Shown piece by piece: positions 1 to 64,000 of a DNA stretch of 64,000 bases. Each line of letters starts with the position of its first letter. Within the stretch, counting starts at the first letter, position 1. The stretch spans positions 1 to 64,000 of the forward strand of contig NZ_JACSWB010000141.1 of the NCBI RefSeq assembly GCF_016888135.1, read 5' to 3'. Origin of the DNA: Leptolyngbya sp. CCY15150. Its GTDB lineage: Bacteria > Cyanobacteriota > Cyanobacteriia > RECH01. A program made the translations under genes and the position numbers. The notes beneath the pieces were generated by a model. That model saw only the letters and a program-made list of their open reading frames with translations, was not told the origin of the DNA and did no database searches.

Positions 1-2
1 CC

Positions 3-86
3 GATTTCAGCGTGACAGGATTGTTGGCAGGCATGTTTGGCACCCCACGGTGGATGGCTGACTTGCAGCAACAGCAGGCATCCTAG
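3..86 (+). CDS. C-terminal tail of an unidentified protein (partial)
   Basis: An open frame enters from the left edge and gives 27 residues ending LQQQQAS before TAG at 84-86. The other two forward frames hit stops within the first 60 bases, so this is the only frame compatible with a gene. The start lies outside the window. I do not recognise the family from this tail; that it is coding at all is an inference from frame openness. Confidence 0.45.
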   Translation, partial: DFSVTGLLAGMFGTPRWMADLQQQQAS

Positions 87-248
87 GGGGCGATCGCTGC
101 TCATCCATCGTGATGCCCTCAAGACAATACTGGGATCTACGTACTATCTGGTAGTCCTGAATCCTAGCCACTAGAGGCAGGCCATTGACTCAACATCAGA
201 GCATGATCCTCTCCCTCAGTCCAACCAGCCTAGACTACAATAACGGCT

Positions 249-749
249 ATGAATCAACCCATCCAAAACTGTTACTGGATTGTCTCAGGAGCATTCCTAG
301 CCGGTGAATATCCCAGAGACAAAGACGACCAAACCTCCCGCGACAAGCTGGGCAGGCTGCTAGACAGCGGCGTCACCACCTTTATTGACCTAACCGAAGC
401 CGATGAAGGACTCTTGCCCTATGCCCAGTGGCTAGGCACCGCCACCCACTATCGCTTCCCCATTCAGGATGTATCCGTACCCTCCTCTCCCCAGATAACC
501 CAAGATATTCTAGACACCATCGACCACGCCATCGACCGAGGAGAACTGGTATATCTCCATTGCTGGGGTGGAGTAGGACGCACAGGCGTGATTGTGGGCT
601 GTTGGCTAGCACGCCACGGCCATGCCGGCCCAGTCGCCCTCGACCAACTCCATGAACTCTGGAAACAGTGCCCCAAGTCACGCAGAAGGCGATCGCCTGA
701 GACCCAAGAACAAGAACGCTACATTCTGAACTGGGAAGCTGGGAAATAA
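249..749 (+). CDS. Dual-specificity / protein-tyrosine phosphatase-like protein
   Basis: 166 residues with the cysteine phosphatase signature HCWGGVGRTG. The nucleophile would be Cys105 and the phosphate-binding arginine Arg111; Asp74 in the PIQDVSVPS loop is a plausible general acid. The domain fills nearly the whole protein, with no signal peptide or membrane segment, so a cytoplasmic enzyme acting on a phosphoprotein or a small phosphorylated molecule is expected. The substrate cannot be told from sequence. It stands alone: a perfect palindrome follows about 60 bases downstream and the next gene is on the opposite strand. The ATG start places the first strand of the domain (NCYWIVSGAFLAGEYP) near the N-terminus, as usual for cyanobacterial members. 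Confidence 0.85.
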   Translation: MNQPIQNCYWIVSGAFLAGEYPRDKDDQTSRDKLGRLLDSGVTTFIDLTEADEGLLPYAQWLGTATHYRFPIQDVSVPSSPQITQDILDTIDHAIDRGELVYLHCWGGVGRTGVIVGCWLARHGHAGPVALDQLHELWKQCPKSRRRRSPETQEQERYILNWEAGK

Positions 750-807
750 TTGCTGTAAGCTAATCTGAATCAGATTGTCTAGTGTTGAGGGAACAGAAGT
801 TCTAGCT

Positions 808-829
808 CCCTTCTCCCTAGGGAGAAGGG
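808..829. repeat. 22-bp perfect palindrome of a dispersed repeat type
   Basis: CCCTTCTCCCTAGGGAGAAG plus GG forms a perfect inverted repeat, followed by ttgaggatgaggg. A close relative of the same hairpin-plus-tail (CCCTCTCCC-ttctt-GGGAGAGGG, then tttagggtgaggg) lies inside larC at 31818-31853. There is no U-tract, so it is better called a dispersed hairpin repeat than a terminator, although it sits between convergent genes. Confidence 0.7.
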
Positions 830-924
830 TTGAGGATGAGGGCAAATCATCTATCGATTTAGCAATGCCGTCTTATTCGCACATTATCTGACCCCAACAT
901 CGTTTTGTTTGTGAGCCGCTACAG

Positions 925-1779
925 TTAGCGATCGCCAATCAGCACTTTTGATAGCCCAGAAACCCGTTCCATAATGATCATCAGCACTGCGGTAATGACA
1001 ATTAGAACTCCAGAAATCGCCGCTGCTCGAACGTCGAGGTCATTTTCAATCATCGACCACATCCGAATAGGCAGTACTTCAGTCCGCGCATCCGAGAGAA
1101 ACAGCGATACGGTGATGTTATCGAAAGACGTCAAAAACGCCATGAATGCGCCAATCAGGACACCTTGTTTGATCAAGGGCAACGTGACTTGCCAAAACGT
1201 ATACTGAGGACTGGCCCCCAGTGCCACCGAGGCTTCTTGCAGAATCGATCCGAGTTGAGTCAAGCTAGCGAGAATGTTGCGAACCACATAGGGCGTACAA
1301 ATCACCACATGCCCGATCACAAGGGTCGCGATCGATAGGCGAACTCCCGTTAGGCTAAAAAAGGTCAAAATACCCAGTCCTACAGCCACGCCAGGCAGCG
1401 CTAAAGGCGACATGACGAGGGCATCCATGGCAGTGACCCAACGGGCGCGACTCCTGGCCATAGCTAAAGAAGCGCAAATACCCAATACAATGCAGATAAT
1501 CGCCGTCATGGTTGCCACTTGAAGGCTTGTCCAAGCAGCAGCTTTCACTTCCGTAAACGTCAGGAGTGAAATGTACCACTGGAAGGATAAGCCGGGCGGA
1601 GGAAATTGGAGTGTTTGAGCAGAACTCAAGGATGCTAACAGAACAATTAGCGTCGGCACTGTTAAAACAATTAAGCTGAAGATGGCAAGTCCCCCCATGA
1701 TCAGCCGGAAGGAAAGCTGATCCAGCCAGGTCAAATTACTGCGGATAGATCGATTTGAGCGAGAGGTTGAAACTGCCAT
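925..1779 (-). CDS. ABC transporter permease, PotC-like (polyamine/opine/iron-type importer)
   Basis: 284 residues, about six membrane segments beginning near residue 25. The cytoplasmic EAA loop that docks on the ATPase runs over about residues 182-201 (EASVALGASPQYTFWQVTLP). Family knowledge: BPD_transp_1 inner-membrane permeases work as heterodimers with a PotB-type partner, which is the next gene upstream. It is the last of four genes in transcription order (ATPase, binding protein, PotB-like, PotC-like). A 186-base gap separates it from the PotB-like gene, which is long for an operon, so an internal promoter is possible. The ligand is not determined by the permease sequence. Confidence 0.88.
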   Translation of the reverse strand: MAVSTSRSNRSIRSNLTWLDQLSFRLIMGGLAIFSLIVLTVPTLIVLLASLSSAQTLQFPPPGLSFQWYISLLTFTEVKAAAWTSLQVATMTAIICIVLGICASLAMARSRARWVTAMDALVMSPLALPGVAVGLGILTFFSLTGVRLSIATLVIGHVVICTPYVVRNILASLTQLGSILQEASVALGASPQYTFWQVTLPLIKQGVLIGAFMAFLTSFDNITVSLFLSDARTEVLPIRMWSMIENDLDVRAAAISGVLIVITAVLMIIMERVSGLSKVLIGDR

Positions 1780-1965
1780 GGGTCGTCTCCTGATAAATCT
1801 GATCGGTTGAATAAGGCGATCGCCTCGTCATATCAAATCCGGTTAAGAATGTATTCAAGGCTTGGGTAGTATCCAGACATCTGTAACTCCCTCATTAAAG
1901 GGGCAGCGCAGCGGGGGAATCAACTGTAGGATGTCCTAGCTATGAACATTCGACCGGATTGTATC

Positions 1966-2814
1966 TTACTTGACATACCGCTGAGTTCGCCGTCCAAAAG
2001 AACTGAAGCCAAACACAACGAGTAGCACCATGGCTAGCAAAATCGCGGAAACTGCTGCCGCAAATGGCTTATTCAGTAAAACCACGCCCTGCTGATAAAT
2101 CAGCGTAGGCATGTACATGAGCTGCCCGCCCCCAATGATAGAAGGGGTGACAAAGGAGCTAACCGTCAGGGCAAATACCAACAGGCAGCCCGAAATCAAG
2201 CCGGGGAGCGTCAGCGGAAAGGTTACTTCCCAAAAAGTGCGCCATAAGCCACCGCCCAAACTTTTAGAAGCAGACGTTAAGTGCGGATCAATCTGGGACA
2301 TTGAAGCCACAATGGGCAGCACCATCATGGGCAACCAAATTTGTGTCATCGCCATAACGACGCCCTGATGGGTAAAAAGGAGCTTTATGGGTTCATCGAT
2401 TATGCCCAGCCCCATAAGTGCCCCATTAATTAATCCCTGACGCCCTAAGATAACGACCCAGCCAAATGTCCGAACTACGGCACTGGTCAGAAGTGGCAGC
2501 ATAATCAGGAAAGTTAGAATCCCTTTCCATTTGGCAGGTGAATAGGTGTAGAAATAAGCTACTGGATATCCGAACACTAAACAAGCGATCGTCACTTGTA
2601 GCCCGAGGAAAAAGGTGTCTACCAAGACCTGGACATAACCAGAATCGCGAAAAAACTCCAGATAATGGCCTAGCGAGAGGCCTAATCCATTGGCTCCTTG
2701 AAAGCTGGTGGTAATCAGAACAATAAGAGGAGCCACGTAAAATGCATGGAGGAATATCGCTAGGGGCAACGCTAACTGCCCCCGCTGAGGACGGAAAAAA
2801 TTAGAAACATTCAC
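1966..2814 (-). CDS. ABC transporter permease, PotB-like
   Basis: 282 residues with about six hydrophobic segments, the first at residues 15-37. The EAA loop is visible at about 180-200 (TSASKSLGGGLWRTFWEVTF). This is the PotB-type half of the permease pair of the importer encoded at 925-5244. The binding-protein gene lies 118 bases upstream on the same strand. Length and topology are typical of the family and nothing appears degraded. The substrate class (polyamine, opine, mannopine or iron type) cannot be separated from this protein alone. Confidence 0.88.
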   Translation of the reverse strand: MNVSNFFRPQRGQLALPLAIFLHAFYVAPLIVLITTSFQGANGLGLSLGHYLEFFRDSGYVQVLVDTFFLGLQVTIACLVFGYPVAYFYTYSPAKWKGILTFLIMLPLLTSAVVRTFGWVVILGRQGLINGALMGLGIIDEPIKLLFTHQGVVMAMTQIWLPMMVLPIVASMSQIDPHLTSASKSLGGGLWRTFWEVTFPLTLPGLISGCLLVFALTVSSFVTPSIIGGGQLMYMPTLIYQQGVVLLNKPFAAAVSAILLAMVLLVVFGFSSFGRRTQRYVK

Positions 2815-2932
2815 GGCAAATCATCCTTGTCTGAGGGTCTGAGGGGGCGATCGCGAGTCAATCCAGCGCGGGGCAACACCGACAAGGTGAATGGTGCCGA
2901 GCATATCCCGACCGGCTTGACTGACTGTGAAC

Positions 2933-4027
2933 CTATGCTTGGATTTCCTGATCAAATCGCTCGATCCATTCGGTGCGTCGAGGATTGATTTCAGACCAGT
3001 TTAAGAACACGAGTTGGCTAAGCACCTCATCCATTGAGGCACCAAATTTTTCTGCTAAGAGGCCCGATAGCGCCACATTCTTATTCGATGGCAAGAAATA
3101 ATAGGGTTCAGATGCCATGGCGGTTTGAACTTCTTCGCTGAGGGCGGCATTGATGAAAGCAGCGGCGAGCTCAATGCTGGCAGCAGTATTTTTTACGATC
3201 TGCTGAGCCGGGCGCAGGGCGATCGCCCCTTCTTGAGGCGCTACCCATTCAATATCAATTCCTTTGGCTTGCAGGCTAATCACATTGTTCAAATCGTGGG
3301 GGGCCAGATCGACTTCGCCTTGCTGAAATAGCGTCGCTAGGGCTCCAGAATTTGCCGCAATCCCGTTGAGATTGGGCTTGAGTTTATCTCTCAATGCCGT
3401 GAAAGCGGGCTCAATATCCGTTTCGCTACCGCCGTTCATCTTGGCCAACTGCACCATAACCGAGGTGCCTTGTGTCGTCTGCATTCCCTGCATAGAGACC
3501 TTACCCTGATACTTGGAATCCAAAAGATCGTTCCAAGACGTGGGCGGAGAAGATACGGTAGAAGGATTGTAAGCTAGGCCAATAACCTGCAAGCCCGTGG
3601 TTGGCCCCCAACCATCAGAGCTTTGCAAATCAGGATGCACCTGGTCGTAGTTCTCAATGAGATCAACTGGAATTTTTTCAAACAGTTCCTTATCAGCAGC
3701 ATTGAAGGGGCCTTCATCTAGGAGCACCACATCAAACGAGGGATTTTGCGGAGAAGCTGTGAGCTTAGCCACTTGCTCTAATGACACCATTGGTACCAAG
3801 CTGGCCGTACCGCCTGAGGCTTCACTAAAGGCCGGCACCAATACGTCTCGATAAAACTGTTCCCAACTACCTGCAAAGGTCGTCGCAATCAGCTCGCCGC
3901 CGCTAGCGCCTCCCACACTCTCGCTTGTGGAAGCACCACAGGCTTTGAGTAACATGCTTGTACCCACAAACAGCCCTGCTCCTAAAACAGAGCGCCGGCT
4001 AACCTTGCCAAGAGACCGATAAGACAT
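2933..4027 (-). CDS. ABC transporter substrate-binding lipoprotein, PotD/spermidine-putrescine type
   Basis: 364 residues. The N-terminus has a twin-arginine-like motif (SRRSVLGAG at residues 10-18) and a lipobox ending LLKAC with Cys30, so export followed by lipid anchoring in the plasma membrane is expected. The body has the class D binding-protein look (VVLLDEGPFNAADKELFEKI, then TSWNDLLDSKYQGKVSM). Family knowledge: such proteins bind polyamines, iron or opine-like ligands. The regulator and the racemase-like gene next door fit an amino-acid-derived nitrogen compound better than iron, but that is inference. Neighbours: ATPase gene 71 bases upstream, permease gene 118 bases downstream. Confidence 0.88.
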   Translation of the reverse strand: MSYRSLGKVSRRSVLGAGLFVGTSMLLKACGASTSESVGGASGGELIATTFAGSWEQFYRDVLVPAFSEASGGTASLVPMVSLEQVAKLTASPQNPSFDVVLLDEGPFNAADKELFEKIPVDLIENYDQVHPDLQSSDGWGPTTGLQVIGLAYNPSTVSSPPTSWNDLLDSKYQGKVSMQGMQTTQGTSVMVQLAKMNGGSETDIEPAFTALRDKLKPNLNGIAANSGALATLFQQGEVDLAPHDLNNVISLQAKGIDIEWVAPQEGAIALRPAQQIVKNTAASIELAAAFINAALSEEVQTAMASEPYYFLPSNKNVALSGLLAEKFGASMDEVLSQLVFLNWSEINPRRTEWIERFDQEIQA

Positions 4028-4098
4028 GAGAAACTCCTCAATAGGTGAAATAATTCGAAAAGATCAATAAGTTGTCAAAAATACAGAAGCTGTAGTGC

Positions 4099-5244
4099 TT
4101 ATACCGCAGCCGGAAATAAGACACAAGCTGCCGGAGAAACCGGTTCGAGGTAAACTTTTTCTCCCGGTTGAAGCAGGCGCGAGCCAGCAATCCGCTGTTG
4201 GGAGACTTTGATTTCTAACCCGGGTGCAATGCTGACTTCATAGGTCATGAGTGACCCCAGCGGAATACAAATCTCGACCGTACCAGGAATACAATAAGGT
4301 CTGGCACTGGTCTGCACTTGCAAGTTCTCAGGACGAACCGCTAAACGAGTTTGCGTTCCAGGAGCCAGCGCTTCATCATGGGCAGCTCTCAGACGTCCCC
4401 CACCGGGAACTTCCACGACACATGTCCCTGCTTCTCGACCAATGATCTGTCCAGACAAATGGTTACAGTTACCCACAAAAGAACTGACAAAAGGCGTGGC
4501 CGGATGATCGTAAATTTGGCTTGGAGAATCAAACTGATGGACTTCTCCATTGGAAAGCACCGCAATGCGATCTGACATACTCATGGCTTCTTCTTGATCA
4601 TGGGTCACTAAAATGGCCGTGATTCCTTGTGCATTGAATAAGCGGCGAATCTCAATCTGCATATCGAGCCGTAAATTCTTATCCAGGGCACTAAAGGGTT
4701 CGTCAAGCAGCATCAGCTTGGGCTCGACTGCTAAGGCGCGGGCGATCGCGACACGCTGTTGCTGTCCCCCCGATAGTTCTGCTGGGTAACGCTTAGCCAA
4801 GTGGCCGAGCTGCACTAGATCCAACATTTCGCCCACTTTGTTAGCAACACGACCACGGGAAGCACCTTGGGCTCTGAGACCATAAGCGACGTTATCCCAA
4901 ACGGTTTTGTGGGGAAACAAGGCGTAGTTTTGAAACACAATTCCGACGCCACGCTGGCTTGTCGAAAAGGCATCGACCTGCTGCCCATCAATCAAAATAT
5001 GACCCGATGACTGCTTCAAAAATCCGGCAATGACTCGCAAAAGTGTTGTTTTACCACATCCGCTAGGCCCTAATAGCGAAATAAATTCACCTGGGGTGAT
5101 ATCAAGACAAATATCTCGCAGAGCGATCATGTCCCCATAACGATGGGTGATGTTCTCAATGCGTAAGCTATGGCCAGACAAGTCGGTCAAGGACTGAGAT
5201 GAGGGATGCCCGTGAGTTGGGACAACTTGCTCTACGATATCCAT
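4099..5244 (-). CDS. ABC transporter ATP-binding protein, PotA-like
   Basis: 381 residues. The Walker A motif GPSGCGKTTL is at about 59-68, the signature ELSGGQQQR near 157, and Walker B LMLLDEPFSALD near 175 with a switch histidine in VTHDQEEAM. A C-terminal TOBE-type region covers about 300-380, normal for the PotA/FbpC group. It energises the importer whose binding protein and two permeases follow on the same strand. It is the promoter-proximal gene, and a perfect ATTGTATACAAT palindrome lies 171 bases before its ATG, so control by the divergent GntR regulator is likely. Confidence 0.9.
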   Translation of the reverse strand: MDIVEQVVPTHGHPSSQSLTDLSGHSLRIENITHRYGDMIALRDICLDITPGEFISLLGPSGCGKTTLLRVIAGFLKQSSGHILIDGQQVDAFSTSQRGVGIVFQNYALFPHKTVWDNVAYGLRAQGASRGRVANKVGEMLDLVQLGHLAKRYPAELSGGQQQRVAIARALAVEPKLMLLDEPFSALDKNLRLDMQIEIRRLFNAQGITAILVTHDQEEAMSMSDRIAVLSNGEVHQFDSPSQIYDHPATPFVSSFVGNCNHLSGQIIGREAGTCVVEVPGGGRLRAAHDEALAPGTQTRLAVRPENLQVQTSARPYCIPGTVEICIPLGSLMTYEVSIAPGLEIKVSQQRIAGSRLLQPGEKVYLEPVSPAACVLFPAAV

Positions 5245-5414
5245 ACGTCAACCTCGTAAAAGTTAAGAACAATCTCTAGCACTGGCCCTAATTGGCAACG
5301 AGATAAATTTTGCCCATGCTAATGCGATTGAATCGACACATTCGGTAGCTGCTAGTACTGCTAATCAGACAAAGAATACTTAATCGACTTGGTATGCAAT
5401 TCCGGAACACAAAA

Positions 5415-5426
5415 ATTGTATACAAT
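5415..5426. promoter_or_regulatory. Candidate GntR operator 1 (importer side)
   Basis: ATTGTATACAAT is a perfect 12-bp palindrome in the 330-base divergent region between the PotA-like ATPase gene (minus) and the gntR gene (plus). The same 12 bases recur before the EamA gene, and a 10-bp core recurs before gntR. TTGTATACAA-type palindromes are typical of FCD-subfamily GntR regulators. Confidence 0.65.
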
Positions 5427-5561
5427 CTTTGTTGATGATTTTGTGTATTTCAATACGTTTGCACAAAGCAGTTGTTGGGGGCGTCATACCGGCTTTCGAT
5501 CGGCATCTGTCGTCGGAATGAGCCGGAATGAATTGGAATAATCGTGCATAATCGTAGAGCT

Positions 5562-5571
5562 TTGTATACAA
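5562..5571. promoter_or_regulatory. Candidate GntR operator 2 (autoregulatory)
   Basis: TTGTATACAA palindrome 39 bases before the preferred gntR start at 5611 and directly abutting the upstream ATG at 5575. Its position would block the regulator's own promoter or early transcript, fitting autorepression. It shares the core with operators at 5415-5426 and 7541-7552. Confidence 0.6.
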
Positions 5572-5610
5572 TTTATGTATGCACTCTTGCTCATTTTTCG
5601 ATGGCTAGTT

Positions 5611-6312
5611 ATGCTTCCTGTTCCTTCTTCCAATCGATTCAATGAAGATGCGGTCTACACAGAAGTGCGGAACGCGATCTGCGAGCGACAACTGCTTCCC
5701 GACACGAAGCTGGGCGAGACCCTATTGGCGGAGCACTTTGGCGTGAGTCGCACCATCATCCGTCAAGTGTTATTGCGTTTGGCTGGTGAAGGCTTGGTGA
5801 GGCAAGAGCCGAATCGGGGAGCTTTTGTCGCCCGAATTAGTCTTGAAGAGGCGCAGCAAATTTATGCGGCCTGGCGATTAGTTGAAGGTACGATTATTCA
5901 AGAAATCACTAGCTCCATCCTCCCCAACCAGGTGCAGGCGTTACGTGAACTGATTGCCCAAGAGCGGAAGGCCTGTAAGCAAAACGACTATCCACGGCTC
6001 ACCCGGTTATCGATGCAGTTCCATATCGAGTTAGCAGCCCTTAGCCAGAATGGTTACTTGGGACGCTTTTTACAAGACTTGATTCCCCTTACATCGCTGG
6101 CATATTTCTACGATGTGAGGAATATGCCGTTGTGTACCGAGGATGAGCATAGTCAAATTTTGAATTGTATTGAAGCGGGAGATGTGGAGCAGGCTGTTGC
6201 TGTTAGCCACAAGCACCTCGATGGGATTGAAGCCGCTCTCAATACCTTTGCGGCATTAGAACCGCGACTCAGCTTGGCCGAACGGTTAGCCACGCGTCAA
6301 CCTTCACTATAG
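5611..6312 (+). CDS. GntR family transcriptional regulator (FadR/FCD subfamily)
   Basis: 233 residues from the ATG at 5611; an in-frame ATG at 5575 would add 12 hydrophobic residues and abut an operator, so it is less likely. The winged helix-turn-helix is N-terminal (LAEHFGVSRTIIRQVLLRLA, then the wing RQEPNRGAFVA). A C-terminal all-helical FCD ligand domain follows, with the metal/ligand-site style residues of that family (QFHIELA, DEHSQIL, HKHLDGIE). Family knowledge: FCD regulators usually bind a carboxylate or amino-acid effector and repress adjacent uptake or catabolic genes. It is divergent from the ABC importer and precedes the racemase-like gene; three matching palindromes before importer, regulator and exporter suggest a local regulon. 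Confidence 0.88.
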   Translation: MLPVPSSNRFNEDAVYTEVRNAICERQLLPDTKLGETLLAEHFGVSRTIIRQVLLRLAGEGLVRQEPNRGAFVARISLEEAQQIYAAWRLVEGTIIQEITSSILPNQVQALRELIAQERKACKQNDYPRLTRLSMQFHIELAALSQNGYLGRFLQDLIPLTSLAYFYDVRNMPLCTEDEHSQILNCIEAGDVEQAVAVSHKHLDGIEAALNTFAALEPRLSLAERLATRQPSL

Positions 6313-6517
6313 TTGATCCTATTTGACTGGTTTGCCTGATAAAACCCAGTTAGCCAGCGCTCAAAACGATTGGTAGTCATAGGAATTGCGCCCGTCGATA
6401 GTGCCTACAGTCCACCTCATAATCGGTGTGATGCTAAACCGGGTTACGAGTATTGAACAGACTGTTTCACTAGAACATAACTCCTGAGTTTGAAGTCCCT
6501 TTGCGGCGTGAACATTT

Positions 6518-7204
6518 ATGCGACTACTTCTGGTCAACAGCAATTCAACGACAGCGGTCACTGAGCGGATGGTTGAAACGGCCAACACTGTTGCTTCCCC
6601 GCATACCACCATTACTGGTGTTACGGCCTCCGGAGCTGCGGTCATCCGTTCCCATCTTGAATTTGCTGAAGCTGCTGTGCAAACGGTGCTTGCACTCCAA
6701 CAAAATGCTCCTGGGCACGATGCCGCTATCATCGGATGCTTTGGCGATCCGGGGCTGAAGGCGGCGCGTCAGACGCTTACTATTCCTATTGTCGGGCTCA
6801 CGGAAGCGGCCATGCTGATGGCTCATACGCTAGGCGGTCGATACAGCGTGATCAGCTTTGGTCGGCACAATGCTATCAACATGGTCGATTTAGCCCGTAG
6901 CTATGGGCTCCACTCACGCTTAGCTTCCGTGCGTATTGCGGATGTTAGCTACAGCGCTATTCTGGCAGATCCGAGTCAGGCTTTCGACGCTTGTGTGGAC
7001 GCTGGTAAGCAAGCTCTGACTCAAGATGGAGCTGATGTGTTGATTCTAGGCGGTGGCCCCGTGGCAGGTATGGCTCGCCAAGTTGCGGCGATGTTAGACG
7101 TACCAGTGTTAGACAGTATTGCTTGTGCGACAAAACTGGCTGAATCTTTGGCCGCTTGTGGCTATACGACGAGCCGCTCTGGTCTTTATCAATCGGTGGA
7201 ATAA
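6518..7204 (+). CDS. Asp/Glu/hydantoin racemase family protein with one catalytic Cys missing
   Basis: 228 residues. The N-terminal LLLVNSNSTTAVTE and the GCFGDPGL motif (Cys74) match the hydantoin/Asp-Glu racemase superfamily. Canonical racemases use two cysteines, the second in an LGCAGM-like motif; here that position reads LILGGGPVAG (residues 175-184) and no cysteine is present. Two-base racemisation as in canonical enzymes is therefore doubtful. A decarboxylase, isomerase or binding role, or a subfamily using another acid-base residue, should be considered. It follows gntR by 205 bases on the same strand and precedes the EamA exporter, which places it in the importer regulon. Cytoplasmic: no signal peptide. 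Confidence 0.75.
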   Translation: MRLLLVNSNSTTAVTERMVETANTVASPHTTITGVTASGAAVIRSHLEFAEAAVQTVLALQQNAPGHDAAIIGCFGDPGLKAARQTLTIPIVGLTEAAMLMAHTLGGRYSVISFGRHNAINMVDLARSYGLHSRLASVRIADVSYSAILADPSQAFDACVDAGKQALTQDGADVLILGGGPVAGMARQVAAMLDVPVLDSIACATKLAESLAACGYTTSRSGLYQSVE

Positions 7205-7268
7205 GGAACCCGTGTCATTGGGTTCAGATCTTGCCAGATGCACGATAGTGTTGTTTTTTTTCAAGAAG

Positions 7269-7315
7269 AATGAATGCCTCAAACCCTTATTCAACAGAGG
7301 TTTGAGGCATTCATT
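7269..7315. repeat. Perfect 17-bp stem-loop after the racemase-like gene
   Basis: AATGAATGCCTCAAACC (7269-7285) and its exact reverse complement (7299-7315) are separated by a 13-base loop. No U-tract follows on either strand; the run of eight Ts lies upstream of the left arm. It may still end transcription or protect the racemase mRNA 3' end, but a classical intrinsic terminator is not supported. Confidence 0.7.
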
Positions 7316-7350
7316 GCTTGAATCATCGAAACGCCTGTCTAAAAAGGTTT

Positions 7351-7399
7351 TTGAGTATCTTGCTCACATTCCGATGTCATGCATTCATACAGCACTACC
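7351..7399 (+). repeat. Dispersed hairpin repeat, copy A
   Basis: TGAGTATCTTGCTCA followed by cattccgatgtcatgcattca. The same hairpin plus downstream tail is found at 14934-14980 (plus) and, reverse-complemented, near 18660-18710. See the finding on the modular repeat family. Confidence 0.6.
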
Positions 7400-7540
7400 G
7401 CCACAGGTTAATCTGGCAGACTGTTTGAGTGCGAGTAAACCCTCCCCCTCGCATTAGCCAGCGTGGCATCGGTCATGCTCAACCCGTCATGGATTGGCAA
7501 CAAAACCGCTTTGTTCTGTATGTAAATTTAGTATACATTG

Positions 7541-7552
7541 ATTGTATACAAT
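7541..7552. promoter_or_regulatory. Candidate GntR operator 3 (exporter side)
   Basis: ATTGTATACAAT is identical over all 12 bases to the palindrome at 5415-5426. A second GTATAC half lies ten bases upstream at 7531-7536. It is 73 bases before the ribosome-site-supported ATG of the EamA transporter, so it probably overlaps that gene's promoter. Confidence 0.65.
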
Positions 7553-7625
7553 TTATGCGTTCCACATTTCTTATATCTTGCTACCGATTAAATGTCCGAT
7601 TATTTACACGTCAGGAGATTTGCTT

Positions 7626-8687
7626 ATGTTTCTTTCGCCGGTTTACTCTCTTCGTCGTTTGGCGTACCAAGGGTTGCTGGCCCACGTTGAGGAAAGAAAA
7701 CCTGTTGACATAGTGATGGACAATCAGCCCTTTAGGGTTGAGAATAGCTGGCTGGTGGGTCTGAAAAAGCTGCGCCCCTATTGGGCGGGATTAGGTCTGG
7801 CGATCGCATTGGTAAGTATTGCCTGCGCGTCCATTTTGGTCGTGATTGCTGAGCGATCGATGAGTCCGGGCGCGATCGCGTTTAATCGGCTTCTGATCGC
7901 CGGAATTGTTTTTGCTCTATGGCAATCCTGGCCTTCCCAACGGAACAAGAATCGATCAACCGAGCCTCTTGCGGATCAGCATCCAAATCGTTGGCGAATT
8001 ATGGGGATCTTCGTATTAGCTGGCTGTAGTTTCGCCGGGTCGCTGGGATGCGCCGCCTGGTCGTTAACTCAGACAACGGTAGCCAACTCGACGTTGCTCA
8101 ATAACCTGATGCCGCTGTTCACGACTCTGGGAGCCTGGTTGCTGCTGGGGCAACAGTTCAATCGTCGCTTTGTGATTGGTTTGGCAGTGGCGATCGCCGG
8201 GGTAATCACGATCGGCATCCAAGATTTACACCTGGCAGATGCACAGCTCACCGGCGATGCCGCAGCCCTTCTAGCCGCGATCTTTCTAGCCATCACGCTG
8301 CTTTGTGTCGAGCGCTTACGGATACATTATTCAACCGCTGCGACCATGGCGGGTTTGTCATTCATTGGAGCCGCCTTTCTGCTCCCGTTTGCCTACCTGA
8401 GTTCTGATCGTTTGTTTCCCAGCAACGCAACCTGCTCACTGGCAGTCGTCGCTCTAGCTTTAATTTCTCAGGTTGTAGGGCATGGTCTGCTGACTTACAG
8501 CCTCAAGTCATTTTCCTCTAGCCTGGTATCTGTATTAATGCTAGCAATTCCAGTCATGTCGTCATTGTTGGCTGCGGTGCTGTTTGGACAGCATCTGGGT
8601 TGGGTGAATAGCATTGCTTTTGTGATAGTGCTGATCGGCATTTATCTAGCTATTTCAGGTCAAGCCATCTCAGCGGCAAAGGAGTAG
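7626..8687 (+). CDS. EamA/DMT family transporter
   Basis: 353 residues from ATG 7626, chosen because AGGAG lies at 7613-7617, eight bases before it; the open frame continues upstream but runs through the operator. About ten hydrophobic segments in two repeats, the first beginning near residue 42 (LGLAIALVSIACASILVVIA) and the second in the C-terminal half ending LIGIYLAISGQA. Family knowledge: EamA proteins mostly export amino acids or related metabolites. An operator-like palindrome 73 bases before the start ties it to the GntR regulon with the ABC importer. An exporter in the same regulon as an importer suggests substrate-product exchange, which is inference. Confidence 0.82.
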   Translation: MFLSPVYSLRRLAYQGLLAHVEERKPVDIVMDNQPFRVENSWLVGLKKLRPYWAGLGLAIALVSIACASILVVIAERSMSPGAIAFNRLLIAGIVFALWQSWPSQRNKNRSTEPLADQHPNRWRIMGIFVLAGCSFAGSLGCAAWSLTQTTVANSTLLNNLMPLFTTLGAWLLLGQQFNRRFVIGLAVAIAGVITIGIQDLHLADAQLTGDAAALLAAIFLAITLLCVERLRIHYSTAATMAGLSFIGAAFLLPFAYLSSDRLFPSNATCSLAVVALALISQVVGHGLLTYSLKSFSSSLVSVLMLAIPVMSSLLAAVLFGQHLGWVNSIAFVIVLIGIYLAISGQAISAAKE

Positions 8688-8708
8688 AGCGATCGTGTGC
8701 CATGGCAC

Positions 8709-9320
8709 TTAGCCTAATTCCCGATGGCGAAAGCAGTCGATGGTGTGGTCATTGACCATGCCCGCCGCCTGCATGTAGGCGTAGCAGATGGTGGAACCCA
8801 CAAACGTAAAACCGCGCTGCTTTAGGTCTTTACTCATCGCGTCTGAGGCGGGGGTGCGGGCGGGAACTTCGTCCATCTTTGCCCAGGTATTCTGCACGGT
8901 TTCACCCTCAACAAACTGCCAGATGTAGCGATCGAAGCTGCCGTAGGTCTTCTGGATCTTCAGAAAAGCCTGGGCGTTGCGGGCGGCGGCAGCAACCTTG
9001 AGGCGATTGCGGACAATACCTGCATTCTGCAAGAGTTCCTGTTGCTTGGCCTCGCCGTAATGGGCTACGACCTCGGGGTCAAAGTTGTCAAAGGCGGTGC
9101 GGAAATTTTCTCGCTTGCGCAGAATGGTGATCCAGCTCAGCCCCGCCTGAAAGCCGTCAAGAAGGATGAACTCAAAATGCTTGCGATCGCAGTGCAGCGG
9201 CACCCCCCATTCCTTGTCATGGTAGGCCACCTCGACCGGGTCGTCGTGAACCCAACCGCAGCGCGGATGCAAGTCTGAAGCAGAAGACATAGGCTGTTTT
9301 CGAGAACCAAAGTAATTCAA
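8709..9320 (-). CDS. tag: DNA-3-methyladenine glycosylase I
   Basis: 203 residues if the first ATG is used; the ATG at 9290 (residue 11) is equally plausible and closer to E. coli Tag, which begins just before RCGW. The Tag-specific zinc set is visible: Cys21 in PRCGWVH, His34 in YHDKEWG, and His192 and Cys196 in NDHTIDCFRH. The substrate-pocket region LLDGFQAGLSWITILRKREN is intact. The enzyme removes 3-methyladenine from alkylated DNA to start base-excision repair, in the cytoplasm. It is a monocistronic minus-strand gene between the EamA gene and a degraded region. Confidence 0.95.
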   Translation of the reverse strand: MNYFGSRKQPMSSASDLHPRCGWVHDDPVEVAYHDKEWGVPLHCDRKHFEFILLDGFQAGLSWITILRKRENFRTAFDNFDPEVVAHYGEAKQQELLQNAGIVRNRLKVAAAARNAQAFLKIQKTYGSFDRYIWQFVEGETVQNTWAKMDEVPARTPASDAMSKDLKQRGFTFVGSTICYAYMQAAGMVNDHTIDCFRHRELG

Positions 9321-9347
9321 TTGTACTAGTTTTTGGTGCGAAATTAA

Positions 9348-9586
9348 TAGATGCCGCTGATTCTCAGCGTGGGGCTAGTTGAGTCGGGCAAGTACTTTGG
9401 CGGTGAGAGCGCTGACGATGCTCATGTGGGCCCCACGACCACAGCCACTGCGACCATAACCACGGCCACGGTGAGCATAACCGTGAGCATGATCATCACG
9501 AGTCACGGGCACTATCACTCCGATCACCTGGCCATCGACAGGTTTACGTCGCTGTCCTACGCCAGCGATCGCTCTCTCTGCCAACA
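9348..9586 (+). pseudogene. Frameshifted fragment of a CobW-type GTPase/metallochaperone C-terminal half
   Basis: Two reading frames together recall the cyanobacterial CobW family. One frame gives PLILSVGLVESGKYF, a second gives a His-rich run (DHSHCDHNHGHG...EHDHHE) at about 9432-9500, and the first frame resumes with HYHSDHLAIDRFTSLSYASDR at about 9510-9570. At least two frame changes separate these pieces. The G-domain is absent upstream and the C-terminal domain breaks off where the IS-like fragment begins. Recognition is from memory of the family pattern; a protein search would settle it. Confidence 0.6.
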
Positions 9587-9599
9587 ACCGATGTAATAT

Positions 9600-9759
9600 T
9601 GCATACCGCTGCTGCCCAAACTTTGGCGGTATTGAGCATGGCCTTGGGGAAAACGTGAGAAGGGAGCGATCGCTCACCGTGCGGCTCAAACTCGCGATAA
9701 ACATCGTCCATATCACAGAAGATCTGGGTGAGGTCGAGGCACGCTAGACTGAATGACAT
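9600..9759 (-). pseudogene. N-terminal remnant of an IS982-like transposase
   Basis: The minus strand reads MSFSLACLDLTQIFCDMDD then VYREFEPH from 9759. The IFC-D-DD...FEP pattern matches the start of IS982-family transposases common in cyanobacteria. The similarity fades after about 40 residues and no DDE body follows, so only a scrap remains. It abuts the cobW fragment, suggesting an insertion-deletion event. No terminal inverted repeats were identified. Confidence 0.45.
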
Positions 9760-9855
9760 GGCTGAGGTGCTTAGAATTCAAGACTTTGAGCGTAGCTCTC
9801 AACCTGTGCTCTTGCACTCTAATCTTTGTCGAACTCATGTTTTGTCTAAGATCTT

Positions 9856-11181
9856 ATGTCTGAGATTCATAATCAGTCAGTTGGTCAGCCAGCCTATATG
9901 CTGCGCTGTTTGAAGTGTGAAGCCACCTATGCAGCGGATCCGTTTCGCCTCCACTGTGATGCCAACCATGAGCCATCACTTCTGCGTGCGGTTTACGCAA
10001 ATCAAACGCTGCAGGTCAAATCTCATCTGCCTGGCATCTTTCAGTTTATTGACTGGCTGCCCGTTGAAACCTGTCTCAACCTCTCTGGAAAACCGATCAC
10101 CTATGCTAGCCATGTCTTAGCAAACTATCTGGGGCTAGAACGACTATTTATCAGCTTTAACGGCTATTGGCAAGAGCGCAATGCAAACCTGTTGACCTGT
10201 TCGTTTAAGGAGCTAGAAGCCCCATCAGTCTTGGGGCGAGTGCCGTCGAACCATTCGCAAACGCTGGTGATCGCCTCGGCTGGCAATACAGGTCGAGCCT
10301 TTGCCAATGTGTGTTCTCAATTAGAGATGCCGCTTTGTCTAGTGATTCCTGAAAGCAGCTTATCGGCCATCTGGTCTTCCCAGCCCTTTCATCCCAATGT
10401 CAAACTGATTGTCGTGGGCGGCAAAGGCGACTATTCAGATGCGATCGCCCTTGGTAAGATCATCAGCCAGATGGACGATTTTTTTCCAGAAGGGGGAGCG
10501 GCCAATGTGGCACGTCGAGATGGCATGGGAACAACGGTGTTGGATGCGGTTGTGTCGATCGGTCAGATTCCCGATCATTACTTTCAAGCGGTCGGGTCAG
10601 GTACGGGGGGCATCTCAGCTTGGGAAGCCAATCTACGATTTCTGGCCGATGGCCGCTTTGGCGACCACAAAATGAAGCTGCATCTCGCCCAAAATGCTCC
10701 GTTTACTCCCATGGTCGATGCCTGGAATGCGGGGCTGCGAGAGCTACCCTCCACCCATGAGCTCGTCGCCCGCGAGCAAATTCAGCAGGTCTCGGCGCAT
10801 GTGCTGACCAATCGCCATCCGGCCTATGGGCTGATCGGGGGTGTTTATGATGCGCTCAGTGATACCCAGGGCAAGATGTATAGCATCACCAACGCCCAAT
10901 CGGATCGGGCTCGATGTTTATTTGAAGAATTAGAAGGTATTGATATCTGTCCGGCATCCGGCGTCGCGACTGCGGCCCTGCTCCAAGCCGTTGAGATGGG
11001 CACCGTCAAGCGAGATGACTGCATTTTGCTGAATATTACCAGTGGCGGCACCCAGCAGATGCAGCGAGAACATCCCATGCATTACCTGCGTCCCTGGCGA
11101 TCGTTCTTGCCTGATGAAATTCGGCCAGATCTGGTGGCAGATCGCATGGGCAAGTTTTGCCATGTTGTGGCCCCGCTATAA
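9856..11181 (+). CDS. Cysteate synthase-like PLP enzyme (threonine synthase superfamily)
   Basis: 441 residues. A short cysteine-bearing N-terminal region (LRCLKCEATY...RLHC; Cys18, Cys21, Cys34) precedes a fold-type II PLP domain. Lys118 in TCSFKELEA is the expected Schiff-base lysine. VIASAGNTGRAF is the phosphate-binding asparagine loop, and SEGGA-like FPEGGAANVARRDGMG plus QAVGSGTGGISAWEA are hallmarks I associate with methanogen cysteate synthase (phosphoserine + sulfite to cysteate). Coenzyme M biosynthesis is not expected in a cyanobacterium, so the product may be cysteate for another use or a related amino acid. It lies 197 bases before a GH3-type ligase on the same strand, suggesting the amino acid is conjugated. 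The reaction is inferred, not proven. Confidence 0.75.
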   Translation: MSEIHNQSVGQPAYMLRCLKCEATYAADPFRLHCDANHEPSLLRAVYANQTLQVKSHLPGIFQFIDWLPVETCLNLSGKPITYASHVLANYLGLERLFISFNGYWQERNANLLTCSFKELEAPSVLGRVPSNHSQTLVIASAGNTGRAFANVCSQLEMPLCLVIPESSLSAIWSSQPFHPNVKLIVVGGKGDYSDAIALGKIISQMDDFFPEGGAANVARRDGMGTTVLDAVVSIGQIPDHYFQAVGSGTGGISAWEANLRFLADGRFGDHKMKLHLAQNAPFTPMVDAWNAGLRELPSTHELVAREQIQQVSAHVLTNRHPAYGLIGGVYDALSDTQGKMYSITNAQSDRARCLFEELEGIDICPASGVATAALLQAVEMGTVKRDDCILLNITSGGTQQMQREHPMHYLRPWRSFLPDEIRPDLVADRMGKFCHVVAPL

Positions 11182-11378
11182 CGAGACGGGAATGCGTTAC
11201 TTGTCCACATAAGTGATGCATAGCGACGTGTTAAACGATGATCTGATAAAAAAACGTTCATTCACCGATGTTTTATTCACTGAATATCTATCATTTACCA
11301 ATATCTAACCTTTATCCAAGCCTAGAACTAGATTTTTATCTGGGAAGCAACTCCAGATTCCTAGATGACTTGGCATGA

Positions 11379-13124
11379 ATGGTTCAACACTTGCCCTTCA
11401 CACAAGATTTATTACACGAGATACAAACCATGGAACGTTTGTTGTTTAAGGGATTAGCTGCTGTGATGCGGCGTTCAAAGATAAAGTTTCTGCGCCAGGT
11501 TGAAGAGGCACCGAGCGTTCAAGAGCAGTTTTTGCGATCGCTGCTACACCGACACCAATCCACTGCATTTGGTCAAGAACACGGGCTGGCAGATATCCAG
11601 ACGATTGATCAGTTTCAAGAACGGCTACCGGTGCAGTCCTACAGCGGTTTTAGACCCTACACTCAGCGCATGTCCATGGGAGAGCCGAATGTGCTGACGG
11701 CTGACCCACTGATTTATTTCAATATTAGTAGCGGCTCAACCGGTGAAAAAAAGCTGATTCCAGTCACCCAGCGATCGCGCCAAGCCTTAGCAAACGCTAG
11801 TCGTACGTCCATCGGGTTTGCAGCCGATGCCGCTCTCCGCAATGGGCGACCCTTGGGCAAGATGCTATTTCCGCTGTCGAGCAACGCCCTGGGGCACACT
11901 CCGAGCGGCATTCCCTATGCTCCCGTCAGCACCAGCGACTTGCGGTTAACCAACCCCCTCCTACGCCAGGTGTTTACCTATCCGTTTGAGGTATTTCAAA
12001 TTTCTGACACTGCCGCGCGCACCTACATGTGTTTGCTGTTTGCCCTGCGGAATGCATCGCTTCGCATCATTAGCGCCACATTTCCAGTGTCGGCCTTGCA
12101 AATGTGCAATTACCTAGAGCGCCACGCCGAGGAGATGATTCAAGATTTAGAAACGGGCAAAATTGCCCAGGGGCTGAAGCTTGAACCCGAGTTGCGCGCC
12201 AAATTTGAGCGGCAATGCTCAGCGGTTCCGGCGCGAGCGGCTCAACTGCGACACCAGATCAGCCAGCACGGACGTCTGACTCCGCACCTGGCCTGGCCTG
12301 ACCTCTCATTTATGATCACCGCACGGGGCGGCACGTCAAATTTCTATTTTGAGCGATTCCCCGAATACTTTGGCGATATGCCAATCTTTGGTGGTGTCTA
12401 TGCCTGTGCCGAAGGCACCATGGGCGTGCATCAAGACTTTAATACGGATGCAGCAATCCTGTCGATCGAAAGCGGCTTTTATGAATTTATCCCCGAAGAC
12501 CAATGGGAGGTTGATAACCCCAAAACGGTGCTGCCCTGGGACGTGACAGTGGGCGATCGCTACCGCATTGTGTTGACCAACTATGCCGGGTTTTATCGTT
12601 ATGACTTGGGAGACGTGGTTGAAATTGCTGGCTTTGTCGGTCAAGCTCCCACCATCATCTTTCGTCATCGCCGTGGGGGAGTCATGTCATCATCCACGGA
12701 GAAAACCACGGAGTTTCAGGTCATCCAGGTGATGCAGATTTTACAAAAAACCTTTCAGTTAGCCCTGGAAAACTTTTGTATCACGCTGTCTAAAGACTGC
12801 ATTCCGTCCCACTATTTGGTCAATATTGAATTGGCACCCGGTGCCGTGCTCCCTGATCCAGAAACATTTCTACAGCGGTTTGATGACACCCTAAAAGATG
12901 TCAGCGCTTTCTACGCCATCAAGCGGCGCGACCAAATTCCGCTGCCGCGACTGCGAATTTTAGAACCCGGCAGTTTTGAACATCTGCGCCAGCGCATGGT
13001 GCAGCAGGGCATTGCCGAATCGCAGCTCAAGTTTCCCCATGTCACAGAAGACCGCAATTTTCTGGATGGGCTGTCCGTTCAGCACGAAGCTAGACTCGCA
13101 GGCGATCGCCTTCCTCAACTCTGA
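11379..13124 (+). CDS. GH3-family acyl-adenylate / amino-acid amide synthetase
   Basis: 581 residues, full length for the family. The ATP/AMP motifs are recognisable: SSGSTGEKKLIPVT at about 117-130, YACAEGTMGV near 345, and NYAGFYRYDLGDVVEIAGF at about 401-419 (equivalent to the YRYRxGD motif of plant GH3). Family knowledge: GH3 enzymes adenylate a carboxylic acid and transfer it to an amino acid. No membrane segment is seen; the protein is probably cytoplasmic. The upstream gene encodes a PLP enzyme likely to make an amino acid, which could be the acceptor. The downstream MFS gene is convergent. The acyl substrate is unknown; auxin conjugation should not be assumed. Confidence 0.85.
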   Translation: MVQHLPFTQDLLHEIQTMERLLFKGLAAVMRRSKIKFLRQVEEAPSVQEQFLRSLLHRHQSTAFGQEHGLADIQTIDQFQERLPVQSYSGFRPYTQRMSMGEPNVLTADPLIYFNISSGSTGEKKLIPVTQRSRQALANASRTSIGFAADAALRNGRPLGKMLFPLSSNALGHTPSGIPYAPVSTSDLRLTNPLLRQVFTYPFEVFQISDTAARTYMCLLFALRNASLRIISATFPVSALQMCNYLERHAEEMIQDLETGKIAQGLKLEPELRAKFERQCSAVPARAAQLRHQISQHGRLTPHLAWPDLSFMITARGGTSNFYFERFPEYFGDMPIFGGVYACAEGTMGVHQDFNTDAAILSIESGFYEFIPEDQWEVDNPKTVLPWDVTVGDRYRIVLTNYAGFYRYDLGDVVEIAGFVGQAPTIIFRHRRGGVMSSSTEKTTEFQVIQVMQILQKTFQLALENFCITLSKDCIPSHYLVNIELAPGAVLPDPETFLQRFDDTLKDVSAFYAIKRRDQIPLPRLRILEPGSFEHLRQRMVQQGIAESQLKFPHVTEDRNFLDGLSVQHEARLAGDRLPQL

Positions 13125-13203
13125 CGGGGCATCCTGTCCGTTGGCAGATATGCTCAGGTTTCTGTAACAATGCGGGTGGCGAGCGACATCGAAGTCAGGC
13201 AAA

Positions 13204-14481
13204 CTAGCTTACCTGATCTGAATCTATCTGCCTATCTCGTTTGAGCATGACATGGGCTAGTCCTATCCCCACAATTGCCAAGGCTCCCATCGGATAAAAC
13301 ACATAGGTATAGCTGCCTAACCAGTCTCGCAGTTGTCCTGCCACCAACGTACCCAGCAGAGCGCCAATACCGTAGGCCGTGAAGACAATACCGTAGTTTT
13401 GGGCATAGTCATCGGGGTTAAACAGACTCAGGGTGGTGGTAGGCGCAAGAGCCAGCCAGCCGCCCAGGCAAAACCAGAACAGCGAGAAAGCAACCAGATA
13501 AGTCACCACTTGCCCTTGTTCTGCATTGACCATCAAAATACAGGCAACTAAGATCAGCGTATAGGAGGCGATCGCGATATGACGAGGCTGAAAGCGATCG
13601 CACAACCACCCAAACAACGGACGACTCACGCCATTAAACAGAGCAAATAAAGATACGCTAGCGGCTGCAATTCCTGGCTCAACCTGGATAATTTCTTCGC
13701 CCACTGGACTAGAAATACCAATGGCGCTAAGTCCCACAAACGTGCCGATAATGTAGCATAGCCACAGCCCATAAAAAGATGAGCTTTTGAGCATGGTTTT
13801 GGGATACTTGAGCGGCGCTGGTTTAACTGTCGTGGCAGCAGTAGCGGTGGTGGGTTGCCAGGCTTGGGGCGGTAGTTTCATCGTGGTGGCGATCGCCACA
13901 ATAATTAGCATAAAGCCAAGCCCTAGGGCAAACAGGGTCGGCCGCACGGCATAGCTATCCATGAGGCTTTTGGCGAGGGGAGCCGTGACCAAAGGAGATA
14001 GGCCAAAACCCACAATGGTTAACCCCACGGCCAGCCCCTTGCGATCGGAAAACCAGCGGGCCATCACCACCATAGGTACACCATAGGCAATCCCCACCCC
14101 AACCCCTGCAATCACGCCATAGGTAAAGACCATGGCCGTAATGCTGGTCGTAAAGCTAGAGAGCATATAACCAACACCCATCACAACACCGCCTAGAGCA
14201 GTCATCCAGCGGGTTCCAAGTTTAGGAATGTAAAACCCGGCGATGGGCATGGTGATGGCATAGCAGAGAAGCGCCACGGTGTAGGGCAGGAGGCTTTGGG
14301 TGGCAGTGAGGCCAAGTTCATTCTCTAGGGGTTTCCTGAAAATGCTCCACGAGTAAACTGTCCCTAGACACAGTAAAATCATCATTCCTAGGGGAATCAG
14401 AAACCATCGCCCCTGCTGGGCAGGACGACCGAATAGGGTGAGCTCTGTCCGGTGGTTTGACCGGTAGGTGGTACTATCCAT
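13204..14481 (-). CDS. MFS transporter, oxalate/formate antiporter (OFA) type
   Basis: 425 residues with about twelve membrane segments, beginning after RWFLIPLGMMILLCLGTVYSW. The first-half signature FSDRKGLAVGL and the second-half VSLFALFNGVSRPLFGWLCDRF match the OFA branch of the major facilitator superfamily. Family knowledge: OFA proteins exchange or take up small monocarboxylates and dicarboxylates. It converges on the GH3 gene with a 79-base gap. It might move the acid substrate or the conjugate, but proximity is the only evidence. No truncation is visible. Confidence 0.85.
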   Translation of the reverse strand: MDSTTYRSNHRTELTLFGRPAQQGRWFLIPLGMMILLCLGTVYSWSIFRKPLENELGLTATQSLLPYTVALLCYAITMPIAGFYIPKLGTRWMTALGGVVMGVGYMLSSFTTSITAMVFTYGVIAGVGVGIAYGVPMVVMARWFSDRKGLAVGLTIVGFGLSPLVTAPLAKSLMDSYAVRPTLFALGLGFMLIIVAIATTMKLPPQAWQPTTATAATTVKPAPLKYPKTMLKSSSFYGLWLCYIIGTFVGLSAIGISSPVGEEIIQVEPGIAAASVSLFALFNGVSRPLFGWLCDRFQPRHIAIASYTLILVACILMVNAEQGQVVTYLVAFSLFWFCLGGWLALAPTTTLSLFNPDDYAQNYGIVFTAYGIGALLGTLVAGQLRDWLGSYTYVFYPMGALAIVGIGLAHVMLKRDRQIDSDQVS

Positions 14482-14992
14482 GGCTGCTTGTATGGGACTA
14501 TGGAGTCAATTTGGCAGGGTTCTTATCTTGCTGATGAAGCCATTGTTACAACTTAACTCATTGCAAGAATGCCATCTATCAATATACTCAGATAGTAAAG
14601 CTAGAACTATAAAATAATCATAGAAATCTCACGCTGTAGAGCATAGGCGATCGCTCCTGCATATCTTTCTAGGTACTGCATAGAAAAGCCAATAAGCTCG
14701 CTCAGCAGAAAGCCTTATTGATGTGTAAAATGCGTTGATAGCAGCGCCATACATCTAGCTGTGGATAACCCGCCGATCCCACTATTCCAGCCACCGATGA
14801 CCACAAGATGGAGCGATCGAGGCGTGACTCATCTACATAACTTGTTTGGCGTTGTTAGATCGGGCGTTGCTGAATCGATCTGTGATTTACGCTAGGAAAC
14901 CGTGAGCTACCTTGATAGGGAATGAGTTGGGAGTGTGAGTATCTTGCTCACGTTCCGATTTCACATCATTCAGCAATGCCGCTCGTTTCTAT
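14482..14992. other. Gene-free region with one dispersed hairpin repeat
   Basis: About 510 bases upstream of the MFS gene and downstream of tRNA-Val. The part next to the MFS gene is AT-rich (for example aaagctagaactataaaataatcata). No plausible coding frame is seen. Copy B of the dispersed hairpin repeat family occupies about 14908-14980. Confidence 0.6.
14908..14980 (+). repeat. Dispersed hairpin repeat, copy B
   Basis: ctaccttgatagggaatgag is followed by the hairpin GTGAGTATCTTGCTCAC and the tail gttccgatttcacatcattc. The hairpin and tail match 7351-7399; the ctaccttgat...gaatg module matches the spacer between two hairpins at 18710-18728. Confidence 0.65.
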
Positions 14993-15065
14993 GGACACAA
15001 CTGGACTCGAACCAGTGACCCCCACGATGTCAACGTGGTGCTCTAACCAACTGAGCTATGCGTCC
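14993..15065 (-). tRNA. tRNA-Val (anticodon GAC)
   Basis: The minus strand folds as a 73-nt cloverleaf: acceptor GGACGCA pairs with TGTGTCC, the D-arm has AGTTGGTTA in its loop, the anticodon stem CCACG/CGTGG holds loop TTGACAT with anticodon GAC, and the T-arm carries GGTTCGAGTCC. GAC reads GUC/GUU valine codons. No 3' CCA is encoded, as is usual in cyanobacteria. Confidence 0.95.
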
Positions 15066-15169
15066 GTCAAGATTTGAATTATTACATATCATGCCAGGAA
15101 TATCAACGCCCCCCGTCAAATTTGCAAAAGCTGCGGTAGGATGACCCACAGCCAACAACACATAAACGC

Positions 15170-16108
15170 ATGGTCATTGAATCTCTCTATACCGATGGAG
15201 CCTGCTCCGGAAATCCAGGGCCGGGCGGATGGGCCGCGATCGCTTACCTCGTCGGTGGCGGCGTCCATGAGCTGGGTGGTGCCGCCGCCCACACCACCAA
15301 CAACCGCATGGAAATCCAAGGGGCGATCGCGGCGCTAGATTTATTACTATCTTCAGGGCAAACCGACACCGTCACCCTCTACACCGATAGTGAGTATGTG
15401 AAAAAGGGCATTACCGCTTGGATTAAGGGATGGAAAAACAAGAGTTGGAAAACCTCCACCGGCAAACCCGTGGTCAACCAAGACCTATGGGAAACCCTAG
15501 ATGAGCTACACCAACAGGTCAATCAACAGCTCACCCGCCCGCTACGCTGGGAAGTGGTGCGTGGCCACAGCGGCAACGAAGGCAATGAGCGCTGTGACGT
15601 GATTGCCCGAGCCTTTTCCCTGGGGCGATCGCCCCAGATGACCCAAGATGATCGATTGATGACCACGGCTGAGCCGAAAACCCCTACAAAACCTGACAAA
15701 ACCCTTAAAAAAGTTCACAAATTGTTGAATGATGACAGAATTGAGGCCCAAAACACTGCCGTAGAGCGAGAAGAAACGATACAATCCAGTAGCACAATTG
15801 CTCAATCCTTTCCACCTGAGCGCACCATGGCAGACTCTTCCTCAGCAGCATACAACGACCCATCTGAAAATCTCCCGCGTGAACTACGAGTCGTCCAACT
15901 CCAAAACACGGTGGAAACGTTGCATATGGCAGACGAAATTGCCAAGCAAGGCTATCTGATTACCAGCGCTGAATTGGCCGACTTGATGGATGTCAATGCC
16001 AGTGCGGTCACCAGCCGAGGTGACAACTGGGTGTGGCGAAACTGGGTGGTGTCGCGGGTGCGGCGCGAGGGCAACCAAATTCTCTGGCAGCTAGAGCGGG
16101 TTGATTAA
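15170..16108 (+). CDS. rnhA: Ribonuclease HI with a C-terminal cyanobacterial extension
   Basis: 312 residues, about twice bacterial RNase HI. Residues 1-150 form the RNase H domain with the catalytic carboxylates Asp9 (YTDGACSGNPG), Glu48 (NNRMEIQGAI), Asp73 (LYTDSEYV) and Asp143, plus His133 in the VRGHSGNEGN flap. It cleaves RNA in RNA-DNA hybrids. A polar linker of roughly 85 residues leads to a compact C-terminal domain (about 235-312) containing ADEIAKQGYLITSAELADLM, which looks like a helix-turn-helix and might contact nucleic acid. The start ATG is 105 bases after the end of the divergent tRNA gene. Role of the extension is unknown. Confidence 0.9.
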   Translation: MVIESLYTDGACSGNPGPGGWAAIAYLVGGGVHELGGAAAHTTNNRMEIQGAIAALDLLLSSGQTDTVTLYTDSEYVKKGITAWIKGWKNKSWKTSTGKPVVNQDLWETLDELHQQVNQQLTRPLRWEVVRGHSGNEGNERCDVIARAFSLGRSPQMTQDDRLMTTAEPKTPTKPDKTLKKVHKLLNDDRIEAQNTAVEREETIQSSSTIAQSFPPERTMADSSSAAYNDPSENLPRELRVVQLQNTVETLHMADEIAKQGYLITSAELADLMDVNASAVTSRGDNWVWRNWVVSRVRREGNQILWQLERVD

Positions 16109-16131
16109 GTCAGCGATCGCCCCCCAGTCCA

Positions 16132-16196
16132 CATCAATCGATCACATCAATCCATCACATCAATCCGTCACGCCAATCGGTGACATTCATAGATCA
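16132..16196. repeat. 13-bp degenerate tandem repeat, five units
   Basis: Units catcaatcgatca, catcaatccatca, catcaatccgtca, cgccaatcggtga and cattcatagatca follow one another without gaps. The last unit supplies the stop codon of the convergent gvpF/L-like gene. No function is evident. Confidence 0.7.
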
Positions 16197-16865
16197 CACA
16201 AAATGGTAAGGAGGCAGAGCTGCTCCCAGAGATAGCTCCCAGAGTGGGCAATCGATCTGCCATTGCTCAACCTGCTGCTGGAGATAACCATGATCATCGC
16301 GATCGCCCAAGATGTGGATGCGTTCTACACCGTCTTTGGGTTCACTGTGGTGATAGGGGCAGCCAAGTTGAGCGATCGCTTCTAACAGACCCGCCAGTTG
16401 CGCCTGCTGCTGGTTGCGATAGGTTTCCTGCTGTTGATAGCGACGTTTTTTTGCCAGGAAGTAATCTTTCCCCTTGGCTGACTCCGGCAACTCCTCTAAA
16501 ACCAAGGGCTGAAGCTGGGCTTTGAGGGTATATTCTGCCTTGTGGATCACCTGCTGTAGCTTGGCAACATAAACCTCTTGATGGGCCGCAAGGTGTTGTG
16601 TGAGGGCATCTAACGATACTAAAAAAGTCCCAAAAGGCACTGGCAACACATCTGCCTGCTGAAACAGATCCTGCAAGACGCGATCGTGGGACAAAATCGC
16701 CTGGAGTTGAAAGCGTTCATCCCCAGCGCGAATAGTGTCTGGATCAAGCTGACTCTCAACAACCGCCGATAAAGCCCCCTGTTCCACGAGCTGCAGAGAG
16801 TTGGCTAATCCTTCCGGCAACTCCAAGGCCGTGGTGGGAGTCTTGAGAAATGCATAAACATACAT
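16194..16865 (-). CDS. Orphan GvpF/GvpL-like gas vesicle family protein
   Basis: 223 residues from ATG 16865 (MYVYAFLKTP). An upstream in-frame start would run through the intrinsic terminator of hpf, so it is rejected. The LPVPFGTFLVSLDAL segment and the C-terminal WELSLGAALPPYHFV correspond to the conserved core and the PPY-F ending of GvpF/GvpL proteins. Family knowledge: GvpF and GvpL are accessory proteins that interact with GvpA during gas vesicle assembly. No gvpA, gvpC, gvpN, gvpJ or gvpK lies in the window, so this copy either serves a cluster elsewhere or has another role. It lies directly downstream of hpf but is separated from it by a terminator. Confidence 0.75.
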   Translation of the reverse strand: MYVYAFLKTPTTALELPEGLANSLQLVEQGALSAVVESQLDPDTIRAGDERFQLQAILSHDRVLQDLFQQADVLPVPFGTFLVSLDALTQHLAAHQEVYVAKLQQVIHKAEYTLKAQLQPLVLEELPESAKGKDYFLAKKRRYQQQETYRNQQQAQLAGLLEAIAQLGCPYHHSEPKDGVERIHILGDRDDHGYLQQQVEQWQIDCPLWELSLGAALPPYHFV

Positions 16866-16897
16866 AAGTAGGCTCCTTAAACGGCTCCTTAAGCAAT

Positions 16898-16930
16898 AAA
16901 AAAACTTTGGGATGCAAGGCACCCCAAAGC
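16898..16930 (-). terminator. Intrinsic terminator downstream of hpf
   Basis: On the minus strand the stem GCTTTGGGG...CCCAAAG, with its loop, is followed by TTTTTTTATT. It begins 61 bases after the hpf stop codon and lies just upstream of the gvpF/L-like start at 16865. Confidence 0.85.
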
Positions 16931-16990
16931 TACAGTTTATTCTAGGTGTTGTAGATCGTTGTCACCTAACGTGCTGGGCAATCACCTCAC

Positions 16991-17611
16991 CTACGGAGAT
17001 TGATGGGCCAGTTCTGCCAGTTTGCCTGTAACGTGACCATTGTTGTTGCGGGGCTGCAACAACCCATATCCACCGTGGTTGCGTTCATAGATGACGTTAA
17101 TTTCATCGGTGTCGGCATTGCGGAACATATAAAAGTCGTGGTCAACAAGCTGAAGTTGTTCGAGGGCATCATGCACCGTCATCGGCGGCATGGCGAAATA
17201 TTTCGTTCGCACAACTTCCTCCGGTAGCTGAACATCTCGATTTGCCAAGAGTTCATCCGATACGGTAATTTCTGGCAACACCTCAGCCGCTTTGACGGGA
17301 GTACGAGTCTTGTGCTGGATTTTCTCCTTATACTTGCGGAGCTGACGAGCAATTTTATTGGCTACGAGGTCAATGCTGGCGTAGAGGTTTTCACTGCTCT
17401 CTTCAGCGCGAACAACGGTACCATTTGCATAGATTGTCACCTCTGCGGTTTGCTTAGGATTTATCCGGGGGTTGCGCGCCACTGATAAGTGAACATCTAC
17501 CTCGGTGGTATAGCTCTGAAAGTGGCTGACGGCTTTCTCAATCTTCTGATGTACGTACTCACGAATTGCATCAGTGATATCGATATTTTTGCCCTGGATA
17601 ACAAGCTTCAT
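16991..17611 (-). CDS. hpf: Long-form ribosome hibernation promoting factor (LrtA type)
   Basis: 206 residues. Residues 1-100 are the ribosome-binding domain ([20 protein letters not shown], then [20 protein letters not shown]). Residues about 145-200 are the RaiA C-terminal dimerisation domain ([20 protein letters not shown]). The long form pairs 70S ribosomes into inactive 100S dimers in dark or stationary phase. In cyanobacteria the gene is known as lrtA, a light-repressed transcript with a regulated leader. It is divergent from lipB with 190 bases between, and ends at a clear intrinsic terminator. Confidence 0.93.
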
Positions 17612-17801
17612 AAAGCTTCCTCCCGCGAGAATTTGGGTTATATGTTCACCCTAACACTTTGTATTCTGGACAACAGCAGGGTTAAAAATCTTTTGCAACC
17701 TGTGACAATTCTTGACTAATTTCTCTCCATTTGCGATGAAATATGTGTAGTTTACCCTTGCTTTTCGTCGCAGTCTGTCCACTGTTTTGTGAGTTGAGTG
17801 T

Positions 17802-18494
17802 ATGCGATCGCTGTCCCGTCCTTGTTGGCTCTATTCTCCTGGTCTAGTTCCTTACGACGTGGCCTGGCAATGGCAGCGATCGCTCGTGGCAGATCGTCGC
17901 CAGCACCCTGATCATCATGATGTGCTGCTGCTGCTCCAGCATCCACCGGTCTACACCCTAGGCCAGGGAGCCTCCATGGAGTTTGTCAAAGCTGAGCTGC
18001 AGCAGCAGGGCGTGCCCCTCGTGCGCATCGAGCGCGGCGGCGAGGTCACCTACCACTGTCCTGGGCAACTGGTGGGCTACCCCATCCTCAATCTGCAGCA
18101 CCACACCCCCGATTTACATTGGTATCTGCGGCAGCTAGAAGAGGTGATCATCCAAGCGATCGCTCCCCTAGGACTTGAGGGTCATCGTATAGAAGGGTTG
18201 ACGGGGGTTTGGGTGGAAGGACGAAAAGTAGCCGCCATTGGTATTAAAGTGAGCCGCTGGATTACTATGCATGGCTTTGCTTTGAATATTTGCCCCGATC
18301 TTCATGGTTTTCAGCACATTGTCCCCTGTGGAATTACGGATAGACCCGTGGGCAGTTTGGCAGAATGGCTACCGGATATTCAGTACAGCTTGGTCGAACA
18401 GCAGGTGAAGCAAGCCTTCAGCCAGATCTTTCATGTCGAGCTATGGCCCACAGATACCCTGCCGCTGTTGCCCGTGCCCCTGCCGCCCGCTTGA
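17802..18494 (+). CDS. lipB: Octanoyl-[acyl-carrier-protein]:protein N-octanoyltransferase
   Basis: 230 residues. The LipB signature [18 protein letters not shown] is at about 78-95. The catalytic Lys142 lies in [14 protein letters not shown] and Cys176 in [15 protein letters not shown]. The enzyme moves octanoyl from ACP to lipoyl domains of 2-oxoacid dehydrogenases and glycine cleavage H protein, in the cytoplasm. It is divergent from hpf and has no operon partner. The short proline-rich C-terminus ([11 protein letters not shown]) is unremarkable. Confidence 0.95.
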
Positions 18495-18659
18495 CGGTTG
18501 GGAACCTAGATCGACCCACCCTCGTCTTTGCCACTATCCGGGGTGCCACGCGAGGTTTGATAGCGCTGATATGCTCTGATGGCGAGGTCTAAGGAGAACG
18601 ATCGCTCCCTAGAATGCCACAGGAAGATGCTGAGCCACCTGGATTCTCCATTCCAGGAT

Positions 18660-18755
18660 CTTGGCGTTGCCGCATGCATGACATCGGAGTGGGAGCAAGA
18701 TGCTCCCACTACCTTGATGGTGAATGAAGGGTGAGCGTCTCGCTCACGGTTCGCT
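18660..18755 (-). repeat. Dispersed hairpin repeat, copy C (two hairpins)
   Basis: Hairpin one is TGGGAGCA-aga-TGCTCCCA (18690-18708); hairpin two is GTGAGCG-tct-CGCTCAC (18731-18747). They are joined by ctaccttgatggtgaatgaa. Read on the minus strand, hairpin one is followed by ctccgatgtcatgcatgcgg, matching the tails of copies A and B. Confidence 0.7.
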
Positions 18756-18867
18756 AGCGCCAATCATCTTGCAATTCAGAAACATCAGCATATTTACCAG
18801 GAGGTGCGGGCGATAGCTTTAGCTTATCTCGTAAATATGCGGAACATTCGTCAAACCAAGAATTCAT
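18754..18867 (-). CDS. Possible 37-residue peptide or gene remnant
   Basis: The minus strand encodes MNSWFDECSAYLRDKLKLSP through ELQDDWR and a stop at 18754. The composition looks protein-like and the frame stays open upstream for a few more codons (FFSQRNCKAF). No ribosome site is evident and no family is recognised. It could be the C-terminal end of a degraded gene or chance. Confidence 0.2.
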   Translation of the reverse strand: MNSWFDECSAYLRDKLKLSPAPPGKYADVSELQDDWR

Positions 18868-19073
18868 GAAAGCTTTGCAGTTTCTTTGCGAGAAGAATAA
18901 GCCTCTCTCCTGATTCACACGTATGATCAGGGAAGAAGCTTAACGAGTGAACCCAAAACTTCCGAAATGCCACTGAAGCAATGGTCTTAGGACGCGTGAG
19001 ATAGTAAGCACAGTAATACTTCTCTATTACGCTTTTATCTCTGCAAGCATTTTATATTAACTGAAGAGGTCGC

Positions 19074-19430
19074 ATGAAAACGGCAATTACGTCTATTCAA
19101 TCATGGGTGTCTGCATTGAGCGATCGCCACCGAGCCCTGACGCCTCTAGAAATCTCTGTTCTCAAGACCCTAGACTGTGCTAGTGAGTCTCCCGTAGCGC
19201 TAGAGCAATATTTATCTGAAAATATCGCTACGGTGTATGCCTCTCTCATCAAGCTGGAACGTCTGGGTCTTGTGCGCGCTACCTGGGTCACGAATCCTGA
19301 ATACTCGGTCTCCAGCAATCAGTACAGACAGCGTCAATACGAGATTACCGTTCGTGGACGAGCTCGGCTTCCCCACACCATGTCCTCTGTCCATGAGATC
19401 CTCGTGTCTCAATCTGGTCAAATCATCTAG
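19074..19430 (+). CDS. Small winged-helix DNA-binding protein (PadR/MarR-like)
   Basis: 118 residues. Residues about 20-100 form a winged helix: LTPLEISVLKTLDCASESPV, then a recognition-helix-like NIATVYASLIKLERLGLV, then a wing (QYRQRQYEITVRGRARL). The order LTPLE-x-x-VL...VY-x-x-L-x-x-LE-x-x-GLV...Y-x-x-T-x-x-G resembles PadR-like regulators, but the usual C-terminal dimerisation helix is short. No effector domain is visible. It is monocistronic, with an AT-rich upstream region; the target genes are unknown. Confidence 0.6.
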   Translation: MKTAITSIQSWVSALSDRHRALTPLEISVLKTLDCASESPVALEQYLSENIATVYASLIKLERLGLVRATWVTNPEYSVSSNQYRQRQYEITVRGRARLPHTMSSVHEILVSQSGQII

Positions 19431-19837
19431 CTAGCGCCTGCTAGAGGCTAGCCATTCCCCTGCTAAAGGGATCGCCCTCGTCTTAACTAACCTTTAATTG
19501 ACACTCAATCTCATGCTCTAGGTGCTGTTTCCACACCGGAGTCTTGGGTTGGGTGTCAATTAGCATGGGGAGCTGCTAGCTTCATCCGTCTCTTGATTCC
19601 CTTTCCAGCGTAGAAGATGTGCCAGTTGAAAAGCCGGTCTAGGAGGTGAAACTCTCGGAAACCCCCACCGTCTCAGGCGATATAAGCGTGTGAGTGAGAG
19701 CTACACCTTGCGGTTAAAACACGTGGTGTGGTGTCAGCCGATAGACTTCGTTCCTTAGATTGAGCAACGTAACGGACTGATGACCACGCCACGGTTTCTT
19801 CACACTTAAGCCTTTCGCAGATGGAATCAAGAGACCT
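19431..19837. other. Gene-free 407-base leader region before the amidase
   Basis: No open frame with a protein-like sequence is seen on either strand. The segment 19610-19700 (ccggtctaggaggtgaaact, then ctctcggaaaccccc) has a structured-RNA look reminiscent of group II intron interior sequence, but I could not match domains V and VI, so no call is made. Confidence 0.3.
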
Positions 19838-21376
19838 ATGAGCGTGAAACGATGGCTGCATCTTGCAGGTGCATTGGGATTGGGATTATTGGCATCAACT
19901 GGACGACCTGCGATCGCTGCAACATTTACCCAGCAGGAGGTAAACGCCGATCGATTTGTGACCGTTGCGGCCCCGTTTGCGGGTGGAAGCAGACACCAAT
20001 TGTTAATTCTGGAGCAAATCAGCGATCGCCGCGATTGCTGGTCAACCCAGTCCAGTTCACCCACGTTGGTAACGCCTCTGCTGCTGGATTTTGACTTCAG
20101 CGGCATTTGTGGTCGCAGCACAGACAGCAATGGCTATTCCGTGCGGGTGGGCAATGAAGATCTGGGCTGGCGCTATGGCCTGCAAGTAACGCGCCAAGGT
20201 AATGACCTAGTGTTAATGGCAGTGCCCAACCAAGATCGCACTTCCCCTTCCCTAGAAATTGGGCGGACAAACGGCGTCACGAATGAATTTGCGGAAATTC
20301 AACTCAATTCTGGCTGGCGACTGACAAGGCGCACCTATAACGGTCAAGCCCTCGGGCATATCTATATCACCCACGATCGCAATCTCGATGTTTTAATTGC
20401 GGAAGCTGGAGGACGGACATCCACCGCCACCCGTCCTACCCTACCCACACCGCCCCAAACCTCCACACCATCGACCCCGTCTCCCAGTCCCACTCCCGGC
20501 ACGACGGTGACAGTTCCCGGCAATCTAGCAACCCTGCCCGAAGCATCGCTCACCAGCACCCGCAGCTACCAAGTCTTAGTATCGGTGGCCACGCCGGCAG
20601 AGCAGACCCGTCTCCAGCAACTCGCCCCCGATTCGTTTCGCACCGTGGTGGATGGCTACAGCGTCATGCAGGCGGGTATTTTCCGGGAGCGCGATCGGGC
20701 CGCTTCTCTACAGCAGCAGCTCATTCAAAATAACCTCAGCGCTCGCTTAGTACGCTCCAGCATCGATCTAAGCCAAGTGACCCCACGCCCCACCCCGCAA
20801 CCGACGCCCACCCCTACCCCCACGACACCCTTGCCAGTGCCCACATCGCGATCGCTGGTGGTGATTGATCCGGGGCATGGCGGTCGTGATCCAGGAGCTG
20901 TGGGCATTAGCGGTTTACAGGAAAAAGATGTGGTGCTGCCCATTTCGCTGCAGGTGGCCAGCCTCTTAGAGCAGCAGGGTGTGCAAACCCAAATGACCCG
21001 CAGCGACGATCGCGAACTGGACTTAGCCCCCCGTGTCGCCAGCGCCGAGCGGGCCAATGCGGATCTCTTTGTCAGTATTCATGCCAATGCCTTGAGCATG
21101 AGTCGTCCTGATGTCAACGGCATCGAGACCTTCTACTATTCCAGTGGGCGATCGCTAGCCCAATCGATTCAGTCCAACCTGATTTCCGCCACGGGAATGC
21201 GCGATCGCGGCGTGAAGCAAGCCCGGTTCTATGTGCTTACCCAAACCACCATGCCGTCGGTGTTAGTGGAAGTGGGGTTTGTCACCGGTTCTGAAGATGC
21301 ACCTCGCCTAGGGGATAGTGCCTTTCAAACCCGGATTGCTGAAGCGATCGCTCGGGGAATTTTAGAGCAGCTTTAG
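19838..21376 (+). CDS. N-acetylmuramoyl-L-alanine amidase with SPOR-like and proline-rich regions
   Basis: 512 residues. A signal peptide covers about 1-27 (GALGLGLLASTGRPAIAA). Residues about 28-190 form an unassigned N-terminal domain. A proline/threonine linker (about 195-225) precedes a SPOR-like segment (about 235-310, SYQVLVSVATPAEQTRLQQL). A second proline-rich linker leads to the Amidase_3 catalytic domain (about 340-512) with zinc ligands in VIDPGHGGRD (His near 346), GLQEKDVVL (Glu near 361) and FVSIHANAL (His near 413). It cleaves the amide between MurNAc and L-Ala in the periplasm, typically for cell separation. The SPOR-like region suggests septal or denuded-glycan targeting. Confidence 0.9.
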   Translation: MSVKRWLHLAGALGLGLLASTGRPAIAATFTQQEVNADRFVTVAAPFAGGSRHQLLILEQISDRRDCWSTQSSSPTLVTPLLLDFDFSGICGRSTDSNGYSVRVGNEDLGWRYGLQVTRQGNDLVLMAVPNQDRTSPSLEIGRTNGVTNEFAEIQLNSGWRLTRRTYNGQALGHIYITHDRNLDVLIAEAGGRTSTATRPTLPTPPQTSTPSTPSPSPTPGTTVTVPGNLATLPEASLTSTRSYQVLVSVATPAEQTRLQQLAPDSFRTVVDGYSVMQAGIFRERDRAASLQQQLIQNNLSARLVRSSIDLSQVTPRPTPQPTPTPTPTTPLPVPTSRSLVVIDPGHGGRDPGAVGISGLQEKDVVLPISLQVASLLEQQGVQTQMTRSDDRELDLAPRVASAERANADLFVSIHANALSMSRPDVNGIETFYYSSGRSLAQSIQSNLISATGMRDRGVKQARFYVLTQTTMPSVLVEVGFVTGSEDAPRLGDSAFQTRIAEAIARGILEQL

Positions 21377-21395
21377 GAAGCTACCAGTATGCTGA

Positions 21396-21459
21396 AGCGA
21401 TCGTTCCCTAGCCCCTTTGGGGCGGCTACGCCAACGACTGCGCTCAGGGAACGATCGCT
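21396..21459. terminator. Inverted repeat after the amidase gene
   Basis: AGCGATCGTTCCCT (21396-21409) and its exact reverse complement (21446-21459) enclose a smaller hairpin GCCCCtttGGGGC at 21411-21423. It begins 20 bases after the amidase stop. There is no U-tract, so a dispersed repeat acting as a 3' structure is as likely as a terminator. Confidence 0.5.
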
Positions 21460-21667
21460 CTGGGATGGGCCCAGGATCAGGGTTTTTGCTCCATTCTGCC
21501 CAAGGCGATCGCCCTGGGAGACCGTTCACCGCTAAGATGAAAAGAGATTCTGGTGGGTTGATCGACCTTCCTCTGGGAGCTGCACGAGCATTCATTCCCG
21601 TAGGCGATCGCCAGGCAAGAGTCCGTCAACCCGGCCCCGATGAACACCCTGTCTAGACATCAGCCCT

Positions 21668-22012
21668 ATGCTACTGAAATCCACGACTCGCCATATCCGT
21701 ATTTTTAGCGCCACGGTTGATGGCAAAGACCTCAATCCTAGTGCCGATACATTAACCCTGGATATTGATCCTGATAACGAATTGAACTGGACAGATGCCG
21801 CGATCCAAGCCGTTCAGGAAAAGTTTCAGGCATTGGTAGACGCCAGCGAAGGTCAAGATTTAACCGACTACAACCTGCGACGCATTGGTTCGGATCTAGA
21901 ACATTTTGTGCGATCGCTCCTCCAAGCCGGCGACATTTCCTACAATCTGCAAAGCCGCGCCCGGAACTATAGCCTGGGTCTACCCCAAGTGGTGGACAAG
22001 GCTGCCCATTAG
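21668..22012 (+). CDS. ndhM: NAD(P)H-quinone oxidoreductase subunit M
   Basis: 114 residues matching the cyanobacterial/chloroplast NdhM pattern from end to end: N-terminal MLLKSTTRHIRIFSA, LTLDIDPDNELNW, then TDYNLRRIGSDLEHFVRSLL and SYNLQSRARNYSLGLPQV. NdhM is an oxygenic-phototroph-specific peripheral subunit of thylakoid NDH-1, where it helps connect the ferredoxin-oxidising arm for cyclic electron flow and respiration. It has no membrane segment. It lies 291 bases after the amidase and converges on the M48 protease gene. Confidence 0.93.
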   Translation: MLLKSTTRHIRIFSATVDGKDLNPSADTLTLDIDPDNELNWTDAAIQAVQEKFQALVDASEGQDLTDYNLRRIGSDLEHFVRSLLQAGDISYNLQSRARNYSLGLPQVVDKAAH

Positions 22013-22084
22013 AGCGATCGCCTGTCGGTCACGCAGCATCTGGGAGTATGGAGCCCAAGGGTGATGCTCCTGCAGAAATCCTAC

Positions 22085-24781
22085 CTAGGAGGAGGCGCGG
22101 CGCTGGCGTAACAGGGGAAAGAGTTGCACGATTGACCCTAGGAGCGCTGTGCCAACCACATACCAAGCCCCTACCTGGTTCCATCCAAAGGGGAGCTGGG
22201 TGAGAACAGACAGCCCCAATGCAGTGACGCTTAGGGTGACAAAAGAGCTAAGGACTTGATTGACCGTAAGAGCCTCGGCAAGCTTTTGACTGGTTACTTC
22301 ACCTATTTGCGGGATTGTCCATGAACCTAACTCCTCCGGTAGGGGAGATGGGGTAGGCTGACTTTGCCAAGCCTCTAGATCGCGCTGAAATTGGCGGACG
22401 GCTGGGGGGATCTGTCGCAGCGATCGCACGGATGTGGGCACGAGGGTGAATACTCCTGCCTGCTCTCCGTCTTGCCAATAGAGACCTACCGTGGGCGATC
22501 GCCACCAGCCCTGGATACCTGGACGGCGCTGGATTTGGGTAATCTGATTGGCTTGTAGGCAAAAGCGGGTTTGCTCTCCGGCATAGTAGAGGCGATCGCC
22601 CACCCACCAGACAAAGCCCAGATCCCAGTTATAGAATCCCTCATAGATGCGAGGATTTGCGCCGGGAGATAGGCCCACAAAGCGACCACCCCAGGCATCG
22701 ATCGGCAATCCTTGGTTCTGCAGTCGTTCTCCTAGCTGCTGCTCTAGGTTGCGATACCCCAGAAGCGGTATCCAGTTGAGCACCGCCAGCATGACGCCAA
22801 CGGTGGCGATCGCCCCCAAGATCATGCCCAGCCAGGCAAGACCGCCGGTGAGTTGCCAAGTGTTGATCAGAACGGCGGCCAGGGTCGGCGTTAGGGTGAG
22901 AGCCAGCAGCAACGAAAGGGATAGGCGAGTGATCACCCGTTGCTTAAAGGCCGTGGAGAAGATCGGCACGGCATCGGTCACCGCCGTGGGCAGGGAGTAG
23001 GTGTCTGGCGATTCATCCGATTCTGCTAGCCATTCATCCAGATGTTCGGGCGAAACGTCGTAGCGGGAGGCGATCGCTTCGGCCCGTCGCCGCATGGAGG
23101 GATGGGTGAGCAAAAGCTCCTGTCGTTTGCCCCATTCCAGCGGCATTTGGTTGAACTGCGCTAGTTTAACCAAGGCGGTGATCATCGCCTTAGGATTGCC
23201 CGTGAGCAACACGGCCTGCACATCCGCCTGATGCTCATATCGGCGGGAGGTGAGGTAATAGGTGAGCAGTGAGACCACAACGGTGACCGGCAGCCAGGGA
23301 AAACCCGGTAGCACCAGCGTGGACATCATAAACGTGATCAAACCACAGCCCATGGCTGCCCAGAGCCAGGATCCCTGGAGCGACTGGTGGTGACCATACT
23401 GCAAGTGGGACAGTTCATGGGCCACGACGGCATCCACCTCATCCTTGGTGAGCTGCTCCAGCAATGACTGGGTAAACATCACCTGGCCGCCCTGCAGCGC
23501 AAAAGCATTGACCATCTTGTTACGTCCCCTAGGCAGGATATAAACTTGGTTGAGCTTCACGCCGGTAGGTTTTGCCAAGTCAAAAATGCGATCGCGTAGA
23601 TCTCCCATGGTCAGAGACTGCACCGTCAGGTCTTGAGACTTCATCAACCACTGCATCAGCACCAATCGACTGACCACAGCCAGGATCATCCACACCACCC
23701 CTAGCTGAAAGGCACCGGCAAACAAGTCTCGTATGCCCGCTATCAAAAACATCAGGGGTAGAAGAATCTGGATCTGGCCTAGAAGACTTTGCTGAATGAG
23801 TTCAAACCGGCTCCAGTCCTGCTGCCCGATGTTCCGAAAGACAGGATAGGACAGAGCATAGCTGAGGACATTCACCAGTAGGGGTGGAGCAATCAACATC
23901 AAATTGGTGCCCCAAACCGACGATAACCATGCCCAGCGATCGCCGATTAAACTAACTATCGTCAGCGTATCGAAACTCAGCAATAGCACCAGCCAACCGA
24001 TCCAAACGGCAGAACTCAGCAATCCCAGCCAATATTGATAGCTAAACCACGTCGTAGCCGCCCGATCGGGCGCAACCTGCAAGGCATGGTGTCGCATCCA
24101 GAGGATGAGCCCAAGGGGTAGCAAGATGAGAGCGATCCCTAGACCAGCCTGCAGGACAATAGCGGATGTCCGGTAGCCTATTTGTAGCGTTAGCGTTTCG
24201 GGTAAGTCCGAGAGATCTAAGACGGTGTTGTATGCCGTAGAGCCAGCATATCCAAGGCGATCGCCCAAGGCTGGCGTCATCACGAGCTGGCCAATCGTTC
24301 CATACACCCCCACCTGCAGCGTAGTGATCTCCAAGGCCCGCAGCGGTTCTTCAAGGGCAGAGAGATTCAGGGTGATGATCGATTGCCAGGAACTAAGAGG
24401 GCTAGTGGGACGCTGACAATTGACTGTGATCGTTGACCAGCCGTCCCACGCGTCCACCGTGACATCAGAAGCAGCACAATCGAGCCGTTGGGGAAGTTGG
24501 TCAGCGATCGCCTGCTCTTCTGCCCCCAAGGCGTCTTGATCAGCGTCTGATAGGGGCAGATTCACCGCGAGATATAGAGAAACCGACTCTAAATCGGTGC
24601 TATTCACGGATAAATAGGCATAGGGTGCATCATAGTCATACCCTTCGTCACCCTCCCAATCTTGGGCGAGGCTACGACTGCCCCAACTGCCCAAGCACCA
24701 TGCTAAGGCGATGGCGATCAAGGCGATGCCCAGCCAACCGTGACGCGATGAACAGCGCGATCGCTGTGAACGTTTTGACAC
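22085..24781 (-). CDS. Membrane-embedded M48 family (HtpX/Ste24-like) zinc metalloprotease
   Basis: 898 residues. An N-terminal signal or anchor (about 15-40) precedes a roughly 160-residue extracytoplasmic domain. Membrane segments follow near 210-230, 250-275, 290-310 and 340-390. The catalytic motif VVAHELSHLQYGHH (HELSH near 453-457) is followed by two hydrophobic segments (about 470-510) and a QADVQA-like third-ligand region (YEHQADVQAVLLTG). A long C-terminal part with two further hydrophobic pairs and a possible PH-like segment has no counterpart in E. coli HtpX. Family knowledge: M48 proteases degrade misfolded membrane proteins. The size is about three times HtpX, so the extra domains probably add substrate selection. 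Confidence 0.87.
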   Translation of the reverse strand: MSKRSQRSRCSSRHGWLGIALIAIALAWCLGSWGSRSLAQDWEGDEGYDYDAPYAYLSVNSTDLESVSLYLAVNLPLSDADQDALGAEEQAIADQLPQRLDCAASDVTVDAWDGWSTITVNCQRPTSPLSSWQSIITLNLSALEEPLRALEITTLQVGVYGTIGQLVMTPALGDRLGYAGSTAYNTVLDLSDLPETLTLQIGYRTSAIVLQAGLGIALILLPLGLILWMRHHALQVAPDRAATTWFSYQYWLGLLSSAVWIGWLVLLLSFDTLTIVSLIGDRWAWLSSVWGTNLMLIAPPLLVNVLSYALSYPVFRNIGQQDWSRFELIQQSLLGQIQILLPLMFLIAGIRDLFAGAFQLGVVWMILAVVSRLVLMQWLMKSQDLTVQSLTMGDLRDRIFDLAKPTGVKLNQVYILPRGRNKMVNAFALQGGQVMFTQSLLEQLTKDEVDAVVAHELSHLQYGHHQSLQGSWLWAAMGCGLITFMMSTLVLPGFPWLPVTVVVSLLTYYLTSRRYEHQADVQAVLLTGNPKAMITALVKLAQFNQMPLEWGKRQELLLTHPSMRRRAEAIASRYDVSPEHLDEWLAESDESPDTYSLPTAVTDAVPIFSTAFKQRVITRLSLSLLLALTLTPTLAAVLINTWQLTGGLAWLGMILGAIATVGVMLAVLNWIPLLGYRNLEQQLGERLQNQGLPIDAWGGRFVGLSPGANPRIYEGFYNWDLGFVWWVGDRLYYAGEQTRFCLQANQITQIQRRPGIQGWWRSPTVGLYWQDGEQAGVFTLVPTSVRSLRQIPPAVRQFQRDLEAWQSQPTPSPLPEELGSWTIPQIGEVTSQKLAEALTVNQVLSSFVTLSVTALGLSVLTQLPFGWNQVGAWYVVGTALLGSIVQLFPLLRQRRASS

Positions 24782-25234
24782 AACTAACCTCCTAGAGGGG
24801 ACGTCCCCTGGAACTCTGACCTAGAACTCTGACCTGGAACTCTGACTATGGGTAGATCGGTATAATCTGTATAAATAGATGTAAATGAGTCGCTGATGGA
24901 TGAACAAGCTCCTGGGATCCTGACGCTCTTGCAGGTTGGGGTAGCATTAGCGTCAGCCAACGGAATCTAAGCTGGTTTTGGGTTTCCCGTTACTCAACCC
25001 AGCCCACGCAAAACGCTTTGTCCATCACCAGGGTTGGAACCGTGACAATGGGGCGATCGCCTGGTAGCTCTCGCAAATGACGTGCGCCTAGACCTTAGCC
25101 CATGGTCTAGATCCCTACCTCGCGAATGTTACGAAATTGTCAATATCCTGAATCGAGATAGGATGATGGCAGCATTGATCCACCAAGGGTAGTGCCTCCT
25201 TTGACCTGTACAACCATCGACGGACTCAGGACTC
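24782..25234. other. Gene-free 450-base intergenic region
   Basis: Divergent region between the M48 protease and the PNPOx-like gene. It holds a 14-bp palindrome AGGGGACGTCCCCT at 24796-24809 in the protease leader and a 13-bp triplet repeat (next entry). Beyond 24850 no gene or RNA is recognised. Confidence 0.5.
24808..24846. repeat. 13-bp tandem repeat, three units
   Basis: ctggaactctgac, ctagaactctgac and ctggaactctgac follow directly on each other, just upstream of the M48 protease start and next to a 14-bp palindrome at 24796-24809. Confidence 0.7.
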
Positions 25235-25804
25235 ATGGCCAAAGTATTTGATCAGATTACCCAGAATCTCCAGAACTTTATTCAGCAACAGTCGCTGTTT
25301 TTCGTGGCTACTGCCCCCTTATCTGATAGCGGACATATTAATCTTTCTCCCAAAGGGCTAGATAGCTTTCGCATTCTGTCACCCACCCGCGTTGCCTATC
25401 TCGACCTCACCGGCAGCGGCAATGAAACCTCGGCCCATCTTCAAGAAAACGGACGGATCACAATTATGTTTTGCGCCTTTCAGGGAGCGCCGATGATCCT
25501 ACGCCTCTATGGAACCGGGCAAACCCTGTTGCCTGGCACCCCCGATTGGGATGCCAAGCGATCGCTGTTCCCTGAAATTCCAGGTATGCGACAGATTATT
25601 ACGGTCGATCTCGATCGCATCCAAACCTCCTGTGGGCAAGGCGTACCGCTCCTTAGCTATGACGGACAGCGAGATTCCCTGGTGCAGTGGTCTGCTAAAA
25701 AGGGCGTTGAGGGCTTGGAGGCCTATCAACAGCAAAAAAATCGGGTCAGCATTGATGGATTACCCACGCCCCTGGCTGGGCGATCGCCCTCCGACTCTCC
25801 CTAG
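25235..25804 (+). CDS. Pyridoxamine 5'-phosphate oxidase family (flavin-binding split-barrel) protein
   Basis: 189 residues. The pattern LFFVATAPLSDSGHINLSPK then GLDSF...VAYLDLTGSGNETSAHL...RITIMFCAF followed by LRLYGTG is typical of a PNPOx-like subfamily that binds FMN or F420 rather than making PLP. Members are often annotated as pyridoxamine phosphate oxidase-related with unknown substrates. No signal peptide is present. It lies 149 bases before the AAA ATPase gene on the same strand and may be cotranscribed. No missing segment is noticed. Confidence 0.82.
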   Translation: MAKVFDQITQNLQNFIQQQSLFFVATAPLSDSGHINLSPKGLDSFRILSPTRVAYLDLTGSGNETSAHLQENGRITIMFCAFQGAPMILRLYGTGQTLLPGTPDWDAKRSLFPEIPGMRQIITVDLDRIQTSCGQGVPLLSYDGQRDSLVQWSAKKGVEGLEAYQQQKNRVSIDGLPTPLAGRSPSDSP

Positions 25805-25953
25805 CCTCGATGGATTGCGATCCGGATGGGGCATTCTAAGACTGGTATGGATGCAAAGAACCGCCCGGCTGGTCTACAGCGCTGCTATGGCGATTCCCTA
25901 GGACACTCCATCTTTTCACTCGCTATACTGGACGCACCGAGCAGAGCAATAGC

Positions 25954-27792
25954 ATGAACGATCTCTTCAAAGGCTTCGAGCAACTGCTGGAATTGGCAAA
26001 GACCTTAGAGGAAAAGGCCGAAAAGGGCGAACTCAAGACGGATATCCGCATCAACTCCCGTTCGATGAGCAGCATTCCTCGCCAGGGCAATATGCCGAAC
26101 GATATCGGCACCAGTCGCATTCGCACCCCCTCCAGCGGGGGCGAGGATGAAGGCGATCGCGTTTTGGTGACGCCGCCACCCGGAGATGATTCGGAGAGTC
26201 CTGATCTGCCCGACGCATCCCTGCAAGATGTGGGCGGTCTGGGTGAGGTGCTGCGGGAATTGCGGGAGCTGATCGAAATTCCCCTGAAGCGTCCCGACTT
26301 ATTGAAGAAGCTAGGCCTAGAGCCAACTCGGGGTGTCCTCCTGGTTGGGCCGCCGGGAACCGGGAAGACCTTAACCGCAAGAGCGATCGCCGATGAGCTA
26401 GGCGTCAACTACATCGCGATTATTGGCCCCGAAGTGATGGGCAAATATTACGGCGAGGCTGAAGCTCGTCTGCGCAGCATCTTTGAAAAAGCGGCGCGAT
26501 CGGCTCCTTGTTTGGTGTTCATTGATGAAATCGACAGCCTCGCGCCCGATCGCGCCAAGGTGGAAGGAGAAGTGGAAAAGCGTCTCGTGGCCCAGCTTTT
26601 GGGGCTCATGGATGGCTTTGCTAAAACCGAAGGCGTGATCATCCTGGCAGCAACCAATCGCCCAGATCACCTCGATCCCGCCCTGCGTCGTCCTGGCCGC
26701 TTCGATCGCGAGGTGCAGTTCCGGGTGCCGGATCGGGATGGTCGGTTAGACATCCTCACCATCCTCACCCGCGCTATGCCGTTGGATGCATCGGTAGATC
26801 TAGGGGCGATCGCTGACCTCGGGGTAGGCATGGTCGGTGCCGATCTAAAAGCTCTCTGCCAGAAAGCCGCCTACTCCGCCCTGCGGCGACAGGTACCCAC
26901 CTTGAGCGCTCCCATTCCCGACACCATGACCATCACCCACGACGACTTCCTGCAGGCGCTCCGCGAGATTCGTCCTGCCGTTTTGCGGTCGGTGGAAGTA
27001 GAATCCCCGAATACAACCTGGGATGACATTGGTGGCTTGCAGGAGGTGAAGCAGCGGCTGCAGGAGTCTGTTGAGGGAGCCCTGCTCTATCCCGAACTCT
27101 ATGCCCGCACCAAGGCAACTGCGCCCCGAGGAATTTTGCTCTGGGGGCCACCAGGAACCGGGAAAACGCTTTTGGCCAAGGCGATCGCCTCCCAGGCCCG
27201 CGCTAACTTCATTGCCGTGAATGGCCCGGAATTACTCAGCCGCTGGGTGGGGGCAGCAGAACAAGCGGTGCGAGAACTCTTTACCAAAGCTCGCCAAGCA
27301 GCGCCCTGCGTCATCTTCGTGGACGAACTGGACACCCTAGCTCCAGCGCGAGGTAAATTTAACGGTGATTCCGGCGTCAGCGATCGCGTTGTGGGGCAAC
27401 TTCTGACCGAACTGGATGGACTACAAGGCTGCCCCAATGTGCTGTTGGTGGGGGCAACCAATCGCCCTGATGCCTTAGATCCAGCCCTGATGCGCGCTGG
27501 ACGCTTAGATCTGCAACTGAAGATTGACTTACCCGATGCCAACAGTCGTCTAGCCATCCTGCAGGTTCACAACAGCGATCGCCCGCTGCAAGACGTCGAT
27601 CTAGCCCAGTGGGCCGCCTGCACAGCCGATTGGAACGGCGCAGACCTAGCCCTGCTAAGCAACCAAGCTGCCCTAGAAGCCATCCGCCGCTACCGAGCCC
27701 TGCAGCTTGATGATCCTACCCTGGTATCGATTATCACCGCTGACTTTGAGCGGGCTCATCTGGCCCTCGAACTCCAGAAGCGATCGCTCTAG
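25954..27792 (+). CDS. Cdc48/p97-like ATPase with two AAA modules
   Basis: 612 residues. A short N-terminal region (about 1-90, rich in charged residues) replaces the usual Cdc48 N-domain. AAA module one (about 95-330) has GPPGTGKTLTARAIA near 132-146 and LVFIDEIDSLAPDRAK. Module two (about 350-600) has GPPGTGKTLLAKAIA near 398-412 and VIFVDELDTLAPARG. Arginine fingers are suggested by DPALRRPGRFDRE and DPALMRAGRLDLQ. Family knowledge: such double-ring unfoldases extract and unfold proteins. Its stop codon TAG overlaps the stop of the convergent permease gene within a shared CTAG. Without the N-domain, the adaptor system cannot be inferred. Confidence 0.9.
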   Translation: MNDLFKGFEQLLELAKTLEEKAEKGELKTDIRINSRSMSSIPRQGNMPNDIGTSRIRTPSSGGEDEGDRVLVTPPPGDDSESPDLPDASLQDVGGLGEVLRELRELIEIPLKRPDLLKKLGLEPTRGVLLVGPPGTGKTLTARAIADELGVNYIAIIGPEVMGKYYGEAEARLRSIFEKAARSAPCLVFIDEIDSLAPDRAKVEGEVEKRLVAQLLGLMDGFAKTEGVIILAATNRPDHLDPALRRPGRFDREVQFRVPDRDGRLDILTILTRAMPLDASVDLGAIADLGVGMVGADLKALCQKAAYSALRRQVPTLSAPIPDTMTITHDDFLQALREIRPAVLRSVEVESPNTTWDDIGGLQEVKQRLQESVEGALLYPELYARTKATAPRGILLWGPPGTGKTLLAKAIASQARANFIAVNGPELLSRWVGAAEQAVRELFTKARQAAPCVIFVDELDTLAPARGKFNGDSGVSDRVVGQLLTELDGLQGCPNVLLVGATNRPDALDPALMRAGRLDLQLKIDLPDANSRLAILQVHNSDRPLQDVDLAQWAACTADWNGADLALLSNQAALEAIRRYRALQLDDPTLVSIITADFERAHLALELQKRSL

Positions 27793-28499
27793 ACTTCTTC
27801 CACCACCGATGTGGACTTTGTACGTTTGCCGCGATTGGCTGGATTCAGGCTATTTTCCAGCCAGCTAAAGCCCTGCGACAGTACAACTACCATCACCAAA
27901 TACACCAAAGCAACCGTGCCAAAAATCTCAAAGGAACGATAATTCGTCGCTACAACCAACTGTCCTCGACGGAACAGTTCTTCATAGCCGATGATAGCTA
28001 CCAAGCTCGTATCTTTGAGCAAAGTAATAAATTCATTGCCCAAGGGCGGAATGATCCGGCGGAACGCTTGGGGAAAGATGATATAGCCCATGGTTTGCAC
28101 AGGACTCAGACCGAGAGATTCCGACGCTTCCCGTTGCCCTAGCTCAATAGACTGAATGCCCGACCGGACAATTTCAGCAATATAGGCCGTTGCATTCAAA
28201 CTCAGCGCCAAAATAGCCGCTGCTGGTCGGCTAAAGCTAAATTGGGAACCCATGCTTTGAATGAGCGACGGTACGCCAAAGTAGACCACGAAGATTTGCA
28301 CCAAGAGCGGCGTTCCTCTGAAGAAATCTACGTAAATGCGAGTGATGATCCGCACCGCTGGAATGGGAGATAGGCGAGCAATCCCCATCAACGACCCTCC
28401 AATCAAGCCCAAAAAGATAGCGATCGCCGTCAGTTGAACGGTAATCCCGGCTCCAACCAAGAGGTTGGGAAGGGCCTCTAGAATAACGTCTAGTCTCAT
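27789..28499 (-). CDS. Polar amino-acid ABC transporter permease (GlnP-like)
   Basis: 236 residues with about five membrane segments. The HEQ/His-Met permease signature and EAA loop are present (REASESLGLSPVQTMGYIIFPQAFRRIIPPLGNE; about 128-160). Together with the binding protein upstream and the divergent ATPase at 29833 it would form a glutamine/polar amino-acid importer in the plasma membrane. The substrate-binding gene is 179 bases upstream on the same strand. The stop codon overlaps the convergent AAA gene's stop by four bases. Confidence 0.92.
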   Translation of the reverse strand: MRLDVILEALPNLLVGAGITVQLTAIAIFLGLIGGSLMGIARLSPIPAVRIITRIYVDFFRGTPLLVQIFVVYFGVPSLIQSMGSQFSFSRPAAAILALSLNATAYIAEIVRSGIQSIELGQREASESLGLSPVQTMGYIIFPQAFRRIIPPLGNEFITLLKDTSLVAIIGYEELFRRGQLVVATNYRSFEIFGTVALVYLVMVVVLSQGFSWLENSLNPANRGKRTKSTSVVEEV

Positions 28500-28678
28500 G
28501 GTGTTGAATAGTGTTTATAACGGCGGAGTTGTAGCAAAATGAGTGTCGTAAGTAGAAGGGAGTCGAAGCTCTAGGAGCCCATGTCCAGAAACGTAATGGG
28601 TCTTTGAATCTGAAGATGATTCGAGCCTCGACCTTTCCCCTTCAGTCTCAATCCAAACCAACCGAATTTAGAACGGTT

Positions 28679-29518
28679 TTACAACGGAGCCTCTTCCGGC
28701 AGCTCCGGCGGCTCTGCCCCAAACCAGGTTTGGAAAATCTCCGCATAGGTACCGTTCTCAAGAATGGTGGCCATGCCAGAGTTGACCCGCTCTAGGTTGG
28801 GCGACCCCTTAGGAAGAGCAATACCGTAATACTCTTCCGTCACCAGTTCGCCAATCACCTTCAGACCAGGAATATTGCCGCTGGCGATCGCATCTAGGGT
28901 CACCGGTGCGTCATTAATCACTGCATCAGCATTGCCATTCGACAACTCTTGCAGGGCCAAAGGAGCTGAGTCAAAGGTGCTCACTTGGGCATCGGGAATG
29001 CCGTTAGCCGTCTCCGCCCCCGTGGTGCCGATCTGAACAGCAATCCGCTTGCCTTCGAGATCATCAATGGAATTAATATCCGTGTTGCTCTCTTGAACAG
29101 CGATCGCCAACCCAGCCGCAATATAGGGTCTGGAGAAATCTACCGTTTCCAGACGAGCAGCGGTAATGGTCATGCCGCTGATAGCTGCATCCACCGTGTT
29201 GGACTGTAGAGCAGGGATAATGCCATCAAAGGGGAGACTTTGAAACTCCACCTCGAAGCCGGCCGCCTCACCAATGGCATTCATCAGATCAATATCAAAG
29301 CCGACTAGACTACCGTCCTCAGCTTGAAACTCAAAGGGCGGAAACGCTGGCTCGGTCGCCACCACTAAGAGATCGCTGCCGCCACCGGCTGCATCATCTG
29401 CGGGGGCACCCGTGTCACCACCACCGCCCCCACAGGCGGCGATCATCACGACACAAACCAAGCCCAGCAAAAACTGACGTAAAAATCTAAATCGTGTCAC
29501 TCGAACCATAGTCAACAT
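28679..29518 (-). CDS. Polar amino-acid ABC transporter substrate-binding lipoprotein (GlnH-like)
   Basis: 279 residues. A lipoprotein signal peptide ends VVMIAAC at Cys29, followed by a glycine-rich tether. The mature part has the family-3 binding-protein signature: GFDIDLMNAIGEAAGFEVEF, then PFDGIIPALQSNTVDAAISG and TAARLETVDFSRPY. ISGMTIT and the GKRIAVQIGTTGAE hinge region fit amino-acid binders. It is anchored outside the plasma membrane and delivers ligand to the GlnP-like permease encoded 179 bases downstream. The ATG at residue 4 is an alternative start. Ligand identity (Gln, Glu, His or basic) is not assigned. Confidence 0.92.
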   Translation of the reverse strand: MLTMVRVTRFRFLRQFLLGLVCVVMIAACGGGGGDTGAPADDAAGGGSDLLVVATEPAFPPFEFQAEDGSLVGFDIDLMNAIGEAAGFEVEFQSLPFDGIIPALQSNTVDAAISGMTITAARLETVDFSRPYIAAGLAIAVQESNTDINSIDDLEGKRIAVQIGTTGAETANGIPDAQVSTFDSAPLALQELSNGNADAVINDAPVTLDAIASGNIPGLKVIGELVTEEYYGIALPKGSPNLERVNSGMATILENGTYAEIFQTWFGAEPPELPEEAPL

Positions 29519-29832
29519 TCACTTCTATACATTTTTTTCACGAGAACAGCATTCCCAGAAGGCGTTCTGTGATGTGTACGCAACTAACGATGCACCTGAT
29601 CCTGGCATAAAAGCAGGGTCAACTATCCGATCATTAATCGGATTATTGTACAGGGTTTGTTGAAACCAGTTCGTAGCCAATACGGCGATGTCATGGGACT
29701 AAGTATGGTAGAACTGCTACAATGCTGGGACTGTAGCCATGCTAAAAATCCTGATTGTCTTAAGGTTTTCAGGGATGAAGCAGCAAGTATAGTGCAGCGA
29801 TAATCACTTAATGTAGACAAACCCTGTGTGCC
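29519..29832. promoter_or_regulatory. Divergent intergenic region of the amino-acid importer
   Basis: This 314-base stretch separates the minus-strand binding-protein/permease genes from the plus-strand ATPase gene and must carry both promoters. It contains no coding frame of note. No NtcA-type GTA-N8-TAC site was recognised by eye. Confidence 0.4.
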
Positions 29833-30606
29833 ATGGTTAAGGTTAGCGATCGCCAAATGCCTGCTGTACTCTTCGAAGATGTCAAAAAACGGTACGGTGA
29901 CTTACAAGTTTTAAACGGCATTAGCAGCCAGATTGCACTGGGTGAAGTGGTAGCTATTATCGGCTCCTCAGGCTGTGGTAAAAGTACCTTGCTGCGCTGC
30001 ATTAACCGCCTAGAGGCTATCAACGGTGGTCGGTTAATCGTCAACGGCATAGATATTTCATCCCCCACTCTGCCCAACCAAGAACTACGCCGCCTGCGCA
30101 CCAACGTCGGCATGGTGTTTCAGCAATTTAACCTCTTTCCCCACAAAAGCGTTTTAGATAACCTAACCCTAGCGCCTCAGAAAGTGTTGGGTCAGTCTAA
30201 GTCTGAAAGCAAGCAAACAGCTTATTTTTTCCTGGAGAAAGTTGGCTTAGCAGAAAAAGCCAGTGCTTATCCCGATCAGCTTTCTGGTGGACAAAAGCAA
30301 CGGGTGGCGATCGCTCGGGCCCTCTGCATGAAGCCCCAAGTGATGCTCTTTGACGAACCGACCAGCGCTCTCGATCCAGAGCTAGTGGGAGAGGTGCTGC
30401 TGGTGATGAAACAACTGGCGGAAGAAGGGATGACCATGGTGATTGTCACCCACGAAATGCAATTTGCCCGCGAGGTCGCCGATCGCGTCATTTTCCTCAA
30501 CAAGGGCTATATCGAAGAAGAAGGATCAGCGCGGGAAGTATTGACCAATCCCCAAAGCGATCGCCTACAGACCTTCCTCAGCCGCATGAGTTTTGCAGCG
30601 GTTTAG
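29833..30606 (+). CDS. Polar amino-acid ABC transporter ATP-binding protein (GlnQ-like)
   Basis: 257 residues. Walker A is [18 protein letters not shown] near 50, characteristic of the GlnQ/HisP class. Q-loop [17 protein letters not shown], signature [15 protein letters not shown] and Walker [15 protein letters not shown] with switch VTHEMQFA are all intact. It should power the importer whose permease and binding protein are encoded divergently at 27789-29518. That arrangement is unusual because the three genes are normally collinear; expression may be coordinated from the shared 314-base region. Confidence 0.93.
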
Positions 30607-30630
30607 CATGGGTTTGCCCATCGCCCCTAG

Positions 30631-31146
30631 CTAACCTAAGCCTTTGAGATAGCCCTGAATCAGTTGAGCGATCGCTACCACCTCCAGCATGGAATAGGTA
30701 AAGGCATTAGCGACCCAAAAAGACTGATTTACCTTGCGCCGATCCAGCGTTTTCAGTCTCCACCGCCCTAGCCATGACTCGATGGCTACGGAGAGGAAAA
30801 ACATGGGGATGAGGGTTACCATAATCTCCAAAGGCAACAGGAAAAATACGCTCGTAGGGATCAACATCACCCACTGAAAAAGTAGTTGACTGAGAAAGGC
30901 CGTCGCCACCAGTAGTGCAATCCCTCCACCCAGGGTAGAGATAAAATTACCCGTAAAGGATATGTATAGGGCGAGCGGAATACTGAGCTTTAGGTACTTT
31001 CTGTGAACATAAGCTTCGATCGCCACGATAGGGATTAGGAGCAGAACTTGATATGTAATGCTCTGAGTGAATAAAGGAATACCTGAATTTGCAAGGTAAA
31101 ACGATGGGTTCAGATGCCAGATCAAGTCAGATGCTAGTGAAACCAT
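30631..31146 (-). CDS. Uncharacterised membrane protein
   Basis: 171 residues with about four hydrophobic stretches: near 28-45 (ITYQVLLLIPIVAIEAYV), 55-70, 75-95 (GGGIALLVATAFLSQLLFQW) and 98-125. The pattern TLGGGIALLVATA could pack tightly in the membrane. No conserved catalytic residues are recognised and no family is assigned. It converges on the GlnQ-like gene with a 24-base gap and lies 74 bases downstream of larC on the same strand, so it may be in the larC transcript. Confidence 0.65.
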   Translation of the reverse strand: MVSLASDLIWHLNPSFYLANSGIPLFTQSITYQVLLLIPIVAIEAYVHRKYLKLSIPLALYISFTGNFISTLGGGIALLVATAFLSQLLFQWVMLIPTSVFFLLPLEIMVTLIPMFFLSVAIESWLGRWRLKTLDRRKVNQSFWVANAFTYSMLEVVAIAQLIQGYLKGLG

Positions 31147-31220
31147 AGATATTACAGAGTTTTTATAGGATGGTCATAGAATAAATCTAAGACAATGGAA
31201 GTATGTCAACGTTGCTGGGT

Positions 31221-32792
31221 TTACAGCTGTTGACGGTTATGCCAGACAGCGATCGCTGCTTGATGCACCTGATGCCAAGGCTGAGTTGTGGCTTGGGCTA
31301 CGGCCACACAATCCTCATACTCTGGCTGAGCATTGAGGATTTGACCCTGTTCATCCCGCGCTACCTTAATATGCACCAGATGACCATCCAACGTCACCTG
31401 ATGAAACTCCCGCGCTAGGGCCCGTCGCTGGCAGAGCGATCGCCGTATGCCTAGCGTTGTGGTTTCTCGAAATAAGATTGTCTCGCAGTCCTCCAAGCGA
31501 TAGCTTTTACAGATCACCGTCAGCAATATACCAGGACGAGACTTTTTCATGCCGATCGCTTGGGTAAACACATCCAGCGCCCCTGCAGCAAATAGAGCAT
31601 CAAATACATAGCCAATCGCTTGGGGGTTGAGGTCATCAATCTGAGTTTCAAGAACAGCGATCGCCTCCAGAGATCCACCAGGTAAGGATTCGGTGGATAG
31701 ATCGGGAACTGGATTGGAGACTGGATGAGGATAGGAATCGGGCGATAGGCGCATCTCACGTTGGCAGGCCTGTCCATCATCCCCCAGCCCCCAAGATGGG
31801 GAAGTCGGATTCAAAGTCCCTCTCCCTTCTTGGGAGAGGGATTTAGGGTGAGGGCTGCCAAGGGATGCAGCCTCGGGCGATCGCGTGGGGACAGTATGAA
31901 CGTGAGGCGCTACTGTCGTCTGTTCCTCCGGGGTTTCTCCAAGCCATAGCCGTAAAATATTAGGGATAGATAGCGATCGCCCTCCGGCTCCAAGCCCCAC
32001 GCGCTGCAAAACCATCGGTGGTGGCGGGCCAAATTGGAGGGACAAGGTCGTGGCGATCGCGGCTCCTGTGGGGGTGACCATTTCCCGATCGATGCCATTG
32101 TGGTAAATCGGCACGTGGCGCAGTTCCCAAAGCTTGAGCACCGCCGGAGCAGGAATAGGAATGCGACCATGGGCCGCCCAAACCGTCCCGCCGCCGGTGG
32201 GCAACGCTGAGCAATAAAGCTGATCAATTTTCAGCCAATCTAGCCCCAAACAAGTACCGACAATATCCACTATTGCATCCGTTGCCCCCACTTCATGGAA
32301 CTGCACCTGCTCCGGTGGAATGCCATGCACGGCTCCCTCGGCCTGGGCTAACTGCCGGAAAATTGCCAAACTCCACTGCGTAGGGCGATTGGGCAACTGC
32401 GCTGCCTGAATCATCTGCTCAATCTCTAGCAGGCGGCGGGTGCCGTGGTCGTGGGTAGGGTCAGCATCATGGGTGTGAGCATGATCGTGAGCATGATCGT
32501 GATCATGGGTGTGAGGATGATCGTGAGCGTGGTCAGCATCATGGGTGTGGTTGGGAGGGCGATCATGATCATGGGCAGAGATGGGGGGCTTGAGGAGATC
32601 AACCTGCACCTTCGTCGCCCGCTGGCCATTGTGATTCGCCTCCTCTGCCCGCAGTTGAAATTCATCACCGATGCCCAAACGCTGCAACTGCTCAACCAAA
32701 TACTGCAGCGGCACCCCCGCATCCACCAATGCTCCTAAACACATATCGCCCGACAGTCCTGTCGGGCAATCGAGATACGCCACCTTTGCCAT
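31221..32792 (-). CDS. larC: Nickel-pincer cofactor nickel insertase LarC, with a His-rich insert and an internal repeat
   Basis: 523 residues. The N-terminus AYLDCPTGLSGDMCLGAL and the later HFHEVGATDAIVDIVG-type segment (QVQFHEVGATDAIVDIVGTC), GGGTVWAAHGRIPIPAPA and TPTGAAIATTL identify the LarC family. LarC inserts nickel into the pyridinium-dithiocarboxylate cofactor using CTP. A histidine/aspartate-rich stretch at about 75-120 probably binds nickel. Residues about 310-338 (including SPHPKSLSQEGRGT) are encoded by a dispersed palindromic repeat inserted in frame between the two LarC halves. The last third has the ETQIDDLNPQAIGYV motif. No larB, larE or larA is in the window. Confidence 0.9.
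   Translation of the reverse strand: MAKVAYLDCPTGLSGDMCLGALVDAGVPLQYLVEQLQRLGIGDEFQLRAEEANHNGQRATKVQVDLLKPPISAHDHDRPPNHTHDADHAHDHPHTHDHDHAHDHAHTHDADPTHDHGTRRLLEIEQMIQAAQLPNRPTQWSLAIFRQLAQAEGAVHGIPPEQVQFHEVGATDAIVDIVGTCLGLDWLKIDQLYCSALPTGGGTVWAAHGRIPIPAPAVLKLWELRHVPIYHNGIDREMVTPTGAAIATTLSLQFGPPPPMVLQRVGLGAGGRSLSIPNILRLWLGETPEEQTTVAPHVHTVPTRSPEAASLGSPHPKSLSQEGRGTLNPTSPSWGLGDDGQACQREMRLSPDSYPHPVSNPVPDLSTESLPGGSLEAIAVLETQIDDLNPQAIGYVFDALFAAGALDVFTQAIGMKKSRPGILLTVICKSYRLEDCETILFRETTTLGIRRSLCQRRALAREFHQVTLDGHLVHIKVARDEQGQILNAQPEYEDCVAVAQATTQPWHQVHQAAIAVWHNRQQL
31780..31860 (-). repeat. Dispersed palindromic repeat inserted in frame in larC
   Basis: CCCTCTCCC-ttctt-GGGAGAGGG at 31818-31840 with flanking cccccagcccccaagatggg and tttagggtgagggct. 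The same hairpin type occurs in intergenic DNA at 808-840. Here it stays open in the larC frame and adds about 28 residues at a probable inter-domain linker. Confidence 0.7.
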
Positions 32793-32825
32793 GCACTGAG
32801 TCCTAGGTTTTGAGACTACTCACCT

Positions 32826-33917
32826 CTATGACGATGGCACATCGACCCAAGCTCCTGCTTGATGGGAGGCATGGGTCAAATCCATCAATAGCTGAGAATA
32901 TACACCTTCCTGCAGCGACGGAGCCGCCGGTTTGCCGTGATCAATACACTGCACCCAGTGATCGACCACACGGATGAAGGGAGCCAAGCGGCCATCATCG
33001 TAGGTCTGGGGAAACTGCAGGCGATCGGGAATTTCTACCTCGGTCAATGGGCCACCATTTTCACTCAGCCATAGCTTAAAGCCGTGAACATAGTCGCTTT
33101 GGTTGTCACTACCTAAGACCAGGGTGCCGCGATCGCCATAGATTTCCAGCCAATGGCCCCGCCCCTGGTAGGTCACAGCGCTGAGGGCAATCTGACAGGG
33201 CGTCCCGTCCGCCAGATCCAGCATGATGCGGCAGGTATCGTCAGCATCAACAGGCTTTGGCTCACCGCTCACCGGGTCAGGGCGGGTGGCGATCGCTGTA
33301 CTGAGTTGACCACAAAGCCGCGTTGCCGGGCCAAACAGCCATGATAGATAGTCAAACACATGGGAACCGATCGCCCCCAGAGCGCCGCCGCCTAGATCCT
33401 TTTGGGCATACCAGTTCCAAGGACGATTGGGATCACCCCGTCCAGACACCAGCCAGTCTATCGCAATGAACCGCTTCTGACCCACCACGCCCTCGGCCAA
33501 CAGTTCTGCTAACCGTTGCCAGGCCGGCACAAAGCGAAATTCAAAATCTAGGGCAGCGATCGCCCCGGTTTGCTGGGACAGCGCCAACAGGTGTCGTGCC
33601 TCATCGACCGAAAGCGCCGTAGGCTTCTCTAATAAAAGATGCTTGCCCGCCCGTAGCACCGCCTGGCCCATCTCCGCGTGCAAAAACGGCGGCGTTGAAA
33701 GACTCACCCCATCCACCGCCGGGCATTGCACCAGCTCGTCCACCGAGGTAAACACATGGGGAATGCCATGCCGAGCAGCGATCGCCTCCGCCTTAGCGCG
33801 ATCGCGATGGTACACCGCCGCCACGTTGGTGCGATGGTGTGCTTGAAAGCCTGGAATATGGATTTTCTGCCCAAAGCCCGTGCCAATAATGCCAATGCCA
33901 AGTTCTGTCTGTGCCAT
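32826..33917 (-). CDS. Gfo/Idh/MocA family NAD(P)-dependent oxidoreductase
   Basis: 363 residues. The N-terminal Rossmann motif GIIGTGFGQKIHIPGF binds the dinucleotide, and LLLEKPTALSVDEA carries the conserved EKP. The C-terminal alpha/beta domain follows (GGGALGAIGSHVFDYLSWLFG, with His in GSHVFDYL as a candidate active-site residue). The family oxidises or reduces sugars, inositols or biliverdin-like molecules; the substrate is not evident. It ends 33 bases before larC on the same strand and so may be cotranscribed with it, though no functional link is known. Cytoplasmic. Confidence 0.9.
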   Translation of the reverse strand: MAQTELGIGIIGTGFGQKIHIPGFQAHHRTNVAAVYHRDRAKAEAIAARHGIPHVFTSVDELVQCPAVDGVSLSTPPFLHAEMGQAVLRAGKHLLLEKPTALSVDEARHLLALSQQTGAIAALDFEFRFVPAWQRLAELLAEGVVGQKRFIAIDWLVSGRGDPNRPWNWYAQKDLGGGALGAIGSHVFDYLSWLFGPATRLCGQLSTAIATRPDPVSGEPKPVDADDTCRIMLDLADGTPCQIALSAVTYQGRGHWLEIYGDRGTLVLGSDNQSDYVHGFKLWLSENGGPLTEVEIPDRLQFPQTYDDGRLAPFIRVVDHWVQCIDHGKPAAPSLQEGVYSQLLMDLTHASHQAGAWVDVPSS

Positions 33918-34478
33918 GGCGTCTCATCTTCCTCATCTACGGTCAAGCGATCGCATCCTCTGATATTGCGCCGCGTCCGTCAAGGTGAAACGTCCGTCCC
34001 AACTATCCCGAAATTCCCAGTTCCCGCTCAGTTCCCGTTCAGGTTCCAGCCGTAAAACTGTCATATCCCCCCAACTCAGATCTACTCACGATGAGGTTTC
34101 CTAGACAGTGGAAGAGACGCAGAGTTTTGGAGAGAGGGCAAGATCGCAAGCAGCATCAGCTCCTAATCCCCAACCTCCATCGAGGACATCTCCATCTCTA
34201 CCTGTATGAATAATTCTCAGGAGTGATCCGATTTTCCCAAAACCTGTCACAATGAACGCCTAAGGATTCGTAAGGATCAACGGGCAGTGCCCAAGTTTTT
34301 TTCATGATTGCTGCGATTCGATTGCCTGATCTCTTTTGGCTATGGCGCTTTTCAAGCCAATCTATATCCAAAAGCGACAGCGACCTCGTATAATTCGGCG
34401 TAACAAATTCTGAGAAGCTGTTACAAACGTTAATAAATCTGTTAGATTAACTCACATTAGAAGATCAACTGCTGGTTC
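33918..34478. other. Gene-free 560-base region
   Basis: Divergent region between the oxidoreductase and the DUF2949 gene. No protein-like frame was found on either strand. The last 100 bases are AT-rich (acaaacgttaataaatctgt) and probably hold the promoter of the small gene. Confidence 0.5.
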
Positions 34479-34673
34479 ATGAACATTACTGAACGACAAG
34501 CTCATTTAATCAACTTTTTGCAAGACGACTTGGCCATTCCTGAAGACTCCATTGCCGTCGCCCTGCGCCACCATATTCAAAAAACCGATCCGTTGCCCAT
34601 GGTGCTGTGGCAGTACGGACTGATTACCCTGGAACAGCTTGATAAGATTTTTGACTGGATGGAAACGGCCTAG
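34479..34673 (+). CDS. DUF2949 domain small protein
   Basis: 64 residues: an N-terminal helix (TERQAHLINFLQDDLAIPED) followed by SIAVALRHHIQKTDPLPMVL and LWQYGLITLEQLDKIFDWME. This matches the DUF2949 pattern, a short cyanobacterial family of unknown function. No signal peptide, membrane segment or cysteine is present. Its stop codon TAG is the first triplet of a 109-bp repeat whose other copy begins on the stop codon of xthA. Function unknown. Confidence 0.82.
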   Translation: MNITERQAHLINFLQDDLAIPEDSIAVALRHHIQKTDPLPMVLWQYGLITLEQLDKIFDWMETA

Positions 34674-34779
34674 GATCGCAAGACAGAAGAACGAAGACAG
34701 AAAAACGAAAAGGAATCCAGGACATACAAGGGTTTCCGTCTTCGTCAATAGGCGGGTTACTTCCGCCTCAGAGTACTAG
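34671..34779 (+). repeat. 109-bp structured repeat, copy 1 (CTAG-bounded)
   Basis: Matches 53790-53898 in reverse orientation at 105 of 109 positions with no gap. Both copies are bounded by CTAG. Inside, CGAAGACAGAAA (34692-34703) pairs with TTTCCGTCTTCG (34733-34744), and GGCGG-gttactt-CCGCC forms a second hairpin at 34751-34767. The first three bases are the TAG stop of the upstream gene. Confidence 0.85.
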
Positions 34780-34805
34780 GGGGCTGAGTTCTGCTGCCTG
34801 AGTAG

Positions 34806-34890
34806 GTGACCATCAAGCAACAGTGACCGTCGAGCAACAGTGACCGTCGAGCAACAGTGACCGTCGAGCAACAGTGACCGTCAAGCAACG
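34806..34890. repeat. 17-bp tandem repeat, five units
   Basis: Unit gtgaccgtcgagcaaca. Units 2-4 are identical; unit 1 has two changes and unit 5 has two. Units abut without spacers, so this is not CRISPR. It lies between the 109-bp repeat and the peroxiredoxin 3' hairpin. Confidence 0.85.
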
Positions 34891-34936
34891 GTGGTGTCAA
34901 TCTGGTGAACGGACAAAGCACGAGAACTTTCATGAT

Positions 34937-34969
34937 AAAGCCCCTCTTCCAGGACGGTCGAGGGGCTTT
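34937..34969. terminator. Hairpin downstream of the peroxiredoxin gene
   Basis: AAAGCCCCTC (34937-34946) pairs with GAGGGGCTTT (34960-34969) around a 13-base loop. It starts 58 bases after the minus-strand peroxiredoxin stop and can act on either strand; the U-tract is only three bases. Confidence 0.65.
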
Positions 34970-35027
34970 GATGTTACGTGGGATAGTCTTGTCTGTCAGC
35001 ATTCCCCCAGTATGTCCAAGGACGGCG

Positions 35028-35600
35028 TTAGTCCACAGCCTGCAATTCATCTAAGCGAGCCAACACTTCAACGCTGTGAATAGCAGGACGCACGCCTAGG
35101 AAGCGATCGCGTAGGATACCCTCGGGATCAATCACATAGGTATGCCGCAGGGAAACACCGCTCAGCCAAGAACCATAGGCTTTACTCACCGCCCCAGTCG
35201 TATCAGCCAGCAGGGGAAAGGTCAGCCCTTCCGAGTCACAAAATTCTGCGTGGGACGTTACATCATCCACGCTGATGCCCAAAATTTGAGTATGACGATC
35301 TAAATACTTGGGCAAGTCTTGCTGAAACCGCTTGGCTTCCAGGGTGCAGCCCGGTGTGAAGTCTTGGGGATAAAAATAGGCCACCACCCACTGCCCTCGG
35401 TAGTCGGCTAGGGATATCTCACCATCGCCCGTATTGCTCGGTAGGGTGAAGTCTGGGGCTGGGGCATTCAACGTCGGCTGGGGGCCACCCAGGGCAAATG
35501 CTGCGGGCATTCCGCCTAGGAACATACCGAAGGCAAGTAAACTACTAAGCACATAGCCCAGCAGCCGGCGACGAGAAGGGAGTATCTGAGTCACAACCAT
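35028..35600 (-). CDS. Exported peroxiredoxin, PrxQ/BCP type
   Basis: 190 residues. The N-terminus RRRLLGYVLSSLLAFGMFLG followed by PAAFA is a signal peptide, possibly Tat-type, so the mature enzyme should work in the periplasm or thylakoid lumen. The peroxidatic Cys85 lies in DFTPGCTLEAKRF. Typical PrxQ has a second cysteine five residues on (CTxEAC-like); here that site is Lys90, and the only other cysteine is Cys122 in EFCDSEGLTF. The enzyme reduces peroxides, with Cys122 or an external thiol resolving. The transcript probably ends at the hairpin at 34937-34969. Confidence 0.88.
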   Translation of the reverse strand: MVVTQILPSRRRLLGYVLSSLLAFGMFLGGMPAAFALGGPQPTLNAPAPDFTLPSNTGDGEISLADYRGQWVVAYFYPQDFTPGCTLEAKRFQQDLPKYLDRHTQILGISVDDVTSHAEFCDSEGLTFPLLADTTGAVSKAYGSWLSGVSLRHTYVIDPEGILRDRFLGVRPAIHSVEVLARLDELQAVD

Positions 35601-36148
35601 AGTTTTGTAACATAAACTTTATATAAGTTTACAGTTAATAGCTAAAACTGGAAGGAGAGCGATCGCCCTTCGGTCATCAACGGTACTGAACCCTGTCCCA
35701 GTTAAGAATCCTCAACAGCTCGCTCCATCTCATGCTGTGGCTGTTGGGCACCACGCCCTAGGTCAGACCAGGAACCTACCAGAACCGTTAAGCTGAACCT
35801 AAAGATTCATGGTTGCGACGCAAATCATTGTTGAAAATAGAAGAATGTCAGTAGCATAGATTAGCTTTCTACCGATACCTGTCTACCAATTTCTGATGCT
35901 TCGTTCAAACCATGCGGAAACGAAGGATGGTTTGTGGGAAACCTAAAGATAGAGTGTGACGTGCCTTCCTCTGACTCAGCCTATGGCTGACCCAAGCAGT
36001 CGCTCTAATCAGCCTCAGTACGGGGTTTGGGTGATGACTCTGGTTATATAGAGATGTATTCTTCTCTAGTAGGCTCGGCATCTGTCATGACATCTAAACA
36101 TCAGGTTCAGCATTTTGCACTGTTTTGCGTTAAGTCTGGGATTCTACT
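35601..36148. other. Gene-free 548-base divergent region
   Basis: Lies between the peroxiredoxin (minus) and the acidic-protein gene (plus). No protein-like frame or known RNA motif was recognised. It must contain both promoters. Confidence 0.45.
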
Positions 36149-39100
36149 GTGACTTCTCAACCCGACCAAATTCAAGCCCTAATCCGCGAAATTGATGGCG
36201 TGCTAAGTAAGGCAAGTCCTCGCTTGCCGTGGGTGATGTCGGCGGAGGCAGCCGAGCAGCGCAACGTGCTAGAGCAAACCCGTCGGTCGTTGCTAGCGCT
36301 TCAGCAGCAAATGTTGGCTGAACCTCCTGCCGCACACTCGTCTCAGCCATCCCCTGCGCTAACTGAGGAATCTGCCCAGCATGTCCTGCAGGCGTTTCTG
36401 CAAGAAATGAGTTACTTGCGCACCAACATGCTGCAGCCCCTGCGGGCCGATATCGATCGGCTCAACCGCGAGCGCGACGCCTTGGTGCAAGATGTGCAGC
36501 AACTCCAAGGCCAGCGCCAGCAAATGGGTCTGCCGGCGGCGGATCAAACATCCATGATCGATAGTTTTCTGAAGGCGTTGATGAATCGTCTCCAGGAAAC
36601 TCTATCTGAGCAAATTGCCCAAACCCTTTCCCAGTATGAGCAGGAGGAGCGATCGCTTCCCGGTTCTCCTGAAGCTGCCGCGTTGCCCGCAGCCGATCTC
36701 ATGCCCTTGTCTCCCAGCCAGCGATTGGCCCGGATTCAACAAACCCAGGCCCGTTCCGATCAGCTTTTGCTGAAGCTCGACGCTACGCTTCAAGTGATCT
36801 TCGAATCCTTGCAGTCCAATATCCAGAGCTATGAAGACTCTCTGTCCCAAGGGCTGGAGAAAATGCATAGCTTAGGACAGCAGGGTGAGTCGATGTTTGC
36901 GGGGCTAGTGAATCGTCTAGCGCAGCAACTGGGTCGTGAGGCCTCGTCCTACCTGCAATCGTCCCTAGAAGCAGAACGGTGGCGATCGCCTGATGCACCA
37001 GCTAACCTACAACCTCGCCCTGCTGAACCACCGGCGACGGGAGATCCTACGTTAGACAATCTATCGGATGAACAGATTGATCGTCTGCTGAACGAGCTGA
37101 ACGGGGGAACTAGCGAAGACGCTCCCGCCAAGCCAGAGCCTCCAGCCAAAACACCCTTTTCGCTGACGGACTTAGTTGGCGATTCAGACGACGACATCAC
37201 CATCTTCCAAATCAGCGAGCGCCATCCTCTTTATACGCCCGAGGATGACGACGAAAAGACGATTATTCAAACCAGGGAAGAGTTTGAAGCCGCTCGGGCA
37301 GCCCGAGAAACCCCCAGTCCAGCGATCGCCTCGAATCTCGATAATCTAGAGTCGGCCCTAGATTGGTTGGAGCACATGGATGAGGATGAACCCACGCCTC
37401 AGGTTTCGACCGAGGGCGTGCCTACACCGGAAGCGATCGCTGCCGACACCGACGATGTCGCGATCGACACACCGGAAACCCTGTACGCCGATGATTTTTA
37501 TCAAAGTTTATTTGGCGAAGATGAAGACGGCTCTCTCACGGAGCGATCGCCTAGCCTGGCGGATGATTTTACGGCCGAGGCCCCAGAAGACCTGGGTGGT
37601 GATGCCACAGATGTCAATGACGTGTCTAACCTTCGCCCGTACCGCTTTGGTCTTGAGGAAGATGAAGTCCTCAATGACGACCTATTTGGTGGATTGTCTG
37701 ACCCGGCTGAGCAACGGGCAACCGAGACCGGCGAGCAAGCTGACCTAGAAGATACTGACCTAGAAGGTAGGGAGGCCAGTGATTCAGACCTAGACCTAAA
37801 CCGTGATGAATCGCTGTCTGGACTATCCACCCAGGCTCTCCAAGATCTCTTCCCAGACAATGAACCGCTGTTTTCAGACTACGACAATAGCCAAGCAGCG
37901 ATCGCCTTGGATGGTGACGAAGAGGAGCGTTTGGGCTTCCTCGACTCCGATGCTCCGATCACAGAGCGCGACTTGGCCCTAGAGGATGATGCTCAAGACA
38001 GCGACTGGAGTGATACCCCTCTGGTTGATCCCGAGCACATGATTACTCGACTCACAGATCTGATTGAACCCAGCGAACTGCCGGCCTTCCTGGATACCAG
38101 CCAAGCGCTTTCAGGCGACGACGATCGCTACATGCCCGCCTCCCCCGACGAAGACCTGCTGGGCGGTGAGGAGTTCGATATCGCCCCCAGTGAGCTGATT
38201 CACATTGACGACACGACCCTCAATCAACTGGAAAACGATTTATCAAGCCTTGAAAATCCAGACTCGCCATTTCCCATTGATCCCAATACTGAGCTGAGTG
38301 CGACCTTAGAGCGCTGGGATGGAGCAGCAGCGCCATGGATGGATGAGCTAGGGCTCGCTGATCCCAACATGCCGGATGCTCGTCTGGATGAGGAGGTCAC
38401 GGAAACGGTTCCAGACGCGGTTGATCAGGCTCGCCCAGAGATGCCCGACGAAGACGCCATGTCCGGTCTAGACTTCGCAGCAGATATGGGGGATGCGCTT
38501 AACTATGATCTGGAGGCAGACCAAAGCAGTCTAGATGAATTCGGTCTAGATGAATTCGGTGACGAAGACCTGGCGGCAGATGAGCATCAACCGGCAGCCA
38601 TGGATGACCAGCCAGACGACGACGTTCGTCCCTTGGATAATCTTGCTGATGTCTGGGCCGCTTTACGAGAAACCCCCTCGGAGCTTGAGGCACCGGCAGC
38701 GTCTCCGGAAGCGTCTGAGGATGCCGCAGAGGGTCTAACCCTTGATGCTATCGGCAATGACTGGGAAGACGCCGAAGACTATCTTTCGTCCGTTGAGCAG
38801 GATCATTCTCCTGACCAAGATGATTCTCCTGCCGATGCAGATCGATCGGCTGATGTGTTCGGCGGTTGGGAGACCGATGCATTCACGGATGACGTCACGG
38901 ATGACGTCACAGATGAAGCAGCCACGGATGCTGGCCGTTCAGAAGGGGCGATCGCTGATCACGAACCTCATTTTCCCGATACCAGTGAGCTGGCGTTTGA
39001 AGACGATGACGCCGCTCTCTTTGGGGCAAGTTTTGACGACGGTGAGGGTGGAATTTTTGACACCTTTGACACAGAAGACCAGCTCTCTGACGATGCTGAA

Positions 39101-40477
39101 GCCCTGTTTGATGCCGATGATGCCCAAGTCCAGACCGTGGATGTGGATGATCTGCTGCTGCCCGATGAGCCGGCTCCAGCGCCAGCATCTCCTGTTGATC
39201 AGCCATCGGTTGACCAAGAAACCCTTCCGGCTGCAGAAACAGCTTGGATAGATGACGATACCCATAACATCGAAGCGTTACTGCTGAACAGTGATGATCC
39301 TGTGCCTGCCGATGATTCCGCAGAAGCGGCTTGGAACGATGCTGATGCCGATACCATCGAGGGTTTACTTCTCAGTAGCGATACCTCAGACGTTGTGGAA
39401 GAAGAGGCGATCGCTGCCCCCGTCGTTGATCCTGAACCCACCTTAGGGGATTGGTTTTTATTTGATGAAGACGCGCCCGATCTGCCTGCAGCCCTCGACG
39501 AGGATGCCCTCATCGAAACGCTGCTGGAAGAAACACCCGAGGACGAAACGCTAGAGGACGAAACGCCCGAAAATCTGGATGAAACGCCCGAGAACCTAGA
39601 CGATGTCTTCGAAACGGTGCAGGATACTTCGTTCATCCCTGAGCCTCACGAAACATCCGCGCCTCCCCCACCGGAACCGGTGGAAGAAACCCTAGCTGAG
39701 CTGTTTTCCGAACCCGAAACCTCTGCGCCGCCCCTTGACCTTGGCGATGAGTTTACCCTCGATACCCTGCTGGAGCGGGTCTTAGATGGAGAAACACCGT
39801 CTGCCGATGCCCTAGACAGGCCATCAGAGATGCCGGCAGCAGCCGAGGATAGCGCCGCCCTGTTTCCTGAAACGGGTGAACCTGAAACGAGCGAAACCTT
39901 AGAGGGCTGGTTTACTGATGACTTGGAGGACACCTCGATGGATGTGGCTCCGACAAGCGATCGCCCCAACCCACCTACCTGGGATGATGATCAGGATGAG
40001 CCGTTCAACGATGACTTAGACAGTATGTTCGGGGATGCCAGCATTCTCGATGAGAACCCCGAGTCGATGGATAGCTTATTTGGCGATTTCGATGACGAGG
40101 TAGCCGACTCTACCCTCAATGACTTCGCCGATGCTTTTGCCGAAGAGGATCAAGAGCCGGTGCCGCAACCACCTGAGGCGGAGACCTCTCTGGATGACTT
40201 ATTTGGAGACATGTCTGCAGATACCGAGGATGGCTTTGGGGAAGCGGCTGAATCGTCTCCATTGTCGAATGCAGAGACTTCTCTGGATGACTTATTTGGC
40301 GATATCCCTGATGATCTGGGTGATAGCCCAGAGCGGTCGGCTGATCTGTCTGCCGATGATCTGTCGGACGATCTGTCTGCGAATCTTGAGACATCACCTC
40401 AATACACCATCGATGACCTCGATGATTTCTTTGGCGCGGAAGACGTCCCCGAGACGCCGGAAAAAAAAAGCCCATGA
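36149..40477 (+). CDS. Very large acidic protein with coiled-coil N-terminus and repeated LFG motifs
   Basis: 1442 residues from a GTG start. About 1-110 and 120-280 are helical and glutamine/leucine-rich (LQQQMLAEPP, EMSYLRTNMLQPLRADIDRL), consistent with coiled coils. From about 290 to the end the chain is dominated by Asp, Glu, Ser, Ala and Pro and is probably disordered. Short motifs of acidic residues followed by LFG or MFG recur: NDDLFGG, DDAALFGA, DSMFGDA, DSLFGDF, then two TSLDDLFGD copies and DDFFGAED near the C-terminus. No enzymatic domain or membrane segment is seen. It overlaps the following Hsp70-like gene by ATGA, and an A9 run at 40461-40469 precedes the junction. A scaffold or client/regulator of that ATPase is a reasonable guess, but no function is known to me. 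Confidence 0.85.
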   Translation: MTSQPDQIQALIREIDGVLSKASPRLPWVMSAEAAEQRNVLEQTRRSLLALQQQMLAEPPAAHSSQPSPALTEESAQHVLQAFLQEMSYLRTNMLQPLRADIDRLNRERDALVQDVQQLQGQRQQMGLPAADQTSMIDSFLKALMNRLQETLSEQIAQTLSQYEQEERSLPGSPEAAALPAADLMPLSPSQRLARIQQTQARSDQLLLKLDATLQVIFESLQSNIQSYEDSLSQGLEKMHSLGQQGESMFAGLVNRLAQQLGREASSYLQSSLEAERWRSPDAPANLQPRPAEPPATGDPTLDNLSDEQIDRLLNELNGGTSEDAPAKPEPPAKTPFSLTDLVGDSDDDITIFQISERHPLYTPEDDDEKTIIQTREEFEAARAARETPSPAIASNLDNLESALDWLEHMDEDEPTPQVSTEGVPTPEAIAADTDDVAIDTPETLYADDFYQSLFGEDEDGSLTERSPSLADDFTAEAPEDLGGDATDVNDVSNLRPYRFGLEEDEVLNDDLFGGLSDPAEQRATETGEQADLEDTDLEGREASDSDLDLNRDESLSGLSTQALQDLFPDNEPLFSDYDNSQAAIALDGDEEERLGFLDSDAPITERDLALEDDAQDSDWSDTPLVDPEHMITRLTDLIEPSELPAFLDTSQALSGDDDRYMPASPDEDLLGGEEFDIAPSELIHIDDTTLNQLENDLSSLENPDSPFPIDPNTELSATLERWDGAAAPWMDELGLADPNMPDARLDEEVTETVPDAVDQARPEMPDEDAMSGLDFAADMGDALNYDLEADQSSLDEFGLDEFGDEDLAADEHQPAAMDDQPDDDVRPLDNLADVWAALRETPSELEAPAASPEASEDAAEGLTLDAIGNDWEDAEDYLSSVEQDHSPDQDDSPADADRSADVFGGWETDAFTDDVTDDVTDEAATDAGRSEGAIADHEPHFPDTSELAFEDDDAALFGASFDDGEGGIFDTFDTEDQLSDDAEALFDADDAQVQTVDVDDLLLPDEPAPAPASPVDQPSVDQETLPAAETAWIDDDTHNIEALLLNSDDPVPADDSAEAAWNDADADTIEGLLLSSDTSDVVEEEAIAAPVVDPEPTLGDWFLFDEDAPDLPAALDEDALIETLLEETPEDETLEDETPENLDETPENLDDVFETVQDTSFIPEPHETSAPPPPEPVEETLAELFSEPETSAPPLDLGDEFTLDTLLERVLDGETPSADALDRPSEMPAAAEDSAALFPETGEPETSETLEGWFTDDLEDTSMDVAPTSDRPNPPTWDDDQDEPFNDDLDSMFGDASILDENPESMDSLFGDFDDEVADSTLNDFADAFAEEDQEPVPQPPEAETSLDDLFGDMSADTEDGFGEAAESSPLSNAETSLDDLFGDIPDDLGDSPERSADLSADDLSDDLSANLETSPQYTIDDLDDFFGAEDVPETPEKKSP
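40461..40477 (+). promoter_or_regulatory. Slippery A9 run and ATGA stop-start overlap
   Basis: Nine A residues (40461-40469) are read GAA AAA AAA AGC in the upstream frame, which contains the A_AAA_AAA heptamer type. The stop TGA at 40475-40477 overlaps the ATG at 40474. The downstream gene is in the -1 frame, and that frame has no stop between the run and the ATG. No clear ribosome site precedes the ATG. Confidence 0.55.
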
Positions 40478-42012
40478 GGCAAGCTATTACCTGGATGGGC
40501 GATCGCTCTCCCCTAGACCATGATTCCCCCTGGTTTCTAGCCATCGACTTGGGTAGCACCCAACTCTCGGCGATGCTCGTCAATCGCCAAACCCGCACCC
40601 TGCACCCTATCTACTGGTTTAGCGTTTCCGCCCAGGCGGGAGCCTCCAAGTCCTTTGGGCTGCCCACCTCGGTCTATTTATCGATGACGACCCCGGCATT
40701 GTCCCCAGCCAGCGATCGCTCCACCGAGCCACAGATCACCCCACTGGCGGTAGGTGCCAAAGCCGATGAACTCGCCGATCTCAATCCAGCCACGGCTGGT
40801 AACCCGCACCCTGCTGAAGGCAATCAGCACCAGCGCATGTTGCTGCGCCATCTGAAAGCCCATGTCCTGAATCCCGCCGAGCACCTTAAGGAGCGCGATC
40901 TACAGGCGGCCTGCAGCATTGTGCTGGCCACCCTCAGCGGTTTTCGCGGCGATCTGCTCTCACCAGCCACGGTTCAATGTGGGGCAGAAGGATTGACCTC
41001 GGGGGTAGTGCAGACGGTGCTGAGGCAGTTAGGTGGCGTTCTAGTCAGCAGCCCGCTCACGGTGGATGAAACCTATGAGCGATCGCTCTGTGAGGCCATC
41101 CTCCAGGCTAAACTCGTGCCGTCTCGTCAGTCCATTGGCGTGATCAACGATGGCAGCGCCCTCCTCGCGGCCCAGCGCTGGTTTATCGAGCCTGCCAATC
41201 CGCCGGTGACAGCATCGACGTCATCCTTTAGTGTGGTTTGTTCTACCGGGGCGATCGCGACGGAACTGATTGCCTTGCAGCATGACCAAGTCATCCAGGT
41301 TCAGGCCTATCCCTATGGGGATCAGGCCATTCAGCAAGATGTGATTCACCTGCTGCTGGATAGTCTGACGACCTCCGCCAATATTGCCGTTGCGCCCTAT
41401 GGCCCCGACCTCGATGCTGCCCGCCCGCCCTTGCTGACGGCGTTCCTCTCCCCTAGGGATCAAGAAGCGATCGCTCAGGACGGTCTAGCGGCCTGCCTAA
41501 CCTATGACCTTGATGCCCTGCCCAGACTAGGCCAGGTAGACGCCAGCCAACGCCAGGTCTGGCAAACTCACCTAGATACCACGGCTCTAGGGCGATCGCT
41601 GCAGCAGCTTGCCCAGCGCATCTTGCGATCGCTCAGCGACCATCCAGTCCTGCAGCTTCAGGTGGGCAGCTACGCCGGGTTGATGACGCGTCAAACCTTG
41701 GAGCATCACATTCTTTGGCCCTACCTGCACAATCTTGATCCTGTGGTCGTGCGCTTGCTGGAAGAGCTGGCCATGCCCCCCCAAGCCATCGAGCAGGTGA
41801 TCTGCGGCGGCTTGCTGTATCACCATGGGGCGATCGCCCGCTGGCTCCAAGAAAAGTTTCCCCATGCCCAAGTGGAGGTGGCTCGCATTGCCCCCCCTCG
41901 CGTCATGCCCGCCCTCGCTTCTCCCCAGGGATGCGATCGCCCTAGCCCCATCGTCTACGGCATGGGGATTGTGTTGCTATCCCCATCACCTTCCCTAGAG
42001 ACCCAGACTTAG
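40474..42012 (+). CDS. Hsp70/actin-fold ATPase-like protein without substrate-binding domain
   Basis: 512 residues. WFLAIDLGSTQLSAMLVNRQ at about 21-40 is a phosphate-1 loop of the Hsp70/actin/sugar-kinase fold. IGVINDGSALLAAQRWF near 215 resembles the connect-1 region (NEPTAAALA in DnaK). FSVVCSTGAIATELIAL near 255 takes the phosphate-2 place, where DnaK has DLGGGTFDVS, so this loop is atypical. VICGGLLYHHGAIARWLQEKF near 450 would be the adenosine loop. The C-terminal peptide-binding domain of DnaK is absent. It overlaps the acidic-protein gene by four bases, so the two are coexpressed. ATP hydrolysis is unproven because of the odd phosphate-2 loop. Confidence 0.75.
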   Translation: MRQAITWMGDRSPLDHDSPWFLAIDLGSTQLSAMLVNRQTRTLHPIYWFSVSAQAGASKSFGLPTSVYLSMTTPALSPASDRSTEPQITPLAVGAKADELADLNPATAGNPHPAEGNQHQRMLLRHLKAHVLNPAEHLKERDLQAACSIVLATLSGFRGDLLSPATVQCGAEGLTSGVVQTVLRQLGGVLVSSPLTVDETYERSLCEAILQAKLVPSRQSIGVINDGSALLAAQRWFIEPANPPVTASTSSFSVVCSTGAIATELIALQHDQVIQVQAYPYGDQAIQQDVIHLLLDSLTTSANIAVAPYGPDLDAARPPLLTAFLSPRDQEAIAQDGLAACLTYDLDALPRLGQVDASQRQVWQTHLDTTALGRSLQQLAQRILRSLSDHPVLQLQVGSYAGLMTRQTLEHHILWPYLHNLDPVVVRLLEELAMPPQAIEQVICGGLLYHHGAIARWLQEKFPHAQVEVARIAPPRVMPALASPQGCDRPSPIVYGMGIVLLSPSPSLETQT

Positions 42013-42815
42013 GTTTCCGACGTAGGAGATGTTTTCCCGAGGAGAGGCGCTAGGTAGGCCACCAAGGCTCCAAGGGTAAATCCTGCCACGTTTCGTAAAA
42101 CCGGCAGCCAGTCAGGCGTACGGGTTACCACGGGCCCCAGACCGAAGGCGATGAACAGAATGCCCCAGAGCGGCGAAAAAATGAGCGCCCACTGCCATGC
42201 AAAGGGCTGCCCTTCCTGTCGAGGCTGGGCTGCAAAACCGAGAACCACCCCGCCAAGAATAGAGGTAATCAGAGTCAAAATCCACTGCTCCCTAGGTAGC
42301 CCTGGCACCACCTGACAACCACCTCGTCGTAGGCAGACCTGAATGGATTCTAGCGCCGAGATGATGGAACGATCTTCGCCATTGTCTCGCACAAAAAACT
42401 GATTGCCGTAGCGGGTTTGTAGCTCAATCCAAAAGGTGCGGGGCAGCAGGTCATACAGATCATCGCCGACGCTAAAGTTCAGCAAGTTTCCGCCCCGAGG
42501 ATCCGCCACCAGCAGCACACTGCGTTGATCTAAACCCCAAAAATCTTTGACCGATCGACCGGGGGTGCGATCAAACTGCGTCAACACCCGCAGCTTCCAT
42601 CCCGTTTCTGACTCAAAGGCCGATAGGGCTTGATCAAGTTCGTCTTGTTGAACACTAGCCAGTGAATCCGCTAGGTCAATGACGTTGGTGGGAGCCTCTG
42701 GCAACAAATCAGGATTTTCATAGGCATGGGCTGTTGGAGCGATCGCCCAGCTACAAAGAATGAGAACAACGGTGGCGCAGAGAACACCAATCGGGCGGAA
42801 GGCAGCATGAATCAT
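42009..42815 (-). CDS. psb32: TPM-domain photosystem II protein, Psb32-like
   Basis: 268 residues from ATG 42815 (MIHAAFRPIGVLC), which gives a normal signal peptide ending SWAIAPTAHA; a longer frame adds 29 basic residues that do not fit export. The mature N-terminal part is a TPM domain (NVIDLADSLASVQQDELDQA, GWKLRVLTQFDRTPGRSV). A C-terminal membrane pair follows (ILTLITSILGGVVLGF, WALIFSPLWGILFIAF). This matches cyanobacterial Psb32, a thylakoid protein that protects PSII or speeds its repair. Its stop overlaps the stop of the convergent Hsp70-like gene by four bases. Confidence 0.85.
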   Translation of the reverse strand: MIHAAFRPIGVLCATVVLILCSWAIAPTAHAYENPDLLPEAPTNVIDLADSLASVQQDELDQALSAFESETGWKLRVLTQFDRTPGRSVKDFWGLDQRSVLLVADPRGGNLLNFSVGDDLYDLLPRTFWIELQTRYGNQFFVRDNGEDRSIISALESIQVCLRRGGCQVVPGLPREQWILTLITSILGGVVLGFAAQPRQEGQPFAWQWALIFSPLWGILFIAFGLGPVVTRTPDWLPVLRNVAGFTLGALVAYLAPLLGKTSPTSET

Positions 42816-43277
42816 GGGTATTTTTAAAGCAAAAAGGTGCGAAAACAGGGCCAGCCTCAAACCAAAGGAACGAGATCGGCCCAGCCGTGACCGGACTAGC
42901 AAACAATGTACCGAGCAAGATCAACGCTGTTGAGTTGTCCATGGGCGATCGCAGATTAGAAAACCTGCTCTCTACGCCCAAGCCATCTTCGCGCATCAGG
43001 AGACGGGCGTCGTCACCTCGGTAACATGAACCGTCGTCAACCCGGATCTTTACACTTGTTTACCTGATTCTAATACTAAAGTTCCTTCGAGGGGTGCGTC
43101 AATTCTCGAAAGAACGTGAGTTCGATGACGTTAGAAAGCCAGAAACCCCTGCTCTTTGGGCAATGACCGACATGTTCAGGCTGAACTAGCCCAGCCCATA
43201 TCTCATCCTTCCACCAGCTCAAGATGAACGCAGCGGTGGATCATCTCCGTCGAACGCATCTTCAAACGAGGTGTCTG
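42816..43277. other. Gene-free 462-base region
   Basis: Upstream of psb32 and downstream of the LCP gene. The only long frame is the rejected N-terminal extension of psb32. No RNA or repeat was recognised. Confidence 0.45.
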
Positions 43278-44780
43278 CTAGCGCCAGTTTTCAAGAGGCT
43301 CTTCTGGGACATGGTCAAGCCAATCTTCGCCAACCCGAATCGTCAGGTCAGACTCAAGATCGCCCGTTGATGCTGCTACTACCGTCCCTACGCCTAACAC
43401 GGTTTCTAGCGACGTAGCTCCGCTATAGTCCCCCCGCTGCACAATAATCTGCGTTTGGGACTGGGGTGAGGGCCAGTCTTGCACCACGTAGACATGGTCA
43501 AACCCTTGGTCATAGAGATAGTTCAGAACTTGGGTCGCAATTTGGGGTTCACCGGAGGCATTTTGGACAGCAATGCGCAAATCTTGAACCGACTGACGAT
43601 CAAAACGACTGGCTAAGCCCGACGCACGCACATCGAAATAGTCAGCTAAAACCTGATCGCGACCGTTGATGTCCATGAGCCAATAGCTGGCGATGAACTC
43701 ATCCGGTGAACTAAACCGCCCTGGCAGCATGACCATCCGAAAATCTTCTGACGTCAAGTCTAAGCCAAAGTCTACAAGGGCTAACATTTCCTCCACCGTC
43801 AGATTGGTGTCAATGTAGCTCTGCAGCAGATCGACTGCCTGAGGTACTTGGGGCAAAAAGCTAGGGCTTGTGAGGCGATCGCGTAGGGCACGGATGAGCT
43901 GCTGCTGGCGCTGTACCCGGCCAATATCGCCATAGCCATCGTTGCGGAAGCGGACAAATTGTTCGGCTTGGTCGCCGTTCAGCACCTGTTGCCCTTGCTG
44001 TAGGTCAATCTCAAGCCCTTGGGTTTGGTCGGTGTATTGCATATCGTAGGGCACAAACACCTCAACCCCGCCCACAAGGTCTACCAGTTGACGAAAGGCT
44101 TCGGTATTGACGCGCACGTAGCGATCAATCTCGATGTCATTCAGATTGGCGCTGACCACATCGGCAGCCATACGTGCGCCACCCATGGCGTTAGCGTGGT
44201 TGACCTTGGTTACCCCTTGAAAGGGAATATCGACCTGAGTGTCGCGAGGAATGGATAGAACATTGATCGTTTGCGATTCTGGCTCTAAACGCACCAACAG
44301 CATCGTATCGCTGCGTCCGTCCATGGGATTGCCCGCCCCCTCATCCAACGGCTCATCCACCCCCATCACCAGAATGTTAATGGGACGCGTGATCGGATAA
44401 TGTACACCCTTACGCCATAGATCGAGTACGGAAAAATCTTGCAGAGGCTGGTCAGGAATCAAGTTCACCGAAGCCGGCGTAAACAAAGCTACCGTAGCTC
44501 CCAAGACCGCGGACGTGCCAACTGCCGTTGCTAAGACAAGCGATCGCTGAATCCATTGACTCATCCTCATACCCACCCGCCCCGTTGCAGCGTCGGGGAG
44601 ACTCGCAGACAGACTAACCGTAGCTGGCCCCGTAGCTGGGCGATCGCCCACCGCTGTTGCCTTTTCAGGTGCTCGTTTCGGAAACTCATTAGATTCTTGA
44701 TTCACTCCATCCCTCACACTTATCTCACACTGGTTTGGTATCACACACGCACCCATAGGTAGACCCCTAGTCAAGAGCAA
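43278..44780 (-). CDS. LytR-CpsA-Psr (LCP) family glycopolymer transferase with LytR_C domain
   Basis: 500 residues. A cytoplasmic N-terminus of about 75 residues is followed by one membrane anchor (SLVLATAVGTSAVLGATVAL). The LCP domain has ILVMGVDEP, RSDTMLLVRL, SIPRDTQVDIPFQGVTKVNH and NTEAFRQLVDLVGG, including the conserved Asp and Arg residues that bind polyprenyl pyrophosphate. A C-terminal LytR_C segment (about 400-470, DLRIAVQNASGEPQIATQVL) completes the family architecture. LCP enzymes attach glycopolymers to peptidoglycan outside the membrane. The true start may be the later in-frame ATG at residue 9, which does not change the prediction. Confidence 0.92.
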   Translation of the reverse strand: MLLTRGLPMGACVIPNQCEISVRDGVNQESNEFPKRAPEKATAVGDRPATGPATVSLSASLPDAATGRVGMRMSQWIQRSLVLATAVGTSAVLGATVALFTPASVNLIPDQPLQDFSVLDLWRKGVHYPITRPINILVMGVDEPLDEGAGNPMDGRSDTMLLVRLEPESQTINVLSIPRDTQVDIPFQGVTKVNHANAMGGARMAADVVSANLNDIEIDRYVRVNTEAFRQLVDLVGGVEVFVPYDMQYTDQTQGLEIDLQQGQQVLNGDQAEQFVRFRNDGYGDIGRVQRQQQLIRALRDRLTSPSFLPQVPQAVDLLQSYIDTNLTVEEMLALVDFGLDLTSEDFRMVMLPGRFSSPDEFIASYWLMDINGRDQVLADYFDVRASGLASRFDRQSVQDLRIAVQNASGEPQIATQVLNYLYDQGFDHVYVVQDWPSPQSQTQIIVQRGDYSGATSLETVLGVGTVVAASTGDLESDLTIRVGEDWLDHVPEEPLENWR

Positions 44781-45110
44781 TGTATAGTTTTGTGTGCGAT
44801 CGCTCTCCGCGATTATATCCGACAGTTTTGGTTACCGGTGTCTAACGTTGTACGATCTGGTTTAGATTTCGCTTAGATTTTGCGAGAATTCATCGATCGC
44901 TCCCCTCAGATGCAGCACCTAGCTAGATGGCTGAGTTATAACGGCTATGGGTTAGCGAGAGGATTCATGTCACTCTTCAACCATGGGGAGCAGGGATCCG
45001 TGAACTCTGGTTTCAGCACCTAGTATTCCCTCCCCATGCACCTGCCTGTCGATCTGCGTTAGGCGGATCAGTCTGCTGTATTCAAGTCCTATGTTGAGGC
45101 AAATCAACTG
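44781..45110. other. Divergent 330-base region between LCP and manC
   Basis: Contains the promoters of two divergent envelope-polysaccharide genes. No hairpin, repeat or coding frame of note is seen. Confidence 0.4.
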
Positions 45111-46160
45111 ATGATACCCGTGATTTTGGCTGGCGGAAAAGGTGAGCGCTTTTGGCCCCTGAGTCGGCGGCAGCGTCCCAAGCAGTTTCTCAGTTTAGAT
45201 GGCAGTGGTCTCAGCCTTCTCCAGTCCACCGCTGAGCGCTTGTTGCCGCTGACCGATGGCTGGGATGGACTATGGGTGATTACAGCGGCCCATTTAGCCG
45301 ACGGAGTGCGTCACCAGCTCCCCGATCTACCGGAGACAAATTTGCTGGTAGAGGTGGAGGGACGGGATACGGCTCCGGCGGTAGCCTGGGCTACCTTGGA
45401 AATTGCCAAACGCCATGGGGAGGATGCGATCGTTGGATTTTTCCCCGCTGACCATTGGATTGGCGATCAGGCTGCCTTTCAAACCACGCTGAAAACCGCT
45501 GCTCAGGTGGCGCAAGACCACGGGGCGATCGCCACCCTAGGCATTAGTCCCACCTATGCTTCCACTGGCTATGGATACATTGAGCAGGGCGATACCCTCA
45601 GCACCTTGAACGGGCTCACGGCCTACAGCGTCGATCGCTTCACCGAAAAACCCGATCGGGAAACGGCAGAGGAGTTTCTAGCCAGCGGTCGCTTTAGCTG
45701 GAATAGCGGCATGTTCATTTTCCAAGCCGGGGTGACCTTGGCAGAGCTGCGCCACCACGCGCCAGACATTATGGAACCGCTAAGCCAGTTTGGCCCATCG
45801 ATCTATCCCCAAATTCCTAAAAAGAGTATCGACTATGCCTTGATGGAAAAAACCCAGCGGGCCTGTGTGATTCCGGCAGATTTTGGCTGGGATGACCTGG
45901 GAGACTGGAATGCCCTAGAGCGGCTGCTGAAAACCGAGGCGGCCAATGTGGAAGTGGGGCAGCATGTGGGGCAAGATAGCCAGGGCTGTGTGTTTTATGC
46001 CAGTGATGATGATGAACTGATCGTCACCATTGGTTTAGACGATACGGTGGTGGTGCGAGACGGCCACGTGACGCTAATTGTCAACAAGCACCGCACCCAG
46101 GAGATTAAGCAGGTCTTAAAGCTGATTCAGGATCGGCAAGATTGGCATCATCATCTTTAA
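45111..46160 (+). CDS. manC: Mannose-1-phosphate guanylyltransferase
   Basis: 349 residues. The nucleotidyltransferase loop VILAGGKGERFWPLSRRQRPKQFL starts at residue 4. LVEVEGRDTAPAVAWATLEI, FFPADHWIG and RFTEKPDRETAEEFL are the GDP-mannose pyrophosphorylase signatures. It makes GDP-mannose from mannose-1-phosphate and GTP for polysaccharides or glycolipids, in the cytoplasm. The isomerase half of bifunctional ManC/AlgA is absent, so it is monofunctional. The divergent LCP neighbour also serves glycopolymer assembly. Confidence 0.93.
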   Translation: MIPVILAGGKGERFWPLSRRQRPKQFLSLDGSGLSLLQSTAERLLPLTDGWDGLWVITAAHLADGVRHQLPDLPETNLLVEVEGRDTAPAVAWATLEIAKRHGEDAIVGFFPADHWIGDQAAFQTTLKTAAQVAQDHGAIATLGISPTYASTGYGYIEQGDTLSTLNGLTAYSVDRFTEKPDRETAEEFLASGRFSWNSGMFIFQAGVTLAELRHHAPDIMEPLSQFGPSIYPQIPKKSIDYALMEKTQRACVIPADFGWDDLGDWNALERLLKTEAANVEVGQHVGQDSQGCVFYASDDDELIVTIGLDDTVVVRDGHVTLIVNKHRTQEIKQVLKLIQDRQDWHHHL

Positions 46161-46452
46161 GGGGAACGGCAGCTCCGCTGACGGAGGATCTGGCTGGGAA
46201 AGAGCTGCACCTTGACGCTGTCGTGGAGAAACCTCTGCCGTGGAGTCCAGATCCTAGCCAGATCCTAGGCTGAGCGACATTCATGGATCGGAGGATCTCC
46301 GCCTTGGATACCATCGCCGGAGGAGCAGCAGAGTACACTAGAGCAGGGGATGAGGCGATCGCCCCTGGGGATGCTCTGGGCCATTTCGTAGCACAATAAA
46401 GCATGAATCCCTCCGGCTTGCTAGCCGCCCCGCTCTTTGACCGACAAGGATA

Positions 46453-49140
46453 ATGTTGATGAAGCGTCCAGACCGATCCCAAACTCCCGGTTTATTGCCC
46501 AGCTTGGCGCTGGCCTTGCTGTTGTCGGTAACCGCGACGGTGCTCCCTCAGACCCAGTCTGGCGCGATCGCCCAAACCGCTGAGCAACCCACCGATCTGG
46601 ATCAACGCTTAGCCGATATCGATCGCACCACCACGCTGTTCAACGCCATGTTGATTGTGCTGGCACTACTGCTAGGGTCGGCGATTATCGGCCTATGGCT
46701 TTTGCGGCGATCGGTGGTGCGCGAGGTGACCATTTTGGTGAAGGATCACCTCAATGATCTGACGGATTTGGAAGATCGGATTGCCGCCGCCCATAAGGAA
46801 TTGCGATCGCTCCTCAAGGAAACGGAAGCCCTATCCGAGGAGCTGGACGAGGGCGTCATTGGCTTCCAGCGAGAAGTCAAGCAGCGGCGGGAGGAGCTAC
46901 AGCGGCTGAGTACGGAGGTGGGTCGGCTCAAGGAAAAGGCCCTGGATGAGCTGGATGAACATCTAGAACATTTTGAGAAACAAACCCGCTCCTATGAGGT
47001 GGAACTATCGACCCAGTTGGCCGACGTACAGAAGGCGATCGCCGACGACCAAGCCCAGTCCCACAGCAGCCTAGACCAAGCCGAGCAGGCCTTCGCCACC
47101 CGCCTGCAAGAGCTACATAAACAGGCTGGTCAGCACCAAAAGCAGGTAATCGATCGCCTCACCCACCTAGAGCAAGATTTTGTGCCGCAGTTGGATATGG
47201 TGCGCGAACGCACGGAAGCTCAGATCCAGCGGCAGGCGAACTTGATGATCGACAATCTCAGTCAGGTGGAGTCTGGATTTACCGATCAGATTTCTAGCTT
47301 GGTGGGTCGGGCCCAGGCAGAGCAGACGAGTATTATTGCCAATCTCAAACAGCAGGCGGCAGAATTTCTATCCCAGTTCAACGGCATTCAGTCGGAGGTA
47401 CAAAACCAAAAAACGGCGGTTTTGCAAGGGCTGCGTAAACAAGAAGCCGATTTTGTTGCTCAGTTTTCTGGGGTGCAGGCGGAGGTGCAGAGCCGGCGAG
47501 ATTTGGTGGTCACCCAGCTTGAAACGGCTACAGGTGAATTTCGCGCTCAGTTCGACACCCTCTCTAGCAACATTCGTCAGCAGTCCGACTCGATTTTGGG
47601 AAGCCTCAAACAACGGGAATCGAGCTTTGCCAGTCAGTTTGAACGACTGCAGGCCGATGTTCTGGCCCAAAAAGAGACGGCGCTACAGCGCATGGAGCAA
47701 ATGGCGACAGAGGTCACATCCCAGTTCACCCGTCTGGATGCCGATCTGCAAAGCCAAAAAGATACGATCATCAAGCAACTGGATCGCCTAGCCACAGAAT
47801 CTTCAAGCTTACTCAGCGATCTACGGGCCGCCACAGATACTCGCCGAGGGCAGGCCTTCAATGCCCTGGATGGTCTCGTGGCCGAATTGCGATCGCATAT
47901 GGATGACCTCAAGGCCGATAGTCAAACCCAGCGTAGCAATCTACGGCAAACGATTGAGCAATTAGAAGCGCGGTTTACCGCCAAGCTAGCAGATCTAGAA
48001 TCCGACGTGGAAACTGAAAAAGCCACGGCTCTCCGCTCCGTGCAGGCGATCGCTCAAGATCTGTCTACCCAACTCCAGACCCTGAATAGTCAAGCGCAGT
48101 CCCAAAAAGATCAGATTCTCCGCGATCTGTCTACCGTTTCCCCCGAAACCATCGTCAAAGACTTTGCCCAACAGATTGATCAGCAACTGACGGATCTAAC
48201 TAACCAACTGGACGTTCTGCGCTCCAACCAACCGCAGCTTTTCCTACGACCTGATGATTATCTTACCCAGGGGCAGGCGTTGATGGCAGAGGGACGCTAT
48301 CGAGAAGCGATCGCTCAGTTTGAGCAAGCCCTCGACCTGCAGCCCCAAAATCCTACCATCTGGTATCAGCGGGGGATTGCCCTCCAAGAACTTAGCCGCT
48401 TTGACGACGCGATCGCCTGTTTTGATAAAGCCATTAACCTCGATTCCAGCAACGGAGCCCTCTGGTATCAGCGGGGTCTGGTGCTCAAAGATATGCGCCG
48501 TTTTGAAGGAGCCCTGGCCGCCTTTAACCAAGCCCTAGAACTGCAGCCCGCCGATCATAAAGCCTGGCTGAATCGCGGCATTACCCTGATGCGCCTCAAG
48601 CAGCTCGACGACGCGATCGCTTCCTTTGATAAGGCGTTAGACATCAAACCCGACTACCACGAAGCCTGGGTGAATCGTGGCGTTGCCCTTGGTAGCCTAC
48701 AGCGCCATGAGGATGCCTTCGATGCCTTTGATCGAGCGGTGCAGTGCCGTCCGGATGATGCCGTCGCTTGGCTGAATCGCGGCATGGCCTTGGAAATGCT
48801 GCAGCGCTATGAGGATGCGATCGCCAGCTTTGACCAGGCCCTAGACCACAATCCCAAGTCGGCCAAAGCTTTGGATAAGCGCGGCGCCGCCCTCCTGCAA
48901 CTACAGCGCTATGGAGAAGCGATCGCCAGCTTTGAGCAAGCCCTAGCCCTCAAGCCTGACCATGCCAGCGCCCACTACAACAAAGCAGCGGGCCACGCCT
49001 TGCAGGGTGAAGTAGAGGCAGCGATCGCCTCCCTGCAATCAGCGATCGCGATCGCCCCCACCTATCGCGATGACGTCGGGGCGGATCCTAATTTCGCTAA
49101 TCTCCAAGGTCAGGAGCAGTTTCAGGCTCTGCTGTCTTGA
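46453..49140 (+). CDS. Membrane-anchored coiled-coil and TPR protein
   Basis: 895 residues. A signal-like segment (about 13-35, LPSLALALLLSVTATVL) and a second hydrophobic segment (about 62-80, MLIVLALLLGSAIIGLWLL) anchor the protein. About 85-590 is heptad-rich helix, with a repeating LKQxxAEFxxQF / LKQRESSFASQF pattern. Eight or so TPR units fill about 600-890 (YREAIAQFEQALDLQPQNPT and relatives). The coiled coil resembles a long spacer placing the TPR array away from the membrane. Likely a protein-interaction scaffold; no partner is indicated. It converges on the GGDEF gene. Confidence 0.85.
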   Translation: MLMKRPDRSQTPGLLPSLALALLLSVTATVLPQTQSGAIAQTAEQPTDLDQRLADIDRTTTLFNAMLIVLALLLGSAIIGLWLLRRSVVREVTILVKDHLNDLTDLEDRIAAAHKELRSLLKETEALSEELDEGVIGFQREVKQRREELQRLSTEVGRLKEKALDELDEHLEHFEKQTRSYEVELSTQLADVQKAIADDQAQSHSSLDQAEQAFATRLQELHKQAGQHQKQVIDRLTHLEQDFVPQLDMVRERTEAQIQRQANLMIDNLSQVESGFTDQISSLVGRAQAEQTSIIANLKQQAAEFLSQFNGIQSEVQNQKTAVLQGLRKQEADFVAQFSGVQAEVQSRRDLVVTQLETATGEFRAQFDTLSSNIRQQSDSILGSLKQRESSFASQFERLQADVLAQKETALQRMEQMATEVTSQFTRLDADLQSQKDTIIKQLDRLATESSSLLSDLRAATDTRRGQAFNALDGLVAELRSHMDDLKADSQTQRSNLRQTIEQLEARFTAKLADLESDVETEKATALRSVQAIAQDLSTQLQTLNSQAQSQKDQILRDLSTVSPETIVKDFAQQIDQQLTDLTNQLDVLRSNQPQLFLRPDDYLTQGQALMAEGRYREAIAQFEQALDLQPQNPTIWYQRGIALQELSRFDDAIACFDKAINLDSSNGALWYQRGLVLKDMRRFEGALAAFNQALELQPADHKAWLNRGITLMRLKQLDDAIASFDKALDIKPDYHEAWVNRGVALGSLQRHEDAFDAFDRAVQCRPDDAVAWLNRGMALEMLQRYEDAIASFDQALDHNPKSAKALDKRGAALLQLQRYGEAIASFEQALALKPDHASAHYNKAAGHALQGEVEAAIASLQSAIAIAPTYRDDVGADPNFANLQGQEQFQALLS

Positions 49141-49212
49141 TCAACAGCTTTGAGCCCAGTCAAGAGCATAGCCCCCTGAGGATGCGGGTGATCTCCCAGG
49201 TCACGATTCAGG

Positions 49213-51426
49213 TCAAGACCTAGTTGCCCGAAGGTTATTGGGATCTTGATCCTGGAAAAAGGTATAGCGGTTTTTGCCCTCTTCCTTGGCTTGATACATG
49301 GCCGCATCGGCCTTGATGAGCAGATCATCCGGCGTTTCGCTATCCGTCGGATAGATGCCAATCCCTAAACTGGTTGTGACCTGCAGCGGGATTCCTTCCA
49401 GGGCAAAGGGTTGGGCAAGGTTTTTAATAATTTTGTCGGCTACTGTTTCAATACTGTCGCGCCCTGGAATGGCTGGCAGCAGCACCACAAATTCATCCCC
49501 GCCCAATCGCGCCACGGTGTCGCTACCGCGTAGGCAACGAGTGAGGCGACTGGCCACGGCTTTCAGCAGCAGATCACCCAAGCGGTGACCGTGGGTGTCG
49601 TTGATGGTCTTAAAGCCATCCAGATCGAGGAACAGCACCGCTGTGAGTCGTTCGTTGATGCGGGCAATCTCCAACGCCTCCGTCAACCGTTCTTCCAAGA
49701 GTTTACGGTTGGGCAAGCCGGTGAGGGTGTCGTGGTAGGCCATGCGGCGCAGGCTATCCCCTGCTTGGCGCAGTTCTGCATTGGATTGCACCAGTTCCGC
49801 AGCAGTGCGGCGCAGTTCTTCCTCAATCCGTTTGCGCTGGGTGACGTCGTGGATCACGCCGACAAGAAAGACATTGCCCGCCGAATCTCGATGCAGCGAT
49901 CGCTTGGTGGCAATATAGTAGGTCTGCCCATGGACATTGGTGAACTCTTCTTCCGTTTCGTTGCCAATGCCGGTCGTCAAGGTTTGCTCATCCTGCTGAC
50001 GAAAGAGATCCGCCTGCTCCTGGGATAGGATATCCCGCTCTGACTTTTCTAGGAGGGTTTCTACAGGCTGGCCGACGAAACTGGCATAGGCTTCGTTCAG
50101 CACAATCCAGCGATGGCGATTGTCTTTCACAAAGATCGGATCGGGAATGGTGTTGATAATCGAGTTCAAAAATTCCTTCGATTTTTGCAGCTCTTCTTCC
50201 AAATGGGCAAAGTAGCTGGTGATGGCCACGGATGAGCCGACTAAGGTGAGCAACGGCGGTACCCAGGGCAGCCACCAGCCATAGATCAGCGCTAGGTAGC
50301 AAATGCCCGTTAAGCCAACAGCGCCGGTCGCGATGACGATCAGCGACCAGGTGGGCGATCGCAATACCCAGGCAATGGTGCTGCCGACTAGAGCCCAACC
50401 TAGGATCCACAGCCACTCCACGGGCTCAGACCAACTGGTTATCAGCGGTCGTTGGTTCAAAGACGCGCTCAGAATCTGGCTAATAAAATTGGCTTGCAGT
50501 TCCACACCAGACATGCGCACAGCGCTGCTGCCATCGGTGCTGTGGGGCGTTAGCACAAAATCCTGCAGGCTATTGGCTGTGGAACCAATTAACACTAAGC
50601 GATCGCGAAACTGCTCTGGATCAGCCCGTCCTTCCAAAACGTCCATCAGGGGCACCTGCTGAAATCCATCGGCTGGGCCCCGAAAGTTGGCCATAATTTG
50701 ATAGCCTCGGGTATCAACCCGCACATAGCCACCATCATTGGGCTGCAGGGCGCTAAATTCTGCATCTCCCAACTGCAGATATCCTGAGGACGACGTGCTG
50801 GGACGAATGTCCTCAGTCTCTAGATACCGTTGCGCTAAAAGCAGGGAAAAGCTGGTGACAAAACGCCGGTTACCATCCGGGTCATCCATCCACCAATACA
50901 GGAGCGATCGCCGCACCCGCCCATCACCATCGGTGAGAATGTTATTAAACCCTATTTGGTCAGCATTCTGCAGGATGCTGGGCGCACGAACGCCAGTGCT
51001 ATAGGCATCCGGTAGTTTCTCAATGCCGATGAGGTTGGGGGTGGATTGAAAAACATCGAGGAGGCGATCATGCCCCGGATCCACCGGCAAGTCTCGGTAG
51101 ATATCAAGCCCGATTAACCGAGGCTCATAGGCCGACAGGCGTTCAATCAACTCCGCCATATCGCCATCGGTGATCGGCCAACTGCCTAGGGCATTGATGT
51201 CGCTATCATCGACCGTGACAATCACAATCCGATCGTCTTGGGGTTCGGGAGGACGCAGGCGAAACAGTTGGTCGTAAGCGGATAGTTCTGCCATCCGCAG
51301 CAGGCCAAGCATACGCAGTAAAACGACGACGCCCGTGGTGCCAAACGCTGTCAACCAGACCCGACGATTGCCCCAGAAGCCGCGTTTTAGCCGCTGAGCC
51401 TTGGTGACCCAGCTTTTAATACTCAT
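49213..51426 (-). CDS. CHASE2-PAS-GGDEF diguanylate cyclase
   Basis: 737 residues. An N-terminal hydrophobic segment precedes a CHASE2 sensor (about 45-330, RIVIVTVDDSDINALGSWPI). Three membrane segments lie at about 345-410, a PAS domain at about 430-545 (PDPIFVKDNRHRWIVLNEAY), and a GGDEF domain at about 575-735. The active site is RLGGDEFVVLLP near 640. An RGSD motif five residues before GGDEF is the inhibitory RxxD site, so the enzyme should be active and product-inhibited. It converts two GTP to cyclic di-GMP in response to an external signal. No EAL domain is present. It stands alone on the minus strand. Confidence 0.93.
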   Translation of the reverse strand: MSIKSWVTKAQRLKRGFWGNRRVWLTAFGTTGVVVLLRMLGLLRMAELSAYDQLFRLRPPEPQDDRIVIVTVDDSDINALGSWPITDGDMAELIERLSAYEPRLIGLDIYRDLPVDPGHDRLLDVFQSTPNLIGIEKLPDAYSTGVRAPSILQNADQIGFNNILTDGDGRVRRSLLYWWMDDPDGNRRFVTSFSLLLAQRYLETEDIRPSTSSSGYLQLGDAEFSALQPNDGGYVRVDTRGYQIMANFRGPADGFQQVPLMDVLEGRADPEQFRDRLVLIGSTANSLQDFVLTPHSTDGSSAVRMSGVELQANFISQILSASLNQRPLITSWSEPVEWLWILGWALVGSTIAWVLRSPTWSLIVIATGAVGLTGICYLALIYGWWLPWVPPLLTLVGSSVAITSYFAHLEEELQKSKEFLNSIINTIPDPIFVKDNRHRWIVLNEAYASFVGQPVETLLEKSERDILSQEQADLFRQQDEQTLTTGIGNETEEEFTNVHGQTYYIATKRSLHRDSAGNVFLVGVIHDVTQRKRIEEELRRTAAELVQSNAELRQAGDSLRRMAYHDTLTGLPNRKLLEERLTEALEIARINERLTAVLFLDLDGFKTINDTHGHRLGDLLLKAVASRLTRCLRGSDTVARLGGDEFVVLLPAIPGRDSIETVADKIIKNLAQPFALEGIPLQVTTSLGIGIYPTDSETPDDLLIKADAAMYQAKEEGKNRYTFFQDQDPNNLRATRS

Positions 51427-51676
51427 TCGAGACTGTGGCGATGACAGAATCCTACCCTCCTGTGGCAGACGATAGACCAGGCCTTTGGAGCGATCGCGCC
51501 CGTCTAGTCTAAGAATTGTTTGACGTCATGTTTCTATCTCTCAACATACCCAGTTTTAGCGATAAATAACGACAGGCCAGTGATCCGTAATTTCACGGGT
51601 CTTGTGAACCCTACGAATGTTGTGTAGATGCCTGGGTTGACAAGCTTCTCGATAGGCTGATGACGGTTTTATCGAC

Positions 51677-51720
51677 GGCTGAGATGTAGACGCCCTAGGG
51701 CTGAGATATAGACGCCTTGG
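51677..51720. repeat. 22-bp tandem duplication
   Basis: ggctgagatgtagacgccct plus ag is followed immediately by ggctgagatatagacgcctt plus gg; 19 of 22 positions agree. Confidence 0.75.
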
Positions 51721-51801
51721 GGTTGTGATAAGTTGCCGAGTGGAATGAGCGATCGCCCTTTGTGAACAGTCAGAACCGTCAGGATAGTGATATATATGTG
51801 A

Positions 51802-51839
51802 ACTCAAGCAGGTGCGTTCCCGAGACCTGCTTTTTGAGT
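51802..51839 (+). terminator. Terminator-like hairpin in the formamidase leader
   Basis: GCAGGT and ACCTGC pair around an 11-base loop and are followed by TTTTT; outer bases ACTCAA and TTGAGT also pair. It lies 46 bases before the start of the plus-strand gene, with no plus-strand gene ending upstream, so an attenuator role is possible. Confidence 0.6.
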
Positions 51840-51885
51840 GACTGGGTTGACGTGACTAGGTTTGGATGACTGGAGGAGTGAAGGC

Positions 51886-52842
51886 ATGGCCGACCACGTT
51901 TTGAAGGCAACTTGTGACACGGTTCACCTCGGTGGATTTTCGTCGCAGTTGCCCGCTGCCCTGACCGTTGAGTCGGGCGATCGCATTCATGTTGAAACGC
52001 TCACGGGATTTGCGGTTTGTCCCCAAGCGCCCCCCGCCTTTCTCACCCCCGAACTCCTAGACATTTACCATCGCCTGCCCGAGTCTCGTAAGGTGGGCCC
52101 CGGGCCCCATTTGCTAACGGGGCCAATCCATGTGCGGGGAGCGGAGCCGGGAGATGTGCTAGAGGTGCGGCTGGAGGCGATCGCCCCCCGAGTTCCCATG
52201 GGGTTTAACGTCATCCGGCCCGGCTGGGGAGCCTTGCCCAAGCGGTTTGACCAACCAGCTCTGCGCTTCATTCCCCTGGATTTAGAGAACAACGTAGCGG
52301 ACTTTTTGCCGAACATCCAGATTCCCCTCACCCCCTTCTTCGGTATCTTGGGCGTCGCCACAGATGAAGTGACCCGCAACTCTGTCCCGCCGGGCATCTA
52401 CGGCGGTAATATCGACAACCGTCACCTACAGGCTGGCTCCAGTCTCTTTCTGCCGGTCTTTTTGCCCGAAGCTCGTCTATCCATTGGCGATGGTCACTCG
52501 GCCCAGGGTGATGGAGAAGTGAACGTGACGGCGATCGAAACCTCCATGAACGGCACCATCACGGTGATCCTCCATAAACGCATGTCCCTGGATGCACCCC
52601 TTGGTGAAACCCCCACCCATTGGATTACCATGGGCTTCGCCGAAACCCTCGATGCCGCGTTTGAGCAAGCCCTGCAGCGGATGATTGCTCTTTTAGAACA
52701 GCGCTGGGGTCTGGCGGCAGAAGATGCCTACGTTCTATGCAGTCTCGCCGCCCATTTCCATATCACCCAAGTTGTGAACCAGCCCCACAAAGGCGTTCAC
52801 GGTCTCTTGCCCAAATCTATCTTGCCCCAGGAACAGCTATGA
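51886..52842 (+). CDS. Acetamidase/formamidase family amidohydrolase
   Basis: 318 residues from ATG 51886, chosen for the GGAGG nine bases upstream; an in-frame ATG 24 bases earlier lacks this. Family signatures are ESGDRIHVETLTGF, GPGPHLLTGPIHVRGAEPGD and VPPGIYGGNIDNRHLQAGSS, then a metal-site-like DGHSAQGDGEVN. The family hydrolyses short amides (formamide, acetamide) to ammonia and the acid, and in cyanobacteria may provide nitrogen. Its TGA overlaps the ATG of a TauE/SafE permease gene, so the two are translated together. Cytoplasmic, no signal peptide. Confidence 0.92.
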   Translation: MADHVLKATCDTVHLGGFSSQLPAALTVESGDRIHVETLTGFAVCPQAPPAFLTPELLDIYHRLPESRKVGPGPHLLTGPIHVRGAEPGDVLEVRLEAIAPRVPMGFNVIRPGWGALPKRFDQPALRFIPLDLENNVADFLPNIQIPLTPFFGILGVATDEVTRNSVPPGIYGGNIDNRHLQAGSSLFLPVFLPEARLSIGDGHSAQGDGEVNVTAIETSMNGTITVILHKRMSLDAPLGETPTHWITMGFAETLDAAFEQALQRMIALLEQRWGLAAEDAYVLCSLAAHFHITQVVNQPHKGVHGLLPKSILPQEQL

Positions 52843-53651
52843 CCTCAATGGATCTTTTTGGACTAGCGGCCGGTGGGCTGCTGTCGGGTATTTTGGCCGG
52901 GTTCCTAGGCATCGGCGGCGGCACTATTTTGGTTCCCATTCTCGTCGCGTTGGGCTACATCCCGGTGCAGGCGGTGGCCACCAGCAGTTGGGCGATCGTG
53001 ATCACCTCTCTATCTGGCAGTTGGCAAAACTGGCGCATGGGGTATCTGGATCTATCGCGGGTGATGTTTTTGGGGATCCCAGCCCTGATCACCGCGCAAT
53101 TAGGGGTGCTGGTGGCAGGGGCGCTGCCAGGGAAAATTTTGCTGATTGCCTTCGGCATCTTCCTCATGGTCAATGTCTTTTTGGTGGAGGTTCGCAAACA
53201 AATTGTTTTGCGAGCGAAGCGCCTAGAAGGACTAGAGGAGGGCGATCGCTCCCTGCCTGAAGTAGAGAAATCCACCTGGTCGCCGGTCACCTCCCGCGTG
53301 ATCACTGGCGGTCTGGCCGGATTCATGGCCGGCATTTTTGGCATCGGCGGCGGCGTGATCATGGTGCCGCTGCAAATCCTGTTGCTTAAGGAGCCGATTA
53401 AACTGGCCATTCAAACCAGTTTGGGCGTGATTGTGATGACAGCCCTATCGTCCACCGCCGGTCACGCCATTCAGGGCAATGTTCTATGGCTGCCGGGGTT
53501 GATTTTGGGACTGGGTGGCCTGTTGGGCGTTCAAGTCAGCACCCGTATCTTGCCTAAACTTCCCGAGCAGGTGGTGAGTCTGCTGTTTCGTTCCATGCTG
53601 TTTGTGCTAGCCCTCTATATTTTCTGGCAAGCCGCCAATCCCCAAACCTAG
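52839..53651 (+). CDS. TauE/SafE family anion permease
   Basis: 270 residues from ATG 52839; an upstream in-frame start lies inside the formamidase gene and gives a basic non-membrane leader. Two halves each begin with a GGG-type motif typical of the family: LSGILAGFLGIGGGTILVPI and LAGFMAGIFGIGGGVIMVPL. About eight membrane segments. The family moves sulfite, sulfoacetate or other small organic anions. ATGA overlap with the formamidase gene suggests it handles the acid product or a related anion; this is inference. Confidence 0.9.
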   Translation: MTSMDLFGLAAGGLLSGILAGFLGIGGGTILVPILVALGYIPVQAVATSSWAIVITSLSGSWQNWRMGYLDLSRVMFLGIPALITAQLGVLVAGALPGKILLIAFGIFLMVNVFLVEVRKQIVLRAKRLEGLEEGDRSLPEVEKSTWSPVTSRVITGGLAGFMAGIFGIGGGVIMVPLQILLLKEPIKLAIQTSLGVIVMTALSSTAGHAIQGNVLWLPGLILGLGGLLGVQVSTRILPKLPEQVVSLLFRSMLFVLALYIFWQAANPQT

Positions 53652-53789
53652 GGGGCGATCGCCCTTCCCTATTCATCCCGATCGGATCGAATCATGGAAA
53701 ATGGGACAAGCCTAAACCAATCGATCTTCCCCTCAACAGGATCCTGGGTCTGAACGTGGCTACCGCTAGGGCGCAGGCAGAATGCCAGA

Positions 53790-53898
53790 CTAGTACTCTG
53801 GGGCGGAAGTAACCCGCCTACTGACGAAGACGGAAACCCTTGTGTGTCCTGGATTCCTTTTCGTTTTTCTGTCTTCGTTCTTCTGTCTTGCGATACTA
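53790..53898 (-). repeat. 109-bp structured repeat, copy 2 (CTAG-bounded)
   Basis: Reverse-complement copy of 34671-34779 with four substitutions and no gap. On the minus strand it begins with the TAG stop codon of xthA, then carries the same two internal hairpins. CTAG occurs at both ends (53790-53793 and 53896-53899). Confidence 0.85.
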
Positions 53899-54684
53899 GA
53901 GTTCCACAATCACCGGTGCATGGTCGCTAGGTTTTTCCAGCTTGCGGGGCTCCACGTCGATCACGCAGCTTTTGACCCGCTTCAGCAAGCTGGGGGATAG
54001 GTAATGGTGATCGATGCGCCACCCGCGATTGCGGCGGAAGGCGGCGGTGCGGTAGTCCCACCAGCTAAAGTGACCACCTTCGTCGGTGAGGTGGCGGAAG
54101 GCATCGCTGAGCCCTAGGTCTAGCACAGATTGCAGGGCGGCTCGCTCCACGTCCGAGGACATAATGTGGGTCTCGCGCTTGCTGGGGTCATGAATGTCTT
54201 TGTCCTCTAGGGCGATATTGAAATCGCCGCAAACGCTGAGGGCATCAGGATTCTGGCCTGCTAAATAGGCCCTGAGGTAATCCTGCAAAACGGCTAACCA
54301 GCGCAGCTTATAGTCATACTTATCGCTACCGATCGCTGATCCGTTGGGCACATAGAGATTCACAATGCGGATGCCCTCAGCCACGCCGCTGATCACCCGT
54401 TTTTGCTCATCCATCGCCGCCACGCCGTCTCCCAGCACTGCCGCAAAGCCAATCTGCACATCCTCTAAGGGCGATCGGCTAAGCATGGCTACGCCGTTAT
54501 AGGACTTTTGTCCTGAAATATAGAGGTGATAGCCCAGATCTTCTAAGGGCGATCGCGGAAAATCGGCATCCACCACCTTGGTTTCCTGGAGACACAGCAC
54601 ATCGACAGAATTAGCCTGCAGCCATTGGGTGACGTGGTCGAGGCGAGAGCGAATGGAGTTAACGTTCCAAGTGGCAATTTTCAT
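53896..54684 (-). CDS. xthA: Exodeoxyribonuclease III (AP endonuclease)
   Basis: 262 residues. Motifs of the ExoIII/APE1 family are intact: KIATWNVNSIRSRL at the start (metal-binding Asn), LCLQETKVVD (catalytic Glu), YVPNGSAIGSDKYDYKL, CGDFNIALEDKD (Asp/Asn pair) and FSWWDYR, ending SDHAPVIVEL with the catalytic Asp-His. It cuts DNA at abasic sites during base-excision repair. It follows sixA by 39 bases on the same strand, so they may be cotranscribed. Its stop codon is the first triplet of repeat copy 2, whose hairpins probably define the mRNA end. Confidence 0.95.
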   Translation of the reverse strand: MKIATWNVNSIRSRLDHVTQWLQANSVDVLCLQETKVVDADFPRSPLEDLGYHLYISGQKSYNGVAMLSRSPLEDVQIGFAAVLGDGVAAMDEQKRVISGVAEGIRIVNLYVPNGSAIGSDKYDYKLRWLAVLQDYLRAYLAGQNPDALSVCGDFNIALEDKDIHDPSKRETHIMSSDVERAALQSVLDLGLSDAFRHLTDEGGHFSWWDYRTAAFRRNRGWRIDHHYLSPSLLKRVKSCVIDVEPRKLEKPSDHAPVIVEL

Positions 54685-54723
54685 CAGAGTTTCAGCGTTG
54701 ACAATAAACCCGTGCGCCTTCCA

Positions 54724-55212
54724 TTAGAGCAGGAAGCGAGGGGGCGCGAGCCAAAAAAGTTGACTTTGCCCAATGGGGTCGCCGCCGTCGGGGAGCTGGA
54801 TGCCCATGATGCTAGCTTTTTTGACCACCAAACTCTGCTTGGGCTCACCCCAGACCAGGCTCTCAACCCATTCACCCAAATCTGGCTCATGGCCCACCAG
54901 CGCCAAGGATTGGGCCGGACAATGCTCTAGCCAAACTAAGGCATCTTGAATGCGGCCGCCGGGGGAGAGAAAGGGCAAGACTTCGAGGCGATCGCTCATG
55001 CCGGCCGCTTTGAGAATTTCCGCCGTTTGCCTTGCCCGCAGCAAGGGACTGGTGAGAATGCGATCCACGGTGACCCCTAGGGAAACTAGGCGCTGGGCAA
55101 TGTTTTCCGTTTTTTGGTTGCCTGCCTCGCTTAGGGGGCGATCGCTATCCTGGGCATAGAGGGAGCGATCGGCGGCGATCCCATGACGAATGAAATAAAG
55201 GATATGGGGCAT
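54724..55212 (-). CDS. sixA: Phosphohistidine phosphatase SixA-like
   Basis: 162 residues. The histidine-phosphatase signature LYFIRHGIAADRS places the phospho-acceptor His near residue 9. TSPLLRARQTAEIL and LVGHEPDLGEWVESL give the second arginine and histidine of the active site. SixA removes phosphate from histidine residues of phosphotransfer proteins; in cyanobacteria the target is unknown. It is the upstream partner of xthA (39-base gap). The next upstream gene, acsF, is divergent. Confidence 0.9.
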   Translation of the reverse strand: MPHILYFIRHGIAADRSLYAQDSDRPLSEAGNQKTENIAQRLVSLGVTVDRILTSPLLRARQTAEILKAAGMSDRLEVLPFLSPGGRIQDALVWLEHCPAQSLALVGHEPDLGEWVESLVWGEPKQSLVVKKASIMGIQLPDGGDPIGQSQLFWLAPPRFLL

Positions 55213-55462
55213 GGACTTAACCTGTGGGTTGGAAAACCGACATTTTGCAACAACTCTTAACGGAAAGGGGTATGCCCTCAGGGGCCAGGCTTGGTAGACT
55301 GTAATGCATATAATCTGAGGCGTTCACGCTTGTTTTGGCTGAGTGCAAATCCGATGCATTCCAGAGGGATCGTTCATTCTGCGTCAATATTGTCTCAGAA
55401 TTGATGCGATCGCAGCCCGCGTCTTGGCAAATTTGTTCATAAGCAACTGTATTTGAGGGTTC

Positions 55463-56539
55463 ATGGTAGATTCTCTGAAAAAGCCAGAATTTCAAGAAAT
55501 TCGCCCGGGGGTCAAGGCTCCAGCCAAAGAAACCATCCTGACACCCCGTTTTTACACGACAGATTTTGATGAGATGGCAGCGATGGACATCTCCGTCAAT
55601 GAAGACGAGCTGCAAGCCATCATTGCCGAGTTCCGCGCCGACTATAACCGTCACCACTTTGTGCGCGACGACGAATTTGAGCAGTCTTGGGAGCACATTG
55701 ACGGCGAAACTCGTCAAATGTTTGTGGAGTTTCTAGAGCGCTCCTGCACGGCTGAGTTTTCTGGGTTCTTGCTCTACAAAGAACTATCCCGCAAGCTCAA
55801 GGGCAAGAATCCTGTCTTGGCAGAAGGGTTTGAGCTCATGTCTCGGGACGAGGCTCGTCATGCTGGCTTCCTCAACAAAGCCATGTCAGACTTTAACCTG
55901 TCCCTCGACCTAGGTTTCCTTACCCAGCATCGCAAATATACCTTCTTCAAGCCCAAGTTCATCTTCTATGCGACCTATCTCTCTGAGAAGATCGGCTACT
56001 GGCGCTACATCACCATTTATCGCCATCTAGAGTCGCATCCCGAAGATCGCATCTACCCCATTTTCCGGTTCTTTGAGAACTGGTGTCAGGATGAAAACCG
56101 TCATGGTGACTTCTTTGATGCCGTGATGCGCGCTCAGCCCAGCATCCTCAACGACTGGAAAGCGCGGTTGTGGTGCCGTTTCTTCCTCTTGTCTGTGTTC
56201 GCGACGATGTTCCTCAACGACATTCAGCGGTCGGGCTTCTATGCGTCCCTCGGCTTGGATGCAAGGGAGTATGACATCCACGTGATTCGTAAGACCAACG
56301 AGACCGCAGGGCGGGTGTTCCCGGTGATCCTCAATGTGGATCATCCTGAGTTCTTTGCAGCCTTGGATCAATGTACTCGCAATAACGAAAAACTGTCGGC
56401 GATCGTAGCATCGAAGACACCTAAGGTTTTGCAGTTTTTCCAAAAGCTGCCCTTCTATGCCTCTACCACATGGCAGCTAGTGCGCCTCTACTTCATGAAG
56501 CCTCTGCGCATTGATGAAGTGCAGCCAGCGGTGCGTTAA
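55463..56539 (+). CDS. acsF: Mg-protoporphyrin IX monomethyl ester oxidative cyclase
   Basis: 358 residues. AcsF/CHL27 identity is clear from [38 protein letters not shown], the di-iron ligands in [15 protein letters not shown] and [16 protein letters not shown], and [13 protein letters not shown]. The enzyme builds the isocyclic ring of chlorophyll in an oxygen-dependent reaction at the membrane, and is specific to aerobic phototrophs. It is monocistronic with a strong intrinsic terminator 37 bases after the stop. The 250-base divergent region before it is shared with sixA; any light or oxygen control would sit there. Other acsF copies may exist elsewhere. Confidence 0.97.
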
Positions 56540-56575
56540 TAGCTTGATGTAGTGCCCTAGTGCCTCTAACGTAAT

Positions 56576-56607
56576 AGCGGTTCTGGTTAATTCAGAGCCG
56601 CTTTTTT
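56576..56607 (+). terminator. Intrinsic terminator of acsF
   Basis: AGCGGTTCTG pairs with CAGAGCCGCT (one G-U pair) and is followed by TTTTTTA. Confidence 0.9.
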
Positions 56608-56671
56608 ATGGTCTGGAGGGCGATCGCTCGCGGGTTTCCCGGATCGTAAGACTTGGTATGAGCCGACCACA

Positions 56672-57400
56672 ATGGAGATCTCTATGCTCAATGGCGCGAT
56701 GCGCAAATGGCAACCTTGGTTATGGACAGCATGGCTGCTGGGTTTTGTCGGGCTTAGCGGTCTACTATCTGGGAGGGCGATCGCCCAGGGATCTCTTGAT
56801 AGTGCCGAAGATCTGGATTTAGATCCGATCATCCTAGAGGAAAGTCCTGTCCTGCAGCGCTGGCTAGATGAGGTGCCCGACCTAGCCGAGGATATTCGCC
56901 ATGATCCCAGCTTTCGGCCGCGCCTGCGGGTTGGCTATGCACAATGGCTTTCAGATCCCGACGCCAGCGGCTTCTATCTAGGCGTCGAAGATGTTTTGAT
57001 TCAGCCTCGGGGGCTCACCCTCAGCGCCGACTACCAAGGCAGTTTTGAGGGCGATCGCCAAGCCTATGGGCTAGACCTACGCTATTACCTGCGTCCTCTG
57101 GGTAGCTATGTGAATGTTGCGCCGGTGGTGGGTTATCGATCGGTGGAACGGGAGGGCGATCGCCGCCATGGCCCCCACGTCGGTCTGCGCGTCTTACTGG
57201 CTCTATCGCGCACCGGTGCCGCCGATCTTGCCCTCAGCCAAACCTGGGTGAATCCGGGTGGCAGCCAAGAGGTGAGCCTCACCACCCTATCGGCAGGCTA
57301 TGCCGTTACGTCTGATCTTCGCATCTCGACCGATCTACAGTGGCAGCGGGCTAGACAGAGCGATCGGCGTGTGGGCATCGGTCTGGAATGGATGTTTTAG
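56672..57400 (+). CDS. Predicted exported outer-membrane-type protein
   Basis: 242 residues with a signal peptide of about 34 residues (WLLGFVGLSGLLSGRAIAQ). After an acidic segment, the mature chain has alternating hydrophobic and polar residues with many Tyr, Arg and Gly pairs (GLTLSADYQGSFEG, RYYLRPLGSYVNVAPVVGYR, ISTDLQWQRARQ) and ends in an aromatic residue (LEWMF). That pattern suggests a small beta-barrel. No family is recognised. Earliest in-frame ATG at 56672 and the next at 56684 are both possible. Monocistronic between acsF and the pyruvyltransferase-like gene. Confidence 0.65.
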   Translation: MEISMLNGAMRKWQPWLWTAWLLGFVGLSGLLSGRAIAQGSLDSAEDLDLDPIILEESPVLQRWLDEVPDLAEDIRHDPSFRPRLRVGYAQWLSDPDASGFYLGVEDVLIQPRGLTLSADYQGSFEGDRQAYGLDLRYYLRPLGSYVNVAPVVGYRSVEREGDRRHGPHVGLRVLLALSRTGAADLALSQTWVNPGGSQEVSLTTLSAGYAVTSDLRISTDLQWQRARQSDRRVGIGLEWMF

Positions 57401-57483
57401 GACTATATCAGTGGGTTGAAGTCTTGAGCCTAATTGCGTTGTCTAATTTTTTACCTGATCTTTTGATTACCTAGATTGTCGCT

Positions 57484-58599
57484 ATGCCCAACTATTCAGC
57501 GCTACATATTTGCTTACCCAGCTACGATAACTTAGGCGATCGCTTGGGCATGGATGCGATGATTCCGTTATTTGCGGAGCATCAACTGCATCTAACGGTA
57601 GATCTGGTTGACATCAGGGCGTTAGTCGATCAAAAAACTACTCTAGATAGTCAACTCGATCGCATCAATCAAACCTATGATCTGGTGATTATTGGAGCAG
57701 GCGGCTATCTGCATCCGCTGCATCTGCTACCACGAATTTTTTCCCAGATAGAAAGCTGGGGTAAGCTAACCATTCCGCTGGTCTTATTCGGGTTTGGAGT
57801 TGTTAATCTCCATGAACACAACAACTATCCTACTCGGTTTTCCTTACTGTCGCCCTATGAACCCAATCATCTCACGGCTGCCCTGAAGGCGGCCACGGCG
57901 GTCTCAGTACGGGATGTGCGATCGTGGTTTGTAGCCAGACGCTTGCTGCAGCGGGATGCCCATAAGGTATTTCTCACCGGATGCCCCACCGTATTTTTGG
58001 CAGGACGTTTGCAGCACCAAGTAGAGCTAACCCATGAAATTGGTCTGAACCTACCGTTTCGCCATGCGGCCTGTCAGCATTACCATGATGAATTGATGTA
58101 CATTGCCCGCACCCTAATTACCACCCTCCGGTTTCGCAGTGATGCTCAAAATCAAACTAAGCCCCTGAAATGGATCTGCCATTCTGAAACCGAGCGGGTC
58201 GATGCGGAACGGTTGCGCGACCATTTCCAGCACGACTTTGACATTGTCAATCCCACCACGTTTGAGGAAACGAGCCAAGCCTTTGCCTCCTGCCGCATTG
58301 CTCTGGTGACCAAGGGGCACGCTGGTATTTTTTGCCTAGCAAACCGGGTTCCCTTTGCCTTTCTGAGCTACGATATTAAATGTGATGCTTTAGTCGAAGC
58401 TTTGTGGGATCATCCGCCAGATTTACTGCTCTATATTCACCAACTCAAGGAGTTGGATATTGATCAAGCGTTACAGTCCTTACTCAATCGAGTTTTACGG
58501 TTGTCACCCGATCTCAAATTCGCCTCTGACAACCTTCTAGATCATGGTTCACGGGAGTTGGAAGATTTCTTCCATGCGATCAAAGCCCGTATGAGATGA
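57484..58599 (+). CDS. Polysaccharide pyruvyltransferase-like family protein
   Basis: 371 residues. The GDRLGMDAMIPLFAEHQL start resembles the N-terminal GN-G-G region of CsaB-type enzymes, though here GNxGD is shifted to YDNLGDRLG. LVIIGAGGYLHP, ATAVSVRDVRSWFVARRLL, LTGCPTVFL and the later VTKGHAGIFCLANRVPFAFL match the pyruvyltransferase domain order. The family adds ketal pyruvate to cell-envelope sugars. There are no membrane segments. No other glycosylation genes are adjacent, so the acceptor is unknown. Confidence 0.75.
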   Translation: MPNYSALHICLPSYDNLGDRLGMDAMIPLFAEHQLHLTVDLVDIRALVDQKTTLDSQLDRINQTYDLVIIGAGGYLHPLHLLPRIFSQIESWGKLTIPLVLFGFGVVNLHEHNNYPTRFSLLSPYEPNHLTAALKAATAVSVRDVRSWFVARRLLQRDAHKVFLTGCPTVFLAGRLQHQVELTHEIGLNLPFRHAACQHYHDELMYIARTLITTLRFRSDAQNQTKPLKWICHSETERVDAERLRDHFQHDFDIVNPTTFEETSQAFASCRIALVTKGHAGIFCLANRVPFAFLSYDIKCDALVEALWDHPPDLLLYIHQLKELDIDQALQSLLNRVLRLSPDLKFASDNLLDHGSRELEDFFHAIKARMR

Positions 58600-58630
58600 T
58601 GATTTAGGTCAGGAAGCCGCCCTTTTGATC

Positions 58631-58660
58631 TACAGATTAGTGATCCACAGATTAGTGATT
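58631..58660. repeat. 15-bp tandem duplication
   Basis: tacagattagtgatc and cacagattagtgatt are adjacent in the gap between the pyruvyltransferase-like gene and the response regulator. No function is evident. Confidence 0.7.
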
Positions 58661-58760
58661 GGTCGATTAGGCAGCTCCTTCCATAGATTCCATAGACTTG
58701 ATGAATATCTTAGCTATCAAATAACTATCTACATTACACCCAAGGGCGATCGCTCTCCTT

Positions 58761-59438
58761 TTACTCCCGCAGCACGTAACCCACCCCGCGCACGGTTTGA
58801 ATCAGCCGCTTCTCCTGCTCCGCTTCCAGCTTCAGGCGTAGGTAGCGAATATAGACCTCAATAATATTAGAATCGCCCATAAAGTCGTAGCCCCAGACTT
58901 TTTCAAGAATGCGATCGCGGGTAATCACCTGGCGAGGATTACTGATCAGATATTCCAACAGATCAAATTCCTTAGCCGTGAGTTCAATCAGCCGCTTGCC
59001 GCGAAAGACCTCACGGGTTTTTCGATTAAGAGATAAATCATCAAAGTGCAGCACGTCGGCATCATCATCATCTTGGCTGCGACGGAGATGGGCCCGCACT
59101 CGGGCTAACAGTTCTTCGATGCTAAAGGGTTTGGTTACATAATCATCGGCTCCCGCATCGAGTCCTGCGACGCGATCGCTAATGTCATCCTTGGCGGTCA
59201 ACAAAATGACCGGAGTTTTTGAGCCCGTGGCCCGCAGCCGCCGACATAGCTCTAGTCCAGTGAGTCCCGGCATCAGCCAATCTAAAATAATCAGATCTGG
59301 ATTGATATCGCGGGCCGCCGTTAGCCCTGCCAGACCATCGTTAGCGACGGTGATGTCATAGCCTTCATAGCCCAGCTCCAGTTCAATAAAGCGGGCTAAT
59401 TTCGTTTCGTCTTCGACAACAAGGATATGGGGGTTCAT
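58761..59438 (-). CDS. OmpR/PhoB-type response regulator
   Basis: 225 residues. The receiver domain (1-120) has the acidic pair ED at 10-11, phospho-acceptor Asp53 in [11 protein letters not shown], a switch Thr in VILLTAKDD and Lys in [13 protein letters not shown]. The winged-helix DNA-binding domain (about 130-225) has [20 protein letters not shown] and the recognition region [16 protein letters not shown]. It overlaps the histidine kinase gene by four bases, so the pair is cotranscribed from the kinase side. Target genes and signal are unknown; the type resembles cyanobacterial RppA/ManR-like regulators. Confidence 0.95.
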
Positions 59439-60916
59439 AGTGTTGAGGATGCCAAGGGTAGGGTAACAGTAAAGGTGCTGCCTTCGTGGGGCTTGGAGGC
59501 AAGGCTGACCCGGCCGCCCATGCCATCCACGAGGGTTTTCACCAACGATAGCCCTAGGCCACAGCCCCCAGTGGAGCGGGCACGGGCTTCATCGACACGA
59601 TAGAAGCGATCGAAAATTCGAGACTGATGCTGAAGGGGAATGCCACAACCGAAGTCTTGAACGGCGATCGCCACCTGCCCCTGGTGCTGCTCTACACGGA
59701 TGATCACCGGCTGATGGGAGGCAGAATAATTCAGGGCATTGTCAATCAGGTTCATCAACACCTGCTTCAGCCGTTGACGATCGCCCTCGACCCAGATATC
59801 CAACGGAGCCTCAATTTTCAAGGTGCGATCGCCTGCCCCTTGCACCATGCTACAAAGTTCAGCAAGCAGTTCATTCACGGAGATGGTTTCTAGATGATAG
59901 TGAAAATTGCCAGAATCAGCGCGGGCTAGCTCCAGCAGTTCTTCGAGTAAATGAATCGTGCGATTAGCTTCAGAAGCAGCAATTTCTAAGGCTTCTCGCT
60001 GGGGCTCAGTCAGGGTAGCGCTGCGGCGCAGGGTGCTCTGTAGATAGCCGGAAACAATGGTGAGGGGCGTGCGGAGTTCATGGGAAACATCGTTGACAAA
60101 CTGGCGCTGTTGATCCCAAGTGGTCGCCAGCCGTTGGAGCATATCATCACAGGTTTCCGCCAGTTCGTTCACCTCCGTCGGGGCCGCATGGAGATGCAGC
60201 TTGAGGGTGCCGATGGTGTCGGGGCAAACATTGCGGGTGAGCTGTCCTACTTGCTTCAGCGGCAGGAGCGATCGCCGCACGTAAACCGCCAGCGCTACCG
60301 CCATCACAATCATCACCAGTAAACTCACCAACGAAAGGCTGCGAATAATGGCAATGAACATCGCTTGTTCTTCGGTGATATCTTGGGCAACGTAAAGAGT
60401 GCCTAAGCTATTGCCGTCCACCCTGAGCGGGCCGCGACAAAGGACGAGGGCGCGATCGCCCACCCGTTGAATAGCGGAGTCAAGGCGGGTGAGTTGGTCG
60501 CCTCGCTGCACCAAAGCCTGGGCTCGCTGGAGGAAAAGGTCATCGGCAGTGGTGGGGGTCATCATGCCCGATGGACGATCCAGGACAATCATCAATCCTG
60601 GCAAGCTGCGATTATCAATCGACCGTTGGATAGCCAACTCCAAAGGCATCATCTCGGCATACAGCTCCACGTCTTGAGGGAGGCGAGAGATGACCTCAAT
60701 CGTCAATTGCTTGTGGCTATCTATGAGCAAGCGCTGGGTTTTCCAAGCCGTCCAGATGGCAATGCTGCCGACACCACAAAGCGAGACCAAGGTAACGCCA
60801 ATGGTCAAGCGGAACTGAAGCGATTTGGGGTTCAAGGCTGACCAAATCGGTTGCAGAGTGGTTGTCACAAGCTGGCGAACGGACTTCATGATCATCAACG
60901 CTAACATATCGGACAA
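59435..60916 (-). CDS. Membrane sensor histidine kinase partner of the response regulator
   Basis: 493 residues; the ATG at residue 10 (MKSVRQLV) is another possible start. Two membrane segments (about 35-58 and about 187-210) flank a periplasmic sensor of about 130 residues. HAMP-like and dimerisation regions precede the H-box [20 protein letters not shown] with His near 279. The ATPase domain has [12 protein letters not shown] (N-box), [11 protein letters not shown] and [19 protein letters not shown] (G-boxes). It autophosphorylates and passes phosphate to the regulator encoded by the overlapping gene. Ligand unknown; no metal-binding pattern is obvious in the sensor. Confidence 0.95.
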
Positions 60917-61465
60917 AGGGGCCAGTGAAGTACAACAGCACTAAGGAGCGATCGCCATCATCCTGCCCCACGAGATTGCCCTGACCCTGACCACAGCTAC
61001 CATGAACCTTCCAGGAAGCTATGGTGACGAACTATCTCAAGGGTTGTGGTGCTAGTACACCACCCAACAGGGTAATCCGCGATGGCCTGGAAACAATGTG
61101 CTATGAGCTGTGCAAAGATCACCTGTGCAAAGATCATCCGCGGATTCCAGGTCAGCTCTTTAATCGAGCAGAATGCTCCTAGGGGCGATCGCGCTTATTC
61201 TTCACTCTAGAGGGGAAGTCTAATGGCCAGATGAATTTTTCCTGAGCAATACCGTTTCTAGCAATGTTGACTGTTCAAAAGCCTAATAAAGATTACCTGA
61301 AGGTTTGTTCCATAGGGGCCAGTTATCCCTCAAGATTGAGGTACATTTTTGCAAAGGGCGAGAAACGGGTCTCAGTTTTGGGTATCTTAAAGCTCAGATG
61401 AGATCTTAACCATGGGAACTAAATCATGGAGTTCTTAACGGCATCACGTGGAGCGATACACATCA
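60917..61465. other. Gene-free 549-base divergent region
   Basis: Lies between the histidine kinase (minus) and the parvulin gene (plus). No repeat, RNA or coding frame was recognised; it must hold the promoter of the secretion genes. Confidence 0.45.
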
Positions 61466-62221
61466 ATGACGGTAGAGTTTAAGATCGCCAATCGATCGAT
61501 TCATCCGGAGCAACTGCTATCGTGTTTGGCAGGGTATCAAATGCTCCCTAACCTCGTCCAAGCGATCTTAGTAGATGATGCGATCGCTCAAATTGTCTGT
61601 ACAGAAGATGAAAAGGCTGCAGCCTGTCAACAATTTTATACGCAGAACCAACTTGAAGAGGAGGCTGCTCGGCAAGCTTGGCTCAATCAATATGGCATGA
61701 CGCCAGAGCAGCTTGAGGCCCTAGCCACCCGAGAACTCCGGATTGAAAAGTTTAAGCAAGAAACCTGGGGCGGCAAGCTAGAGTCCTACTTTCTACAGCG
61801 CAAAAGCAGTCTGGATAAGGTGATATACTCTCTGATTCGGGTAAAAGATCCGGGAATTGCCCGCGAGCTTTATTTTCGAATTTCTGAAGGAGAGCAACCG
61901 CTGTCTGAGCTAGCTCGGGACTATTCCCAGGGGGTGGAGGCTCAAACCGATGGGCTGATCGGCCCTGTAGAGCTGAGCGTTCCCCACCCTGTCCTAGCCC
62001 AAATTCTAGCCAGCAGCCAGCCGGGAGACCTGGCCCCTCCAACGCAAGTAGGAGAATGGGTCGTGCTAGTGCGCCTAGAGCGGTTTATGCCAGCCCAGCT
62101 CGATGACGCTATGCGATCGCGCCTGCTGCATGAATGCTTCCAAACCTGGCTCAATGAACAGCTTGCCCAAGTCGATTTACACGCCATTCAGCATCCTCCA
62201 ACGGTCTCAGTAGCCCCATGA
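61466..62221 (+). CDS. SurA/parvulin-like peptidylprolyl isomerase of a secretion operon
   Basis: 251 residues from ATG 61466; a GTG six codons earlier is possible. An N-terminal helical SurA-like part (about 1-115, with MTPEQLEALATRELRIEKFK) is followed by a parvulin rotamase domain (about 120-230: IRVKDPGIARELYFRISEGE, then LSELARDYSQG and GLIGPVELSVPHPVLAQI). No signal peptide is seen, so it is probably cytoplasmic, unlike periplasmic SurA. Its TGA overlaps the ATG of a type I secretion ABC transporter gene. A chaperone for the exported substrate is the natural hypothesis. Confidence 0.88.
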   Translation: MTVEFKIANRSIHPEQLLSCLAGYQMLPNLVQAILVDDAIAQIVCTEDEKAAACQQFYTQNQLEEEAARQAWLNQYGMTPEQLEALATRELRIEKFKQETWGGKLESYFLQRKSSLDKVIYSLIRVKDPGIARELYFRISEGEQPLSELARDYSQGVEAQTDGLIGPVELSVPHPVLAQILASSQPGDLAPPTQVGEWVVLVRLERFMPAQLDDAMRSRLLHECFQTWLNEQLAQVDLHAIQHPPTVSVAP

Positions 62222-64000
62222 CCTATACCAAATCATCCATTAAGGAATTCTTAGCGGCTATTCCGCCCTTCGATCGCCTGCCTGATACCGTGTTGAGTCG
62301 CATTGCTAATATGGCTCAGCTTCTGCGCTATCGCATGGGGCAGCCGATTGTGGTGCGCGATACCATGCCGGCCCAGTTGTCGATAATCTATCAAGGGCAG
62401 GCGCGGCTACTGGCCTATGATCCCCGCACCGATCGCCCGGTTACCCTAGAAATGGTGCCGGCTGGTCAGGTCTTAGGCTGGGTGAGCTTGGTGCGCGGTT
62501 TACCCTGTGAAACAGCGATCGCTTCCGTGGAAACCATTTGCCTGACCTTGCCTGCCAATGAATTTCTGGGACTGCTAGCGGGAGAACCAGCCTTTGCAGA
62601 GGGGTTCCGCTCCCGCTGCTCGATCCTAGAAGCCTTTGATTTAATCGGGGCCGAAATTCATCGTCAAGCCATTGGCAATGCTGACCTGAAAGAACTCACC
62701 TTTAAGGCCGAGCCCGAGGCTGTTGTCTATAACCTGCCGCCAGGCATCACCCCAGCTAGTCAGCTAGAGCGCGATCGCATCTGGTTTGTCAGCGGCGGCG
62801 GTGCCATTTCCACCTATCCCGTCGGCAGCCGCATCAACCCCACCGCCAACGCCTCAATTAACGTTACCGGCTCCTTCGATGCTCGGCTCGTAGGCTTTCC
62901 ATCCGACCTGCTGACCCAAGCCACGATTCAGCCCAATCCTGCAAGCCCGCCTCCGGCAGCCACCCAAACAGCCTTTGATGATGTATCGGGTACCACCATC
63001 GACCTACCCTATGCACCCGCCCATCCGGTAGCAGCCCAGAATCTGTCCAGCCGAGAAACTGATGAACAAACCGGTCGCCAGTCCTACCCCTTCATTCGCG
63101 GCAAGGGTTCCCTAGATGGAGCCATGGCCTGCTTCCAGATGCTCAGCCGCCATTTGCAGATTCCCTTTCGGCGAGATATTGTTCATCGTGTTCTCAACGA
63201 TCAGATCCAGCGCACGGGTGGACTCAGCCTTGACCTAGCGGGCTCCGTAGCCGAGTTTATGGGGCTCAATGCCCAACTGGTGTCTGTGCCTCTTACCTCC
63301 ATTGGTCGCATTGAAGCGCCGGCCCTAATTGAGTGGGAAGGGGCGCTTTGCCTCATCTATGAAGCCAACGAGAAGGAACTGGTCATTGCCAATCCGGCAA
63401 AGGGGCTGCTGCGGCGAAAACCCAGCGACTTGGCTCGCAGTTGGGGCACGGTTGCCGACGGTGGACAGCCCGCCGACCGAGGCGAGGTGCTGCTACTGAA
63501 GAAAACCCAGCAAACGCCTCAACAGCGGTTTGGGTTGCAGTGGTTTTTGCCCTCCATCTATCGCTACCGCCGGGTCTTAACGGAGGTGTTCATTGCCTCC
63601 TTCTTCGTCCAGCTTTTTGCCCTTGCCAATCCGTTAATGATCCAGGTGATCATCGATAAGGTAATTGTGCAAAACAGCTCCGATACCCTGCAAGTCTTGG
63701 GGATCTTTCTGGTCGTACTGGCGGTGTTTGAGGCTCTGCTCAGCAGTTTACGTACCTACCTGTTTGTTGACACGACGAACCGCATTGACCTCTCCCTGGG
63801 CTCCGAAATTATTGATCACTTGCTGCGTCTACCGCTGCGCTATTTCGATCGCCGCCCTGTGGGAGAGCTCTCCACCCGCATCAACGAGCTAGAAAATATT
63901 CGCCAGTTTCTCACGGGAACGGCGCTCACCGTGGTCTTAGATGCCCTCTTTTCGGTCATCTACATCGTGGTGATGTTCATCTATAGCTGGTTGCTCACCC
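62218..64000 (+). CDS. Type I secretion ABC transporter with cNMP-binding and degenerate C39 domains (partial)
   Basis: At least 594 residues; the frame is open to the right edge. About 15-130 looks like a cyclic-nucleotide-binding domain (IIYQGQARLLAY, VLGWVSLVRGLPCETAIASV). A linker and an Ala/Pro-rich stretch follow. About 290-425 resembles the peptidase C39 region of HlyB/LapB-type exporters, but GAMACFQML has Gly where C39 peptidases have the catalytic Cys, so it should be a C39-like binding domain that does not cleave. Membrane helices start near 453 (VFIASFFVQLFALANPLMIQ) and the ABC exporter fold continues past the edge. The ATPase domain is not in view. Cotranscribed with the parvulin gene (ATGA overlap). 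Confidence 0.92.
   Translation, partial: MTYTKSSIKEFLAAIPPFDRLPDTVLSRIANMAQLLRYRMGQPIVVRDTMPAQLSIIYQGQARLLAYDPRTDRPVTLEMVPAGQVLGWVSLVRGLPCETAIASVETICLTLPANEFLGLLAGEPAFAEGFRSRCSILEAFDLIGAEIHRQAIGNADLKELTFKAEPEAVVYNLPPGITPASQLERDRIWFVSGGGAISTYPVGSRINPTANASINVTGSFDARLVGFPSDLLTQATIQPNPASPPPAATQTAFDDVSGTTIDLPYAPAHPVAAQNLSSRETDEQTGRQSYPFIRGKGSLDGAMACFQMLSRHLQIPFRRDIVHRVLNDQIQRTGGLSLDLAGSVAEFMGLNAQLVSVPLTSIGRIEAPALIEWEGALCLIYEANEKELVIANPAKGLLRRKPSDLARSWGTVADGGQPADRGEVLLLKKTQQTPQQRFGLQWFLPSIYRYRRVLTEVFIASFFVQLFALANPLMIQVIIDKVIVQNSSDTLQVLGIFLVVLAVFEALLSSLRTYLFVDTTNRIDLSLGSEIIDHLLRLPLRYFDRRPVGELSTRINELENIRQFLTGTALTVVLDALFSVIYIVVMFIYSWLLT

Follow-up and report, generated by a model that had tools for sequence, protein, structure and literature searches.

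What does a cyanobacterium do with a very long acidic protein whose gene runs directly into that of an Hsp70-like protein? The pair lies on the forward strand of the window, a 64,000-nucleotide stretch of DNA from Leptolyngbya sp. CCY15150, and its two products are referred to here as A and H:

36149..40477, forward strand: gene of protein A, an open reading frame with a GTG start encoding 1442 amino acids, with a helical head and an acidic, disordered, motif-bearing tail
40474..42012, forward strand: gene of protein H, an open reading frame with an ATG start encoding 512 amino acids, an Hsp70-type nucleotide-binding domain (NBD) without the C-terminal domain of its relatives
40474..40477, forward strand: 4-nt ATGA overlap between the reading frames, joining the stop of A and the start of H

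A check of the open reading frames placed both genes and the ATGA overlap at exactly the positions given in a preliminary description of this DNA. The GTG start of A is backed by its relatives, with VTSQPDQIQ aligning to MTSQKDQIQ in the head family alignment. Pfam returned zero matches for A or H, and NCBIfam returned zero for H and two weak, sub-cut-off matches for A; neither protein passes a family cut-off. A phmmer search of the PDB found no relative of H. PHROG and PADLOC contain no matches to A-H, and a prophage or defence origin was rejected on these grounds.

Relatives of H were collected by tblastn followed by a profile search across 386 cyanobacterial genomes. At E<1e-50, about 80 of these contain a match to H, and most of the weaker hits come from other proteins with an Hsp70 fold. 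A scan of genome contigs with H returned one close relative only. The family architecture runs from a helical head through an acidic linker to an Hsp70-type NBD and a C-terminal domain. The preliminary description had coupled the two genes, and across cyanobacteria they are not unlinked in most relatives: among the 68 H loci in the tree set, 42 encode a fused protein, 21 have adjacent genes, and five have H without a recognised head, giving 63/68 fused or adjacent. One of the headless loci (L105) lies at the end of a contig, and that draft genome has a head gene on a different contig. On the H tree, a quick-search tree, the fused label changes eight times; well-supported branches require five of these changes, and one genus contains a sister pair in which L113 is fused and L045 split. 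That A and H act together is supported most strongly by this fusion and adjacency, with repeated switching between the fused and split forms. The two proteins very probably work as one unit and, as judged from sequence comparison, correspond to a single cyanobacterial protein in split form. The N-terminal part of A is conserved:

36149..36988, forward strand: conserved helical head of A, residues 1-280, family-wide, defined by profile, alignment and model

In the model of a fused homologue, this head consists of long helices.

The window member is also shortened at the C-terminus of H. Nearly all relatives carry a ~130-aa, mainly helical C-terminal domain, which has no significant sequence match in the PDB and is absent from window H. 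A profile search found this domain neither downstream of H nor anywhere in the window genome, and likewise not in three related genomes, two from congeners and one from a member of the same family, whereas it did detect the domain in three control genomes; a search for remnants downstream of H, with a positive control included, detected none. Judged from these searches, the window lineage has lost the domain. A convergent gene for a TPM-domain protein (42009-42902, reverse strand) ends on the H stop codon with a 4-nt overlap, at the place where H lost its C-terminal domain. Measured against two congeners, both A and H are under purifying selection, with a dN/dS of 0.06-0.08 for the head and 0.11-0.12 for H. 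Within the tail, the ratio is 0.04-0.05 at the SLFG site (A residues 440-465), 0.065-0.13 in the C-terminal LFG cluster, and 0.23-0.28 in the remaining linker. Because both proteins are constrained relative to the congeners, the split, shortened form of the window is functional.

An AlphaFold2 (AF2) model of H, computed from an alignment of 33 homologues, has a pLDDT of 78 and a pTM of 0.81. Foldseek against the PDB returned Hsp70 NBDs or longer Hsp70s for all of the best 50 matches, with E-values from 1.7e-12 and 10-14% identity. Window H stops after the NBD, with no C-terminal substrate-binding domain, and its initial description as an Hsp70-type fold lacking the peptide-binding domain stands. 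The connect, phosphate-2, and adenosine regions of H align by hhalign with DnaK of the same genome (E 1.4e-4). In Pfam, window H falls below the HSP70 cut-off and is absent from its own genome's PF00012 list, and HSP70 matches three of the 33 members scanned singly, weakly (best 0.0019). The commonest NCBIfam match is HscA, weak and found in 19/33 members; DnaK is also weak. PilM_2 gives weak matches in 10/33 members (best 1.9e-4), accompanied by weak pilM and MreB matches in NCBIfam, as might be expected of a polymer-forming or pilus-type actin-fold ATPase of the PilM, FtsA, MreB, or ParM kind with A as its filament-binding partner. PilM, FtsA, and MreB share the superfamily fold of H, but the structures closest to H are all Hsp70 NBDs and HscA prevails among the NCBIfam matches, so we consider a filament-forming H very improbable.

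The nucleotide loops of H are preserved to different degrees:

40543..40560, forward strand: phosphate-1 loop IDLGST, H residues 24-29, from the loop census
41224..41265, forward strand: degenerate phosphate-2 loop, H residues 251-264, with Ser257 at the position of DnaK D194 and Glu264 at that of D201, from hhalign and the census
41803..41811, forward strand: adenosine loop CGG, H residues 444-446, from the loop census

The phosphate-1 Asp (Asp25 in the window) is found in 66 of the 70 sequences in the census and the second adenosine Gly in 69/70. A Lys near the DnaK catalytic Lys is present in 57/70; it lies beyond the region aligned by hhalign, and its equivalence is guessed from position. 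The phosphate-2 Asp is present in 7/70 and lost in 63/70, being replaced by N in 46/70 and by S in the window, and Glu replaces the following Asp (DnaK D201) in 57/70. The phosphate-2 loop singled out early on as atypical is thus degenerate across the family, with N rather than the S257 of the window in most relatives. Hsc70 mutants predict nucleotide binding with poor hydrolysis for a loop pattern of this type. With the phosphate-2 Asp lost but the phosphate-1 Asp, adenosine loop, and putative catalytic Lys retained, H may hold ATP and hydrolyze it slowly or not at all. The same phosphate-2 loss, together with the altered phosphate-1 loops of the compact f6 members, would also suit a dead (pseudo-) nucleotide-binding domain that acts as a structural adaptor only. 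However, the retention of the phosphate-1 Asp, the putative Lys, and the adenosine Gly at the frequencies above exceeds expectation if nucleotide were irrelevant, and this explanation seems rather doubtful to us. At about 560-590 aa, the f6 members L055 and L115 lack the C-terminal domain, have altered phosphate-1 loops, and possess a linker of ~30 aa.

After residue 300, the tail of A contains 31% D+E and 2.7% K+R, has a pI of 4.05, and is among the longest in the family. Six exact LFG motifs, one MFG, and one VFG make eight listed copies; the six LFG compare with 0.21 expected, and 0/2000 composition shuffles reach that number, so the repetition seen at first reading is an excess beyond chance. 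Four of the copies are grouped near the C-terminus:

40001..40348, forward strand: four clustered acidic [LM]FG repeats (SMFGD, SLFGD, and two DLFGD), lineage-specific, A residues 1285-1400, from the motif census and dN/dS

A tblastn search found no second copy of the array elsewhere in the same genome. Conservation of the LFG motifs between species, an expectation of the preliminary description, does not extend to the array, which is enriched in only 13/66 linkers and absent from family f7, the family holding most fused forms; a single LFG copy (A residues 448-459) occupies a family-wide position. The repeats were accordingly rejected as a conserved family feature, and the census indicates that the DDLFGD-type array is a lineage-specific expansion. 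A 2608-aa fused member (L034:3268-11094) has a larger array than that of the window, with about 18 acidic (L/A)FG-type linker repeats.

Three elements of the linker recur along the family:

37490..37525, forward strand: LYxSLFG motif, A residues 448-459, DDFYQSLFGEDE, from a profile match and dN/dS
38024..38080, forward strand: IxxLTDLL motif, A residues 626-644, from a profile match
38114..38269, forward strand: PASP module, A residues 656-707, YMPASPDEDLL...LNQLENDLSSLE, from a profile match; an isolated confident helix in a fused homologue

With profiles derived from the same linkers that they score, so that E-values flatter the seeds, LYxSLFG is detected in 43/68 linkers at i-E<0.01 (window copy, i-E 0.05), IxxLTDLL in 39/68 at the same threshold, and the PASP module, ~50 aa long, in 53/68 (window i-E 1e-22). 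The window has all three, and the order SLFG<TDLL<PASP is kept in 29 of the 30 linkers that do. In the model of the fused homologue L131, weak overall with a pTM of 0.35, the linker is predicted to be disordered (pLDDT ~30) except for the PASP helix (res. 483-500), at ~70-77, and the SLFG helix stays at ~44. The PASP helix thus looks like the sole structured part of the linker in this prediction.

These observations bear on the docking originally proposed, with A as client, cofactor, or activator of H; in this reading the acidic LFG repeats would recruit several H molecules per A chain. The LFG excess is far above chance, selection constrains it in the window genus, and arrays have expanded in other lineages too, up to 18 copies in L034. 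Nevertheless, arrays are missing from all f7 fused proteins and from most others despite the presence of H, in 42 loci each linker is covalently joined to a single H, and the single fused-homologue model lends no support to LFG docking on the ATPase fold, the SLFG helix being without confident placement. Recruitment of H by the repeats is therefore unlikely in our estimation.

Five genomes (L163, L164, L165, L166, and L167) retain the A gene at the same locus, beside crp and the sugar transferase, without H, and a search with a positive control found no H remnants in these A-only loci. As these genomes show, A has a role of its own and is more than a cofactor of H. PASP is retained in two of the five A proteins, so this module may bind something other than H.

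The gene neighborhood of the relatives offers a hint at the cellular setting. A divergent gene for a CRP-family regulator (crp) lies directly upstream in 34/53 loci, usually followed by genes for a DUF2232 membrane protein and a CobT-like protein. Directly downstream on the same strand are a Bac_transf sugar transferase (phosphoglycosyl transferase) in 15/53 loci and a CDP-alcohol phosphatidyltransferase (PgsA-like) in 5/53, with overlapping frames in three (L049, L051, and L054). In these three, H overlaps the PgsA-like gene by a few bases, which suggests translational coupling. The crp/sugar-transferase synteny is missing altogether from the window lineage, and the best CRP match in the window genome (71% identity) lies on a separate contig. 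In 37 intergenic regions separating crp from A-H, CRP binding sites were looked for and rejected, none rising above chance under simple mononucleotide shuffles. SyCRP1 of Synechocystis is required for type IV pili (PMC2633013); the CRP of this locus is known only as a CRP-family regulator. Since the synteny is confined to relatives, is absent in the window genome, and comes without a CRP site, we can only infer the setting, which the neighbors of the relatives point to as the cell envelope or exopolysaccharide.

The Hsp70 NBD fold and the sugar-transferase neighbor of the relatives would also be expected of an ordinary chaperone or cochaperone module, with H helping DnaK/DnaJ, for example in motility-linked polysaccharide secretion. 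DnaK1/DnaJ3 of Nostoc punctiforme act in such secretion, and DnaK1 is, like H, a cyanobacterial Hsp70-fold protein, with a possible polysaccharide link in common; it differs as a DnaK homologue whose gene lies between grpE and dnaJ11 and whose partners are DnaJ and GrpE (PMC9239167). H lacks the substrate-binding domain, the window genome has four long Hsp70 matches elsewhere, and no DnaJ or GrpE gene is among the identified recurrent neighbors of H loci, although partners could be encoded elsewhere. An ordinary chaperone role appears quite unlikely.

We favor, by a slight balance of probability, a scaffold that associates with itself and carries, on a tether, an Hsp70-type nucleotide switch impaired in hydrolysis; A and H would be its split form. 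Self-association would occur through the head, in a coiled coil or helical bundle, and the head would also place the protein, possibly at the membrane. Partners would dock on motifs strung along the flexible acidic tail. H would be the tethered switch, binding ATP with slow or no hydrolysis. As it has no peptide-binding domain, it may work on its own tail and the partners recruited there, or be under their control, and not serve general unfolded clients; the PASP helix is the best candidate tail site for H. A more specific and distinctly speculative version, to which we give a low probability, makes H a 'cis-client' Hsp70 that has traded its peptide-binding domain for a disordered chain of its own. 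Its nucleotide state would open and close the docking motifs along this acidic tail and so control how an envelope or polysaccharide complex assembles.

Compared with Hsp70/DnaK (PF00012), H has the NBD fold with the phosphate-1 and adenosine loops (Foldseek E ~1e-12), but its identity is 10-14%, the window protein is below Pfam detection, the substrate-binding domain is missing, the phosphate-2 Asp is changed to N or S, and a helical head and acidic linker are tied on the N-terminal side. The GTPase-centred conflict systems (eLife 2020, PMC7159879) share with H an Hsp70 domain without a peptide-binding domain. Found for the most part in actinobacteria and firmicutes, they also carry GTPases, GrpE, and a full HSP70, none of which was seen as a recurrent neighbor of H loci. 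No description of the head-linker-H family was found in open-licence PMC full texts, where coverage leaves a description elsewhere possible, and no Pfam, NCBIfam, PHROG, PADLOC, or PDB entry was found for it. Head-linker-H is thus a real, constrained cyanobacterial family, undescribed as far as our searches reach, and its member in the window is split and shortened at the C-terminus. The family combines an Hsp70-fold NBD, lacking a substrate-binding domain, with a motif-bearing disordered chain. It is widespread in cyanobacteria. Its fused and split forms, both occurring naturally, are a ready test of how an Hsp70 NBD can work when it has no substrate-binding domain, and laboratory cyanobacteria can be approached genetically through the crp/sugar-transferase locus conserved in relatives.

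Part of the head is also found in another context. The coiled-coil portion is common to the N-terminus of a cyanobacterial EamA transporter, and EamA/DMT transporters have an N-terminal helical region homologous to the A head (profile 66-273), followed, unlike in A, by a membrane transporter domain instead of a linker and Hsp70 domain. Such transporters are encoded at L159:3222-5000 (G000:C141, outside the window), L160, and L162, with E-values of ~1e-20 to 1e-33. This recurrence suggests that the coiled-coil portion is a reusable self-association or targeting module.

Follow-up and report, generated by a model that had tools for sequence, protein, structure and literature searches.

To our knowledge, apart from dnaX and a few secretion genes, chromosomal genes rarely show conserved slippage. 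The product of dnaX is a clamp-loader subunit of DNA polymerase III, and its -1 ribosomal frameshift in Escherichia coli is stimulated by an SD sequence and a hairpin. In Thermus thermophilus, dnaX undergoes transcriptional slippage on a run of nine A (A9), and dnaX genes elsewhere that carry A10 were predicted to behave alike (PMC3711429); the same study takes a non-conserved direction of shift in transposases as a sign of transcriptional slippage. Slippage on A8 to A10 was described for IS-element transposases of Deinococcus and Nostoc (PMC1088944). In Citrobacter rodentium tssM1, an A11 run gives 20-25% slippage and yields a truncated and a full-length protein, both of which are needed, and poly-A transcriptional frameshifting was reported in Citrobacter and in tssM3 of Yersinia (PMC4256274).

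Here, we analyzed a stretch of 64,000 nucleotides from Leptolyngbya sp. CCY15150 (the window), in which two ORFs meet at an A9 run (Table 1); one copy of this locus was found in the genome. The letters around the run are ...ccG AAAAAAAAA GCCCATGAGG..., and direct reading bore out the preliminary description, which had placed nine A 5 bases before the stop of the upstream gene in phase GAA AAA AAA AGC. ORF 2 indeed lies in the -1 frame relative to ORF 1 and is open from upstream of A9, with no stop between the run and its ATG, and a slip would give the proposed product of about 1950 residues. As had also been claimed, there is no clear ribosome site for ORF 2; we found no SD-like motif ahead of the ATG at 40474. 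A9 is the sole A or T run of at least nine in the window. Its presence is no more than mildly unusual when the window is considered by itself, because a first-order Markov model gives an expectation of about 0.24 A runs of at least nine on the + strand; since the run is conserved in relatives, it is not a product of chance.

We interpret A9 as a programmed slippage site, used chiefly by RNA polymerase, through which one gene would give two isoforms, in the manner of dnaX (gamma/tau) and Citrobacter tssM1, and we assign this reading a probability of about 0.72. The polymerase would stutter on the run and produce mRNAs of varying A number. Transcripts with nine A would be translated to the TGA after the run, yielding the coiled-coil/acidic protein alone (about 1442 residues), and those that have gained one A or lost two would be read into ORF 2 to yield the fusion, whose C-terminal part is an Hsp70-NBD-like domain. 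Ribosomes slipping by -1 on A_AAA_AAA would make an almost identical product and may contribute to its formation. From the comparisons below, we infer the occurrence and level of slippage, the use of both isoforms, and their co-assembly via the coiled coil; a plausible picture would be a coiled-coil scaffold with the Hsp70-like domain on some of its subunits.

Table 1. Features of the window discussed in the text
Feature	Position	Strand	Description
LarC (nickel pincer cofactor protein)	31221-32792	-	Uninterrupted 523-codon ORF; matches LarC1 and LarC2 models
PrxQ-like peroxiredoxin gene	35028-35600	-	Upstream of the locus
ORF 1	36149-40477	+	1442 aa, GTG start; coiled-coil N-terminus, then long acidic low-complexity linker
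A9 run	40461-40469	+	Candidate slippage site; phase GAA AAA AAA AGC CCA TGA, read directly
ATG of ORF 2	40474-40476	+	Possible re-initiation start; overlaps the TGA as ATGA
TGA	40475-40477	+	Ends the unshifted ORF 1 product; 5 nt past A9, read directly
ORF 2	40474-42012	+	512 aa; Hsp70-NBD/actin-fold domain; -1 frame relative to ORF 1
297-codon ORF	42009-42902	-	TTG start; convergent with ORF 2, sharing the final 4 nt of the latter

Scans of the ORF 1 and ORF 2 proteins against Pfam and NCBIfam gave no match. The conserved part of ORF 1 is the N-terminal coiled-coil region (about residues 1-280), which shares 94-96% identity with congeners and 30-62% with distant orthologues. Searches with it returned scattered coiled-coil matches only. 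The region was modelled as long helices with a pTM of 0.31, and the arrangement of the predicted helices is therefore not given by the model. Within the window's genus, dN/dS was 0.17-0.18 for ORF 1.

The family profile has 632 positions, of which ORF 2 spans about 1-495, and the C-terminal part (about 130 positions, the last fifth) is missing. Its AlphaFold model (pLDDT 77) is predicted to have the two-lobed Hsp70/actin nucleotide-binding fold: a Foldseek search gave an E value of 3.9e-13, and VIA-align superposed the model on DnaK chain 9a5j_A with a Z of 26.1 (338 aligned residues, rmsd 3.6) and on an Mbl (MreB-like) chain with a Z of 25.1. By sequence, the window's protein did not reach the cut-off of Pfam PF00012 (Hsp70), which gave weak matches, at best E 0.0044, in nine of the 22 family members, and relatives gave weak PilM, HSP70, and BcrAD matches only. 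The family keeps the phosphate-1 motif DxG(T/S)T and has a GG adenosine-type motif. In Hsp70 proteins, phosphate-2 reads DLGGGT and connect-1 carries a glutamate; in the window, phosphate-2 is CSTGA (SAGA-like across the family), and the connect-1 glutamate is replaced by N in the window's genus, so that an intact set of phosphate-1, phosphate-2, and connecting motifs is absent from this ORF 2. The earlier term "ATPase" thus stands as far as the Hsp70-NBD/actin-like fold is concerned, but because the phosphate-2 and connecting motifs are degenerate, hydrolysis is unproven, and "Hsp70/actin-fold domain" is the better name. The dN/dS of ORF 2 within the genus was 0.10-0.12, indicating purifying selection. 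Despite these low values, the branch leading to the domain of this genus is long, at 2.55 changes per column, a pattern that points to rapid divergence in the past and constraint now.

Several observations concern the surroundings. Among 16 loci (15 other genomes and the window), about ten (L160, L161, L163, and L166-L172) pair the gene divergently with a Crp-family regulator, and a membrane protein and a gene of the CobT family come next. The window is without this neighbourhood and has the PrxQ-like gene upstream instead, as in L164. We considered the neighbourhood as a clue to the role of the gene, and no firm function follows from it. The 297-codon ORF that converges on ORF 2 had no NCBIfam match. 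The window also encodes LarC, of a family that we take to be DUF111; because the gene is one uninterrupted ORF, the fused form is present here. DUF111 is named among families with new programmed frameshifts in PMC3711429.

To place the junction in a wider context, we compared orthologues. The two congeners both retain the exact A9, its phase, the TGA, and the ATG in the same ATGA overlap, at a synonymous divergence from the window (dS) of 0.46-0.78; the identity of the run in three congeneric species is weak evidence by itself, because it contains few synonymous sites. Across Cyanobacteriia, the domain profile matched in 212 of 388 genomes, and full loci were taken from about 100 genomes, giving 101 loci in the run tally. 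The domain was placed with the profile of alignment A1, and the N-terminal region by means of a second profile, which was grown from ORF 1. In the 1.7 kb that precede the domain, the 101 loci carry 65 runs of A9 to A11 (12 A9, 49 A10, and four A11), together with no A8 and one A7. The background of A runs was measured on 758 kb of loci, and on the same strand outside this 1.7-kb stretch (about 597 kb of the same loci), A runs did not exceed eight. A distribution that peaks at A10 and has no A8 at all is not a random tail. When 30 more genomes were included, most of them from families or genera new to the sample, ten loci with A9 to A11 were gained. By this comparison, the run is retained at the same place in most of the cyanobacterial groups examined. 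The earlier proposal to compare run length and phase in orthologues thus came out in its favour, with the run intact and in phase in the congeners and A9 to A11 present in dozens of distant orthologues.

The run follows the split arrangement closely. Among loci with the two ORFs in different frames, 40 of 42 carry it, mostly near the end of the first ORF. Permanently fused loci without the run comprise all frame-readable f12 loci examined, the f23 locus that was examined fully, and part of f32. In L176, L184, L189, L191, and L197, the domain forms a distinct gene downstream, with a start of its own, and there is no A run of at least nine. Within family f19, genus g37 (L081) has A9. L084 and L200 of the same family have AAGAAGGAATGA in place of the run, with lysines coded as AAG, an SD, and an ATGA overlap. 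This family appears to have switched between slippage (g37) and translational coupling (L084 and L200), and since the latter encode their lysines as AAG, the presence of lysines does not by itself account for the homopolymer. Loci with extra frame breaks (L086, L087, L114, L118, L146, and L147) and one that is split far from the domain (L126) were not relied on.

That either coupling or shifting is needed for translation of ORF 2, as the preliminary description held, still applies, and for the window's genus ATGA coupling is possible. The two genes could thus be ordinary overlapping cistrons, with ORF 2 made by coupled re-initiation at the ATGA and the A run incidental in this genus. The overlap is present in all three species of the genus, in two f19 genera the junction carries an SD and an ATGA but no A run, and several lineages have a separate downstream gene. 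We nevertheless regard this explanation as doubtful. No SD precedes position 40474, and the lineages in which coupling is clear have lost the homopolymer, whereas the window's genus retains it like its run-bearing relatives. Most split relatives, moreover, have no ATG at this place: 24 of the 40 split loci lack one between the run and the domain. Seven lack any ATG, GTG, or TTG in the open stretch before the domain, which makes fusion the only plausible route to the domain in those loci. In the window's genus, ORF 2 could also be made separately by re-initiation at the ATGA, and both routes may operate.

A programmed -1 ribosomal frameshift of the dnaX type on A_AAA_AAA or A_AAA_AAG, without polymerase slippage, is unlikely. 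The in-phase heptamer is present in the window and its congeners together with a downstream frame at -1, and -1 is the commonest split relation in the family (29 run-bearing loci). Such a mechanism calls for -1 throughout the family; instead, relative to the N-terminal ORF, the domain lies at +1 in 11 run-bearing loci, seven of them without other frame breaks, and in frame 0 in 19. A ribosomal -1 shift would be unable to make the domain in the +1 loci, whereas insertion or loss of A by the polymerase could serve all three relations. Over the 40 split loci, predicted RNA structure downstream of the run had a mean z of -0.36, indicating no recurrent structure (z 0.03 at the window's junction), and an SD-like motif before the run occurs in a minority, with no consistency. 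Two loci, L082 and L148, have an unusually stable predicted structure in the 70 nt immediately after the run (z -4.5 and -5.3), unlike the other 38. Selection for 9-11 A also exceeds what a heptamer needs. Taken together, the non-conserved direction of shift, the A9 to A11 length, and the lack of recurrent RNA structure favour polymerase slippage over a dnaX-type shift. These loci combine a run of at least nine A at the frame junction, its retention by evolution, and a variable direction, which are three marks of a poly-A transcriptional slippage cassette, whose mRNAs would vary in A number.

The position of stop codons is consistent with a two-product design. If one A is missing relative to the fusion frame, translation would end within 13 nt at 42 of the 53 loci, compared with 20% for control positions taken from the same linkers (binomial p 8e-20, a value not drawn from independent data, because the loci share ancestry). 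The early stop is common in all three frame classes and lies farther off in f32 (frame 0). The frame one A longer than the fusion frame showed no such excess. Since the excess is confined to the one-A-short frame, a clean short product appears to be a kept feature.

Phase variation, in which changes of run length in the DNA would toggle the fusion between cells, is very improbable. Three frame states do exist among species, and tracts of such length can mutate by replication slippage, as stated in PMC3711429. Run length, however, does not vary within a clade: it is A10 in g54 and throughout the run-bearing f32 loci, and the window's genus has A9. Nor does frame class track run length: each class is mostly A10, -1 is found with A9, A10, and A11, and the close sisters L116 (+1) and L117 (-1), in one genus, both have A10. 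We rejected phase variation on these two grounds. A pseudogene or a sequencing or assembly artefact is hardly credible and was likewise rejected: homopolymers are error-prone and some loci, including those of the window and its congeners, come from fragmented assemblies, but the run is identical in three separately assembled genomes, the same arrangement is found in the single-contig genomes L065, L068, L069, and L078, and ORF 2 has the low dN/dS given above.

Programmed slippage leading to fusion is thus strongly supported for the gene family by the orthologue comparison and is likely for the window. Of the two forms named at the outset, the dnaX-type ribosomal one is less likely than transcript slippage. 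On the domain tree, a quick tree with some long branches, the frame class changed at least ten times among run-bearing loci while the run was retained. For the class as a whole, the evidence leans towards polymerase slippage on A10 having been retained across much of Cyanobacteriia as a two-isoform device in a cellular, non-mobile gene. This slippage would be frequent enough for the frame relation to drift freely among 0, +1, and -1, and would have been replaced several times by permanent fusion or by separate cistrons.

If so, lineages with slippage, fusion, and separated genes stand side by side and offer a natural experiment on the origin, drift, and loss of slippage sites. Depending on the species, annotation is likely to show the gene as a fusion, as a pair of proteins, or as a frameshifted gene, and this uncharacterised Hsp70-like protein probably works as a defined mixture of both isoforms. 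Our literature searches turned up no account of the gene or the site for cyanobacteria, although it may be among the clusters that PMC3711429 leaves unlisted.

Compared with the nucleotide-binding domain of Hsp70/DnaK and with MreB, the ORF 2 family shares the predicted fold (Z 24-26), phosphate-1, and the GG adenosine-type motif, but identity is 12-16%, SAGA or STGA stands for DLGGGT, and no substrate-binding domain has been shown in the family. The window resembles E. coli dnaX (A_AAA_AAG) in its in-phase A-rich heptamer and differs from it in that stimulators were not found to recur across the cyanobacterial loci, which include +1 and 0 orthologues. With IS transposases, the family has in common putative poly-A slippage and a direction that in some transposase families is not conserved; those are mobile elements, whereas this is a chromosomal gene without transposase similarity. 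Thermus dnaX, as described in PMC3711429, is an unrelated gene with an A9-A10 run, two isoforms, and both fused and split ORF organisations. In tssM1, as here, poly-A lies shortly before an early stop, and one cellular gene gives two products, as would the gene described here. That protein is unrelated and its slippage was demonstrated experimentally; the cyanobacterial case, known from sequence alone, is class-wide and has three frame relations. Poly-A slippage itself was already known, and what stands out here is the breadth of its conservation together with the drift of the frame relation.
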